This document shows positions 1 through 49,933 of a stretch of DNA of 49,933 nt, one piece after another. Each line of letters starts with the position of its first letter. Within the stretch, counting starts at the first letter, position 1. The translations under genes and the position numbers were made by a program. The notes below the pieces were generated by a model, which did not search any database, had not been told where the DNA came from, and saw only the letters and a list, made by a program, of their open reading frames with translations. The DNA lies in contig NZ_FOAI01000006.1 of NCBI RefSeq assembly GCF_900109705.1, forward strand, positions 224,941 through 274,873, written 5' to 3'. Source of the stretch: Roseivivax marinus (GTDB lineage: Bacteria; Pseudomonadota; Alphaproteobacteria; Rhodobacterales; Rhodobacteraceae).

Positions 1-8
1 CCTCCGCA

Positions 9-90
9 CCGAGCCGTGGACCCTCTCCTCCTCCCTTGGGGTTCTCGGAACCAGCGACGGCGCCTCTCCTCCTCCCTGGCGTCGTCGCAC
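9..90 (+). ncRNA. CcsR/cuckoo-type small RNA, copy 1
   Basis: Two consecutive hairpins each expose a CTCCTCCTCCCT loop. Hairpin 1 pairs 9-13 with 44-48 and 20-23 with 39-42. Hairpin 2 is a perfect 11-bp stem (54-64 with 78-88, one G-U) around loop 65-77. The loop is complementary to a Shine-Dalgarno sequence. Known family: Rhodobacter sphaeroides CcsR RNAs (conserved CCUCCUCCC motif, stress induced), generalised as the cuckoo RNA family, have two such hairpins and occur in tandem. The exact ends are inferred; the array probably continues left of the window. Confidence 0.8.
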
Positions 91-132
91 CGAACACAGC
101 GGACCCGGATGCCCGATGCATCCCCCTCCGCA

Positions 133-214
133 CCGAGCCGTGGACCCTCTCCTCCTCCCTTGGGGTTCTCGGAACCAGCGACGGCGCCTCTCCTCCTCCC
201 TGGCGTCGTCGCAC
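133..214 (+). ncRNA. CcsR/cuckoo-type small RNA, copy 2
   Basis: This is a second copy with the same two-hairpin design, identical in sequence to copy 1 and shifted by 124 bp. Loops with CTCCTCCTCCCT start at 148 and 189; the second stem is 178-188 with 202-212. No promoter is visible in the 36 bp separating it from copy 1, so the copies are probably cut from one transcript, as described for the R. sphaeroides CcsR array (inference). Confidence 0.8.
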
Positions 215-247
215 CGAACATCGCCGGGCCCTGCGCCCGGCAGAGAC

Positions 248-326
248 GAAGGCCCGCCTCCTCCTCCCTGCGGGTCTTCCATTCGGGCGGTGGCGCCCCT
301 CCTCCTCCCTTGGCGCCACCGCTCCG
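248..326 (+). ncRNA. CcsR/cuckoo-type small RNA, copy 3
   Basis: This third copy has a different sequence but the same fold. Hairpin 1 is a 10-bp stem, 248-257 with 270-279, around loop 258-269. Hairpin 2 is a perfect 11-bp stem, 287-297 with 312-322, around loop 298-311. Both loops again contain CTCCTCCTCCCT, 41 bases apart as in the other copies. Stems differ from copies 1 and 2 while loops are kept, which is compensatory conservation expected of a real structured RNA. Confidence 0.8.
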
Positions 327-434
327 ACCCCTCCCCGAGACGACAGACGCGGCGACGCTTTTCCTTCCCGCCCCGCTTCGCTAGATGGTGCCCGACACGC
401 GCCTTCGGGCGAGACGACAGACGGGGGCCGGACA

Positions 435-3400
435 ATGGCGATGGACAAGACCTTCGACGCGAAAGAGGCCGAGGCCCGGCTTTACGCCGCCTGGGAAGAG
501 GCAGGCTGTTTCCGCGCCGGCGCAAACGCGACCGACGGGGCCGAGAGCTTCAGCATCATGATCCCGCCGCCGAACGTGACGGGCTCGCTGCACATGGGCC
601 ACGCGTTCAACAACACGCTGCAGGACATTCTCGTGCGCTGGCACCGGATGCGCGGGCACGACACGCTCTGGCAGCCCGGTCAGGACCACGCGGGCATCGC
701 CACGCAGATGGTCGTCGAGCGCGAGCTGGCAAAGGATTCCGCGAATGCCACCCGCCGCGAGATGGGACGCGAGGCTTTTCTCCAGAAGGTCTGGGAGTGG
801 AAGCAGCAGTCCGGCGGCACCATCATCACCCAGCTCAAGCGGCTGGGCGCATCCTGCGACTGGGATCGCAACGCCTTCACCATGTCGGGCGCCCCGAACG
901 CGCCCGAGGGCGAAGAGGGCAACTTCCACGACGCGGTGATCCGCGTCTTCGTGGAGATGTATGACAAGGGCCTGATCTACCGCGGCAAGCGGCTGGTGAA
1001 CTGGGACCCGCATTTCGAGACGGCGATCTCGGATCTCGAGGTCGAGAACGTCGAGCAGCCCGGCCATATGTGGCACTTCAAATATCCGCTCGCGAACGGT
1101 GCGACCTACACCTATGTCGAGAAGGACGCGGACGGGAACGTGCTGTTCGAGGAAGAGCGCGACTACATCTCCATCGCCACAACGCGCCCCGAGACCATGC
1201 TGGGCGACGGCGCGGTCGCGGTGCATCCCTCGGACGAGCGGTATGCCCCGATCGTCGGGCAGCTGTGCGAGATCCCGGTCGGCCCGAAAGAACATCGCCG
1301 CCAGATCCCGATCATCACCGACGAATATCCCGATCCGGACTTCGGCTCGGGCGCGGTCAAGATCACCGGCGCACACGACTTCAACGACTATGCCGTTGCC
1401 AAGCGCGGCGACATTCCGTGCTATCGCCTGATGGACACCGCCGCGCGGATGCGGGCGGACGGCGCGCCCTATGCCGAGGCCGCCGAACTGGCGATGGCCG
1501 TGGCCAAGGGCGAGCGCGGCCTGTCGGAGAACGAGGCCGACGCGGTGAACCTCGTGCCGGACGACCTGCGCGGCCTCGACCGGTTCGAGGCGCGCGAGGC
1601 GGTCGTCCGCCAGATCACCGACGAGGGCCTCGCGGTCATGGTCCCGCCCACCGATCCGCGACTCGGCACCAAGCCGCCCGCCGCGCCGGAAGAGGGCGGC
1701 GAGCCCCGCGACGAGCAGCTCGTGCCCCTGGTCGAGTCGAAGCCGATCATGCAGCCCTTCGGCGACCGCTCGAAGGTGGTGATCGAGCCCATGCTCACCG
1801 ACCAGTGGTTCGTCGACACCACGAAGATCGTCGGCCCCGCCCTCGACGCGGTGCGCGACGGCACGGTCCAGATCCTGCCCGAGCGCGACAAGAAGGTCTA
1901 TTTCCACTGGCTCGAGAACATCGAGCCCTGGTGCATCTCGCGCCAGCTCTGGTGGGGTCACCAGATCCCGGTCTGGTACGCGCCGAACCCCTCGGGGGGT
2001 GCCGACTGGATGCGGGTCTGCGCGGCGTCCGAGGCCGAGGCGCTGGAGGAGATTCGCCTCCTCTGGGGCGAGGACACCGACCTGCGTCTCGTCGCGGACG
2101 AGCGCGAGGCGGCCGAGCTGTTGCAGGACCTCGTGGGCAACCTCACCGACGAGGGCGCGATCCGGCAGCCGCAGTCGCCCTCCATCGTCCCGGTGTTCCG
2201 CGACCCCGACGTGCTGGACACGTGGTTCTCGTCCGGTCTCTGGCCCATCGGCACGCTGGGCTGGCCCGAGGACACCGACGCGTTGAAGCGCTACTTCCCG
2301 ACCTCGGTGCTGGTCACCGGCTTCGACATCATCTTCTTCTGGGTCGCCCGGATGATGATGATGCAATACGCGGTGGTCGGCGAACGCCCCTTCGATACGG
2401 TTTACGTCCATGCCCTCGTCCGCGACGAGAAGGGCAAGAAGATGTCCAAGTCGCTGGGCAACGTGCTCGACCCGCTGGACCTGATCGACGAGTACGGCGC
2501 CGACGCGGTGCGCTTCACGCTATCTGCGATGGCGGCAATGGGTCGGGACCTGAAGCTGTCCAAGGACCGGATCGCGGGCTACCGCAACTTTGGCACCAAG
2601 CTCTGGAACGCCTGCCGTTTCGCCGAGATGAACGGTGTCTTCGGCGCGGATGTGCCCGAGTGGGTTGCCACGCCCGCCCCGACGCAGACCGCGAACGCGT
2701 GGATCGTCGGCGAGACCGCGCAAATACGCGCCGAGACCGACGCCGCGCTCGAGCAGTTCCGCTTCAACGACGCGGCCAACGGACTCTACGCCTTTGTCTG
2801 GGGCCGGGTCTGCGACTGGTACGTGGAATTCGCCAAACCGCTGCTCGACAGCGAGGACACCGCCGTGCAGTCCGAAACCCGCGCCACCATGCGCTGGGTG
2901 CTCGACCGGTGCCTGCTCATGCTGCACCCGTTCATGCCCTTCATCACCGAAGAGCTTTGGGGCACGCTGGCGGAGCGCGACACCATGCTGGTGCATGGCG
3001 ACTGGCCCGCGGACGATCCCGCGCAGCTGGTGAACGAGGACGCCGCCCGCGAGATGTCGTGGGTGATCTCGCTGATCGAGGGCGTCCGCTCGGCCCGCGC
3101 GCAGATGCGGGTCCCGGCCGGGATGCACGTCGCGATGCTGGTCAGCGGCCTCGACGCCGCCGGCCGCGCCGCTTGGGAGGCCAACGCCGCTCTCATCAGC
3201 CGCACGGCCCGGATCGAGACGCTCGACGAAGTGGACACGTTCCCCAAGGGCACGGTCACGATCCCCGTGGGCTCGGCCACGTTCGGCCTGCCCCTCGAGG
3301 GCCTGATCGACCCCGCCGAGGAAATCGCACGGCTGGAAAAGCAGAAAGCCAAGCTTTCCAAGGAGATCGGAGGCCTCGAAGGGCGCCTCAAGAACCCCAA

Positions 3401-3518
3401 GTTCGTGGAGAGCGCGCCGGACGAGGTGGTCGAGGAAGCGCGGGAGAACCTCGCTGCGCGTCAGGAAGAGATGACAGCGATCGATGCCGCGCTCGACCGT
3501 CTGCGCGAACTCGGCTGA
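435..3518 (+). CDS. valS: valine--tRNA ligase
   Basis: Charges tRNA-Val with valine in the cytoplasm. The class I signature HMGH lies at residues 53-56 and KMSKS at 669-673, with the catalytic Rossmann domain, a large CP1 editing insertion, the anticodon-binding domain and a C-terminal coiled coil (about 960-1027, Lys/Glu/Leu rich) typical of ValRS. Length 1027 residues fits the alphaproteobacterial form. The start at ATG 435 is chosen because the protein begins there with the family N-terminus; the open frame continues upstream only through the small-RNA array. The leader 327-434 has a 14-bp direct repeat (336-349, 410-423) and no strong ribosome binding site. A terminator follows at 3535. 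Confidence 0.97.
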
Positions 3519-3534
3519 CACTCCAGCTCCGTCG

Positions 3535-3567
3535 GGCGCCCGCGACGTGTTTGTCGGGGGCGCCTTT
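3535..3567 (+). terminator. rho-independent terminator of valS
   Basis: Arms 3535-3541 and 3558-3564 pair (GGCGCCC with GGGCGCC) and are extended inside by CGAC/GTCG (3543-3546, 3553-3556). TTT follows. It lies 16 bp after the valS stop. Confidence 0.6.
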
Positions 3568-3600
3568 GCAGGAACATGGCTATCGTTGGCGCACTGCCGT

Positions 3601-3629
3601 TTGCATGTGAACTTCCGTCCTTCTATGTA
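3601..3629 (+). promoter_or_regulatory. sigma70-type promoter of bphO-bphP
   Basis: A -35 TTGCAT (3601-3606), a 17-bp spacer and a -10 TATGTA (3624-3629) predict transcription from about 3636. That leaves a 23-base leader before the TTG at 3659 and argues against an earlier start for the heme oxygenase. Confidence 0.55.
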
Positions 3630-3658
3630 GCGGATGATTGACAGGACGGAGGTCAACC

Positions 3659-4261
3659 TTGCTGGACATGCGTGCCGGCACCGATGTGCGCCCCGACGCG
3701 GCCGATGTTCGGCCGCAGGGTTTCCGCGCGCGTCTGGCCGCCGAGACATGCGGCGCACACGAGGCGACGGAGCGTGACTTCGTGGCGATCGAGGCCGATC
3801 CGGCCGCGGCCCTGCCGGATTTCCTCGCCGCCAGCCGCCTTGCGATGCGCGCATTGTCGGCGGCCCGCGATGGCCGGCCGGTGGACGAAGAGGCCGACAT
3901 TCTCGACCGGCTGGTCGACGCGCTCGAACACGATTGCAGGTCCCATGGGCAAGCCCCTCTGCCCGATCTGCCGTGCCCAGAGCCGCTCGACACGCTGGCG
4001 GTCGGCTACCTGGTGCTGGGCTCGCGCCTCGGCACCGAGGTGCTGTCCCGCAGAACGCGGGCGGCAGGGATTGCCCTGCCCCGCAGCTTTACGATTTCGA
4101 TGCCCAAGGGAACGTGGCGCGCCTTCTGTGCCCGGCTCGACGGCATCGACCCCGACGCCCCCCGCGCGGACCGCATCGTGAGCGATGCCCGCCGGGGCTT
4201 CGACCTGCATCGCGCGGCGGCGGCGCGCGTTCGGTCCCAGACAAAAGATCGGAGACCATGA
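3659..4261 (+). CDS. bphO: biliverdin-producing heme oxygenase
   Basis: Opens heme to biliverdin, the chromophore of the phytochrome encoded next. The 200-residue protein has the heme oxygenase layout: a proximal-ligand histidine candidate in AHEATERDF (His34) and a glycine-rich distal helix, GYLVLGSRLGTEVL. The start is TTG 3659, six bases after GGAGG (3648-3652); TTG 3638 sits at the predicted transcription start and ATG 3668 is the alternative. Its stop overlaps the bphP start by 4 bp (ATGA), so the pair is co-transcribed and translationally coupled. Sequence similarity to heme oxygenases is distant; pairing with bphP makes the call firm. Confidence 0.85.
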   Translation: MLDMRAGTDVRPDAADVRPQGFRARLAAETCGAHEATERDFVAIEADPAAALPDFLAASRLAMRALSAARDGRPVDEEADILDRLVDALEHDCRSHGQAPLPDLPCPEPLDTLAVGYLVLGSRLGTEVLSRRTRAAGIALPRSFTISMPKGTWRAFCARLDGIDPDAPRADRIVSDARRGFDLHRAAAARVRSQTKDRRP

Positions 4262-6840
4262 GCGAAACGCCCGCCGCGGGGGCCCCGACGCCCTCCCAGC
4301 CCGACAGCGACCAGATCGTCGACCTTGGAAACTGCGACCGTGAACCGATCCACCTTCTGGGTCGGGTGCAAAGCTACGGCGCGCTGATCGCGGTGTCGCA
4401 CGACTGGATCGTCCAGCACGCCTCCACCAACCTCGCCGATATGCTCGGCGTCGCGGAAGCCGCCGACCCGATCGGACGGCCGCTCACCGAGATCCTGCCC
4501 GACGAGGCGCTGCGCATGGTGCGCCAGCGCCTGCGCGCACTCGAGCAGGGCACCGAGTCCACCCGTATCTTCGGCTTCGGCCTGTATGATCGCACCTTCG
4601 ACGTATCGGTGCACCAGTCCGGCCGACACCTCGTGATCGAGTTCGAGCCCGCGGGCGGCGGCGCTGACGGCGACGCGCTCGCCGAGACCTACCCCCTGAT
4701 CCAGCGGGTGCGCGAGGCCCGGACCATCGAAGCCGCGGCGCAGGAAGGGGCCCGCGCGGTCCAGGCGCTCGGCGGCTTCGATTCGGTGATGGTCTACCAG
4801 TTCGCGCGCAACAAGTCGGGCGAGGTCATTGCCGAGAGCCGGATCGGCCGGTCGCCAAGCTACATGGGCCTGCGCTTTCCGGCGTCGGACATTCCCGCGC
4901 AGGCACGCGCGCTCTACACCCGCTCGCTGCTGCGCCTGATCGCGGACGTGGACGATCCCGGCGCGGCCGTGCTGCCGGCCCGGTCGCCCGAGGGCCAACC
5001 GCTCGATCTTTCGCTGGCGGTGACCCGGGCGGTGTCTCCGATCCACATCGAATACCTGCGGAACATGGGCGTGAAGGCGTCGATGTCGGTTTCGATCGTC
5101 AAGGATGGCGAGCTCTGGGGCCTTTTCGCGTGCCACCACCGCACGCCGCGTCACGTGCCGTTCGAGAAGCGGACCGCGATCGAGCTCTTCGCGCATCTCT
5201 TCTCGTACGAGCTGACCCGTCTCCAGGAGCAGCACCGCACCGAAACCGAACGCCGCGTGCGCGACCTTCAGGCCCAGTTGATGCGCCGCCTCGCGGACGG
5301 GCGTGACCTGTCGGACAGCCTGATGTCGGTGTCCGAGGCGATCGGACGCGTGATCCCGCATGACGGCCTCGTGCTGATGAGCGACGGCGAGATCACCCGC
5401 AGCGGCAATGCGCCCACCGAGGACGAGATGATCCCTCTGGCGCGGTTCCTCAACACCGCTGCCTCGAGCCGGGTCTTCACCACCGACGCGCTGTCGCGCG
5501 AACACGGCCCGGCCGAGGCCTACGAGGATCGCTGTTCCGGCCTGCTGGCCATCCCGATCTCGCGCTCGCCGCGCGACTACCTCGTGCTGTGCCGCCGCGA
5601 ACAGAGCCGCACGGTGACCTGGGCGGGCGAGCCCGCGAAGGCGGTGACGCCGGGACCGAACGGCGTCCGCCTCACCCCGCGCAAGAGCTTCGAGGCATGG
5701 CAGCAGGTGGTGCGCGGCCAGTCCGAGCCGTGGACCGACGAACAGGTCCGCGCCGGTGAAATGCTGCGCGGCCTCCTGCTCGAGGTCTTTCTGCGGATCA
5801 CCGACACCGCTCACTCCGAGCGCAAGCGGTCGCAGGAGCGGCAGGAACTGCTGATCGCGGAGCTGAACCACCGCGTCCGCAACATCCTCAACCTCATGCG
5901 CGGCCTGATTTCGCAGTCGCGGCGCGAGGACACGACCCTCGACCGGTTCGCCTCGAGCCTCGACGCGCGCATCCAGGCTCTGGCCCGTGCACATGACCAG
6001 CTGACCCGCCGCGACTGGGCGCCGGCCTCGCTGAACGAGCTGATCCGGCTCGAGGTCGCGGCCTACGTGCAGGACGTCCAGCGTGCCAAGCTGACCGGTG
6101 CCGATGTGCTCATGGTGCCCGAGGCCTACAGCGCCATGGCGCTGGTGTTGCACGAGATGGTCACGAACTCGGTCAAGTACGGCGCGCTCAGCGTCGCCGA
6201 GGGCCGCGTGGCGATCCAGCTGTCGCGCGATGCGGCAGGCGCGGTGCAGATCGACTGGACCGAGACCGGCGGACCGGCGGTGCAGTCGCCAAAGCGTCGC
6301 GGCTTCGGCAGCGCGATCATCGAGCGATCGATCCCGTTCGAGCTGAACGGCGAGGCCGATGTCGACTACCGCGTGACCGGCCTGACAGCCCGTTTCCGCG
6401 TCCCGCCGCGCTACCTGTCGGAACCCGAGAACGTCGTGCATCTTCAGCGCGTGCCGAGCGGGGCCGACAGCGCCGAACCCAAGATCGACGGATCGGTGCT
6501 GGTGGTCGAGGACGCGATGATCATCGCGATGGACGCCGCCGACATCATGCGCGACTTCGGCGCCTCGGACGTCCGCATCGCAGGCAACGTCCGCGAGGGA
6601 CTGCGCGAGGTCGAGCGCGAGTCGTTCGATGTGGCCGTGCTCGACGTGAACCTCGGCGGCGAGCAGTCCATCGCGGTCGCCGAGGCGCTGGCCGAGAGGG
6701 GCACGCCGATCATTCTGACCACCGGCTACGGCGAGAAGGAGGATCTGCGCGACCTCTACCCGCCGTGCCTGATCGTCCAGAAACCGTTCTCGAACGAGAC
6801 GCTGGGCCGTGCGCTGGTGGAACTGGGCCTGACCCGCTGA
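4258..6840 (+). CDS. bphP: bacteriophytochrome, HWE histidine kinase with fused receiver
   Basis: Red/far-red photoreceptor of 860 residues. Order: PAS with the biliverdin-binding cysteine near the N-terminus (Cys26, in GNCDREPIHLLG), GAF with PASDIPAQAR, PHY with a tongue PRKSF-type motif (LTPRKSFEAW), then a histidine kinase and a C-terminal receiver. The kinase belongs to the HWE family: phospho-acceptor His538 in ELNHRVRN, N-box HEMVTNSVKYGALS, and WTE in IDWTETGGP. The receiver has the acidic start VVED, phospho-acceptor Asp796 (VLDVNLGG) and Lys in QKPF. Light is expected to switch autophosphorylation and transfer to the attached receiver; no separate response regulator gene is adjacent. 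Its output target cannot be read from the sequence. Confidence 0.95.
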   Translation: MSETPAAGAPTPSQPDSDQIVDLGNCDREPIHLLGRVQSYGALIAVSHDWIVQHASTNLADMLGVAEAADPIGRPLTEILPDEALRMVRQRLRALEQGTESTRIFGFGLYDRTFDVSVHQSGRHLVIEFEPAGGGADGDALAETYPLIQRVREARTIEAAAQEGARAVQALGGFDSVMVYQFARNKSGEVIAESRIGRSPSYMGLRFPASDIPAQARALYTRSLLRLIADVDDPGAAVLPARSPEGQPLDLSLAVTRAVSPIHIEYLRNMGVKASMSVSIVKDGELWGLFACHHRTPRHVPFEKRTAIELFAHLFSYELTRLQEQHRTETERRVRDLQAQLMRRLADGRDLSDSLMSVSEAIGRVIPHDGLVLMSDGEITRSGNAPTEDEMIPLARFLNTAASSRVFTTDALSREHGPAEAYEDRCSGLLAIPISRSPRDYLVLCRREQSRTVTWAGEPAKAVTPGPNGVRLTPRKSFEAWQQVVRGQSEPWTDEQVRAGEMLRGLLLEVFLRITDTAHSERKRSQERQELLIAELNHRVRNILNLMRGLISQSRREDTTLDRFASSLDARIQALARAHDQLTRRDWAPASLNELIRLEVAAYVQDVQRAKLTGADVLMVPEAYSAMALVLHEMVTNSVKYGALSVAEGRVAIQLSRDAAGAVQIDWTETGGPAVQSPKRRGFGSAIIERSIPFELNGEADVDYRVTGLTARFRVPPRYLSEPENVVHLQRVPSGADSAEPKIDGSVLVVEDAMIIAMDAADIMRDFGASDVRIAGNVREGLREVERESFDVAVLDVNLGGEQSIAVAEALAERGTPIILTTGYGEKEDLRDLYPPCLIVQKPFSNETLGRALVELGLTR

Positions 6841-6845
6841 TCTGG

Positions 6846-6873
6846 GGGGCCGGGCGGCATCGCGCCCGGCCCC
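6846..6873. terminator. intergenic hairpin between convergent genes
   Basis: A perfect 11-bp stem (6846-6856 with 6863-6873, GGGGCCGGGCG) with a 6-base loop lies between the convergent bphP and amidase stops. It has no T-run in either direction, so termination is likely but weakly supported. Confidence 0.5.
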
Positions 6874-6879
6874 TGCCCC

Positions 6880-8382
6880 TCAGCCAATGTCGAGGAACCC
6901 CTCGGCGCCGCTCAGGGCGGGCGCCGCGCTGAGGGCGTCGATATCAGGGGCACGCGGGGCGAGATCGGGCTGCGCCGCGATCAGAGCCTCGATCCCCGCC
7001 GCCACCGAGTGCAGTTCCGCGTCGCCGTGGCGCTTACCGATGATCTGGAGGCCAAACGGCATTCCGTTCGCGTCGCGTCCGCAGGGCACCGTGATCGCAG
7101 GGTGGCCCGGGATCGTCGCGGCGTAGGCCATGGCGAGCCAGTGGTAATAGCTTTCGGTCTCGATATCGTCGATCCGCCGCGGCCAGAACTCGTGCCAGTC
7201 GCGCGGGGTGACCGAGACCGCCGGCGCGATCAGCACGTCGCAGGTCTCGAAGAACGCGCGCCAGCGGCGATGATACTCGCCTTGCAGAACCAGCGCCTCT
7301 GCTACGTCCGCGGCGCTGTAGCCACGGCCCTCGATCACGTTATCGGTGACGTTGGGCCCGACCAGTTCGGGCGTCTCGTCGACGAACTTGGCGTGGGTGG
7401 CCAGGAACATGGTCGCCCGCAGCACCGAGAAGATGCGATCGGCGCCACGGCAATCGGGCGTGCGCTCTTCGAGCACGCCGAAGGCCGGGGCCAGAACCGA
7501 GACGCCCGCGCGGAACGCCTCGCGGGTGGCGCGTTCCACCGGGGCGAAGCCGAAATCCTCGGTCGTGGCCACGCGCAGGGCCGACAGATCGCGCGGTTGC
7601 AGGACGGCAAAGTCGCCCGGCTCCCACGGCGTGCGGCCGTCCAGGACCGGGGTAAAGGGATCGTCGCCATCCGGCGCAGCCATGACCGACAGCATCAGCG
7701 CGGCATCCGCCACGCTGCGCGCCATCGGTCCCGAGGTCGGCTGCGGCAGGAGAGCGGTCGCCCGCGCGGGGCCCGGCACCACGCCCGCGCTCGGGCGGAA
7801 TCCGACCACCCCGCAATAGGCCGCGGGCGTGCGGAGCGAGCCGCCGAGGTCCGAGCCGGATGCGAGCGGCGCGTAGCCGCAGGCCAGTGCCACCGCGGAA
7901 CCGCCCGACGAGCCGCCGCAGTTGCGGGTGACGTCGTGGGGGTTCGCGGTCACGCCGTAAACGCGGTTGCGCGTGTTGGCGCCCGCGCTCCATTCGGGAT
8001 TGTTGGTCTTGCCCAGAGGCAGCGCGCCCGCCGCGCGCAGGCCAGCCACCAGCCGGTCGTCACGCGTGGGCACGTTCTTCGCGAAGATCTCCGAGCCGAA
8101 GGTGGTCGGAAGGCCCGCCACGTCGTTCATGTCCTTGATCGCCACGGGCAGGCCGTGCAGCGGCCCGAGAGGCTCGCCCCTTGCCTGCGCGGCATCGGCG
8201 GCGCGGGCGCCTTCGATCACCCTGTCGAAATCGCGTGCCACGAGCGCATTGACCGCGTGGTCCACCGCCTCGACCCGCGCGATGCAGGCGCGCGCCAGTT
8301 CCTCGGACGACAGCGCACGGCGCCCGATCAGCGCGCGCGCCTCCACGGCGCCCAGGTCGGCGGGATCGGTCTTGGTGGTCAT
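6880..8382 (-). CDS. amidase-signature family amidase
   Basis: Hydrolyses an amide bond; cytoplasmic, 500 residues. The Ser-cisSer-Lys triad is visible: Lys83 (AIKDMND), the GGSSGGS loop at 156-162 giving the cis-serine, and nucleophile Ser182 in SDLGGSLR. This is the last gene of the nine-gene operon that runs from 19168. Its ATG overlaps the preceding stop by 4 bp (ATGA), implying translational coupling to the gamma-glutamyltransferase-like gene. The substrate is unknown; in this context it may remove an amide from a peptide or drug-like compound taken up by the ABC importer. It is not GatA: length and family resemble stand-alone amidases and no gatB or gatC is present. Confidence 0.9.
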   Translation of the reverse strand: MTTKTDPADLGAVEARALIGRRALSSEELARACIARVEAVDHAVNALVARDFDRVIEGARAADAAQARGEPLGPLHGLPVAIKDMNDVAGLPTTFGSEIFAKNVPTRDDRLVAGLRAAGALPLGKTNNPEWSAGANTRNRVYGVTANPHDVTRNCGGSSGGSAVALACGYAPLASGSDLGGSLRTPAAYCGVVGFRPSAGVVPGPARATALLPQPTSGPMARSVADAALMLSVMAAPDGDDPFTPVLDGRTPWEPGDFAVLQPRDLSALRVATTEDFGFAPVERATREAFRAGVSVLAPAFGVLEERTPDCRGADRIFSVLRATMFLATHAKFVDETPELVGPNVTDNVIEGRGYSAADVAEALVLQGEYHRRWRAFFETCDVLIAPAVSVTPRDWHEFWPRRIDDIETESYYHWLAMAYAATIPGHPAITVPCGRDANGMPFGLQIIGKRHGDAELHSVAAGIEALIAAQPDLAPRAPDIDALSAAPALSGAEGFLDIG

Positions 8383-9947
8383 GTCGCGTCCTCCGCCACC
8401 GCGTCGCCCCACGCGGTCATGGTTTCCGTCATTCCCGAACGCGTGGCGCCGTCGTCCATGACCGCCGCGGGGCACGCGTATGGATAGGGCAGCATCGCGC
8501 GGCGTGCGGCCGTCACCGGGGCGACCTCGGCCAGCGCGGCCTGCACCTCGGGCGAGAGGCGGGCGTCGGCGACGATGCCGGTGCCGCCCGAAACATCGAT
8601 GCGCGGGTGCGCGAAGGCGCTCTCCAGGTCCATGCCGAAGTCGGCCACCATCGACGCAAGCTGCGCGACCGCCGAGACGATCTTGCGCCCGCCCGAGGCG
8701 CCGAGCGCCACGCGACGCCCGCTCGCCTGCCCAAGCGCCGGGCAGACGTTCATCAGGCAGTCCGCGCCGGGCGTCAGCGAGTTCGGCCGTCCCTGCGCCG
8801 GGTCGAACCACATGATGCCGTTGTTCATCAGGAACCCGGTCGACGGCGAGACAATGCGCGACCCGAACAGCGACAGCAGTGTCTGGGTATGCGCGACCAT
8901 GTTGCCGTCGCGATCCACGACCGAAAAATGCGTGGTCGAGCCGGGCGCGACCGGCACCTCGCCATCGTGGCCCATGCCCGCCAGGCGGTCGCGATAGGCC
9001 GAGAACAGGGCCCGCGCCCAGGCGGGATGCGCGGTATCTGCGCTGTCGAGCGTTTCGGTCTCGAGATGCGCCAAGGCCGCGGCGAAGGTCGGACCCGCGG
9101 TCAGGCCCGGCATCACGTGGAAAAGCGCGTCGCGGTAGGGCACGGAGAGAGGGGCGTGGAACGTCGCGCGGTTGCCGGCAAGGTCGGCATCGCTGAGATA
9201 GCCGCCCTTGGCACGCACGTCCGCCGCCATCGCCGCACCCAGATCGCCGCCGTGCATCGCCGACGCCCCGTCCCGGGCGATGATGTCGAGGCTGTCGGCC
9301 ATGCGCGACTGGTCGAGCCTGTCTTCGGCCAGCGCGGTCCATGCGAAGGGTCGCGGCCACTGGCCGTCGGACAGGAACATCGCCGCGGCGTCGGAGTCGC
9401 GGGCGAGATCGCGGGTCGCGGTCGCGATGATGAGTGCGGCATACCAGTCCACGACCATGCCCCGGCGGGCGTGCTCGATGGCCGGTTGCAGCAGATCGCG
9501 CCACGGCAGCCGGCCCCAGCGCGTGTGCGGCGCCTCCAGCCCGTCCACCATCGCCGGCACGGCGACCGCCTTGGCGCCGACGACATTGCGGTCCTCGACG
9601 ACCCGGTCCCACGGGAAGAGATCGCCCGCCACGCCTGCGCCGGAGAGCGGGAAGTCCGCGAGCGAAAGATCAGCGGGCGCGCGCATCCCGAAGTTCAGCG
9701 CGTGCGCCTCGCCGGTGTCGGCGCGCCAGTGCATCGCCGCGCCGCCGCCGGCGGGTCCGGACATCCACGGCTCCAGCACGCCGCAGACGAAACCGCAGGC
9801 CGCGGCCGCGTCCACCGCGTCGCCGCCCGCCCGCAACACCTCGGCGCCGGCCTCGGCGGCCAGCCGGTGCTGCGACGCGACCACGCCGCCCTTCGTCCGC
9901 ACCACGTGCTTGCGGACCTCCATCGTGCGGGACAGGGCCTCTGACAT
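8379..9947 (-). CDS. gamma-glutamyltransferase-like Ntn hydrolase
   Basis: A 522-residue member of the gamma-glutamyltranspeptidase family. The autoprocessing site is kept: Thr338 begins TTHFSVVD, the family's N-terminal nucleophile after cleavage. No signal peptide is seen, so it should act in the cytoplasm, unlike periplasmic E. coli Ggt. Two substrate-binding features look altered: the region matching the E. coli DYREMAP segment reads NFGMRAP, moving the arginine, and the PLSSM oxyanion/glutamate-binding segment is replaced by NSLTPGADC. It may therefore cleave an acyl-amide other than gamma-glutamyl. Its start shares one base with the upstream stop (TGATG), and its stop overlaps the amidase start. 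Confidence 0.85.
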   Translation of the reverse strand: MSEALSRTMEVRKHVVRTKGGVVASQHRLAAEAGAEVLRAGGDAVDAAAACGFVCGVLEPWMSGPAGGGAAMHWRADTGEAHALNFGMRAPADLSLADFPLSGAGVAGDLFPWDRVVEDRNVVGAKAVAVPAMVDGLEAPHTRWGRLPWRDLLQPAIEHARRGMVVDWYAALIIATATRDLARDSDAAAMFLSDGQWPRPFAWTALAEDRLDQSRMADSLDIIARDGASAMHGGDLGAAMAADVRAKGGYLSDADLAGNRATFHAPLSVPYRDALFHVMPGLTAGPTFAAALAHLETETLDSADTAHPAWARALFSAYRDRLAGMGHDGEVPVAPGSTTHFSVVDRDGNMVAHTQTLLSLFGSRIVSPSTGFLMNNGIMWFDPAQGRPNSLTPGADCLMNVCPALGQASGRRVALGASGGRKIVSAVAQLASMVADFGMDLESAFAHPRIDVSGGTGIVADARLSPEVQAALAEVAPVTAARRAMLPYPYACPAAVMDDGATRSGMTETMTAWGDAVAEDAT

Positions 9948-11086
9948 CAGGCGCCCAGCCTGCAGTAGAGCGCGGCGGCGAGCTTGGCCCGCTCGACGAG
10001 GCTGTCGACGAAGATGTGCTCGTTGAGGGTGTGCAGGTCCTTGCCCCGCACGCCGATGGAATCGAGCGTCGGAATCCCGAGCGCGCCGGTGAAGTTGCCG
10101 TCCGATCCGCCGCCCGCCGAGGCGCCGGTGATCTCGATCCCCAGCTCTCCGGCAATGTCCTGCGCCAGCGACAGCATCGCCATGGTGCCGGGCTGGTCCG
10201 GCTCCCACACCGGGCGGGTCACGCCGCGGCGCACTTCCATGATGACGTCGCCGCTGTCGTCGTTCAGCGCCATCATCCTGGACACGCCCTCGTCCAGAAG
10301 CTCCTGCGTCTTGGCCATGCTCAGGACCTCGGCATCGCAGACCGACGAGACGCAGTTGACCCACTGGCCCGCGTGGAAAACGCCCAGCGAGAACGTGCAG
10401 TCGTCGGTGGTCATGCCCTCGATCTGGCCCACCGCCTTGGCCATCCTGGCGATGGCCGACCGTCCCTCGGCCAGCTGCCAGCCGGCATGGCTGGGCTTGC
10501 CCCTGGTCTGCAGGTCGAAGCGCGCGATGGCGTAACGGCCGATCACCGCGCCGCCGTCGGGGCGCGCGGGCTCGGGCACGAGGATGTAATCGTGACGCTT
10601 GGCCTCGGTTTCGATCAGCTCGCGGGTCGAGGGGGTGCCGATCTCCTCGTCGGGCGTGAACAGCACGGTCACCGGCAGCGGCGTCTCGACACCCGCGGCC
10701 ATGAGCTTGCGCAGCGCATCGAGGTAGACGTAGTTGCCGCCCTTCATGTCCATCAGGCCGGGGCCGTAGCAGATGTTGCCGTCCCGTTTGAACGGCAGCT
10801 TCGACAGCGTGCCGACCGGGTGCACGGTGTCCATGTGGCCCAACAGGAGGATGCCGCCCTGCCCCATCTTCGGGTGCGGCATGGTCGCGCGTACGCTGTC
10901 GCCGCAGCCCATCCGGCCGGGGATGCGCTCGGTGATCGCGCCAAGCGCGGCCAGCTCGTGCTGCACGAGGTCCATCATGCGGTTGACGGCCACCGGATCG
11001 AAGGTCGGGCTCTCGGTCTCGATCCAGGGGCAGAGCCCCGCGAGCATCTCGTCGGCGTCGAAGGGCAGATCGAGGGGGTTCGTCAT
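9947..11086 (-). CDS. M20 family zinc carboxypeptidase (CPG2-like)
   Basis: Cytoplasmic di-zinc peptidase of 379 residues. Metal and catalytic motifs are present: HMDTV with His84 and Asp86, GLMDMKGG with Asp113, PDEEIG with Glu147/Glu148, and a late histidine in LHTLNEHI. PSHAG marks the dimerisation domain. The layout resembles carboxypeptidase G2-like enzymes, which release C-terminal glutamate from folate-type amides; the substrate here is unproven. It is coupled to the next gene by a one-base stop/start overlap. The 99-bp gap upstream (11087-11185) holds an AT-rich stretch near 11133-11160 and no gene. Confidence 0.88.
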   Translation of the reverse strand: MTNPLDLPFDADEMLAGLCPWIETESPTFDPVAVNRMMDLVQHELAALGAITERIPGRMGCGDSVRATMPHPKMGQGGILLLGHMDTVHPVGTLSKLPFKRDGNICYGPGLMDMKGGNYVYLDALRKLMAAGVETPLPVTVLFTPDEEIGTPSTRELIETEAKRHDYILVPEPARPDGGAVIGRYAIARFDLQTRGKPSHAGWQLAEGRSAIARMAKAVGQIEGMTTDDCTFSLGVFHAGQWVNCVSSVCDAEVLSMAKTQELLDEGVSRMMALNDDSGDVIMEVRRGVTRPVWEPDQPGTMAMLSLAQDIAGELGIEITGASAGGGSDGNFTGALGIPTLDSIGVRGKDLHTLNEHIFVDSLVERAKLAAALYCRLGA

Positions 11087-11185
11087 GGTCGGGGCTCCTG
11101 TGCCCGGCGGCGCGCGGAACGCGACCGGCCGGGATATTCGAGTATTTGTGAACGAGAAGAAGGTGGGGGCGTCGCGCGCGCCCTC

Positions 11186-12355
11186 TCAGCCTCCGGAAAC
11201 CGGCAGCCGGGTCTCGACGATCCGCGCGTAAACCGAGGCCCCCACCGGCAGGATCGCGTCGTCCAGCACGAAGGCCGGATTGTGCAGCGGGATCGACCCC
11301 GCGTGCCCGACCCGGCAATACGCGCCCGGCACGACCTTGAGCATGTCGGCGAAATCCTCGGACCCGGTCATCTGGTCATCGGTGAGCGAGGCGCTCTGCC
11401 CCACCACGTCGGTGGCTGCGGCGACGTAGGCCTCGGACAGGTCGGGGTCGTTCATCAGCACGTCGAAGACATTGCGGATGTCCACGTCGATCTCGACGCC
11501 ATATGCCTGCGACAGGCCGGCGCACAGCTCGCGGATGCGCTCGGAGGCCATCTCGATCACGTCGTCGTGGAAGTAGCGCACGGTGCCGGTGATCGTCGCG
11601 CTGCCCGGCACGACGTTGTAGGCCGAGCCCGCGTTGAACGTCGTCACCGACAGCACGATCGGCTTCGTGGGCGGGGTGTTGCGGCTGACCACGCTCTGCA
11701 GTTGCTGGACAAGCGCCGTGCCGATGACGATGGGGTCCTTCGACTGGTGCGGCATGGCGGCGTGGCTGCCGGTGCCCTTCACGGTGATGTCGAAGAAGCA
11801 CGCTCCGGCCATGCCCGGTCCCGGTGTCACGGTGACGATGCCCGGCTCGGAGTTCGGATCGTTGTGCATCCCGTAGATCTCGTCGCAGGGGAACTTCTCG
11901 AAAAGACCCTCGGCGATCATCCGGCGCGCGCCGCCGAGGCCTTCCTCGGCGGGCTGGAAGATCAGCACGGCGGTGCCGTCGAAGTCGCGCGTCTCGGCGA
12001 GGTAGCGTGCGGCGCCGAGCAGCATGGTGGTGTGGCCGTCATGGCCGCAGGCGTGCATCCGGCCCGGGTTGGTCGAGGCGTAGGGCACGCCCGAAGCCTC
12101 CTCGATCGGCAGCGCGTCCATGTCGGCGCGCAGGCCGACGCGACGGTTGCCGCCGCCGCTGCCCTTGATGATGCCGACGACGCCGGTGCCGCCGATGCCC
12201 TCGTGGACCTCATCGACGCCGTAGGCGCGCAGCTTTTCCGCGACGATGCCCGAGGTGCGGGTTTCCTCGAAGCCCAGCTCGGGGTGGGCGTGGAAGTCCT
12301 GCCGGATCGCGGTCAGGTCTTCGGCGAACGCCTCGATCTTGGGGATGACGCTCAT
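11186..12355 (-). CDS. M20D amidohydrolase (hippurate hydrolase-like)
   Basis: Metal-dependent amidohydrolase of 389 residues in the aminoacylase/hippuricase group. Seen: HAHPELGFEE (residues 22-31), CGHDGHT with Cys103 and His105, the QPAEEG glutamates, and GMHNDP. Family members remove N-acyl groups from amino acids. The ATG overlaps the stop of the ABC ATPase gene by 4 bp, tying deacylation to import. Together with the M20 peptidase, GGT-like enzyme and amidase, it supplies the second of four downstream hydrolytic activities. Confidence 0.92.
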   Translation of the reverse strand: MSVIPKIEAFAEDLTAIRQDFHAHPELGFEETRTSGIVAEKLRAYGVDEVHEGIGGTGVVGIIKGSGGGNRRVGLRADMDALPIEEASGVPYASTNPGRMHACGHDGHTTMLLGAARYLAETRDFDGTAVLIFQPAEEGLGGARRMIAEGLFEKFPCDEIYGMHNDPNSEPGIVTVTPGPGMAGACFFDITVKGTGSHAAMPHQSKDPIVIGTALVQQLQSVVSRNTPPTKPIVLSVTTFNAGSAYNVVPGSATITGTVRYFHDDVIEMASERIRELCAGLSQAYGVEIDVDIRNVFDVLMNDPDLSEAYVAAATDVVGQSASLTDDQMTGSEDFADMLKVVPGAYCRVGHAGSIPLHNPAFVLDDAILPVGASVYARIVETRLPVSGG

Positions 12356-14037
12356 GCGGTGGCTCCTTGTGCGGTGGGCGCGCCCGAGAGCGCGCGGAAG
12401 TTGGCGAAGTCCCAGTGCCGGCCCGGCGCGGCCTCGATCAGGCTGCGCGTATAGGGGTGGCGGGGGTCCGAGAGCACGGCGCCCGCGGGCCCCTGCTCGA
12501 CCACCTGGCCCTTCTGCATGACCACGACCTCGTCGCAGATCTGCGCCGCGACGCGCAGGTCGTGGGTGATGAACAGCATCGCGATGCCGAACCGCTTCTG
12601 GACGTCCTCCAGAAGCTCGAGCACCTGCGCCTGAACGCTGACGTCGAGGGCCGAGACCGCCTCGTCGGCGACCAGCAGATCGGGCTGCATGGCCACGGCG
12701 CGCGCGATGGCGATGCGCTGGCGCTGCCCGCCCGAGAACTGGTGGGGGTAGCGGTCCAGCGCGTCGCGCGGCAGGTCCACCAGCTCCATCAGCTCGGCGG
12801 CGCGGGTCATCGCCTCGTCCTTCGAGGTGCCGAAGTTGATCGGCCCCTCGCAGAGCGAGCGCGCCACGGTCCAGCGCGGGTTGAGCGAGCGATACGGATC
12901 CTGGAAGACGATCTGCAGATGCTTGCGATGCGGCTGCAACTGGCGCCGCGACAGCTGCGAGATCTCGGTTCCGGCCACGCGCACCTCGCCGCCCGTGGGG
13001 TCGATCAGGCGCATGATGCAGCGCGCGACGGTGGACTTGCCGGAGCCGCTTTCGCCCACGATGCCGAGCGTCCGGCCCGCGGCGATGGTGAAGGTCACGT
13101 CCTGCGCGGCGTGGACACCCTCGGACTTCCTGAACCAGCCGCCGCCGCCATAGGTCTTGTCGAGCCGGTCGACGGTCAGCACGTCCTCGGCGGCGGCCTC
13201 GCTGCGGGGCGGACGCGGAGCGAGGTTCGGCACCGCCTCCAGCAGCTTGCGAGTGTAGTCCTCCTGCGGGTTGGTCAGCAGCTCGCGGATCGGCGCGCGT
13301 TCGACGATGCGGCCCTTCTGCATGACGCTGACCGTATCCGCGATCTCGGCCACCACCCCCATGTCATGGGTGATGAACAGCACCGCGGTGCCGTGCCGCT
13401 CCTGCATCTCGGCGATGAGCTTGAGAATCTGCAGCTGCGTCGTCACGTCGAGCGCGGTGGTCGGCTCGTCCGCGATCAGCAGGTCCGGGTCCAGCACCAG
13501 AGCCATGGCGATCATGATCCGCTGGCGCTGCCCGCCCGAGAGTTGGTGCGGGAAGGCCGAGTAGACGCGTTCGACGTCCGGCAGGTGCACCTGCTCCATG
13601 ATGTCGAGCGTGCGCTTCTTGGCCTCGGACTGGGACAGATCGGTGTGCATGTTCAGCACCTCCTCGATCTGCTCGCCCACCCGCAGCACCGGGTTCAGCG
13701 CGGTCATCGGCTCCTGGAAGATCATCGCGATCCGCCGGGCCCGAAGCTCGCGCATCTGGTTCGGCGTGGCGTTGGTGATCTCGAAGCCTTCGAGATCGAT
13801 CAGCCCGCCCTGCACCTCGAGCGCGTCCTTGGGCAGGAGGCCCATGGTCGCCAGCGACGTCACGGACTTGCCCGAGCCGCTTTCTCCGACGAGGCAGTGC
13901 GTCTCGCCCGCGCGGATGTCGAGGTCGATCTCGTTCAGGACCGGCTGCGCGGCGGGACGGCCGGTCAGGCCGACCTTGAGGCGCCGGATCTTCAGCACGC
14001 GCTGCTTGTCGGTGAAATCCTTGGACTTGAACTCCAT
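12352..14037 (-). CDS. peptide-type ABC transporter, fused double ATPase
   Basis: Energises import of peptides or similar solutes. The 561-residue chain joins two nucleotide-binding domains that are separate in Dpp/Opp systems: the first has Walker A GESGSGKS (51-58), LSGGQ (166-170) and LLIADEP; the second has Walker A at 328-335 and FSGGQ followed by LLVADEA. Each half ends with the oligopeptide/dipeptide-type C-terminal extension. This GsiA-like fusion means no third ATPase gene is needed. It lies 3 bp after the permease gene 14041-14928 in the operon. Note the second Walker B ends DEA rather than DEP. Confidence 0.95.
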
Positions 14038-14040
14038 CGC

Positions 14041-14928
14041 TCAGCCCTCCCGCTTCTTCATGCGCGGATCGAGCAGATCGCGCGCGGTGTCGCCCAGAAG
14101 GTTGATGCACAGGATGCACAGCGACAGCAGCAGGCCCGGCCAGAAGATCAGCCCCGGCTTGAGCTGGAAGTAGCTGCGCCCCTCGGCCATGATGTTCCCC
14201 CAGGTCGGGATCTCGGTCGAGACGCCGGCGCCGAGGAACGACAGGATCGCCTCGATCAGGATCGCCGACGCGCAGATGTAGGTGCCCTGCACGATCAGCG
14301 GCGCGAGCGTGTTCGGCATCAGGTGCTGGATCAGGATCTTGGGCATCGACGAGCCCAGCGCGATGGCGGCCTCGACGTAGGGCTCTTCGCGGGCCGACAG
14401 CACCACCGAGCGCACCAGCCGCACCACGCGCGGCACCTCGGGGATGGTGATCGCGATGATGACCGACCCCAGCGACGGGCCGTTCAGCGCGACCAGCGCG
14501 ATGGCCAGAAGGATCGCGGGGATCGCCATCAGGCTGTCCATGATCCGCATGATGATGCCGTCCGCGGCACGGAAGAAGCCGGCGACGAGGCCGATGATGA
14601 GGCCCACGGCGACCGACACGACGGCCGCGCCGATGCCGATCAGCAGCGACACCCGGCCGCCGGTCATCACCCGGCTGAAGATATCGCGGCCATAGGGGTC
14701 GGTGCCCAGCAGGAACTCGTCCGACGGCGGCCTCAGCCGCGCCATCGCGTTCATGGCGAGCGGATCGTAGGGCACGTAGAGAGGCGCCAGGATCGAGGCG
14801 AGCACGATCAGGACGAGGACCACCGCGGCGATCATGGGCCCTGCGCCGATCCGTGCGCCCGCGGGCAGCGAGAACAGGCCGGTGAGCACCTGGAAGGCGC
14901 TGTGGCGGGATGTGGGGATCTCGGTCAT
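14041..14928 (-). CDS. ABC transporter permease, DppC type
   Basis: Inner-membrane permease of 295 residues. The N-terminal segment precedes a first transmembrane helix (about 30-50) and the extracytoplasmic stretch PYDPLAMNAMARLRPPS that marks DppC/OppC proteins, followed by GTDPYGRDIFSRV. The cytoplasmic EAA loop (about 190-210, EAAIALGSSMPKI) contacts the ATPase. It starts 1 bp after the partner permease stop. Confidence 0.93.
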   Translation of the reverse strand: MTEIPTSRHSAFQVLTGLFSLPAGARIGAGPMIAAVVLVLIVLASILAPLYVPYDPLAMNAMARLRPPSDEFLLGTDPYGRDIFSRVMTGGRVSLLIGIGAAVVSVAVGLIIGLVAGFFRAADGIIMRIMDSLMAIPAILLAIALVALNGPSLGSVIIAITIPEVPRVVRLVRSVVLSAREEPYVEAAIALGSSMPKILIQHLMPNTLAPLIVQGTYICASAILIEAILSFLGAGVSTEIPTWGNIMAEGRSYFQLKPGLIFWPGLLLSLCILCINLLGDTARDLLDPRMKKREG

Positions 14929-14929
14929 G

Positions 14930-15871
14930 TCAGTAACGGATCCTCGGGTCGAAGAAGGAATAGGAGATGTCGACGAGCAGGTTCACCAGCACGTAGATGC
15001 CTGCGGTCAGCAGGATCATCGCCTGGATCACCGGATAGTCGCGCGCGAGGATCGCATCGACGGTCAGGCGGCCGATGCCGGGAATGTTGAACACGCTCTC
15101 GGTGACCACCACGCCCGAGATCAGCAGCGCGAAGCCCGTGCCGATGATCGTCAGGATCGGAACCGCCGCGTTGCGCAGCGCGTGCCGGAAAAGGACGACG
15201 TTCTCGCGCACGCCTTTGGCGCGGGCAGTGCGCACGTAGTCCTCGCCCAGCACCTCCAGCATGGACGCGCGGGTCATCCGGGCGATCAGCGCGACGTAGA
15301 TCGTGGCCAGCGTCAGCGATGGCAGGATCGCACGGCTGAAGAAGGCGCCGACCCCGTCCGAGGGCGAGGCATAGCCCTGCACCGGCACCCAGCGCAGCTC
15401 GATCGCGAAGATCTGGATCAGGATGTAGCCGATCACGAAGACCGGAACCGAGAAGCCCAGCACCGAGAACGACATCACCAGGAAATCGACCCAGGTGCGG
15501 TGGCGCCAAGCGGCGATCACGCCCATCGGCACGGCCAGAAGAACCGAGATGACGATGGTCATCACCGCGATGTTGATGGTGGGGCCGAGACGGTCGGCGA
15601 CCATCGAGACGACATCGGTGTTCGAGATCAGCGATGTGCCGAGGTCGCCCTTCAGCATCTGGCCGAACCAGGTGAAGAACTGGATGTAGAGCGGATCGTT
15701 CAGACCGAGGCGGTCGCGGATGCGCTCGAGCTGCGCGGGCGTGGCGGCGTCGCCGGCCAGGATCGCGGCCGGGTCGCCGGGCGTCAGCCGCAGCAGGAGG
15801 AAGACGAAGATCGCGACGATCAGAAGGACCGGGATCGTGGCGAGAAGCCGCTTCAGGATGTAGCCGAACAT
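14930..15871 (-). CDS. ABC transporter permease, DppB type
   Basis: Inner-membrane permease of 313 residues. MFGYILKRLLATIPVLLIVA is the characteristic first helix of DppB/OppB proteins, followed by LTPGDPAAIL, and the family EAA loop appears as YVRTARAKGVRENVV. It pairs with the DppC-type protein to form the channel. It is separated from the binding-protein gene by 94 bp holding a strong hairpin. Confidence 0.94.
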   Translation of the reverse strand: MFGYILKRLLATIPVLLIVAIFVFLLLRLTPGDPAAILAGDAATPAQLERIRDRLGLNDPLYIQFFTWFGQMLKGDLGTSLISNTDVVSMVADRLGPTINIAVMTIVISVLLAVPMGVIAAWRHRTWVDFLVMSFSVLGFSVPVFVIGYILIQIFAIELRWVPVQGYASPSDGVGAFFSRAILPSLTLATIYVALIARMTRASMLEVLGEDYVRTARAKGVRENVVLFRHALRNAAVPILTIIGTGFALLISGVVVTESVFNIPGIGRLTVDAILARDYPVIQAMILLTAGIYVLVNLLVDISYSFFDPRIRY

Positions 15872-15931
15872 GGGCGTGCTTCCTTGGGCATGGGATGAGT
15901 GGAGGCGTGCGGCGCGTGCGGGACAAGGGGG

Positions 15932-15957
15932 CGGGCGCGCGGTTCCCCGCGCGCCCG
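15932..15957 (-). terminator. intra-operon hairpin after the binding-protein gene
   Basis: A perfect 11-bp stem (15932-15942 with 15947-15957) with loop TTCC lies just downstream of the solute-binding protein stop. No T-run follows on the minus strand. Such hairpins commonly stabilise the upstream binding-protein message or partly terminate transcription, giving more binding protein than permease. That role is inferred. Confidence 0.55.
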
Positions 15958-15965
15958 GAGACGGA

Positions 15966-17576
15966 TCACTCCGCTTCCTTGGTCAGGTTCCAGAACACCG
16001 GGACCGGCGACTGGATCATGTTCTGCACGGCCTCGCGGCGGGCCTGCGGGATCAGGTATTCGCCCATCATGATGTAGTTCACGTTGTCCATGACGTGCTC
16101 CTGGATCCGGACGGCGATCTCCTTCTGCTCTTCCGGCGTCTCGGCGGCCACGAATTCCGAGCGCATCTGCTCGATCTCCGTGTCCTCCGGCCAGCCGAAC
16201 CAGGCATCGTCGCCGCGGCCGTTGACCATCACGTTGATGAGCGGGTCGGACACCTCGGGCACCATCCAGTTGGTGAAGAAGAGGTTCCAGCCGCCTTCGC
16301 CGATCGGCGCCTGCTGGGCGCGGCGCTGCACGACCGACTGCCAGTCCATCGACTGCAGCTCGACCTCGAAGCCCCCCTCGCGGAGCGCCTGCGCGGCCAC
16401 CACCGGCTGGTTCACGAGGCTGACCACGTCGGTCGGCGCCATGAGCACGATGGGCGTGCCGTCATAGCCGGCTTCCTCGAGCAGCTCCTTGGAACGCTCC
16501 GGGTCCGGACCGCCGGTCACGATGTCGGCGCCCGCCTCGTCGCCGAGGGGCGTCGCGCAGCCGAAGATCGCGCCGCAGACGTTGTAGTACTCGGGGTCAC
16601 CCTGCATCGTCGCCAGCATCTCCTCCTGGCCCAGCGCGGCGAGCGCGGCCTGGCGGATCTGCTTGTTGTCGAACGGCGGGTGCAGGAAGTTCGGTCGGCC
16701 GATGGTCACGTAGCCCAGCGGGTCACGCATCTCGACGACCGCGCCCGGCGCGCTTTCGAGGATCGGCATCAGGTCGATCTGCACCTGCTCGAGGTAGTCG
16801 ATCTCGCCCGCGGCCAGCGCGTTCATGGCGGTAAGGTTGTCGGGCATGGTCGTCCAGACCACGCGGTCAACGTTGACGACCTTGCCACCCGCCATCCACG
16901 AGGGCTCTTCCTCGCGCGGGACGTAATCGTCGAACTTCTCGTAGGTCACCGACACGCCGGGCTCGTACTCGTCCTCGTTGAAGACGAACGGGCCGGAGCC
17001 GACATACTCGGTGATGGTCTCGTCCGCCGAGGTCTCCGCCACGCGCGCGGGCATGATGAAGGGCGGCACGGCCGACTGCTTCGAGATCACGTCCATCAGC
17101 GGCGCGAAGGGCTCGGTCAGCGTCCAGACGACGGTGCTGTCGTCGGTGGCCTCGAGGCTCTCGGTCACGTCGAAGATCAGCTGACCGCCAGAGTCGCGCT
17201 CGCCCCAGCGCTCGAGCGAGGCGACGACATCGGCACCGGTCACCGGCGCACCGTCGTGGAACATCAGGCCGTCACGCAGGGTGAAGGTGTAGGTCAGCCC
17301 GTCCTCGGAGACTTCCCAGTCGGCCATCTGCGGCTGCGGCTCGAAGTTCTCGTCCACGGCGGTCAGCACGTCGTAGACCATGTAGCCGTGGTTGCGGGTG
17401 ATGTGCGCGGTCGTGATGACCGGGTCGAGCACGCGCAGGCCCGAGTGCATCACCGCGGTCAGCGTGACCTCGTCTTCCTGCGCCGGGGCAGCGACCGGCG
17501 CGAGCATCGCGCCCGTGGCCATCAGCGCCGCGGCGAGCGTGCCCTTTCCGGGCAGGGTGTGTCGTAGGGTCTTCAT
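15966..17576 (-). CDS. ABC transporter substrate-binding protein, family 5
   Basis: Periplasmic binding protein of 536 residues for the importer encoded downstream. The signal peptide is clear: basic start MKTLRH, hydrophobic core, and a likely cut after APA near residue 32. The mature part has the family 5 (DppA/OppA) layout, including LTYTFTLRDGLMFHDGAPVTGADV. There is no lipobox cysteine, so it should be soluble. It follows the M81 gene after 26 bp. Ligand class (peptide, glutathione or other) cannot be decided from sequence alone. Confidence 0.95.
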   Translation of the reverse strand: MKTLRHTLPGKGTLAAALMATGAMLAPVAAPAQEDEVTLTAVMHSGLRVLDPVITTAHITRNHGYMVYDVLTAVDENFEPQPQMADWEVSEDGLTYTFTLRDGLMFHDGAPVTGADVVASLERWGERDSGGQLIFDVTESLEATDDSTVVWTLTEPFAPLMDVISKQSAVPPFIMPARVAETSADETITEYVGSGPFVFNEDEYEPGVSVTYEKFDDYVPREEEPSWMAGGKVVNVDRVVWTTMPDNLTAMNALAAGEIDYLEQVQIDLMPILESAPGAVVEMRDPLGYVTIGRPNFLHPPFDNKQIRQAALAALGQEEMLATMQGDPEYYNVCGAIFGCATPLGDEAGADIVTGGPDPERSKELLEEAGYDGTPIVLMAPTDVVSLVNQPVVAAQALREGGFEVELQSMDWQSVVQRRAQQAPIGEGGWNLFFTNWMVPEVSDPLINVMVNGRGDDAWFGWPEDTEIEQMRSEFVAAETPEEQKEIAVRIQEHVMDNVNYIMMGEYLIPQARREAVQNMIQSPVPVFWNLTKEAE

Positions 17577-17602
17577 GGATGTCTCCCTGTTGGATGACGT
17601 CT

Positions 17603-19168
17603 TCAGTGGTATTGGGACGCGGCGGCGGATGATCCGCCGCGGCCTGAGCGTGCGTCGTCGGCACGGGCATCTCCGAAGGCCGGACCGTTCGGAGACAGGC
17701 GAAGCCCCGCGCGCAGCCGGGTGAACGGCAGGTCGCCGGGGTCGTAGGGCATCGGGCCGGGGGCGATCGCGATCAGGATGTCAGACGCGATCGGCGTGAA
17801 GTCGGCCCGGAAATGGGTGGAGCTCTTCACCGCGAGGATCGAAGCATCCTCGGGGACGATGCCCACGAAACGGAACATCTCGCGGTCGGCGGTCTGGGCG
17901 ATGCGGCTGGACACGGCGACGCGCACGCCGCCGATGCGCAGGCACGCCGACGGCCCGAGATCGAGCTTCGTGCCGCCGTAGAACGGCCCCGACGCGGTGA
18001 GTCGGCCGTCCGAAAGCGCCTCGACCACGGCCTCGACCTCGAACGGGCTGTCCGCGGTGAAATCGGGATGGGCGCCGAGGCGGAAGGTCGCCGTCGCGCC
18101 CTGCCCTACCTCGTGCGCCTGACGCGCCGAGGCCGGATCGACGATCAGTCCGATGGCGGCGTTCCGGGCATCCGCGGCCACCAGCGCGCGCAGAAGACCG
18201 GTGGTCGCCGAGACGCCGCCGGCGCCCGGGTTGTCCTGCGTATCGGCGAGCACGACCGGGCCGGAGGCACCCGCGGCGCGACGGGCCGCCTCGGCCACCG
18301 CGTCGGCGGCCTCGTAGGTCGCGATGTCGAACCGGCTTTCGGCGTCGGCATAGGCGCCCGCGATGCGGTCCGCGCCGGCATCCGCCGCCTCCTGCGTGTC
18401 GGCGTAGACGATGGCGGTCGGCCCGCAGTCCGGGATGTCGGCGGCGGGGAACCCCATGAAGAGCGACGCCGCCCGGACGCCTGGGACCTCGCGCTCGACA
18501 TCCGCGAGCCCGGCGTAAAGGTCGCGGCCCGGCTGGGTATCGGTGCTCTGCGCCGCGATGGGCACAAGGTAATCCATGCGCCGCACCGCACAGCCGGGCC
18601 GCGCACCGGTCGCCATCAGATGCGCCAGAAGGTCGGCGGCGCGGCGCCCGGTCTCGGCCATGTCCACGTGCGGATAGGTCCGGAAGCCGAAGACCCCGTC
18701 CACGGTGCGGGCGAATCGCTCGGAGATGTTCCCGTGCAGGTCGAGCGCGGCCACCACCGGCACATCCGGCCCGACCGCCGCGCGCACGCGCTCGGCGATC
18801 TCGGCCTCGCCGTCGTCGAGATGGTCCGCGACCATGGCTCCGTGCAGGTCCAGAAGCACGCCATCGAGCGGCCCGGCCGCGCGCAGGCCCGAGACGATCT
18901 CGTCCGCGATGGCCTCGAAGGCGTCGCGCGTCACCGGCGCCGAGGGAATCGCGCCGGCCCAGAGGATCGGCACGCCGTCCCAGCCCCGCGCTTCCGCGAC
19001 TGCCAGTGCGCCCGAAATGCCCAGATTCACGCCGGTGCCGCGGGCGGCGATCTCGTCGCCACGGCTGAGGGGGATGTATCCCCCGCCCGCCTCGAATGCG
19101 ACCATATCTGCCGGCGCGGGCGCGAACGTGTTGGTTTCGTGCACGAAGCCGGCCAATGCGACCCGCAT
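17603..19168 (-). CDS. M81 family metallopeptidase (MlrC-like)
   Basis: First gene of the operon; 521 residues. Likely zinc-binding motifs: HETNTF (10-15), DLHG with Asp107/His109, a second DLHG with Asp143/His145, and His167 in PHVDMAETG, with a DUF1485-type C-terminal half. MlrC of sphingomonads cleaves linearised microcystin, but most M81 proteins beside Dpp-type importers are uncharacterised, so no specific substrate is claimed. Start ATG 19168 is preceded by AGGGA on the minus strand. The C-terminal tail is Gly/Ser/Ala-rich and may be poorly conserved. No signal peptide: cytoplasmic. Confidence 0.9.
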   Translation of the reverse strand: MRVALAGFVHETNTFAPAPADMVAFEAGGGYIPLSRGDEIAARGTGVNLGISGALAVAEARGWDGVPILWAGAIPSAPVTRDAFEAIADEIVSGLRAAGPLDGVLLDLHGAMVADHLDDGEAEIAERVRAAVGPDVPVVAALDLHGNISERFARTVDGVFGFRTYPHVDMAETGRRAADLLAHLMATGARPGCAVRRMDYLVPIAAQSTDTQPGRDLYAGLADVEREVPGVRAASLFMGFPAADIPDCGPTAIVYADTQEAADAGADRIAGAYADAESRFDIATYEAADAVAEAARRAAGASGPVVLADTQDNPGAGGVSATTGLLRALVAADARNAAIGLIVDPASARQAHEVGQGATATFRLGAHPDFTADSPFEVEAVVEALSDGRLTASGPFYGGTKLDLGPSACLRIGGVRVAVSSRIAQTADREMFRFVGIVPEDASILAVKSSTHFRADFTPIASDILIAIAPGPMPYDPGDLPFTRLRAGLRLSPNGPAFGDARADDARSGRGGSSAAASQYH

Positions 19169-19190
19169 GATGAATTCCCTGTCGTTTTCT

Positions 19191-19241
19191 GTTCGTACCG
19201 TGACGGAACGTCGTTTTTGTATCGACAGCCGATATAGCTGT
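19191..19241. promoter_or_regulatory. divergent control region with two inverted repeats
   Basis: The 129-bp gap between the operon and its divergent IclR gene is locally AT-rich. It holds GTTC-N11-GAAC (19191-19209) and ACAGC-N7-GCTGT (19225-19241). IclR-family proteins bind short palindromes in such divergent regions and often repress their own gene. The assignment as operators is inference from position and symmetry. Confidence 0.4.
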
Positions 19242-19297
19242 ATTGTTGAGTGATCGTAGAAGCGCAAATCCATAAACGTCAACAGGGGGTGACCGCG

Positions 19298-20110
19298 ATG
19301 CCGAGCATCCTGCGCGCCGAGCCGACCACGGTGACCGATTTTCAGGCAGACGAAGGCGACGGGCTTTTCGTCCGCGCCGCCGGGCGGGCCATGCAGGTCC
19401 TCGGCGCCTTTCATCAGGCGGGCGGGCCTCTCAGCCTGTCCGAGATCGCGACGCGGGCGCAGATCGACCGCTCTGCCGCCCAGCGAATCGTGCACACGCT
19501 GATGAAACTGGGCTACCTCCGGCGCGGTCCCGACGGGCGCGGATACCTTCCGGGGATTCGCCTGCTCGACCACACGCTCGACGTGTTGCGGCTCGACCCT
19601 GTGGTTCAGAAGGCGACCCCGGTGCTGCTGGAACTGCGCAAGACCGTCCGCGAGCGGGTCGATTTCAGCCTGTGGGACGAAACCCGACTGATCTACGCGC
19701 TCCGGATGCAGAGCAAGCGCGAAACCTTCTACGCGACGCTGGTGGGTCACTCGGTGCCCACCTATTGCACCGCCGGGGGCCGTGCGGCGCTGTCGGTCCT
19801 GCACGAGGACGCCGCCCGCGCCATCATCGAGCGGACGCCGCGCCACGCCTACACCCCGCGCACCGAGACCGATACCGACGCGATCCTCGCGCATGTCGCC
19901 AAGGCGCGCGCCGACGGCTTCGCGGTGGTGGTGGACGAGTTCGTGCAGGGAGAGGTGGCGGTCGCCGTGGCAGTGCACCGCGGCGACAACGTGCCGCTCG
20001 GCGCTATCCACGTGGCCGGTTCGCTGTCGGAATGGACGCCCGACGATTTCGTCAACCACGTGGGCCCCGTGGCGACCGAGGCCGCGCGGGCGATCATCGG
20101 CAGCCTCTAG
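19298..20110 (+). CDS. IclR family transcriptional regulator
   Basis: DNA-binding regulator of 270 residues. An N-terminal winged helix-turn-helix (about 30-90; LSLSEIATRAQIDRSAAQRI) is followed by the IclR effector-binding domain. Start ATG 19298 has AGGGGG about 8 bases upstream; an earlier in-frame GTG-like extension lacks a site. It is divergent from the nine-gene import and hydrolysis operon and is the obvious candidate to control it in response to a pathway metabolite. Whether it activates or represses is not visible. Confidence 0.93.
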   Translation: MPSILRAEPTTVTDFQADEGDGLFVRAAGRAMQVLGAFHQAGGPLSLSEIATRAQIDRSAAQRIVHTLMKLGYLRRGPDGRGYLPGIRLLDHTLDVLRLDPVVQKATPVLLELRKTVRERVDFSLWDETRLIYALRMQSKRETFYATLVGHSVPTYCTAGGRAALSVLHEDAARAIIERTPRHAYTPRTETDTDAILAHVAKARADGFAVVVDEFVQGEVAVAVAVHRGDNVPLGAIHVAGSLSEWTPDDFVNHVGPVATEAARAIIGSL

Positions 20111-20224
20111 GCGAGCGGCCGGGCCGGTCGGGCGCGGTCTCGTGCGCCGACCGATGAGCGTCCGTCGCCGTGCCGGGCTCTGCGGCCGCCGCCAACATGT
20201 CCCAGCGCGGGCACGGGGCCCGGC

Positions 20225-20848
20225 TCACCCCGAGTGTTCCCCGCTGGCCTGAAGCGCGATCTGGGTCCGGTTGCGAGCCCCGAGCTTGCGCAGGATCGAT
20301 CCCACGTGGACGTTCACCGTGTGCGGCGAGATGCCGAGGTGCTGGGCGATTTCCTTGTTGGACAGGCCGATCCGAACGGCCTCCGCGATCTCGAGCTCGC
20401 GAACGGTCAGGCGGGCCTCCTTCAGGTGTTTCGCGGGGGTCGGCGCGACGGGCCGCGACGGCACCACGGACACCCTCGGTGCCACGCTGTAGCCCTCCCG
20501 CGCGAGGAGCACGGCGCAGCGGATTTCGACCTCGCCGGCCTCTGCGCGCAGCACGCTGCGACCCGGAGCCCTGACCCGCCGCCAGAGCGCATCGGCATCG
20601 CAGCCCGCGTGCGGCGCGAAGACAACCGGCACCTCCGGAGCCGCCCGCTCGAGACGCGCGATCAGGGACGGCAGCTCGTCAAGAGAGCTGAGCGCGAGGT
20701 AGACGACGGCGGAGGTCGCGAGGGCCATATCCCCGTCGGTGCCGGGATCGTCCCGATCCAGGTGTTCGATCCGGAATCCGTCCGCCTCGAACAATCGGGT
20801 CAGGGCATAGAATTCCATGGGCTCGCAGATGGCGTGCATCCGTACCAT
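20225..20848 (-). CDS. LuxR-type response-regulator-like protein
   Basis: A 207-residue regulator. The C-terminal 65 residues form a LuxR/GerE helix-turn-helix (LTVRELEIAEAVRIGLSNKEIA, then HLGISPHTVNVHV). The N-terminal 120 residues have the size of a receiver domain but no clear acidic pocket or phospho-acceptor motif, so phosphorylation is doubtful. No histidine kinase is adjacent. It stands alone on the minus strand; the gap 20111-20224 to the IclR gene holds nothing recognised. Confidence 0.82.
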   Translation of the reverse strand: MVRMHAICEPMEFYALTRLFEADGFRIEHLDRDDPGTDGDMALATSAVVYLALSSLDELPSLIARLERAAPEVPVVFAPHAGCDADALWRRVRAPGRSVLRAEAGEVEIRCAVLLAREGYSVAPRVSVVPSRPVAPTPAKHLKEARLTVRELEIAEAVRIGLSNKEIAQHLGISPHTVNVHVGSILRKLGARNRTQIALQASGEHSG

Positions 20849-20945
20849 GAGACTTCACGAAAATGGCTATCAACAATGACTGGTCGGCAAGATACCTCAT
20901 GTTCTACCACAGCCGCAGGGAACGGCCTACGCGCAAGTTCGGTCA

Positions 20946-20972
20946 GCTGAGGTCCGTGCGTCGGACCTCAGC
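20946..20972 (-). terminator. terminator-like hairpin of the SPW gene
   Basis: Perfect 11-bp stem, 20946-20956 with 20962-20972 (GCTGAGGTCCG), 5-base loop. The SPW stop codon lies inside the stem. No T-run follows on the minus strand, so it may be a 3'-end stabiliser rather than an intrinsic terminator. Confidence 0.5.
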
Positions 20973-21321
20973 GCCCCGCCTCGCGCCGGGCCGTCATCGC
21001 GCACCAGAGCCCCAGCACGATCAGCGCCCCTCCAAAAAACACCGCCTGCCCGGTCGCCACGCCCACCTCGCCGTAGCCCAAGGCCCACGGCGACCCGAGA
21101 AGAACGACGCCCAGCGCGATCCCGAGCCACTCGTTCCAGATCTCGAAGGCGAAAAGCGCCGAAAGCGTCACGAACAGCGCCGCGAGCCCGACAAGCCCGA
21201 AGGTCCATCGCGCGCGTTCCAGCGCATCGGGATCGCCCGCGGGGTCGAGCAGCCACAGAGCGACCATCAGCCAGAGCCCGATCAATAGGCTCAGCGCATC
21301 CTGCCAGTGCATCCGTTCCAT
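20968..21321 (-). CDS. SPW-repeat membrane protein
   Basis: Small integral membrane protein of 117 residues with about four hydrophobic helices and the motif GSPW in the second half that names the SPW family; the first half carries a diverged copy around LIGLWLMVALWLL. Function of the family is unknown. Start ATG 21321 has GGAGG 7 bases upstream. A consensus FNR box is centred 63 bp upstream of the start codon, a distance compatible with class II activation, so expression under low oxygen is likely (inference). Confidence 0.85.
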   Translation of the reverse strand: MERMHWQDALSLLIGLWLMVALWLLDPAGDPDALERARWTFGLVGLAALFVTLSALFAFEIWNEWLGIALGVVLLGSPWALGYGEVGVATGQAVFFGGALIVLGLWCAMTARREAGR

Positions 21322-21377
21322 TCCGATCCTCCAAGGTGAGTTCGTCGGGATGGTGGCAGGTTCTCCCCGCCCTGCCA

Positions 21378-21391
21378 TTGATCGGGATCAA
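21378..21391. promoter_or_regulatory. consensus FNR/FixK box
   Basis: The sequence TTGATCGGGATCAA is an exact TTGAT-N4-ATCAA palindrome, the site bound by FNR, FnrL and FixK proteins. It lies between the divergent SPW gene (start 21321) and the Crp/Fnr-family gene (start 21712). Confidence 0.8.
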
Positions 21392-21413
21392 TCCGCCAAG
21401 GTCCGCGCCGCTC

Positions 21414-21427
21414 TTGCGCGATATCAA
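21414..21427. promoter_or_regulatory. second, degenerate FNR-like site
   Basis: TTGCGCGATATCAA keeps one perfect half (ATCAA) and the outer TTG of the other. It lies 36 bp from the consensus box, towards the Crp/Fnr gene. It could be a weak second site or chance. Confidence 0.3.
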
Positions 21428-21711
21428 TGCGCTGGCCGTGCGCGCGTGGTCGACTCTCTCCCATGGACTTCGGTGGGGAACGACCAGGACGCCGGCATTG
21501 CACTGAACCCCAGAGCCAGTGCGATGCCGGCAGCCGAAGACCGCTGCGGCCGGCCCGACTGTTCGGTCGAGCCGGGAAGCGCCCGGGGCGGAGACGGACC
21601 GCTCCGGGGACCGGAGCGCGGCCGCCGGCGGAGGACGGCGCGCCGCGACTTCGCGCGACAGTCGATGCGACGGCGTCACGTCGCGCGCGGGGATCGCTTG
21701 AGGGGAACACG
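21428..21711. other. upstream region of the Crp/Fnr gene, no gene seen
   Basis: This GC-rich stretch between the FNR-type sites and the regulator start has no ribosome binding site followed by a plausible small gene and no strong hairpin. The regulator's frame is open through part of it without a start that has a better site than 21712. It is read as long leader or spacer. Confidence 0.4.
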
Positions 21712-22524
21712 ATGACCTGTTCGGCACTGACCAAAGCTGATGCGGAGTGCGGCACCTGCCGCGTCTGCGCCGAAGCCGGGTGCCCGTGGGAGAGCGACGC
21801 GCTGCCGCCGGCAGCCGCCGCTCACCGCATCCGGCGCCTGCACCGCGACGAGAGACTGCTCGGCGAGGGCGACGGCGCGGGCTTCGCCTGCGTCGTGCTC
21901 GAAGGATACCTGCGCAAGGAGAAGGTCCTGCCCGACGGCCGCCGGACTCTCCTCGGCGTGGCGGGGCCCGGCGACCTCGTGACCCGGATGCCCGGCACAG
22001 GGGCCCCCTTCGCGGTGGAGGCGGCAACACCCGTGCGACTGTGCAACATCGACGGACGCGCGACCGCGGCGCTCGTGGCGCGGGACGGCCCGTTCCGGCG
22101 GCGCCTGACCTCCGCCCTCGTCCGGGAATGCGCGGAGGCCCGCAACATGATCTGGAGGCGGGGCGCGCAGACAAGCTCGGAGCGGGTGATCTCGGCGCTG
22201 GCGGCGATCTGCGACGTCGAAGCCAACGGCGGCGGCACGCCGGTTCTGCGCTTGAGGGTCCCGCGCCTGGACTGGGCCGCGCTCGCCGGCACGTCGGTCG
22301 AGACCATCAGCCGGACGCTGTCGCGGCTCTCGCGAGACGGCATCCTCGTGCCTGTCGGGCCCGACCGATTCAAGGTCCTCGACCTCGGGCAGCTCGAAGC
22401 CTTCGCCGGCTTCGACTCCGAGGCGACTTCGCCATTCGACCGCGATGCGACGAGCGGGCGTCCCGCCCAGCCCCCTCGGCGGGTCTACCCGTCGCGGGTG
22501 GCGCCAGGTGCGCCCTCGGCCTGA
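21712..22524 (+). CDS. Crp/Fnr family regulator with Cys-rich N-terminus
   Basis: Transcription regulator of 270 residues: cyclic-nucleotide-type beta-barrel domain (about 35-150), dimer helix, and a Crp-type helix-turn-helix near 200-235 (WAALAGTSVETISRTLSRL). The N-terminus has Cys3, Cys13, Cys16, Cys19 and Cys24, a spacing suggestive of an iron-sulfur or redox-sensing cluster as in FNR proteins, although it does not match E. coli FNR exactly. The start at ATG 21712 follows GAGGGG. The C-terminal 35 residues are low complexity and probably flexible. The FNR box upstream fits auto- or cross-regulation by FNR-type proteins. Confidence 0.88.
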   Translation: MTCSALTKADAECGTCRVCAEAGCPWESDALPPAAAAHRIRRLHRDERLLGEGDGAGFACVVLEGYLRKEKVLPDGRRTLLGVAGPGDLVTRMPGTGAPFAVEAATPVRLCNIDGRATAALVARDGPFRRRLTSALVRECAEARNMIWRRGAQTSSERVISALAAICDVEANGGGTPVLRLRVPRLDWAALAGTSVETISRTLSRLSRDGILVPVGPDRFKVLDLGQLEAFAGFDSEATSPFDRDATSGRPAQPPRRVYPSRVAPGAPSA

Positions 22525-22646
22525 CGCGCAAGCGCCTCGCCGCAAACGGTTATTCCGAGCGTCGGCGAAAATCTCTCGGCAGCGCCGCATGCGGCACTAC
22601 CCTGACGGCCACACCGGCCCACCGCCGGCACCGAGCCCGACGGAGC

Positions 22647-23399
22647 ATGACCCAGACACCTCCCCTTCCCGCCCCCCGCCAGCACGCCTTTTTTCTCGAT
22701 TTCGACGGCACGCTCGCGCCGATTGTCGATGATCCCGGCGGCGTGCACATGCCCGACGACACCCGCGACGCGATCCGCGCGCTTCAGGCCCGCACGGACC
22801 GCGCGGTCGCCGTGGTGACCGGGCGCGCGCTGGTCGATCTCGTGCCCCACCTGCGCGGGCTGGAGTTGCCGCTCTCGGGCTCGCACGGGCACGAGGTCTG
22901 GCATCCCGGCGATCCGCCAGTGGCGCGCAGCGGCATGGCGCCCGCCCTCGAACCCGCCGAGGCGCGGCTGAGGGCGCTTGCCGCGCGGCATAACCTCGTG
23001 CTCGAGCGCAAGCCCGGCGCGCTGACCGTCCACTTTCGCGGGATGCCCCATCTCGAGGACATCGTGCGTGACGCGGTCGGACAGGAAGCCGAACGCGGTG
23101 ACGATCTCAAGGCGCTCCACGGCAACATGGTGGCAGAGGTGGTCTTGGCGGCCGCCGGCAAGGGTGCCGCGATCCGGGGCTTCCTCGACGCCGCGCCCTT
23201 CTCCGGGCGCCGCCCGGTGATGATCGGCGACGACGTCACCGACGAGGACGGCTTCGCCGCGGCGCAGGAGCGTGGCGGGTTCGGCATCAAGATCGGCGCG
23301 GGCGACACGTGCGCGCACTACAGGCTGGCTTCGGTCGCCGCACTGGCCGAGTGGCTGGACGCGGTGGCCGGGTCGGACCTCACCGCCCCGCCTGAGTGA
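22647..23399 (+). CDS. otsB: trehalose-6-phosphate phosphatase
   Basis: Removes phosphate from trehalose 6-phosphate, the last step of trehalose synthesis. A 250-residue HAD-superfamily protein: motif I FFLDFDGTLAP with Asp18 and Asp20, the SGSHGHE cap segment, and motif IV IGDDVTDEDGF. Start ATG 22647 gives the family N-terminus; GGAG sits too close to be ideal, so initiation may be weak. The 3' end overlaps the convergent Crp-family gene by 20 bp. Its partner otsA is about 0.9 kb downstream rather than adjacent, an unusual split of the otsBA pair. Confidence 0.95.
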   Translation: MTQTPPLPAPRQHAFFLDFDGTLAPIVDDPGGVHMPDDTRDAIRALQARTDRAVAVVTGRALVDLVPHLRGLELPLSGSHGHEVWHPGDPPVARSGMAPALEPAEARLRALAARHNLVLERKPGALTVHFRGMPHLEDIVRDAVGQEAERGDDLKALHGNMVAEVVLAAAGKGAAIRGFLDAAPFSGRRPVMIGDDVTDEDGFAAAQERGGFGIKIGAGDTCAHYRLASVAALAEWLDAVAGSDLTAPPE

Positions 23400-24111
23400 T
23401 TTCCAGATAGGTCGGGTCGAACGCGCCCAGCGTCTCCAGCCCGTCGAGATCGTGCACCGTCACCTTGCCGCGGGTCCAGTCGATCAGGCCGCGCGCCCGC
23501 AGTTCCTGAACGGCGCGGTTGGCATGGGCCTTGGACAGACCGAACAGCCGCTCGAGGTCCTTCTGCTCGAGCGGCATGGCGAAACTGCCACCGTTCACCA
23601 GGCCGATCGTGTCGTAGCGCGCGTAGAGTTCGCAGAGGAAATGCGCGATCCGCTCGTTCGCCCGCAGCGTCGCGCCGGCGGCGAGCCAGGCGCGGTGGAT
23701 CTTGGCGTCAATCAGGGTGAGCATCCACAGCAGCCGCGTCAGGTGCGGGAAGTCGCGGGTGATCTGGCGCAGCTGCTCCATGTTCACGAGCTGCACCTTG
23801 CATTCGCCCTGTGCCACGACCGAGTGGTCGAGATATTCCAGCACCAACGCGTGCAGGTCGACGAAATCGCCGGGAATGTGCACTGCCGACACCACCCCGC
23901 GCTCCGACCGCGTCGGCTGGACCCGCAGCGCCATGCCGCCCACCACGAGGCAGCTTTCGTCCGGCGTGGGTCCGGCGGGAATGATGGTCTCGCCATGCGC
24001 GTAGGTGCGGGTCTCGACCGACAGACGGCCCAGCGCCGCCACCTCCTCGGCATCCAGCGTATCGCGCCGGCCGAGTACGAGGGAAAGCAGTTCGGATGTC
24101 TTCGTGTTCAT
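23380..24111 (-). CDS. Crp/Fnr family regulator inside the trehalose locus
   Basis: A 243-residue Crp-family protein: sensory beta-barrel (about 20-130), long dimerisation helix and a helix-turn-helix around 185-215 (KDLERLFGLSKAHANRAVQEL). It lacks the N-terminal cysteine cluster of its neighbour at 21712, so its signal is different and unknown. The start at 24111 (MNTKT) fits family length; no strong ribosome binding site is seen and a longer start at the preceding Met is possible. It is convergent with otsB and divergent from otsA, so it probably controls trehalose genes and itself from the shared 223-bp region (inference). Confidence 0.87.
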   Translation of the reverse strand: MNTKTSELLSLVLGRRDTLDAEEVAALGRLSVETRTYAHGETIIPAGPTPDESCLVVGGMALRVQPTRSERGVVSAVHIPGDFVDLHALVLEYLDHSVVAQGECKVQLVNMEQLRQITRDFPHLTRLLWMLTLIDAKIHRAWLAAGATLRANERIAHFLCELYARYDTIGLVNGGSFAMPLEQKDLERLFGLSKAHANRAVQELRARGLIDWTRGKVTVHDLDGLETLGAFDPTYLEITQAGR

Positions 24112-24173
24112 GGATCTTCGGTTCTGGAGGGACCTGCAGGGCGCCGGGAATGACGCACCGCCTTGCATGGGCG

Positions 24174-24199
24174 GGAACGCGCCGCACCACCGGCACGTT
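24174..24199. promoter_or_regulatory. bidirectional GGAAC-N17-CGTT element
   Basis: GGAAC (24174-24178), 17 bp, then CGTT (24196-24199) matches the promoter consensus of EcfG general-stress sigma factors of Alphaproteobacteria. The element is an inverted repeat (GGGAACG ... CGTTCCC), so the minus strand reads GGAAC-N17-CGTT as well, towards the crp gene. A weaker GGAAC-N17-GGTT follows at 24235-24260. It may instead be a plain palindromic operator; some Rhodobacteraceae lack EcfG. Confidence 0.45.
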
Positions 24200-24204
24200 C
24201 CCGG

Positions 24205-24218
24205 TTGCTCTTTCGCAA
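24205..24218. promoter_or_regulatory. Crp-type palindrome TTGC-N6-GCAA
   Basis: A 14-bp inverted repeat with the TTG...CAA ends of Crp/Fnr operators lies between the divergent crp-family gene and otsA. It is a candidate autoregulatory site for the protein encoded at 23380-24111. Confidence 0.4.
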
Positions 24219-24334
24219 TCCCCCGCCCGTGACGGGAACTCCGCATTCTGGATTCAGGTTTTGCGTGTGACGGTGCGTCGGGGCCGAGACCCGGCTCCGC
24301 GCACCGCCGGACCCGTCACGAAAGGCCAATCCAC

Positions 24335-25747
24335 ATGTCCGGAAATCTCGTCGTCGTCTCCAACCGCATTCCGACCGGCGCGCCGTCGTCCGGCGGTCTC
24401 GTCGTCGCGCTGCACGATGCGCTGACACGCAGCGGCGGGGTCTGGGTCGGCGCGCACCCCGACCAGGACGCAGGTGATCCCGAGAGCCTGACCGAGATCG
24501 CTTCTGGCGACTACGATCGGCTGGCCTTCCATCTCTCCGAGGACGATTACGAAAACTATTACCTGGGCTTCGCCAACTCGGTGCTCTGGCCGCTCTGTCA
24601 CGGGCGGGTCGATCTCGTGGAGATCTCGCGCGCCTACGAGGCCGCCTACCTCGGCGTGAACGCGCGCGTCGCGCGGCTTCTCGCTCCACGGACCGGACCC
24701 GACGACATGGTCTGGATCCACGACTACCACTTCCTGCCGCTGGCGGCCGAACTGCGCCGGCTGGGTGTGACCGCGCGGATCGGTTTCTTCCTGCACATCC
24801 CGTTTCCACCGCTTTCGGCGCTGTCGACGTTGCCGACGCCGGGGGACTTCGCGGCGTGGCTTTCGGCCTTCGACCTCGTCGGCCTGCAAACGCGCCGCGA
24901 CACCGCGGCCTGCCTCGAGATGTTCCGCGCCGATCCGCGAGCGGAGTTCATGACCGACGGCACCGTGAAGTTCCACGACCGCACGGTAAGCGTGCGGTCC
25001 TTCCCCATCGGCATCGACGCGGACAGCTTCGCCGACGCGGCGCGTGCGCCGGGTCCGGAGGCCGAGCTGGGCGTGGATACCGGCGCAGACCTCGTGATCG
25101 GAGTCGACCGGCTGGACTATTCCAAGGGCCTGCCGAACCGCTTCCGCGCCTTCGGCGCGTTCCTTGACGGCCGCGCGGGCAGCGACGCCCCGCGCGCGAG
25201 CCTGTTGCAGATCGCCCCGCCCACGCGCGAGCGCGTCGCTGCCTACCGTGCCATCCGCACCGAGCTGGAAGAGATATCCGGACGCCTGAACGGCGCGCAT
25301 TCCGAACTCGACTGGACACCGATCCGCTACATCCATCGCGGCGTTGAGCGGAGCACGCTGGCTCGGCTCTATCGTGGTGCCCGGGCCTGCCTCGTGACCT
25401 CGCTGGCGGACGGGATGAACCTCGTCGCCAAGGAATACGTCGCCGCGCAGGACCCGGAGGATCCCGGGGTCCTGATCCTGTCGCGGTTCGCCGGCGCGGC
25501 CGAGGACATGACCGAGGCGCTTCTGGTGAACCCCTACGACATCGACGAGATGGCCGCGGCGATCGAAACCGCGCTTACGATGCCCATCGAGGAACGCCGG
25601 CGCCGCCACGCGCACAGCCTGCGCGTGGTGCGCGACACCAACGTGACACGGTGGGCGCAGAGCGTTCTTGCCTGCCTCGCCACCTGTCCGCCGACGCTGT
25701 CGCTGCGCGCCACGCCGAAATCGGAGACCCTGACGCTTGCCGACTGA
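24335..25747 (+). CDS. otsA: trehalose-6-phosphate synthase
   Basis: Joins UDP-glucose and glucose 6-phosphate into trehalose 6-phosphate; GT20 family, 470 residues against 474 in E. coli. Seen in order: VVSNRIP and SSGGL at the N-terminus, GVWVG, IHDYHFLPLA, GFFLHIPFPP, VDRLDYSKG, LADGMNLVAKEYVA and SRFAGAAEDM. All substrate-binding segments of OtsA are present. The upstream region carries the GGAAC-N17-CGTT and Crp-type elements, suggesting stress control. It is followed after 28 bp by a small gene of unknown function that is probably co-transcribed. Confidence 0.97.
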   Translation: MSGNLVVVSNRIPTGAPSSGGLVVALHDALTRSGGVWVGAHPDQDAGDPESLTEIASGDYDRLAFHLSEDDYENYYLGFANSVLWPLCHGRVDLVEISRAYEAAYLGVNARVARLLAPRTGPDDMVWIHDYHFLPLAAELRRLGVTARIGFFLHIPFPPLSALSTLPTPGDFAAWLSAFDLVGLQTRRDTAACLEMFRADPRAEFMTDGTVKFHDRTVSVRSFPIGIDADSFADAARAPGPEAELGVDTGADLVIGVDRLDYSKGLPNRFRAFGAFLDGRAGSDAPRASLLQIAPPTRERVAAYRAIRTELEEISGRLNGAHSELDWTPIRYIHRGVERSTLARLYRGARACLVTSLADGMNLVAKEYVAAQDPEDPGVLILSRFAGAAEDMTEALLVNPYDIDEMAAAIETALTMPIEERRRRHAHSLRVVRDTNVTRWAQSVLACLATCPPTLSLRATPKSETLTLAD

Positions 25748-25775
25748 CGTGACCATGCTGCGGGAGGAGGACCCA

Positions 25776-26321
25776 ATGCCCGACACACTGAAAGACATCC
25801 CTTCGAGGCCCGGCGACGGGATCGCGTCCCTGATCGACGCACCCGTCGTCATCCTCCTACCGTGCTCCGACGCACTGTCGCCGGAGTGTCGCGCGCTTCT
25901 CCGGCGCGCCTTCGCCGGGCCCGGCGCGCACGTGATCTGCATGCGCGAAGCCGGCAATGTCAGCAGTTTCGGCGCGCCGTGCCTGCGCGCAGGTGCCACG
26001 GAAATGGCCTTCGCAGAACTCGGCGGACGCCCCGGAGAGATCACCGCTCTGCGCCGCCCGACCGGCTGGGCCGGACAGGCCAACACGTTCACAATGCTCG
26101 CGCGCCAGGTCGGGGCCGTCGCCCAGGCGATCGGCGCCTATCGCCTGATCCTGATGCCGGGGAGCGATGCGGACGTCGAGCATCAAGCCACCGGCCAGAT
26201 CGCCGATATGGCTGCCGCGATGTTCGACCTGCAGGTGTCCCACGTGCCGGACGCGATCACCGCGCCCGCCGGAGGAACGGCGGCGCATGGCGGGTCCGGA
26301 ATCGTCTTTGCAGGCGCCTAG
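25776..26321 (+). CDS. conserved-looking hypothetical protein downstream of otsA
   Basis: A 181-residue protein not recognised. The start at ATG 25776 has a very strong site, GGGAGGAGG (25762-25770), so it is a real gene. The middle (residues 31-140) alternates hydrophobic strands and helices (VVILLPCSD, YRLILMPGSDADVEH) like a small alpha/beta fold; it has three cysteines and no signal peptide or membrane helix. Position 28 bp after otsA suggests a shared message and a stress-related role, but no function is claimed. Confidence 0.7.
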   Translation: MPDTLKDIPSRPGDGIASLIDAPVVILLPCSDALSPECRALLRRAFAGPGAHVICMREAGNVSSFGAPCLRAGATEMAFAELGGRPGEITALRRPTGWAGQANTFTMLARQVGAVAQAIGAYRLILMPGSDADVEHQATGQIADMAAAMFDLQVSHVPDAITAPAGGTAAHGGSGIVFAGA

Positions 26322-26730
26322 CCCCGCGGGTCGGTTGCGAGGAACGGGGGTCTCGCACGTGACCCGTAGAGGCGCGGCGTAACGCAGTTTCTCTGGGGTG
26401 CGGAAGGGTCGTCGCTGACGTGCAGCGACGCCCCACCAGGACGCTGAAACGCAGTTCAAGGTCAGCCCCGGCTACCCGCCCTGCGGTCTTTCCGTCGATT
26501 TCGACGCTGGTGAGGCCGACAAGCACGGCCGAACACGCAAAACAGGCTTTGCCGCACCGTGCGATCAGCGCGAGCGGGGCCAAGCTGCGCGGACGGCGTT
26601 GCACCCGGCTACACGCACGCGAGGGAAGGCTGCCCAATGGCGGCGACGAGCCGCTCGATACGCCCGTTCATCATCGCAAGAGGCCCGACGCGAAGCATCC
26701 GTGACGGTCCGCGCGGGACATGCCGCAAGC
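26322..26730. other. 409-bp intergenic region
   Basis: No convincing gene is seen. It holds a perfect hairpin GTCGCTG/CAGCGAC (26411-26429) and a 9-bp direct repeat AACGCAGTT (26381-26389, 26448-26456). GAGGGA before the ATG at 26637 could start a small protein, but the reading runs into the next gene on the other strand and has the composition of a shadow frame. Confidence 0.45.
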
Positions 26731-27867
26731 CTAGGCCGCAAACAACTGCCCGAACGCGACCCAATCGACCCGCCCGCGCTCCGCGCTGTCGAGCCAGTCG
26801 CGCGCCGCGTCGCGGTTCCGCTCGGGAACGTAGCGCAGAAGGTCGGCGTACGCGGGTTGGCCGCTTTCTGTCGGAACCGACGTTGCAGCCGTGTCCGCAA
26901 ACCTCACCGTCCGCGTTTCCTCCGAGAACTCGTCCAGCCGCTGGCGCATTTCGCCATCCTTCCAGAGGAGACGCATCTCGCGCTGGCCGGTGGCGTAGAC
27001 CGCGGTGAAAAGCGTGCCGAAGCCCGCCGCGTAGTTGGTCTGGTGCAGCGGCGGTTCGAGGAAAGCCCGGACCGTCGTTTCGACCGGATCGGACCCGGCC
27101 AGAAGGCGCGACAGGCACCCGCGCCGCTCTACCGTGCGGGTGAACGCCGCCTTGTCCGGTAGCGGCGCGGAAAGTTGGTGATTGGTCGCAATCGCCGGAC
27201 TGCGCGCGGTGCAGCCGCCGCCCGCATGCATCTCCACCGAGGCGGTATCGCCCCCCGCATCGGCCAGCACGAGGTTGTAGTCCATGTGCGAGGGCACGCG
27301 CTCCAGCACCGCACGCGCCTCGGTCACGGTCCGGCAGGTTTCGAGGACGTAGCGCAGGATCGTGCAGATCCCGAAGCCTTCGCCGGTCTCGTGCGTCCCG
27401 CCGAAGGCCAGCGCCACGGACAGGCCGTGCGCGTTGATCCCGTCGGACAGGCCCCAGAGAAACTCCGTCATGCCCATCACGGGCGTGCCCGTCCACTCTG
27501 TCCGCAGGAGCAGCCCCTCGTTGAGATCAGGCGACAGATCATAGTTCCGCACGAGGTGCCCTGCCCCGTCCCGCGCGAAGGCCGCCACCGAGCAGCCGCC
27601 GAGATAGGACGGCGGGCACCAGGTGGACAGGAACCGCGCGGCGAGGTCGTCTCCGCCGGCAAGCATGGTCAAACGGCGATGCACGGGCACCAGTTCGGGC
27701 ATGTATTGCGCCAGCGCGGCCTCGCAGGTCGCGCGGTCGGGCCCGTGGTGGCCGCCGCGCGCTTCGAACCAGGCGCGGTAGGCAGGCCAGGACAGCTCCC
27801 ACCGTTGGCGCCATTTCGGACCGGGCCGCGTCTCGGCCACGGCATCGAAGGTCATTTCCGCGCTCAT
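26731..27867 (-). CDS. C45-family (acyltransferase-type) Ntn hydrolase
   Basis: A 378-residue protein resembling the C45 acyl-CoA:6-aminopenicillanate acyltransferase and choloylglycine-hydrolase-like group. The likely nucleophile is Cys92 in GGCSVAAFA, the self-processing Gly-Cys site, followed by RNYDLSPD with the conserved Arg and Asp. Ntn hydrolases of this type cleave non-peptide amide bonds. Its ATG overlaps the preceding esterase stop by 4 bp (ATGA), so it is translated with it. The natural substrate is unknown; N-acyl amides such as N-acyl homoserine lactones are only one possibility. Confidence 0.8.
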   Translation of the reverse strand: MSAEMTFDAVAETRPGPKWRQRWELSWPAYRAWFEARGGHHGPDRATCEAALAQYMPELVPVHRRLTMLAGGDDLAARFLSTWCPPSYLGGCSVAAFARDGAGHLVRNYDLSPDLNEGLLLRTEWTGTPVMGMTEFLWGLSDGINAHGLSVALAFGGTHETGEGFGICTILRYVLETCRTVTEARAVLERVPSHMDYNLVLADAGGDTASVEMHAGGGCTARSPAIATNHQLSAPLPDKAAFTRTVERRGCLSRLLAGSDPVETTVRAFLEPPLHQTNYAAGFGTLFTAVYATGQREMRLLWKDGEMRQRLDEFSEETRTVRFADTAATSVPTESGQPAYADLLRYVPERNRDAARDWLDSAERGRVDWVAFGQLFAA

Positions 27868-28964
27868 GCCTGCCCCCGTTCGGCGAAGAAGCGCAGCATC
27901 TCGGTCGAGGCATCGGGGCCCTTGGGGTCCGCATAGGAGCCGGCCGGGTCGCCGCCGAACCAGGCGTGACCCGCCCCCTCCACGCGCCAGAGCTCGGAGC
28001 CGTCGTCGGTGACCAGACGCGTCCAGGTCCGGCCGTTGCCGCTTTCGGTCCGCTCGATGCCATGGCCGCCGACGATGGCGGAGCCGTTGGCCGGCGCCAC
28101 GGTGCGGTCGGCGCTGCCGTGGAACACGATCACCGGCCCCGTGGCCGCGCGCCCGGACGTGCCCTCGCCGCGCATGGCCGCGAAGGCCGAGACCACGTCC
28201 CGCGCCGCCCCCGCAGGCAGGCCGGAATGCACGCCCGTGGCACGGAATACGTCCGGATGGCTTTCGCCGAGGATCGCCGCCATCGCCCCGCCCGCGGAAA
28301 GGCCGGCAGCGAAGACGCGTCCCTCGCAGGAAAATTCCTCCGCCAGCGCATGACCGAGATCGGCCAGCAGCGCCGCCTCGCCGCCGGTGCGGGCCTGATC
28401 CTCGGGGCGGAACCAGTTCCAGCAGGACTGCGCGTTGTGACGCCCGGTCTGCTCGGGATAGGCCACGACGAAGCCCGCCGCCTCGGCCGCGACATCCATC
28501 CGGGTCCCCACGGCGAAGTCCTCCGCCCCTTGCGTGCAGCCGTGCAGCATGAGGACGACGCCCTGCAGCGGCGTCTGCCGCTCCGAGGGCACGAAAAGGC
28601 GGTAGGACCGGCTGCCCGCGGCGCCGCTGTGCCGGCGCGTCTCCACGGTCGCGCCCTCGGGGACCAGTGCGCGGGCCGCGGTCGTTCCGGGCATCCCGGC
28701 CTGACGGCCGAGCCCGAGGCCGCCTTCGAGTCCCGGCAGCGAGGACAGGTCCAGCCCGCCGCCGAGGCCGAGGCCCGACATCGGTCCGGTGGCACCGCGA
28801 TGTGCGGTCTTCTCGGCCGCCTCGGCGCAGGGTCCGCAGCATGGCGCGGCGTCGGGAGCCTGTCCCGACAGCGCCGCCTGGAGGACGCTGGTCGCACCAT
28901 GCGGGTCACCGGCGCGCGTCTGCTCGAGCGCCCGGCGCATGGCCGTCGCGAAATGGTCGTTCAT
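27864..28964 (-). CDS. PHB depolymerase family esterase
   Basis: Alpha/beta-hydrolase esterase of 366 residues. Catalytic triad candidates: Ser223 in GLSAGG, Asp286 in HGSADRTV and His333 in EGAGHAWFGG; the oxyanion HG is at 141-142. The N-terminal 100 residues lack a signal peptide and contain a CCGPC cysteine cluster (42-46) and a Gly/Leu-rich stretch (64-90), as in intracellular LpqC-like PHB depolymerase relatives. It may act on stored polyhydroxyalkanoate or a small ester. It is coupled to the C45 gene downstream and follows a ribbon-helix-helix gene by 31 bp. Confidence 0.87.
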   Translation of the reverse strand: MNDHFATAMRRALEQTRAGDPHGATSVLQAALSGQAPDAAPCCGPCAEAAEKTAHRGATGPMSGLGLGGGLDLSSLPGLEGGLGLGRQAGMPGTTAARALVPEGATVETRRHSGAAGSRSYRLFVPSERQTPLQGVVLMLHGCTQGAEDFAVGTRMDVAAEAAGFVVAYPEQTGRHNAQSCWNWFRPEDQARTGGEAALLADLGHALAEEFSCEGRVFAAGLSAGGAMAAILGESHPDVFRATGVHSGLPAGAARDVVSAFAAMRGEGTSGRAATGPVIVFHGSADRTVAPANGSAIVGGHGIERTESGNGRTWTRLVTDDGSELWRVEGAGHAWFGGDPAGSYADPKGPDASTEMLRFFAERGQA

Positions 28965-28995
28965 GGTAGTGTCCTTCCGAAAGGCGCGTGGCCCG

Positions 28996-29412
28996 TCAGG
29001 TGATGCGGTCCGCGAGGGCCGCCTTGAGGTCCTTGGAGGCTTGCAGCGAGCCCAGCACGCTGATCGACCCGATGGTCTCGAGCGCCAGTTCGACGGACAC
29101 GTCGTCGGCGATCCGGGCCAGCCCGAGAACGCGCAGGTGCAATTCCTCACCCCGCTGCCGCATGGCTTCGAGATCGGCACGGGTCACGTCGAACAAGCCC
29201 ATTTCGAACTGGTGCCGCTCCACCGACTGATCGACGGCGCGGGCGTCCGTGGACAGCTGGTTGCGGATCGCCGTGCGGATGAAATCGGTGCGGTTGGTAT
29301 AGAACCCCTCGCGCACCAGGAGATCGATCCGCCCGAGGTCGACATGCCCGATATTGAGCGTGATCTTCTCGGTATCGGCATGACGGTCCGGCAGTCGGTG
29401 AATCTTTGGCAT
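28996..29412 (-). CDS. ribbon-helix-helix (CopG-like) regulator
   Basis: A 138-residue protein whose N-terminal part (about 10-60) fits a ribbon-helix-helix DNA-binding fold: strand KITLNIG then two helices ending TDFIRTAIRNQL. The C-terminal 75 residues are helical and unrecognised. Start ATG 29412 has GGAGA 7 bases upstream; a TTG 18 bp earlier has no site. It heads a three-gene minus-strand unit with the esterase and C45 hydrolase, so it may be their regulator. No toxin gene is adjacent, which argues against an antitoxin. Confidence 0.78.
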   Translation of the reverse strand: MPKIHRLPDRHADTEKITLNIGHVDLGRIDLLVREGFYTNRTDFIRTAIRNQLSTDARAVDQSVERHQFEMGLFDVTRADLEAMRQRGEELHLRVLGLARIADDVSVELALETIGSISVLGSLQASKDLKAALADRIT

Positions 29413-29502
29413 CGGGGATTCTCCATCCAAGTGGAATACAAATGGAGGACGGAACGCCTCGACGCAAGGTGTCCCCGACCCGGGTGCGATAAATCAACCG
29501 CC

Positions 29503-29521
29503 CCGGAGGCAGCGCCTCCGG
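29503..29521. other. 8-bp GC hairpin upstream of the CopG-like gene
   Basis: CCGGAGGC (29503-29510), loop AGC and GCCTCCGG (29514-29521) form a perfect hairpin in the 288-bp gap 29413-29700. It lies downstream of the alcohol dehydrogenase stop on the minus strand and may end its transcript, but no T-run follows. Nothing else is recognised in the gap. Confidence 0.4.
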
Positions 29522-29700
29522 ACAGGTCGCGGACGCCACCGGCGCAAGCGATGCGCGCTCGCGACCGGCGTGATGCCAGGGCAAAGGCTCGACAAACCAC
29601 CCTGCCCGGCCGGTCGACGATCCCGTCGCTCCGCCGTGGGCCGGCTTCAAGCGCATCGACACCGGGCCGGAATGACCCGTCCCGGCACGCCGTAGGCGCA

Positions 29701-30864
29701 TCAGCCAGTCCCGTTGCCGGGACCCTCGGCGGCGGAGAGGATGGCCGCAAGCTCCCGCGCCTCGAACAGGACAGGACTGGCCTTCATCGACGAGGCATCC
29801 TGCGCGGCACCGGCGATCCGGTCGCGAGTGGCCTTGTCGAGCACCGGCAGCTCGCCGAGACCGTGACGCGACATCCATTCGGTCAGACCGTCGAGTCCTC
29901 CCGGCACAATGGCATCGATCTCGCCGCACACCTCGCTTAGCCGCAGACGCGTGGTTTCGGTTTCTGCGCTCCGATCCAGCGCGGAGAGGACATGAGGTAG
30001 AAGGCGCGCGCAGATCACGCCATGCGGCGCTCCGGTCTCGCCGCCGAGAACGCCCGCGAGACCATGCACCGCGCCCAAACCGGCATTGGCGAGGGCGATA
30101 CCGCTGACATGGGCGACCCACGCCAGGTCGTCCCGCGCGGCCTTTTCCTCGCCGCCTTCCATGAGCTTCACCAACGCGCGGAGGCCCATGCCGATCGCCG
30201 GACGGGCCAGCGCGTCGGTGAAAGGATTGGCGCGGCGGGACAGGTAAGGCTCGATCACCTGGGTCACCGCGTCGAACCCGCTGGCGAGAGTCTGCGGCGC
30301 GGGCGTGCCGTCCATCAGGGCCGGGTCGATGATAGCGATGTCGGGCACCATGCGGGCGTCGCGCAGGCTGACCTTGCGAGCATGGTCTGGCACCCCGATG
30401 ACCGCATTGCGGGTCGCCTCGGACCCGGTGCCCGCCGTGGTCGGAACCGCGGCGCAAGGCAAAGGCGGCGCGGTCAGGGGCAGCCCCGCGCCCACCACCT
30501 CGAGATGGTCGAGCGGAGAACCCGCGGTTGAGGGCAACAGGGCGGCCAGCGCCTTGCCCATGTCGAGGACCGCGCCGCCGCCGACAGCGACCACCGCGTC
30601 GGGCGCGCTCTCTCGCGCGTGGGACAGCGCATCGAGAAGCATCGGCAGGGTCCGCTCACGCGCGCAGGACATCGCCGTGACCTCGCACCCGGCCGCCACC
30701 AGGGCCGCCCGAAGCGGCTCGGCGCGCTTCGCAGATCGGCCGTGCACGAGAACCAGCCGTCGCCCCAAGGTCGCGATCTCGGGCGCGGCATCGAGCAACG
30801 CCCCGCGTCCGAAGCGAATCCGCGCGGGAAGAGTCAGGGCGAATGTCATGTTCGGGGTCATCAT
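29701..30864 (-). CDS. iron-containing alcohol dehydrogenase family protein
   Basis: NAD(P)-dependent oxidoreductase of 387 residues in the Fe-ADH/maleylacetate reductase group. The dinucleotide-binding GGG is at 95-97 with AVLDMGKA following, and TTAGTGSEAT is typical. Metal-ligand positions read Asp198, Gln202, His267 and His281: the second ligand, histidine in FucO-type enzymes, is glutamine here (FDAVTQVIEPYLS). This may change the metal or its binding. Substrate unknown. It is a single minus-strand gene with a palindrome 67 bp upstream. Confidence 0.88.
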   Translation of the reverse strand: MMTPNMTFALTLPARIRFGRGALLDAAPEIATLGRRLVLVHGRSAKRAEPLRAALVAAGCEVTAMSCARERTLPMLLDALSHARESAPDAVVAVGGGAVLDMGKALAALLPSTAGSPLDHLEVVGAGLPLTAPPLPCAAVPTTAGTGSEATRNAVIGVPDHARKVSLRDARMVPDIAIIDPALMDGTPAPQTLASGFDAVTQVIEPYLSRRANPFTDALARPAIGMGLRALVKLMEGGEEKAARDDLAWVAHVSGIALANAGLGAVHGLAGVLGGETGAPHGVICARLLPHVLSALDRSAETETTRLRLSEVCGEIDAIVPGGLDGLTEWMSRHGLGELPVLDKATRDRIAGAAQDASSMKASPVLFEARELAAILSAAEGPGNGTG

Positions 30865-30930
30865 GGCTCCGGTTGCTCAGCCTCCTTTTGGTGAGGCCTT
30901 GGTGAGCAAACTTCGCTCCGAACGCATGAA

Positions 30931-30950
30931 TGTCCACCGCCTCGTGGACA
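30931..30950. promoter_or_regulatory. 20-bp palindrome upstream of the alcohol dehydrogenase
   Basis: TGTCCAC-N6-GTGGACA is a perfect 7-bp inverted repeat 67 bp upstream of the dehydrogenase start. Size and position suit a dimeric repressor operator. The rest of the gap 30865-31156 has no gene. Confidence 0.4.
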
Positions 30951-31156
30951 GTCCGATGCCAGCAGAGACCGTGGGCTGGGCGTCGGGCTGGACCCGAAGT
31001 CGGACCGCGAGACGCGATCAGAAAGAACGTCCCGATCCACCCATGCATTCAGGCAAGCGCAACCGACCCGCTATCGCAAACGACGCTCCCCGATTGGAAC
31101 ACGGAGCATCACACCGCGAAGGCCTCGGACGGTCTGTTGATTGGATGGGGGGCAAG

Positions 31157-31246
31157 TGGCGGAGAGGAAGGGATTCGAACCCTCGAGACGGTTTCCCGCC
31201 TACACACTTTCCAGGCGTGCGCCTTCGACCACTCGGCCACCTCTCC
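31157..31246 (-). tRNA. tRNA-Ser(GGA)
   Basis: A 90-base serine tRNA with encoded CCA. Acceptor arms GGAGAGG (5', ending at 31246) and CCTCTCC pair fully; discriminator G is followed by CCA (31159-31157). The anticodon loop reads CTGGAAA, giving anticodon GGA for UCC/UCU codons. A long variable arm typical of serine tRNAs and a T-arm with GGTTCGAATCC are present. No integrated element lies beside it. Confidence 0.97.
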
Positions 31247-31253
31247 GCCGCGC

Positions 31254-31283
31254 GGTCTAGCGGAAGGCGGTGGGGGGATGCAA
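31254..31283 (-). promoter_or_regulatory. candidate promoter of tRNA-Ser
   Basis: On the minus strand TTGCAT (31283-31278), an 18-bp spacer and TAGACC (31259-31254) lie directly upstream of the tRNA. The -10 element is poor and the spacing to the tRNA start is short, so the tRNA 5' end would be close to the transcript start. Confidence 0.35.
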
Positions 31284-31320
31284 GCGGGTTTCGGTGAGCC
31301 GCGCCTCGACCGCTCACGCG

Positions 31321-33747
31321 CTATTCCGGGTCGCCGTAGGACGAGGCGCTGCCGCGCTTATGGGGGCGCGGCATGGGGCGCGTGCCCTGCCCTTCGCCGG
31401 CGAAGGCGCGGTGGGCGGACTCGCCCTCGCCCACCAGCGTTTCGGGGTTGCGCAGCCACAGGTCGCGCTGCGGGAACGGGATCTCGATGCCCTCGGCGGC
31501 GAAACGCTCGGCGATCTGATGGTTCATCTCGGTCTTCACCACGAGGATCTCGAGCACGTCCACCAGGAACACCCGGATCTCGAAGTTCAGGGCCGAGTTC
31601 TCGTATCCCGCGAAGTAGATGAACGGCTCGGGGTTCATCAGCACAAGCGGATGCTCGCGCGCGATGGACATCAGGATGCGCTCGACCTTGCGGGTATCGG
31701 TGCCGTAGGCGACCGAGATCGGCACGATGAGACGGCCGATGGTCTTGCCGCGGGTGTAGTTCGTCACCGTGCCCGAGATGAAATCGCCGTTGGGCACGAT
31801 CACGTCGAACATGTCGAAGGTCTCGATCCGGGTGGAGCGCACCGAGATCGCCTTGACGAAGCCCATGTGGCCGTTGACCTCGATCCAGTCGCCCTCGCCG
31901 ATCGGGCGCTCGATCAGCAGGATGATCCCCGATACGAAGTTCTGCACGATGTTCTGCAGGCCGAAACCGATCCCGACCGACAGGGCCCCGGCGACGATCG
32001 CCAGCGACGACAGATTGATCCCGGCCACCGCGAAGGCTGCCAGCGCCGCCAGCAGGATGCCCAGATAGCCGATGCCCGAGACGATCGCGTTGCGCCCGCC
32101 GAGGTCGATCCGCGTCTTGGGCAGAACCGCCGAACGCAGGCCCCCCTGCAGGAGCCGTGTCATGCCGTAGCCGATCACGAAGATCAGCACGAAGGTCAGC
32201 ATGTTGGTGGGCGAGATGCGGGTGTCGCCCAGCGTGAAGCCCGCGCGGAAGGCGGCCCAGATCTCGGTCAGGTCGGTCACGCGGGCGCCCCAGATCAGCG
32301 CCAGCGCCGGAAGTGAGGCGAGCGTGAGGATGAAGCCCGTGGCCACGGGGACGAGCGAGTTCGTCTCCTCCACGGTCTGCTTGGTCACCAGCGCATAGAG
32401 GTCGGACACGAAGCGCAGAAGCACGAGGATCGTGGCGCCCAGGACCAGCGTCCGGATCGCGGGGAAGACCAGCGCCTCGGTTATGTTCGCATAGCCTGCG
32501 GCAGCGAGAATGGGCGACAGGACCGCCACGGCCATCGTGCCCCGGCCGAGAAGCCGTGCGACCCGAAGTCGGAACATGATGCCCTCGGGCGGCTGCGTGG
32601 CGCCGCTCTCGTCGTCGGGCTCCGGCGCATCCGGCGTGGCGCGGGAAAGGATCTGCCCCAGACGGAACAGCACGATGCAGGCCAGCACGATCAGCGGGAA
32701 GTCGAGCACCGCGATCGTGGCGTCGTCGTAGCCGTCCAGCTCGGCCAGGGCCATCCGGACGCGACGCAGGATCAGAAGCACGCCAAGGAACGCCGTGTAG
32801 TAGCGCGCCTCGCGTCGGCGGTATCGGCCGATGGGCAGGGTCGCCTCGTCGTCCTGGGCGGCGAAGGTCTGCGCGGCGAGCCACACGAGGTAAAGAAGGA
32901 TACCGAGCCAGAACGGCACGCCGTAAAGCAGTTCGAGCGACCGCTCCGACAGGAGACCCGACACCTCGGCCGCGGCCACGATCGAGAAGATGCCCGCCAA
33001 CGGCAGGAAAATCTCGCCAAGCGACAGCAGGAAGCGCCAGACCCCTGTGCCGCGTCGCGTGCGCTTGCGGAGCCAGTTCACCGATTGCTCGGCGACCATG
33101 TGCCCACGACTCAGAAGCAGCACCCCGAGGGTGCCCAAGACGATCACCAGCGGCAGGTTCGACAGCAGTTGCTCGCGCGCCTCGGCCGACGTGATCGGGC
33201 TGTCCGGCAGGCTGAGGGTCAGGCGCACCGAGGTCATCAGCGACTCGAGCGCGGCCGGCCAGTGGACAGGGTTCACCGGCGACGGCCCGCGAGACAGCAG
33301 CAACTCGGCCTGACGTTCGCGCAGGGTCTGGTCGATCTCGCCGATCAGACCGTTTGCGCGGGTAAAGGCCTCTTCTGCGGCGACCACGGGCGCACGGGCT
33401 TCGGCGAGCTGCCGTTCCAGCTCGCGCCGCCGCTCGGCGATCTCGGGGCGTTCGCTGCCCTCCTCGGGCGGAGTGCCCAGCGCCTCGAGTTGCGAGCGCA
33501 CGGTCTCGACCCGCTCGCGCTCGGTGTCGCGGGTGGAGGCGAACTGCGCGCGGTAATCGGCGATCTGCGCCCGGAGCGTCTCGAGCTGATCCTCGTTGCC
33601 CCGGTCTTCCTCCAGAGCCGTCTCGGCCCGTTCCGCCGTCTCTTCCCAAGGAGCGTAATCGGCGGGCACGCCCTGCGCCATTGCGCTCCCTGCCGCGGCG
33701 CACGCGACGATGAGCGACAGGACGAGGGCGCGGACCAGCCCCCGCAT
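31321..33747 (-). CDS. MscS-family mechanosensitive channel with DUF3772 domain
   Basis: Inner-membrane tension-gated channel of 808 residues. A signal peptide (about 1-24, ending SAMAQG) leads into a periplasmic, Arg/Glu-rich coiled-coil DUF3772 region (about 30-150), then several membrane helices, and a C-terminal MscS pore and vestibule: the pore helix region [20 protein letters not shown] and [10 protein letters not shown]. The layout resembles MscK/YbdG-type large channels. Start ATG 33747 is chosen because it begins the signal peptide. It lies 8 bp after cysK and is probably the last gene of the cfa-trgA-trgB-cysK unit. Confidence 0.92.
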
Positions 33748-33755
33748 GGCGGGTC

Positions 33756-34784
33756 TCACGTGTCCTCGAAGACGCCGGGGATGGAGGCGGGCGCGCGGTC
33801 GAGCCACGGCGGCGTCGGCAGGCCCTTGTTGCGCAGGAAATCAACGTTGAAGAGCTTCGACTGGTAGCGGTTGCCGAAGTCGCACAGGATCGTGACGATG
33901 GTGTGCCCCGGCCCCATCTCGCGGGCCATGTGCATCGCACCGGCCACGTTGACGCCGGTCGAGCCGCCCATGACCAGCCCCTCGTGCTGCAGCAGGTCAT
34001 AGACCACAGGCAGCGCCTCGGCGTCGGGGATCCGGCGCACGAAGTCCGGGGTGAAGCCCTCGAGGTTGCCGGTGATCCGGCCCTGCCCGATGCCCTCGGT
34101 GATCGAATCGCCGGGGTTCTCCTCTCCGGTGTAGAGCTTGAAGAGCCCCGCGCCCTCGGGGTCGGCAAGACCGACCTTCACGCCCTTCGGCTGGAGCGCC
34201 ATGCCGACGCCCGCGACGGTGCCGCCCGAGCCGGCCGCGCAGATGAAGCCGTCGACCTTGCCGCCGGTCTGCTCCCAGATCTCGGGACCCGTCGTCTCGA
34301 CATGGGCCTGCCGGTTGGCGGTGTTGTCGAACTGGTTGGCCCAGATCGCGCCGTGGGTCTCGGTCCTGGCCAGTTCCTCGGCCAGGCGGCCGGAGTAGCG
34401 CACGTAGTTGTTCGGGTTCTTGTAGGGGACCGCGGGCACCTCGACGAGCTCGGCACCGGCCAGGCGGATCATGTCCTTCTTTTCCTGGCTCTGGGTCTCG
34501 GGGATGACGATCACGGTCTTGAAGCCCAGCGACCGGCCCACGAGCGCGAGGCCGATGCCGGTGTTGCCGGCGGTGCCCTCGACGATGGTGCCGCCGGGCT
34601 CCAGCAGGCCCTTCTCCATCGCGTCGCGGATGATGAACAGCGCGGCGCGGTCCTTCACGGACTGGCCGGGGTTCATGAACTCCGCCTTGCCGTAGATGTC
34701 GCAGCCGGTCTCTTCGGACGCCTTGTTCAGGCGGATCAGCGGGGTGTGTCCGACGGCGTCGGCGAGATCGGTGGCGATGCGCAT
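33756..34784 (-). CDS. cysK: cysteine synthase A
   Basis: PLP-dependent O-acetylserine sulfhydrylase, 342 residues, making cysteine from O-acetylserine and sulfide. The PLP lysine is Lys44 in GQSVKDRAAL; the substrate loop reads EGTAGNTGIGLA, where many CysK proteins have EPTSGNTG; the phosphate loop appears as GSGGTVAG. Start ATG 34784 has AAGGAGGG. It follows trgB by 52 bp. In R. sphaeroides cysK adjoins trgAB and contributes to tellurite resistance, which fits this order. Confidence 0.93.
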   Translation of the reverse strand: MRIATDLADAVGHTPLIRLNKASEETGCDIYGKAEFMNPGQSVKDRAALFIIRDAMEKGLLEPGGTIVEGTAGNTGIGLALVGRSLGFKTVIVIPETQSQEKKDMIRLAGAELVEVPAVPYKNPNNYVRYSGRLAEELARTETHGAIWANQFDNTANRQAHVETTGPEIWEQTGGKVDGFICAAGSGGTVAGVGMALQPKGVKVGLADPEGAGLFKLYTGEENPGDSITEGIGQGRITGNLEGFTPDFVRRIPDAEALPVVYDLLQHEGLVMGGSTGVNVAGAMHMAREMGPGHTIVTILCDFGNRYQSKLFNVDFLRNKGLPTPPWLDRAPASIPGVFEDT

Positions 34785-34836
34785 GGCGCCCTCCTTCGGT
34801 TCCTTACGAGGGGTGTAGGTCCGCCGGGCGGCAATC

Positions 34837-35955
34837 TCAAGCCGCGGCACGCAGCCGGTCGCGATGACGTGCGAGCCAAAGGAGCATCATCGCCAGCGGT
34901 CCGACGTTGATCTCGCCGGTTTCGATCAGTGCCATGGCCCGGTCGAAGGGCACCACGTGGCTGCGAATATCCTCGTGTTCGGCATCGAGCCCGGCGACCG
35001 TGCCGTGCTGCCCCCCGAGGTCCGCGATCCCGAGGAAGCAGTGGAAATATTCGCTGGTGTAGCCGGGCGAGGGATAGACCTGCATCATCGGCTCCAGTCC
35101 CGAGAGGTCCAGCTGCGCCTCTTCCATCGCCTCTCGCCGGGCGGTGCCGGCGGGCTCTTCGCCAGCATCCACCAGCCCTGCGATGGGTTCGAGCATCCAC
35201 GGCGTGGGGTCTTCGCGCAGAACCGGGCCATAGCGGAACTGCTCAATCAGCAGAACGCAATCGCGCACCGGGTCGTAGGGCAGCACCAGCGCGGCGTCGA
35301 AGGCCGCGAAGCCCTCGCGCTGCACCCGCTCGGACACGCCGCCGCCGAAGGTGCGGAAGGACAGCTCGAACCGGCGCAGGCGGAAAAAGCCGTCGTAACC
35401 CGGCAGGAAGCGCAAATCCTGGATATCATCGCGGGTCATCTGCGCGCGCAGCTCCTGCGGCGCCCCGGCGCGGCCGCGGATGCGGGCCCAGGCGCGCGCC
35501 TTGCGGGCGAAGGGCGGCGCGGGCTCCGCCCCCTTCTCGACCGCGGCCATGACCTCTTCGGCCGCGAGCGCGGTGATCTCGCCCCAGCGCGCGACCCACC
35601 CCTCGAAGTCCCACGCACCGTCCGTCCGCCAGCGTCCCGGCTCGGGGAAGTAGGCGTGCGCGGCGGCCGGGCCGTCCGGCGTCTCGACCCGCACCTCGCG
35701 CAGATGAAATCCGAAATCGCCCTCGTAGCCGTCGAGCCGGGCCACCTCCCGCGCAGTAAGCCCCTCGATCAGCAGCCCCTCGGCGCGGGCGCCCTCCTCG
35801 GCCACGAGCAAGGGAAAATCCTCGTCCGCCACCGCGGCGGCGACGTGACCGGGCAGCGCCGCGGGGCGCGTCCCGCAGGCGTCGGGATCACGGTCGAGCA
35901 CCCGCGCGAGAAGCGGAACGTGGCGCAACGTCCCGAAGACGAACAGCGAAGTCAT
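34837..35955 (-). CDS. trgB: TrgB-like fusion of GGCT domain and NUDIX hydrolase
   Basis: A 372-residue two-domain protein. Residues 1-120 have the gamma-glutamylcyclotransferase-like fold, beginning FVFGTLR with a DGYEGDFGF segment. Residues about 180-370 are an ADP-ribose pyrophosphatase-type NUDIX domain; its box spans 260-282 with Glu266, REAMEE (274-279) and Gln281 in place of the usual glycine. The position between trgA and cysK matches the tellurite-resistance locus of R. sphaeroides, which supports the name. The biochemical role in tellurite tolerance is not established. It lies 9 bp from trgA. Confidence 0.85.
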   Translation of the reverse strand: MTSLFVFGTLRHVPLLARVLDRDPDACGTRPAALPGHVAAAVADEDFPLLVAEEGARAEGLLIEGLTAREVARLDGYEGDFGFHLREVRVETPDGPAAAHAYFPEPGRWRTDGAWDFEGWVARWGEITALAAEEVMAAVEKGAEPAPPFARKARAWARIRGRAGAPQELRAQMTRDDIQDLRFLPGYDGFFRLRRFELSFRTFGGGVSERVQREGFAAFDAALVLPYDPVRDCVLLIEQFRYGPVLREDPTPWMLEPIAGLVDAGEEPAGTARREAMEEAQLDLSGLEPMMQVYPSPGYTSEYFHCFLGIADLGGQHGTVAGLDAEHEDIRSHVVPFDRAMALIETGEINVGPLAMMLLWLARHRDRLRAAA

Positions 35956-35964
35956 GGTGGGCGA

Positions 35965-36405
35965 TCAGCTCCAGTGGCGGTCAGTGACCTCGGCCACGTA
36001 GCCCGCGACGAGGGCGCCAAGCAAGAGCGTCCCTAGAACGGCGGGATCGGTCAGCAGGACTGCATATTCCGCCATCAGTTCGAACGCCGCGCCGATGGCT
36101 TCGATGGCACCCTTGTAACGCTTTTCGAAGGACCGCTCGACCATCACCGCGAAGGAATGGATCGCCAGGCACCAGACCACCATCGCCACGACCCCGGTGA
36201 AGCCGTTCGACACCGCCGCCGACCAGCCCCGCCCCACGCGCGTACCGATCACCCGCCATCCGCAGAGAAAGCCCACGACGGCGTTGACGTAGGAGAACAT
36301 TCCGAAGTCGGTGCCCGAGGGCAGCAGCGTCTTGATCATCTCCGAGACGGCATAGGCCAGCGCCGCCAGAAGCAGACCTGCGATCAGTTTGGCGGCGGTG
36401 GGCAT
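35965..36405 (-). CDS. trgA: TrgA family membrane protein
   Basis: Integral membrane protein of 146 residues with about four hydrophobic segments (6-24, 40-55, 72-92, 120-138). N-terminal MPTAAKLIAG, the GMFSYVNAVVGFLCGWRV segment and its place beside trgB and cysK fit TrgA, a tellurite-resistance protein first described in R. sphaeroides. Molecular function unknown. It starts 6 bp after the cfa stop, so it is co-transcribed with cfa. Confidence 0.85.
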   Translation of the reverse strand: MPTAAKLIAGLLLAALAYAVSEMIKTLLPSGTDFGMFSYVNAVVGFLCGWRVIGTRVGRGWSAAVSNGFTGVVAMVVWCLAIHSFAVMVERSFEKRYKGAIEAIGAAFELMAEYAVLLTDPAVLGTLLLGALVAGYVAEVTDRHWS

Positions 36406-36411
36406 GGCGGT

Positions 36412-37629
36412 TCAGCTCGGTCGGGTCACGGTGATCTGGGTGACATCGCAATTTCCGCTCGCAAAGGTCGCGGCGCACGACGTCAGGTAGAAATTCCACA
36501 TCCTTCTGAAGCGTTCGTCAAACCCAAGTCGCGACACCTCGTCCCATTTGTCGTTGAACGTGTCGTGCCAGCGACGCAGCGTCTGACTGTAGGAGTGGCC
36601 GAACTCGATCGAGCGCGCGACGTCCAGGCCCGCCCGCGCGATCTCGTCGCGCAGCACCACCGGCGAGGGCAGCATTCCGCCGGGGAAGATGTACTTCTGA
36701 ATGAAGTCGACGCCGCGGCGGTAGACCTCCCACCGCCGGTGCTGGACGGTGATGATCTGAAGCGTGGCGCTGCGGCCGGGCTTGAGCCGGTCGCGCAGGG
36801 TCGAGAAGTAGACAGGCCAGTAGCGCTCGCCCACGGCCTCGAACATCTCGATGGAGGCGATGCCGTCGTAGTGTCCGCGCTCGTCGCGGTAGTCCTGCAG
36901 CTTGAACTCCACCCGGTCCGACAGCCCCGCCCTGGCGATCCGCTCGCGGGCATAGTCGTATTGCTCGCGGCTGATGGTCAGGCCGGTGACTCGCAGGCCC
37001 CGCTCCTTCGCGGCATATTCCGCGAACCCGCCCCAGCCGCAGCCGATCTCGAGCACGTGGTCGCCGGGGCGCGCGCCCATCTGGTCGATCATCGAGGCGT
37101 ACTTGGCCTCCTGCGCGCGCTCGAGGCTTTCCTGGCCGGTTTCGAACAGGGCCGAGGAATAGGTCATCGTGTCGTCGAGCCAGAGCCCGTAGAAATCGTT
37201 CCCGAGATCGTAGTGATGCGCGATGTTGCGGCGGGCCTGCGCCTTCGAGTTCGACTGCAGCCAGAACCGGAACTTCTCGTAGGTCCGCACGAGGCCGATG
37301 CCGGGGAAGCCGTCGTAGATGTCCTCGTTGTCGGCGTGGACGAGGTCCATGAACGCCATCAGGTCGGGCGTGGACCACCACTGGTCGAGATACGCGTCGC
37401 AGAAGCCGAGATCGCCCTCCCGCAGAAGCCGGGCGAAGAGGTCGGGGTTGTGGACCCACACCTCGGCCACCGGCCCCGGCTCACGGCCCTCGGCGCGGAA
37501 GCGTCGGCCGTCCGGCAGGACGAAGTCGAGCCGGCCTCGGTTCAGGCCCTGCGCCATCTCGAACACCCGTGCAAAGTAACGCGGCAGCCCGCCTTGCCCG
37601 GCCGTGTCGGTCAGGATCCTGTCGGTCAT
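36412..37629 (-). CDS. cfa: cyclopropane-fatty-acyl-phospholipid synthase
   Basis: Transfers a methylene group from S-adenosylmethionine to unsaturated phospholipid chains at the membrane; 405 residues. Seen: HHYDLGNDFY (138-147), the SAM-binding VLEIGCGWGG (192-201), and the YIFPGGMLPS segment of the Cfa family. It leads the presumed cfa-trgA-trgB-cysK-mscS transcript. In R. sphaeroides cfaA and a photolyase gene lie together in the singlet-oxygen sigma-E/ChrR regulon; the same neighbour is present here, although no clear sigma-E promoter was found. Confidence 0.95.
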   Translation of the reverse strand: MTDRILTDTAGQGGLPRYFARVFEMAQGLNRGRLDFVLPDGRRFRAEGREPGPVAEVWVHNPDLFARLLREGDLGFCDAYLDQWWSTPDLMAFMDLVHADNEDIYDGFPGIGLVRTYEKFRFWLQSNSKAQARRNIAHHYDLGNDFYGLWLDDTMTYSSALFETGQESLERAQEAKYASMIDQMGARPGDHVLEIGCGWGGFAEYAAKERGLRVTGLTISREQYDYARERIARAGLSDRVEFKLQDYRDERGHYDGIASIEMFEAVGERYWPVYFSTLRDRLKPGRSATLQIITVQHRRWEVYRRGVDFIQKYIFPGGMLPSPVVLRDEIARAGLDVARSIEFGHSYSQTLRRWHDTFNDKWDEVSRLGFDERFRRMWNFYLTSCAATFASGNCDVTQITVTRPS

Positions 37630-37691
37630 GTGGTCTCGTCCCTGTCTTGTCGGCGCACGGACCGCGCCGGCAACCTTTCGTTAAGTTTCAC

Positions 37692-37719
37692 GCTATAGCC
37701 GCGCCGAGGTCGGCGGCAA
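37692..37719 (-). promoter_or_regulatory. candidate sigma70 promoter of cfa
   Basis: On the minus strand TTGCCG (37719-37714), 16 bp and TATAGC (37697-37692) lie about 60 bp upstream of the cfa start. It separates cfa from phrB, which is 149 bp away. Confidence 0.4.
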
Positions 37720-37778
37720 GCGGCCCGCGCGCATCGGTCGCGGACCTGTGTGCCACGGCATACGGATCGCCGGGGCGG

Positions 37779-39197
37779 TCAGAAGTCGCGGTTCTCGTAA
37801 GCGGCGAGCGCACGCTTGCGCCCCTCCCCCGCCTCGACGATGGGATCGGGATAGGCATCGTCGGGTGAGATCGCCCAACTGCGCGGGATCGCGTCGAAAT
37901 AGGCCAACGCCTCGTCGGGCGGGCTTTTCTGCCCCTCGGCGATCCAGCGGTTCACGTAGGCGCGCTTCTTGTCGAAGCGGTCGAGCTGGGTCTCGGGGTT
38001 GAAGACGCGGAAGTAGGGCGTCGCATCCGGGCCCGAACCCGCCGACCACTGCCAGCCCATCGAGTTCGACGCCGGATCCCAGTCGATCAGGCAGTCCTCG
38101 AACCACTCCATGCCGATCTTCCAGTGGCACATCAGGTGCTTGCACAGATAGGAGGCCACGATCATCCGGCCACGGTTGTGCATCCGCCCGGTCACGTACA
38201 TCTCGCGCATCGCTGCGTCGACGAAGGCCATGCCGGTGCGGCCGCGCTTCCACGCGATCACCTCGCTGCGACGCTCGTCCTCGTTCCAGGGGAAGGCCGC
38301 CCATTCCTCGCGCCAGTTGTCATACAGCAGGCGCGGCGTGTGCCACATCAGGTGATAGGCGAACTCGCGCCAGACGAGCTCTTGCAGGAAGGTCCCTGCC
38401 CCGGCCTTGCCCTCCTCCTCGGCGCGCACCCCGGCGTGCCAGCACTGGCGGGGGGTGATCTCGCCCAGGCTCAGGTTTTCCGAGAGGTTCGAGGTGCCGT
38501 TCTGCGAGGGGATGTCCCGGCCGTCGTCATAGCCCTCGACCTTCGAGGACATGAAGGCGCCCAGCCGCGACTGCGCGGCGCCCTCGCCCAGTTGCACCCA
38601 CGGCCTTACCACCTCGGCACCCCGGTCCATGCCGGCGCCCAGCGCCCAGTCCGCGAGGCTGTCGCTGTCGGGCCATTCGGACGGCGGCGCAAGGTCCGAC
38701 GGCGTCGATAGCGGCGTCTCCACGTCACGGTCCTTCACGGCGCGCCAGAACGGCGTGTAGACCTTGTAGAACTCGCCCTGCTTGGTCTCGACGGTCCACG
38801 GTTCGAACATCAGGTGGCCGGCGAAGCTCTCGGCCTCGACACCGCGCTCCTTGAGCGCCGCCTTCACGGCGGTGTCGCGCTCCACGCTGACCGGATCGTA
38901 GGCGCGCATCCAGTAGACCGCGCCTGCGCCGGTTTCCTCGACCAGTTGCGTGATCGCGTGCTCGGCGGGCCCGGCGCGCAGGATCAGGCGGCTCCCCTTC
39001 TCGGCCAGCGTCTCGGCCAGGTGCTCGACCCCGAGGCCCAGCCGCCACGCCGGTGCCGTGCGCAGCATCCGCACGCCCTCGTCCTTGAGGAAGACCGGAA
39101 TGACCGGGCCGCCCCGCTTCAGCGCGGCGTGCCAGGCAGGATGGTCCGACAGGCGCAGGTCGCGGCGATACCACAGCAGTGTGGGCGTTTCGGGCAT
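37779..39197 (-). CDS. phrB: deoxyribodipyrimidine photo-lyase
   Basis: Repairs UV-made cyclobutane pyrimidine dimers with blue light. The 472 residues match the E. coli enzyme in length. N-terminal antenna domain (LLWYRRDLRLSDHPAW) and C-terminal FAD domain are complete: GRMIVASYLCKHL and DWDPASNSMGWQWSAGSG contain the flavin and tryptophan-chain residues. Start ATG 39197 follows GAGGAGA. It belongs with the membrane- and oxidant-stress genes downstream. Confidence 0.96.
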   Translation of the reverse strand: MPETPTLLWYRRDLRLSDHPAWHAALKRGGPVIPVFLKDEGVRMLRTAPAWRLGLGVEHLAETLAEKGSRLILRAGPAEHAITQLVEETGAGAVYWMRAYDPVSVERDTAVKAALKERGVEAESFAGHLMFEPWTVETKQGEFYKVYTPFWRAVKDRDVETPLSTPSDLAPPSEWPDSDSLADWALGAGMDRGAEVVRPWVQLGEGAAQSRLGAFMSSKVEGYDDGRDIPSQNGTSNLSENLSLGEITPRQCWHAGVRAEEEGKAGAGTFLQELVWREFAYHLMWHTPRLLYDNWREEWAAFPWNEDERRSEVIAWKRGRTGMAFVDAAMREMYVTGRMHNRGRMIVASYLCKHLMCHWKIGMEWFEDCLIDWDPASNSMGWQWSAGSGPDATPYFRVFNPETQLDRFDKKRAYVNRWIAEGQKSPPDEALAYFDAIPRSWAISPDDAYPDPIVEAGEGRKRALAAYENRDF

Positions 39198-39271
39198 GGG
39201 CGTCTCCTCGGAACGTGACCCATGCGAACCTAGGGCGCGGAACGCCCGGGCAAGACGCGGGCGACCGGCGG

Positions 39272-40474
39272 CTACAGCACCTCGTCCAGCGCGCCGATCA
39301 GGCGATCGACCTCGGCCACGCTGGTGTAGTGGGTAAAGCTCAGCCGCAGGACGCCACGCTCGGGGTCCACGCCCATCGCCTGTAGCGCCCTGACCGCATA
39401 GAAGTGCGAGGCCCCCGCGATGATACCGCGCTCGGCCAGCGCCTCGGCGGCCTCGACGGGCCGCGTGACGGACAGGGTTACCGTGGGCGCGCGGCTCCCG
39501 GGGTCCGCGGGGCCGAGCAGACGCACATCGTTGCGGTTGGTGACGGCCTCCAGAAGCGGTTTCAGCAGTTGCACCTCGGCGGCGCGCATGACGTCGTGGG
39601 CACCTTCGGGTGCGACGCCGTGACGGTCCGCCAGAGCCTCGAGGTAGTCGGCAATGCCGGCACATGCCGCGATCTGCGCGTGGTCTGGCCCGGCCGGCGT
39701 GAACCGCTTGTAGAGGGTATCGGCGTTGAAGAAATGCGCCTGGTTCGGCAGCAACTCTCCGAGCGCGGGGCGCATCACCATGATCCCCTGGTGCGGCCCG
39801 TAGGTCTTGTAGGCAGAGAACAGGTAGACGTCGGCACCGGTCGCACCCACATCCGGCAGCCCGTGGGGCGCGTAGCTGACCCCGTCGACGCAGGTGAAGG
39901 CACCCGCCGCGTGGCACCGCGCGACGATCTCGGCCACCGGATTGATCTCGCCCACCACGTTTGAGCAGTGCGGAAAGCAAACAAGCCGCACCCGCTCGTC
40001 CAGCAGCGCGTCCAGCGCCTCGGGGTCGAGATGGCCGGTTGCAGGGTCCATCTTCCACTCGCGCACCTCGATACCGGCCTCGGCCAGCCGCCGCCACGGC
40101 CCGGAATTCGCCTCGTGGTCCTGGTCGGTCACCACGATGGCATCGCCGGGCTTGAGGAACGACCGGAAGGCCTGCGCCAGGACGTAGGTGTTCTGCGTGG
40201 TCGAGGGACCGAAGGCGACCTGCTCGGTCTCGACGCCCAGAAGCCGCGCCAGACGCCGCCGCGCCTCATCCATCTCTGCGCCGCCCGCCGCGGAGGGCGC
40301 CGCGGGCCCGTAGGGCTGCATCTTGCGCTCTGTGTAGAAGCGGGTCAGCCGGTCGATCACCGGGCGGCAGGCATAGGAGCCGCCGGCATTCTCGAAATGC
40401 GCCCAGTCCGCCGTGGCCTCGGCTGAAAAGGCGGGGAACTGGGACCGGACCCAGTCGATGTCGAGCGTGGTCAT
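39272..40474 (-). CDS. class V aminotransferase-fold PLP enzyme
   Basis: PLP-dependent enzyme of 400 residues, often annotated as cysteine desulfurase-like. The Schiff-base lysine is Lys223 in FSAYKTYGPHQG, and STTQNTYVLA and VDGVSYAPHG match the cofactor site. The active-site cysteine of SufS/Csd, expected near the C-terminus in the RxGxHCA loop, is absent: the matching segment reads AGASHFYAVRAL. It is therefore unlikely to be a sulfur-mobilising desulfurase and could be a lyase or epimerase of the isopenicillin-epimerase group. It stands alone on the minus strand, 74 bp upstream of phrB; no suf gene is nearby. Confidence 0.85.
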   Translation of the reverse strand: MTTLDIDWVRSQFPAFSAEATADWAHFENAGGSYACRPVIDRLTRFYTERKMQPYGPAAPSAAGGAEMDEARRRLARLLGVETEQVAFGPSTTQNTYVLAQAFRSFLKPGDAIVVTDQDHEANSGPWRRLAEAGIEVREWKMDPATGHLDPEALDALLDERVRLVCFPHCSNVVGEINPVAEIVARCHAAGAFTCVDGVSYAPHGLPDVGATGADVYLFSAYKTYGPHQGIMVMRPALGELLPNQAHFFNADTLYKRFTPAGPDHAQIAACAGIADYLEALADRHGVAPEGAHDVMRAAEVQLLKPLLEAVTNRNDVRLLGPADPGSRAPTVTLSVTRPVEAAEALAERGIIAGASHFYAVRALQAMGVDPERGVLRLSFTHYTSVAEVDRLIGALDEVL

Positions 40475-40572
40475 GGGCGTCTCCCGTCGCGAGCGTGATC
40501 GTCGCCGCGCACCGAACGCCACCCCGCGCCCGAGCGCAAGACCGCCCCCCGCAACAGGCCGCGGATCCTACG

Positions 40573-40610
40573 AAAAAGGCCGGCCCCGCGCGTGGCGGGG
40601 CCGGCCCTTT
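40573..40610 (-). terminator. strong bidirectional terminator after the BCCT gene
   Basis: A perfect 12-bp stem (40578-40589 with 40595-40606, GGCCGGCCCCGC) is flanked by A5 (40573-40577) and T4. On the minus strand it ends with five T and lies 26 bp after the BCCT stop. It is the best intrinsic terminator in the window. Confidence 0.85.
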
Positions 40611-40635
40611 TGTCGTGGCCGTCAGGCCGGAACGG

Positions 40636-42279
40636 TCAGCGCGGCTCCGTGCGGAGACCTTGCAGGATCGACCAGCACAGGAACAGCAGGATGATTGTGA
40701 AGATGATGCCCGTCGCGTTCACCATCGCCTGCAGCGCGGTCAGACCGCCGCCAATCAGTAGCACGATCGCGACCACGCCCTCGGTCGTCGCCCAAAACAC
40801 CCGCTGCGCGGTGGGCGCCTCGGTCTTGCCGCCGGCGGTGATCGTGTCGATCACCAGCGAGCCCGAGTCCGACGAGGTGATGAAGAACACCAGCACCAGA
40901 ACGATACCCAGCGTCGAAGTGATCGCGGTCAGGGGAAGATCCCCGAACATGGCGAACATCGCGATCGCATCGTTGTAGCTGGAGATGACGTTCTGGTAGA
41001 CGCCGCTCTCCGCACCCATGTTCGCGACCTGGCTGATCGCGGTGCCGCCGAAGACGGCCATCCAGAATACCGACACGAGCGACGGAATCAGGATCACGCA
41101 GGTGATGAACTCGCGCACTGTCCGGCCGCGGCTGACGCGGGCGATGAACATGCCGACGAAGGGCGACCAGCTGATCCACCACGCCCAGTAGAACGAGGTC
41201 CAGCTCTCGCGGTAGGAATCGTCGCTCCGGCCGAACGGGTTCGACAGCGGCACGACATCACGGGCGTAGGTCGACAGACCGGTCCAAGCGTCCTGCAGGA
41301 TCTGCATGGTCGGACCGACGAGGAACACGAACATCAGCAGCAGGAATGCCAGCGCCATGTTGATGTTCGACAGAAGCTTCACGCCGCCGTCGATACCTCG
41401 AATGACCGAGACCAGCGCAACGGCCGTCACGCAGATGATGACGATGATCTGCACGTTCAGCGAGTTCGGCGTGCCGTAGACATAGTTCATGCCCGCCGTC
41501 GCCTGCTGCGCGCCGAGACCCAGCGAGGTGGTCAGGCCGAACAGCGTTGCGAACACGGCCACAATGTCGATCACGTGCCCGGGCCAGCCCCAGACCCTGT
41601 CCCCCATCATCGGATAGAAGGCCGAGCGGATCGAGAGCGGCAGCTGCTTGTTGTAGGTGAACAGTGCGAGGCTCAGCGCCACGACCGCGTAGATCGCCCA
41701 GGGGTGGAGACCCCAGTGGAAGATCGTTGCGGCAAGACCGTGGGCGCGCGCTTCGGCCAGCTGGGCCGGGTCCACGTTGCCGTCCGGGCCGACCGGGCTT
41801 TGCAGGCCGAGCGGGTTGGACTGGGTCATGTGGTAGACCGGCTCGAGCACGCCGAAGAACATCAGACCGATGCCCATGCCCGCGGCGAACAGCATGGCGA
41901 ACCACGACAGATAGCCGAAGTCGGGCTTGGCGTCCGTGCCGCCCAGACGCACCGAACCCCAGGGGCTGACGATCAGTGCGAGGCAGAACACCACGAAGAT
42001 GTTCGCGGCCGACAGGAAGAACCAGTCGAACGTGGTCGTGACGAAGTTGAAGAGCCAGTTGAAGACCGCCGAGGCCTGATCCTGGAAGATCAAGGTGACC
42101 AGCACGAAGGCGACCACCGTCAGCGAAGAGATCAGAAAGACCGGGTTGTGGATGTCGAAGGTCAGGGGCCCGACCTTCGTCTGGATGTTGTCCTGGCCGA
42201 CCTCGTAGGACGTGTCGATCGTGTTCACGTCCCCCGAGGGCGACGGGATGTCTAGGGATTCGTTCGAAGAATCCGACAT
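40636..42279 (-). CDS. BCCT family betaine/carnitine/choline transporter
   Basis: Sodium-coupled uptake of a quaternary-ammonium osmolyte; 547 residues with about 12 membrane helices and a short N-terminal cytoplasmic tail. The GMGIGL motif in helix 3 is the sodium-coupled BetP form rather than the CaiT form. The aromatic substrate box WAWWISWSPFVGMFIAR is complete and followed by SRGRTVREF. It is a monocistronic gene with its own promoter and terminator. Substrate (glycine betaine, choline or DMSP) cannot be told from sequence. Confidence 0.95.
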   Translation of the reverse strand: MSDSSNESLDIPSPSGDVNTIDTSYEVGQDNIQTKVGPLTFDIHNPVFLISSLTVVAFVLVTLIFQDQASAVFNWLFNFVTTTFDWFFLSAANIFVVFCLALIVSPWGSVRLGGTDAKPDFGYLSWFAMLFAAGMGIGLMFFGVLEPVYHMTQSNPLGLQSPVGPDGNVDPAQLAEARAHGLAATIFHWGLHPWAIYAVVALSLALFTYNKQLPLSIRSAFYPMMGDRVWGWPGHVIDIVAVFATLFGLTTSLGLGAQQATAGMNYVYGTPNSLNVQIIVIICVTAVALVSVIRGIDGGVKLLSNINMALAFLLLMFVFLVGPTMQILQDAWTGLSTYARDVVPLSNPFGRSDDSYRESWTSFYWAWWISWSPFVGMFIARVSRGRTVREFITCVILIPSLVSVFWMAVFGGTAISQVANMGAESGVYQNVISSYNDAIAMFAMFGDLPLTAITSTLGIVLVLVFFITSSDSGSLVIDTITAGGKTEAPTAQRVFWATTEGVVAIVLLIGGGLTALQAMVNATGIIFTIILLFLCWSILQGLRTEPR

Positions 42280-42304
42280 GACGTTCGCTCCCCTTCCTGT
42301 TTTC

Positions 42305-42332
42305 AGGTTATGCGTTGCATTCGGTCGCGCAA
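42305..42332 (-). promoter_or_regulatory. candidate promoter of the BCCT gene
   Basis: On the minus strand TTGCGC (42332-42327), 16 bp and TAACCT (42310-42305) lie just upstream of the transporter start at 42279. GGGGAG serves as its ribosome binding site. Confidence 0.4.
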
Positions 42333-42626
42333 GACACGAGCGAACGAACCAGCCTGTTGGCCGGTGCCCGCCGCACCCGCACATCGCGGCCCGTTGACCG
42401 CCCGGTAAGGTGGACTTTAGGTCGCACCCGGCCTTTGACCACGTTTCCGCCCGGGAGTCATCCGTCGAGCGGACTTGCAAATGACAGGTTTCGGCCCGGC
42501 GGGCAAAATCGCGGCATCCGTCACGGTGGGCGAGCCGGTCTCTCCCGGCCAACCGCCTTCCACCTTTGGGGAAACCGCCGGCCTCCGGATTTCACCCGAT
42601 AATGAGAATTTGCGGCGGAATCCCCT
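42333..42626. other. intergenic DNA between BCCT and ssrA promoters
   Basis: These 294 bp have no gene with a credible start and no strong terminator. They separate the divergent BCCT and ssrA transcripts. Confidence 0.4.
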
Positions 42627-42654
42627 TTGCACGGACGACCGGGGCGCCTATGTT
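42627..42654 (+). promoter_or_regulatory. sigma70 promoter of ssrA
   Basis: TTGCAC (42627-42632), 16 bp and TATGTT (42649-42654) predict a start near 42661, directly before the acceptor piece of the tmRNA. Confidence 0.6.
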
Positions 42655-42660
42655 ACAAAC

Positions 42661-42985
42661 TGTCTCGGCAACGGGACTATGGGCATAAACGCGCTCGTAA
42701 TAAGCGGATCGGACCCGGGGGCGGTACCCGGCGGCTCCACCAAACATCCCGTCGTTGGGGGATCATGGGGCCGAAATAGGATCGACGAACGTGTAAAGGG
42801 GTGGCTTTGTCCCGGTGAGATACCACCGTTATCGGTTCATTAAGCATAATTGCCAACGACAATCGTGCTCCGGTTGCCCTCGCTGCGTAAGCAGTGCGGA
42901 AAACCGATCTTTGAAGCCCAGCTCCTCTAGCAAGGACTGGCGGGGTTCGCAGGCACCTGGCAACAGAAGCCTGCACTACTTCCTT
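42661..42985 (+). ncRNA. ssrA: two-piece (circularly permuted) tmRNA
   Basis: Rescues stalled ribosomes by trans-translation. The gene is permuted as in other Alphaproteobacteria: the acceptor piece comes first and ends in CGGCTCC-A-CCA at 42742; 24 bp later the coding piece begins GGGGCCG at 42767. These 7-base ends pair completely (one G-U). The tag frame runs from GCC 42852 to TAA 42888-42890 and encodes ANDNRAPVALAA. GGATCGACG follows the 5' end as in tmRNAs. The T-arm stem 42715-42719/42727-42731 holds a 7-base loop GGCGGTA, unlike the usual TTCRANY. The 3' end of the coding piece is approximate. Confidence 0.95.
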
Positions 42986-43065
42986 CATTGCCAAGATCCG
43001 AACGGCTCCCGACCGCGAGCGCCGCTTATCATGCTGACGTCACATCCCGCAGCCAAGGTGCGCGG

Positions 43066-44316
43066 ATGACATCACCGACCCGCGCCGACCTCGCGCGCAT
43101 CTTCCATCGCATCGGCTGGCTGTCTTTCGGCGGCCCGGCCGCACAGATCGCGCTGATGCATCGCGAATGCGTGGACGAACGCCCTTGGCTGACAGAGCGA
43201 CAGTTCCTCAACGCCCTGAGCTTCTGCATGTTGCTGCCCGGTCCCGAGGCGATGCAACTCGCCACCTATGTCGGGTGGCGCCTGCACGGGATCGCCGGTG
43301 GCCTTATCGCGGGCGGGCTGTTCGTGGCGCCGGGGGCTTTGGTGATCGCGGTGCTGGCGCTGATCTACGCGCAGGTCGGCACGGCCCCCGCGCTCGACGC
43401 GGTGCTTCTCGGCGTGAAGGCGACCGTCATCGTGATCGTGCTGCAGGCGCTGTTGCGACTTGCGCGCAAGGCTCTGACCGGCGCGGACATGTGGGGTCTC
43501 GCGCTGGTGGCATTCGTCGCGATCTATGCGCTCTCGGTGCCCTTCCCCGCCATCGTGGCCGCGGCCGCGGCCTATGGCTGGCTACGCGGCAGGGGCACAG
43601 ACGCCGTGCCCGAGGCCGCCGCGCCCGCCCTGCCCCTGCGGACCATCGCCGTCTGGGCGGCGCTCTGGCTCGCGCCGCTGCCGCTTCTGTGGCTGGCCGG
43701 GTCCGAGCTTTACCTCGCCCTCGCCGCCTTCTTCGCCAAGCTTGCCGTGGTCACCTTCGGCGGGGCCTACGCCGTGCTCGCCTACATGTCCGAGGTCGTG
43801 GTCGAAACGAACGGCTGGCTGGACGCGGGCCAGATGATCGACGCGCTGGGACTGGCCGAGACGACGCCCGGGCCGCTCATCCTCGTGACGCAGTTCGTGG
43901 GAATGCTGACGGGACATGCCTCCGGTGGTGTCACCGCGGCGCTAGCGGCCGGGGCACTGACGTTGTGGATGACCTTCGTGCCATGCTTCCTGTGGATCTT
44001 CGCGCTGGCCGGACAGGTCGAGGCGCTGCTCGCGCGTCCGCGCCTGCAGGGCGCGCTTTCGGCGGTGACGGCGGCGGTGGTCGGGGTCATCCTGAACCTC
44101 TCGCTCTGGTTCGCGCTGCACGTCCTATTCGCCTCCGTCACCGAGGTCGGCCCCACAGATCTGACGGTCCCGGTGCCGGACAGCCTCGATCCGGCGGCGC
44201 TGGCTCTCGCGATCCTCGCCGGCGTCCTGCTCCTTGCGCTGCGCCGCGGCGTCGTCGTGACGCTCGCGATCTGCGCCATGGCGGGGGCCGGGCTGGGCGC
44301 TTTCGGCCTTGCCTGA
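43066..44316 (+). CDS. chrA: chromate transporter (CHR family)
   Basis: Inner-membrane efflux protein of 416 residues in the long, two-domain form. Each half begins with a CHR signature: FGGPAAQIALMH near the N-terminus and FGGAYAVLAYM past the middle, and each has about six hydrophobic helices; PGPEAMQL and TPGPLILVTQFVG are the paired PGP motifs. Start ATG 43066 is the first with family alignment. Family members export chromate, but many copies have an unknown anion substrate. No chrB regulator is adjacent. Confidence 0.93.
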   Translation: MTSPTRADLARIFHRIGWLSFGGPAAQIALMHRECVDERPWLTERQFLNALSFCMLLPGPEAMQLATYVGWRLHGIAGGLIAGGLFVAPGALVIAVLALIYAQVGTAPALDAVLLGVKATVIVIVLQALLRLARKALTGADMWGLALVAFVAIYALSVPFPAIVAAAAAYGWLRGRGTDAVPEAAAPALPLRTIAVWAALWLAPLPLLWLAGSELYLALAAFFAKLAVVTFGGAYAVLAYMSEVVVETNGWLDAGQMIDALGLAETTPGPLILVTQFVGMLTGHASGGVTAALAAGALTLWMTFVPCFLWIFALAGQVEALLARPRLQGALSAVTAAVVGVILNLSLWFALHVLFASVTEVGPTDLTVPVPDSLDPAALALAILAGVLLLALRRGVVVTLAICAMAGAGLGAFGLA

Positions 44317-44318
44317 CG

Positions 44319-44346
44319 GCACCCACCTCCGCGGTGCGGCATTTTT
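44319..44346 (+). terminator. terminator of chrA
   Basis: GCACC (44319-44323) pairs with GGTGC (44333-44337), and five T follow at 44342-44346. The stem is short, so strength is uncertain. Confidence 0.5.
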
Positions 44347-44414
44347 CCCTCATGCCCTTTCATCTCCGGGCGAATCTCATATGCTTGGCGCAACGCAGGG
44401 AAGGACAAGCGGTC

Positions 44415-44882
44415 ATGTCCCAGGGCATAGATTACGGAAACCTGATGCATCGCGCGATGCGCGGCCTGATCCAGGAGGTTCTCCAGGATGTGGCTGCGCG
44501 CGGGTTGCCGGGCGACCACCACTTCTTCATCACCTTCGACACCGGGCATCCGGACGTCGAGATCGCCGACTGGCTGTCGGATCGCTACCCGGGCGAGATG
44601 ACGGTGGTGATGCAGCACTGGTTCGACGCGCTCGAGGTTACGGACGAAGGCTTCGCGGTGACGCTCAACTTCGGCGATGCGCCCGAGCGGCTCTATATTC
44701 CCTACGACGCGATCAAGACTTTCGTGGACCCATCGGTCGAGTTCGGCCTGCGCTTCGAGACGCAGGACGGCGACGATGACGACGTGGAAGAGGCGGACTT
44801 CGCCGAGGTCGAAGACGACGGCGAGGACGAGAAGCCGCAGAAGGACGCAGAGGTCGTCAGCCTCGACAGCTTCCGCAAGTAA
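44415..44882 (+). CDS. sspB: SspB, adaptor for ssrA-tagged proteins
   Basis: A 155-residue protein that hands tmRNA-tagged proteins to the ClpXP protease. The alphaproteobacterial SspB fold is recognisable: N-terminal helix, HHFFITFDTGHPDV, the tag-binding strands MTVVMQHWFDALEV and FAVTLNFGDAPERLYIPYDAI. An acidic flexible linker (about 118-145) leads to a short C-terminal tail, VSLDSFRK, of the type that docks on ClpX. GGAAGGA precedes the start. The tmRNA gene is about 1.4 kb upstream, so tag and adaptor are linked genes. Confidence 0.93.
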   Translation: MSQGIDYGNLMHRAMRGLIQEVLQDVAARGLPGDHHFFITFDTGHPDVEIADWLSDRYPGEMTVVMQHWFDALEVTDEGFAVTLNFGDAPERLYIPYDAIKTFVDPSVEFGLRFETQDGDDDDVEEADFAEVEDDGEDEKPQKDAEVVSLDSFRK

Positions 44883-44938
44883 GCCAAGCCGCCTGCCGCG
44901 TCTGGAGTTGGCGCCGAGCCCCTCGATTCTGCGAAAGC

Positions 44939-44970
44939 GCCCCGCGTCCGCCGCGGGGCCTTCTTGTTTC
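44939..44970 (+). terminator. terminator of sspB
   Basis: An 8-bp perfect stem, 44939-44946 with 44952-44959 (GCCCCGCG), with a T-rich tail CTTCTTGTTT. Confidence 0.7.
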
Positions 44971-44998
44971 GGCCACAGCGCGCGGGCACGGTAGCGCC

Positions 44999-46726
44999 AT
45001 GAGCGACGACGCCTCCGACCGTCCCGTCTATCCCGGCGGGATCGATGCCGTGCTGACCCAGATGGAAGGGCGGCGCGACCCGTTCACCTATGCCGAGGGA
45101 GAGGGCCTGCCGCCGCTCGACCTGCGCTTCGCGCCCCTGCGCGACCGCATCGTCGGCGACCCTGACGCGGACGCCGCCGAGGCGCCCCCCTTCCGGTCGT
45201 CCTACCACCGCAAGCGCCACGCGCTCCGCCGCGAGCTGACGGGCCAGAGCGAGCTGGTGTTCCTCAATGCCCTGCTGATCTCGCACCTCCGCAAGCGGTC
45301 CTGGCCCACGCACGCGCCGGCCCTCTTCCGTCGGCTCTGGGCCGAGGAGGGCGCGCACCTGATCGAACGTCTCGATCCGAGGTGGCTGGTCTCGTCGGTC
45401 TCCACGTTCGGAGATCACGGCGCGACGGCCGCGCAGCGCAGCCTCGGGCTCGCGCTGTTCACGCTAATGGGGACGATGAAGCTCTACGAGTTCGAGCGGC
45501 TGCATTCCGGGCACGGGCCGGACACCGCCTTTCCTCTAGACCGCCGGGTGGACGCTGCGCTGCCGCTCCGGATGGATCCCTATTCGCTGACATCGGGCGG
45601 CCTTGACGTGAACCTGATCGGACGGCTGTGGCGCGAGGCCGAGGGCGACGCCGTGCTCGGTCCGCCCGCGCGGCGCCTGCTGACGCTGCTGATCCACGAA
45701 CCGGCAAGCCTCTTTCGCCGCCTGCAAGTCATGCGGCAACGCAAGGCGAGAGCCGCCGCGCGGCCCCGTCCCCTGCCCGCCCCACGGGATCCTCCGCGCT
45801 GGGGTCTGGTGGCGACAGTGGACGCCGCCGCCGCCGACATCGCCCGCTTCGTCGCGCATCACCTCGAACTGGGCGCTACGGCGCTGCACCTCTACCTCGA
45901 CACGCCCAACGCGGAGGCCGAGGCGCTGTTGCGCGAGCGCCCCGAGGTCAACGTGACCCGCTGCGACGCCGCCTACTGGTCGGCCACCGGACGCGCACGG
46001 CCGGACGCCCACCAGCTGCGGCAGGTCCGCAATGCAACCGCCGTGCTGCAAGGCACCGCGCCGGACCTCGACTGGCTGGCCCATATCGACGTCGACGAGT
46101 TCCTGCTGCCGGAGGGTGACATCGCGCAGGCCTTGCGCGGCCTGCCCCACGACACGACCTTCGCGCGGATGGCCCCGGTCGAGCTGCTCGCGCCCGCACC
46201 AGGCGAGGTGCCGCGCCACTTCAAGCGCACGCATCGCGCCGCCGGTCGCCCTCCCGCGGTGGTCGAGGAGATTTACCCGACCTTCGGACTCCATCTCGAC
46301 GGCGGCTTCGTGAGCCACGTCTCAGGAAAGGTCTTTGCCCGGCCCGGTCAGGAGGGCGTGCGCTTCGGCATCCACACCCTGCGCCGGGGCGGCGCGCACC
46401 TGACAACCGAGCACGCCGTGTCGGGCGTCGCGCTCGCGCATCTTCACGCGGCGAGCTGGGAGCATTTCCGCGACCGCTTCGCCTTCCGCCGCGCGCGCGG
46501 CTCCTACCGGGTGCGCGAAGACGACGGCGACCGCATGAGCGTCGGCCAGATCCTCGGCTTCCTGCGCGACACCGAGGGCGAGGCAGGCTTGCGCGCCTTC
46601 TTCGACGAGGTCTGCCGCGACGGGCCCGACCTGCGCGCCCGCCTCTGCGCGCACGACATGCTGGTGACCCGCCCTCTCGACCTCGACGGCGCGGTGCGGC
46701 GCGTGTTCGGCCAGGTGCCTGCGTGA
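44999..46726 (+). CDS. family 2-type glycosyltransferase with unknown N-terminal domain
   Basis: A 575-residue protein. Residues 268 to about 540 form a glycosyltransferase domain of the DUF4422/Glyco_tranf_2_4-like group: it opens WGLVATVDA and has the metal-binding AHIDVDEFLL (361-370). Residues 1-250 are unrecognised and have no clear membrane helix. It shares the catalytic domain with the next gene (HIDVDEF, the preceding histidine/arginine helix), so the two are paralogs. The stop overlaps the next GTG start by 4 bp. Acceptor and sugar are unknown; exopolysaccharide or surface-glycan decoration is likely. Confidence 0.82.
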   Translation: MSDDASDRPVYPGGIDAVLTQMEGRRDPFTYAEGEGLPPLDLRFAPLRDRIVGDPDADAAEAPPFRSSYHRKRHALRRELTGQSELVFLNALLISHLRKRSWPTHAPALFRRLWAEEGAHLIERLDPRWLVSSVSTFGDHGATAAQRSLGLALFTLMGTMKLYEFERLHSGHGPDTAFPLDRRVDAALPLRMDPYSLTSGGLDVNLIGRLWREAEGDAVLGPPARRLLTLLIHEPASLFRRLQVMRQRKARAAARPRPLPAPRDPPRWGLVATVDAAAADIARFVAHHLELGATALHLYLDTPNAEAEALLRERPEVNVTRCDAAYWSATGRARPDAHQLRQVRNATAVLQGTAPDLDWLAHIDVDEFLLPEGDIAQALRGLPHDTTFARMAPVELLAPAPGEVPRHFKRTHRAAGRPPAVVEEIYPTFGLHLDGGFVSHVSGKVFARPGQEGVRFGIHTLRRGGAHLTTEHAVSGVALAHLHAASWEHFRDRFAFRRARGSYRVREDDGDRMSVGQILGFLRDTEGEAGLRAFFDEVCRDGPDLRARLCAHDMLVTRPLDLDGAVRRVFGQVPA

Positions 46727-47706
46727 CCCACTGGGGTCTTGTCTGCACGACGAATGCGGCCGCCGAGGCGGTGCTGGACTTCGCGGCCTGGCATCTGGAG
46801 GCGGGCGCGCACCGGCTGTTCATCTACCTCGACGCGCCCGATTCACGCACCGAGGCGGCACTGGCCGCGCATCCGCGTATCAAGGTCACCGTGACCGACG
46901 CCGCGTGGTGGGAGAAACGCAACGGCCGCCCCGACCGCCATCAGAACCGACAGGCCCGCAACGCACGCCACGCCTATAATCAGCTGTCGCGCGACCTCGA
47001 CTGGCTGGGTCATATCGACGTGGACGAGTTCCTTCTGGCGGAGCGGCCGGTCGCGGACCACCTCGCCGCCCTGCCCCCGGACGCGCTGACCGCCCGGGTG
47101 CGCCCGGTGGAGCTGCTTGCCCGCGGCGACGGCGACGCGCCAGGTACGCGATCGTTCAAGACCTTACCGCTGGATCAGGCGCGGCGACAGCACGCGGCGC
47201 GGGCCTGTTTCGGGCACTGGGCCGACCATCTTTCGGGCGGGTTTCTGAGCCATGTGGCCGGCAAGGTTTTCGTCCGCACCGGGCTCGAGCGCGTGCAGAT
47301 TCGCATTCACAACGCTTTCGTCGGCGAGGATCAGAACCCCGGCATGGTCGAACTGCCGGACCTGCCGCTTGCCCACGCCCATGCGCCCGACTGGACGACC
47401 TTCGCGGCACACTACCGGTTTCGCCTCGACCGCGGCTCCTACCGGTCGGAACTGAAGCCACAGGCGCGCGGACCTGCGGCGCTGTCGCTCAACGCGCTCT
47501 TTGCCGGGATCGAGGCGGAGGGCGGAGAGCCCGCGCTGCGCGCCTTCTACGACGAGGTTGCCGCCGCGACGCCCGCGCTTTGCAATGCGCTCGAAGCCGA
47601 AGGCACGTTGATCCGCCGCCGCTTCGAACCGAAAACGTGGCGGCTGCGCCACTTTCCCGGACACGTTGACGTGCTTGTGCCCGAGCGTCAGGTCACGCCA
47701 GATTGA
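46723..47706 (+). CDS. family 2-type glycosyltransferase, paralog
   Basis: A 327-residue stand-alone version of the catalytic domain of the preceding gene: WGLVCTTNA at the start and GHIDVDEFLL (96-105) aligning with AHIDVDEFLL there, followed by the conserved VRPVELLARG. No signal peptide or membrane helix. It begins at GTG 46723, overlapping the previous stop (GTGA), so both are made from one message and may work in sequence on the same glycan. Confidence 0.83.
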   Translation: MTHWGLVCTTNAAAEAVLDFAAWHLEAGAHRLFIYLDAPDSRTEAALAAHPRIKVTVTDAAWWEKRNGRPDRHQNRQARNARHAYNQLSRDLDWLGHIDVDEFLLAERPVADHLAALPPDALTARVRPVELLARGDGDAPGTRSFKTLPLDQARRQHAARACFGHWADHLSGGFLSHVAGKVFVRTGLERVQIRIHNAFVGEDQNPGMVELPDLPLAHAHAPDWTTFAAHYRFRLDRGSYRSELKPQARGPAALSLNALFAGIEAEGGEPALRAFYDEVAAATPALCNALEAEGTLIRRRFEPKTWRLRHFPGHVDVLVPERQVTPD

Positions 47707-47930
47707 CCAAGCCGTTAATTTTGGCTAACAAGCGCCCGCAGGCGATGGTCGAGGACCCTCGCTTCGCAAGCCGTGCCCGACGAGCACCCACGACCGGCCG
47801 ACCGATGGCTGCGGGGCACGAGCGTCCCGAACGACCGGGGCCACAGCGCCCGACACCGACGCCGAGGGCCGATCCGGCCCGATACTGACGAGACGCGCGG
47901 GCCGATGGTGTCCGCACAGAGCGGATACAC

Positions 47931-49442
47931 ATGACGAAATTCAACGAACTGAACCTCAGCCCCAAGGTGCTGCAAGCCGTCGAGGAAGCCGGCTATACGA
48001 CGCCGACCCCGATCCAGGCGGGCGCGATCCCGCCCGCGCTCGAGGGCAAGGACGTGCTGGGCATCGCGCAGACGGGCACCGGCAAGACGGCCTCCTTCAC
48101 GCTGCCGATGATCACGAAGCTGGCCCGCGGCCGCGCCCGCGCCCGGATGCCGCGCAGCCTCGTGCTTTGCCCGACGCGCGAGCTTGCCGCGCAGGTGGCC
48201 GAGAACTTCGACACCTACTCCAAGAACGTGAAGCTCACGAAGGCGCTGCTGATCGGCGGCGTGTCCTTCAAGGAGCAGGACCAGCTCATCGACAAGGGCG
48301 TGGACGTCCTGATCGCGACGCCGGGCCGCCTGCTCGACCATTTCGAGCGCGGCAAGCTGCTGCTCACCGGCATCGAGGTGATGGTGGTCGACGAGGCCGA
48401 CCGGATGCTCGACATGGGCTTCATCCCCGACATCGAGCGCATCTTCTCGCTGACGCCGTTCACCCGGCAGACGCTGTTCTTCTCGGCGACCATGGCGCCC
48501 GAGATCGAGCGCATCACCAACACCTTCCTGCAGGCGCCCGTCCGCATCGAGGTGGCGCGGCAGGCGACCGCGTCCGAGACCATCGACCAGCACGTCGTCA
48601 TGTTCAAACCCTCGCGCCGGGACCGCGCCGACAGCGAGAAGCGCCGCACCCTGCGGATGCTGATCGAGGCCGAGGGTGAGAAGCTGACCAACGCCATCGT
48701 CTTCTGCAACCGCAAGGTTGACGTGGACGTGGTGGCGAAGTCGCTGAAGAAATACGGCGTCGATGCCGCGCCGATCCACGGCGATCTCGACCAGTCGCAG
48801 CGCACCCGCACGCTCGAAGGCTTCCGCAAGGGCGACCTGCGCGTGCTCGTGGCCTCCGACGTGGCCGCGCGCGGCCTCGATGTGCCGTCGGTGAGCCACG
48901 TGGTGAACTACGACGTGCCCAGCCACGCCGAGGATTACGTTCACCGCATCGGCCGCACCGGCCGCGCGGGCCGCGATGGCAAGGCGATCACGATCTGCGC
49001 CCCCAAGGACGAGAAGAACCTCGAGGACGTGGAAAAGCTGATCCAGAAGAAAATCCCGCGTCTGGACGATCCGGGCCGTCCGGCCAAGGCAGCAACGCCG
49101 GCCAAGGCCGCCGAGGAGACCGAGACCAAGGCGGAAGAGCCCAAGGCCGACGCCGCGCAGCCCCAGCCAGCGCAGCCGGAGGCGGCGGCCCCTGAGGCAA
49201 CAAGCCCGGCCGAGGACACGAAGACCGAGCGCAAGGCCGAGGGAAGCGGCGGCCGCTCCCGGCCGCGCGGCAAGTCCGACGAGGGCGGGCGCGGCAAGAG
49301 CCGCTCCGGCTCCGGCGGCGGCAACAAGGACAAGGGCGACCGGGGCAAGTCGAACAACCGCCGCGACGACAACGTCGTCGGCATGGGCGACCACCTGCCC
49401 TCCTTCATCGCCATGAGCTTCGAGGAGCGCCGCGCCAGCTGA
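47931..49442 (+). CDS. DEAD-box RNA helicase, RhlE-like
   Basis: ATP-dependent RNA unwinding, 503 residues. All core motifs are present: Q motif TPIQAGAIP, motif I AQTGTGKT, PTRELAAQ, TPGRLLD, DEAD (154-157), SAT (185-187), ARGLD and HRIGRTGRAGR. From about residue 375 an Ala/Lys/Glu/Pro-rich linker leads to a Gly/Arg/Ser-rich basic tail and ends with a conserved-looking SFIAMSFEERRAS. The 224-bp upstream region is gene-free, with a small AGCC/GGCT hairpin at 47710-47726; a long leader is common for cold-inducible helicases. A strong terminator follows. Confidence 0.94.
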   Translation: MTKFNELNLSPKVLQAVEEAGYTTPTPIQAGAIPPALEGKDVLGIAQTGTGKTASFTLPMITKLARGRARARMPRSLVLCPTRELAAQVAENFDTYSKNVKLTKALLIGGVSFKEQDQLIDKGVDVLIATPGRLLDHFERGKLLLTGIEVMVVDEADRMLDMGFIPDIERIFSLTPFTRQTLFFSATMAPEIERITNTFLQAPVRIEVARQATASETIDQHVVMFKPSRRDRADSEKRRTLRMLIEAEGEKLTNAIVFCNRKVDVDVVAKSLKKYGVDAAPIHGDLDQSQRTRTLEGFRKGDLRVLVASDVAARGLDVPSVSHVVNYDVPSHAEDYVHRIGRTGRAGRDGKAITICAPKDEKNLEDVEKLIQKKIPRLDDPGRPAKAATPAKAAEETETKAEEPKADAAQPQPAQPEAAAPEATSPAEDTKTERKAEGSGGRSRPRGKSDEGGRGKSRSGSGGGNKDKGDRGKSNNRRDDNVVGMGDHLPSFIAMSFEERRAS

Positions 49443-49469
49443 GGCCGCCTCCGCATTCGAACCAGAGAA

Positions 49470-49500
49470 GGGCGTCCCCGCCGGGGGCGCCCTTTCTCGT
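49470..49500 (+). terminator. terminator of the helicase gene
   Basis: A 10-bp stem, 49470-49479 with 49483-49492 (GGGCGTCCCC with GGGGGCGCCC, one G-U), followed by TTTCTCGTT. Confidence 0.75.
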
Positions 49501-49623
49501 TGCGCGGTGGCGGCTCGTCCGCGCCGCGTCCCCTCTGCCTGACGGGGCACCCTTTCGATCGAACCGTCCCACGGCCGCGATGTGCTAACCTTGTTCCGTT
49601 CGACAGCCCGATCGGAGACCGCC

Positions 49624-49842
49624 ATGCCCGCCATCGACATCCAGCTTCTCGAAGGCGTCTTCTCTCCCGAGGAGCACGCCCGCCTCATCGAAGAGGTCAC
49701 CGCCGGCTTTCGCCGGGTGGCCGGAGAAACCCTCGCCGCCAACCTGTCGGTCCGCGTCCACGAGATCCGCAGCGGGGCGTGGGGTTACGGCGGCACCGTC
49801 CTGCGGACCGAGGACGGACAGGCCATGCGCGAGCGCGGCTAG
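49624..49842 (+). CDS. 4-oxalocrotonate tautomerase-family protein
   Basis: A 72-residue tautomerase-superfamily protein. After removal of Met1 the N-terminus is Pro, the catalytic base of the family (MPAIDIQLLEG), followed by the helix SPEEHARLIEEVTAG and a VRVHEIRSGAWGYGG strand. CGGAGA precedes the start. Substrate unknown. The gene ends only 12 bp before the transposase stop of an IS110-type element, so its last residues could be altered by the insertion, though the length is close to normal for the family. Confidence 0.85.
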   Translation: MPAIDIQLLEGVFSPEEHARLIEEVTAGFRRVAGETLAANLSVRVHEIRSGAWGYGGTVLRTEDGQAMRERG

Positions 49843-49854
49843 CAACTGTATCTG

Positions 49855-49933
49855 TCAGGTAGCCGGAGCGGCCCATTTCTGACGGTTCCTGCACAGCGCG
49901 TTCGCGATGGTTACGAGCTTTCGGGCAACCGCG
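49855..49933 (-). mobile_element. 3' end of an IS110-family transposase gene (cut by window edge)
   Basis: The minus strand reads in from the window edge as RKLVTIANALCRNRQKWA and ends at a TGA (49857-49855). This matches the C-terminus of IS110/IS116-type transposases, which end in an RKL-IANAL-R-W type helix. Only 25 codons are visible. The element lies directly after the tautomerase gene. Confidence 0.7.

Follow-up and report, generated by a model that had tools for sequence, protein, structure and literature searches.

A ccaF1-CcsR-type array of anti-Shine-Dalgarno hairpins ahead of valS in Roseivivax marinus, and its conserved promoter module

The stretch of Roseivivax marinus DNA considered here (the window; 49,933 nucleotides in total, contig NZ_FOAI01000006.1) opens with a run of hairpins whose loops carry an anti-Shine-Dalgarno sequence and which stand immediately ahead of valS, raising the question of whether they belong to the leader of that gene or to a separate RNA locus that happens to lie there. 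The original prediction, made from the letters of the window, placed them among the CcsR/cuckoo RNAs of Rhodobacterales, set them apart from the R. sphaeroides locus for want of a DUF1127 gene, and considered that read-through might place them in the valS leader.

Anatomy of the array and its closest relatives

The exact 12-mer CTCCTCCTCCCT is found at window positions 25-36, 66-77, 149-160, 190-201, 258-269, and 299-310, that is, as six motifs in three units, with a start-to-start distance of 41 nt inside each unit and periods of 124 and 109 nt from unit to unit. The features of this part of the window are as follows.

11..93, + strand: CcsR-like unit, the fourth seen in the contig, two hairpins, motifs at 25-36 and 66-77
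54-64 and 78-88, + strand: hairpin 2 arms of the 11..93 unit
107..123, + strand: spacer hairpin GGATGC-N5-GCATCC between units, inverted repeat
135..217, + strand: CcsR-like unit, two hairpins identical to those of the 11..93 unit, motifs at 149-160 and 190-201
223..241, + strand: spacer hairpin GCCGGGC-N5-GCCCGGC ahead of the last unit, inverted repeat
243..327, + strand: last, diverged CcsR-like unit, 0.69 identity to its neighbour, motifs at 258-269 and 299-310
287-297 and 312-322, + strand: hairpin 2 arms of the last unit, 100% complementary

The six hairpins in three tandem units that had been predicted are therefore borne out, as are the 41-base distance and the identity of the loops, and window positions 1-330 fold far better than shuffled sequence (z -7.1; none of 100 shuffles as good). 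In the minimum-energy fold of these 330 nt all three hairpins 2 form together with hairpin 1 of unit 3, whereas in units 1 and 2 other pairings take the place of hairpin 1. It had also been claimed that the stems of unit 3 differ from those of the other two while all remain perfectly paired; the first part stands, but the second does not, since in units 1 and 2 the stem of hairpin 1 contains a mismatch and a G-U pair (by eye) and that of hairpin 2 is 91% complementary. The spacers between units, with short inverted repeats of their own, had not been listed previously.

The window begins directly after a run of 95 N that lies inside the array, and the contig holds three more units to the left, ahead of this run. 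The whole array thus comprises at least six units and 12 CCTCCTCCC motifs, of which 11 contain the exact 12-mer, the unit count being a lower bound because the N run sits within repeats. All 11 exact copies in the 4.0 Mb genome occur on one strand in a single 751-nt stretch, which is this array; neither the other strand nor a reversed-control motif gave a match in the same search. A 71-codon DUF1127 gene on the same strand ends ∼180 nt before the first motif, just outside the window (Pfam PF06568, 39.2 bits against a cut-off of 23.3; 38.1 bits in a whole-genome search), so that the locus runs from the DUF1127 gene through at least six units to valS. The supposed contrast with R. sphaeroides was therefore an edge effect, arising because the DUF1127 (CcaF1-like) gene, a conserved promoter module, and three units sit left of the window. 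The window edge divides a ccaF1-CcsR (CIN1/cuckoo) locus and leaves only its 3′ half inside; the array does not stand alone at valS, and the full locus is present. Three further DUF1127 matches above the cut-off and one just under it were seen on contigs C24, C12, and C39 of the same genome, none with the exact array motif, which is confined to the valS array.

The Rfam CcsR1 model (RF02791) matches all six units in an Infernal search at 35.2-50.3 bits, the three window units giving E-values of 8e-11, 8e-11, and 5e-7 (48, 48, and 35.2 bits), and the ar14 model (RF02344) matches several units, with a best score of 45.1 bits. The covariance search extended to the left, which had been proposed as a check, accordingly found every unit, but all below the gathering score: 65.3 bits for CcsR1, reached by none of the six, and 58.8 bits for ar14, likewise not reached by any unit. 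In a default Rfam scan of the window tmRNA and tRNA are the sole families reported, without CcsR1 or ar14, and in the loci of 17 relatives CcsR1 passes in two and ar14 in one; because so few pass, these cut-offs are narrow, and they miss most CcsR-type members in Rhodobacteraceae. An alphaproteobacterial (permuted) tmRNA gene lies at window positions 42622-42977.

Conservation in related genomes had been named as a test of the prediction, and the array pattern with paired stems was indeed found in relatives. The paired-motif pattern is present in 142 of 198 family genomes and in eight of nine genus genomes, R. marinus included, and the gene order and promoter of the locus recur in other genera. 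A lone motif pair apart from the valS array, with no DUF1127 or valS match nearby, was seen in one genus genome (L168; G200:C1:211934-211981).

The best-matching known system is ccaF1-CcsR1-4 (CIN1) of Rhodobacter sphaeroides, described as a 71-aa DUF1127 protein gene followed on the same strand by RNAs with two CCUCCUCCC-loop hairpins each (PMC10253847; PMC8307010). Because gene order, protein size, and unit anatomy agree, the R. marinus array was filed with it: judged by its sequence it is a ccaF1-CcsR (CIN1/cuckoo) locus, a known stress-response system of the family, real but mostly familiar. It shows the tandem two-hairpin RNAs, here in at least six units, that are the hallmark of CcsR, and the constant CCUCCUCCC loops on stems of varied sequence that are the hallmark of cuckoo RNAs. 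It differs from the R. sphaeroides operon in having at least six units rather than four, in being followed by valS, in lacking a detectable intrinsic terminator 3′ of the array where that operon has one, in its sub-gathering CcsR1 score, and in a degenerate RpoH-like −10 element. Sinorhizobium ar14/NfeR1 likewise has CCUCCUCCC loops on varied stems, and its third stem is partly matched by the spacer hairpin; however, it is described as one RNA of three hairpins, unlike the tandem two-hairpin units behind a DUF1127 gene found here (45.1 against 58.8 bits). The AbcR1 and AbcR2 RNAs of Rhizobiales, compared by description only, share transport and metabolic mRNA targets and the activation of an AbcR RNA by LsrB/VtlR (PMC10746234; PMC7486931), and their anti-Shine-Dalgarno motifs are described as similar, not identical (PMC10746234). 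The array is, on these comparisons, a functional-looking additional member of the ccaF1-CcsR system.

The array and the valS gene

Two features follow the array on the same strand.

359..387, + strand: promoter-like valS block TTTTCC-N17-TAGATG between array and valS, conserved with and without an array
435..3518, + strand: valS, valyl-tRNA synthetase of 1027 aa, a neighbour outside the RNA system

The chief alternative is a cis role for the hairpins, in which transcripts running on from the ccaF1 promoter would make them part of the valS leader and couple valS to stress. The array stands directly before valS in R. marinus and in seven of the eight other genus genomes, hence in all eight that show it, with the last exact motif 108-161 nt from the valS start in the seven and 134 nt in R. 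marinus. The eighth, G198, has a contig that begins 113 bases before valS (start at base 114), and since it begins so near the gene its array may have been lost to assembly; in G200 the contig holds just the last part of the array. The repeats thus coincide with assembly breaks, as the N run in R. marinus and the contig ends in G198 and G200 illustrate. Read-through is also favoured by the lack of a detectable intrinsic terminator on the + strand after the array: a single T is found among the 8 bases 3′ of the extended stem of the last unit, the corresponding count in other genus members being 1 to 6.

Against this, array and valS are separated by a TTYYCC-N(16-18)-TAD block in 17 of 18 array-linked entries (L064 and L170 being one genome), and the block is also a feature of valS loci that have no array, at 59 of 72 of which it was detected, versus 4 of 4360 control windows. 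A stricter pattern was present at 5 of 8 array-linked and 29 of 72 array-less loci and in none of 3840 controls, although both patterns were written after the array-linked alignment had been viewed. The 72 array-less loci come from 80 named valS loci, of which only eight have an upstream array on the same strand, its last exact motif lying within 265 nt in six and at 1.0 and 1.6 kb in two, and the arrays retrieved from other genera mostly lack a valS match in their vicinity. Several relatives, moreover, have a T-run after the last hairpin or a strong terminator-like hairpin before valS, and in 7 of 11 arrays that are not directly before valS the 8 bases 3′ of the last exact-motif hairpin are T-rich (at least five T), such that this hairpin could be the terminator in those arrays. 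The block is read as an old valS promoter, suggesting that the array was set ahead of it as a separate unit, and because the block stands between the two, and also at array-less loci, the array is not the usual valS leader. The leader idea is therefore weakened, although read-through into valS may occur in R. marinus; as the explanation of the hairpins, we regard it as unlikely. A 17-nt direct repeat, CGAGACGACAGACG(C/G)GG, at window 336-352 and 410-426 flanks the valS promoter block.

Promoter module and candidate targets

The main new point of this analysis concerns the sequence ahead of the DUF1127 gene. Upstream of ccaF1 in relatives is a module consisting of TGCR-N5-YGCATR, 18-25 nt, TTGTGCANNYGCAGCA, and then a YYATNTT-like element. 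The second module element is present in 23 of 27 array loci (missing in L171, L175, L096, and L180), and 123 of 198 family genomes carry the combined pattern, with two copies in six of these, whereas neither the reversed nor the wrong-spacing control gave a match in the 198. Module and array are both listed for thirty genomes, in which 31 modules precede the first listed motif pair by 68-580 nt (median 322), sharing its contig and strand; one further module (G010:C8) has no listed array nearby. Each of 30 module loci that were read has a motif downstream, with a DUF1127 match between the two in 27. The other three, L264 (G128), L258 (G092), and L273 (G127), have module and downstream motifs with no DUF1127 match between them in tblastn with the R. 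marinus protein, and the first motif of L264 follows its module by only 106 nt. The module is specific enough for ccaF1-CcsR loci to be found by a simple pattern.

The first module element equals TGCA-N6-GCAT, the reported LsrB site upstream of nfeR1, which encodes an ar14 RNA (PMC10746234). The promoter words given for RpoHI/RpoHII are TTG and TAT (PMC10673084), and in many relatives TTG and a YAT-like element stand at a matching spacing, the −10 of R. marinus itself being degenerate. A simple sigma-70 scan of its extended locus (L012, 4300-6000) gave no sites, which shows only that the simple sigma-70 consensus does not fit there. We tentatively propose, at somewhat less than even chances, that a LysR regulator of the LsrB/VtlR kind controls ccaF1-CcsR across Rhodobacteraceae via TGCA-N6-GCAT at a near-fixed distance from an RpoH-like core. 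Were this so, the Rhodobacterales arrays and the rhizobial ar14/AbcR RNAs would represent one old regulon of a LysR regulator and anti-Shine-Dalgarno RNAs, whose output would be set by loop number and altered by recombination. The module names a candidate class of regulator, and shared control of the rhizobial and Rhodobacterales RNAs is therefore directly testable. The family-wide ccaF1 promoter module with its LsrB-like site may already be in print; the passages of the literature that were surveyed do not mention a LysR-type box for CcsR loci.

Loops of this kind would be expected to act at translation starts. Start sites of the form GGGAGGAG-N(2-10)-ATG number 34 in the R. marinus genome, an excess over the two given by the reversed pattern, and all 30 that were read start a frame of at least 71 codons. 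By Pfam, 10 of the 30 belong to transport components and five have no match, others including SoxA, a SoxY-SoxZ protein, a cytochrome c near SoxA, SBP56, and acyl-CoA enzymes. The control was CAAGGAG, a pattern adopted in place of an earlier one that gave five sites; it yielded 70 start sites, of which 30 were read, 26 of these opening a frame of 60 codons or more. Transport components account for 10 of 30 GGGAGGAG sites versus 2 of 26 CAAGGAG sites (two-sided p 0.025; small, unmatched site sets), a weak hint of enrichment for transport mRNAs, as strong Shine-Dalgarno words serve ribosomes too. One candidate target lies within the window.

25762-25778: GGGAGGAG start site of a 181-codon frame with no Pfam match at 1e-5

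The candidate targets described for NfeR1 are mostly ABC transport mRNAs, and its CCUCCUCCC loops have been reported to pair with a translation start in a reporter assay (PMC10746234). The likeliest function of the R. marinus array would be the induced blocking of Shine-Dalgarno sites, including those of transport and catabolic mRNAs. The conserved promoter upstream of the small DUF1127 gene would give one precursor in which the DUF1127 mRNA is joined to six or more two-hairpin units, and RNase E, with involvement of the DUF1127 protein, would cut this precursor into sRNAs of ∼80 nt as in R. sphaeroides. In each sRNA two unpaired CUCCUCCUCCCU loops would bind purine-rich Shine-Dalgarno sites and keep a set of mRNAs from being translated, the candidates including mRNAs for transport and for sulfur/carbon catabolism. 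The many near-identical units would raise the dose, and the operon would be under stress control. We hold with good confidence that a ccaF1-CcsR operon whose loops would block Shine-Dalgarno sites is the best explanation of the array.

The many identical loops per transcript could instead titrate a protein or ribosomes, serving for example as a decoy that captures the DUF1127 protein or initiating ribosomes, with no antisense action on chosen mRNAs. The DUF1127 gene does lie in the same operon, and CcaF1 of R. sphaeroides is reported to bind RNA (PMC10253847). However, the loops carry the anti-Shine-Dalgarno sequence, so no pairing with 16S rRNA itself is expected, and the comparable loop of NfeR1 is reported to work by mRNA pairing (PMC10746234), making titration quite unlikely.

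Stem covariation and turnover of the units

The aligned units show constant loops on changing stems. In 56 distinct units, drawn from 16 array loci that have valS downstream, 99.7% of the 616 cells of hairpin 2 are paired, both sides have changed at 9 of its 11 pairs, and none of 500 shuffles reaches the observed pairing, which drops to 29-65% when the partner is slid by 1-3 columns; the loops hardly vary while the stems covary strongly. RNAalifold on the unit alignment recovered hairpin 2 but not hairpin 1, whose length is variable and for which arm swapping was used. This drew on 94 distinct units from 26 loci, six mis-phased or doubtful units having been dropped from 100 extracted (one each of L168, L175, L178, and L096, and two of L176). 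In all 94 units and for both hairpins a unit's own arms beat the mean with the arms of other loci, the energies being −17.3 versus −9.5 kcal/mol for hairpin 1 and −26.4 versus −16.9 kcal/mol for hairpin 2. Together with the CcsR1 E-values and the conservation in relatives, this covariation upholds the assignment to a CcsR/cuckoo-type array.

Units 1 to 5 of the contig are 0.98-1.0 identical to their neighbours, as a meaningless tandem duplication or a mobile-element repeat would also be, but the stem covariation in effect refutes this reading, all exact 12-mers of the genome are in one place, and the gene order and promoter are kept in other genera; we consider it highly improbable. There is practically no chance that the array codes for an N-terminal extension of ValS, even though the frame 3-3518 is open from the window start through valS, since the periods are not multiples of 3 and put each unit in another frame, the stems covary as RNA, and the ValS match starts at residue 1 to 3 in 80 relatives, 72 of them array-less.

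Within the ccaF1-CcsR array, near-identical interior units are thus followed by a diverged last one. A uniform interior with diverged ends is also seen in L172 and L173 and a diverged 5′ end in L184 and L178, L169 and L109 being uniform and L174, L059, and L170 diverged throughout. The pattern of identity between neighbouring units fits turnover by unequal recombination, though other histories could produce it. The arrays that were read hold 2 to 26 exact motifs, the highest number being that of L178 (G165:C1), where the spacings suggest a three-hairpin period rather than one of two.
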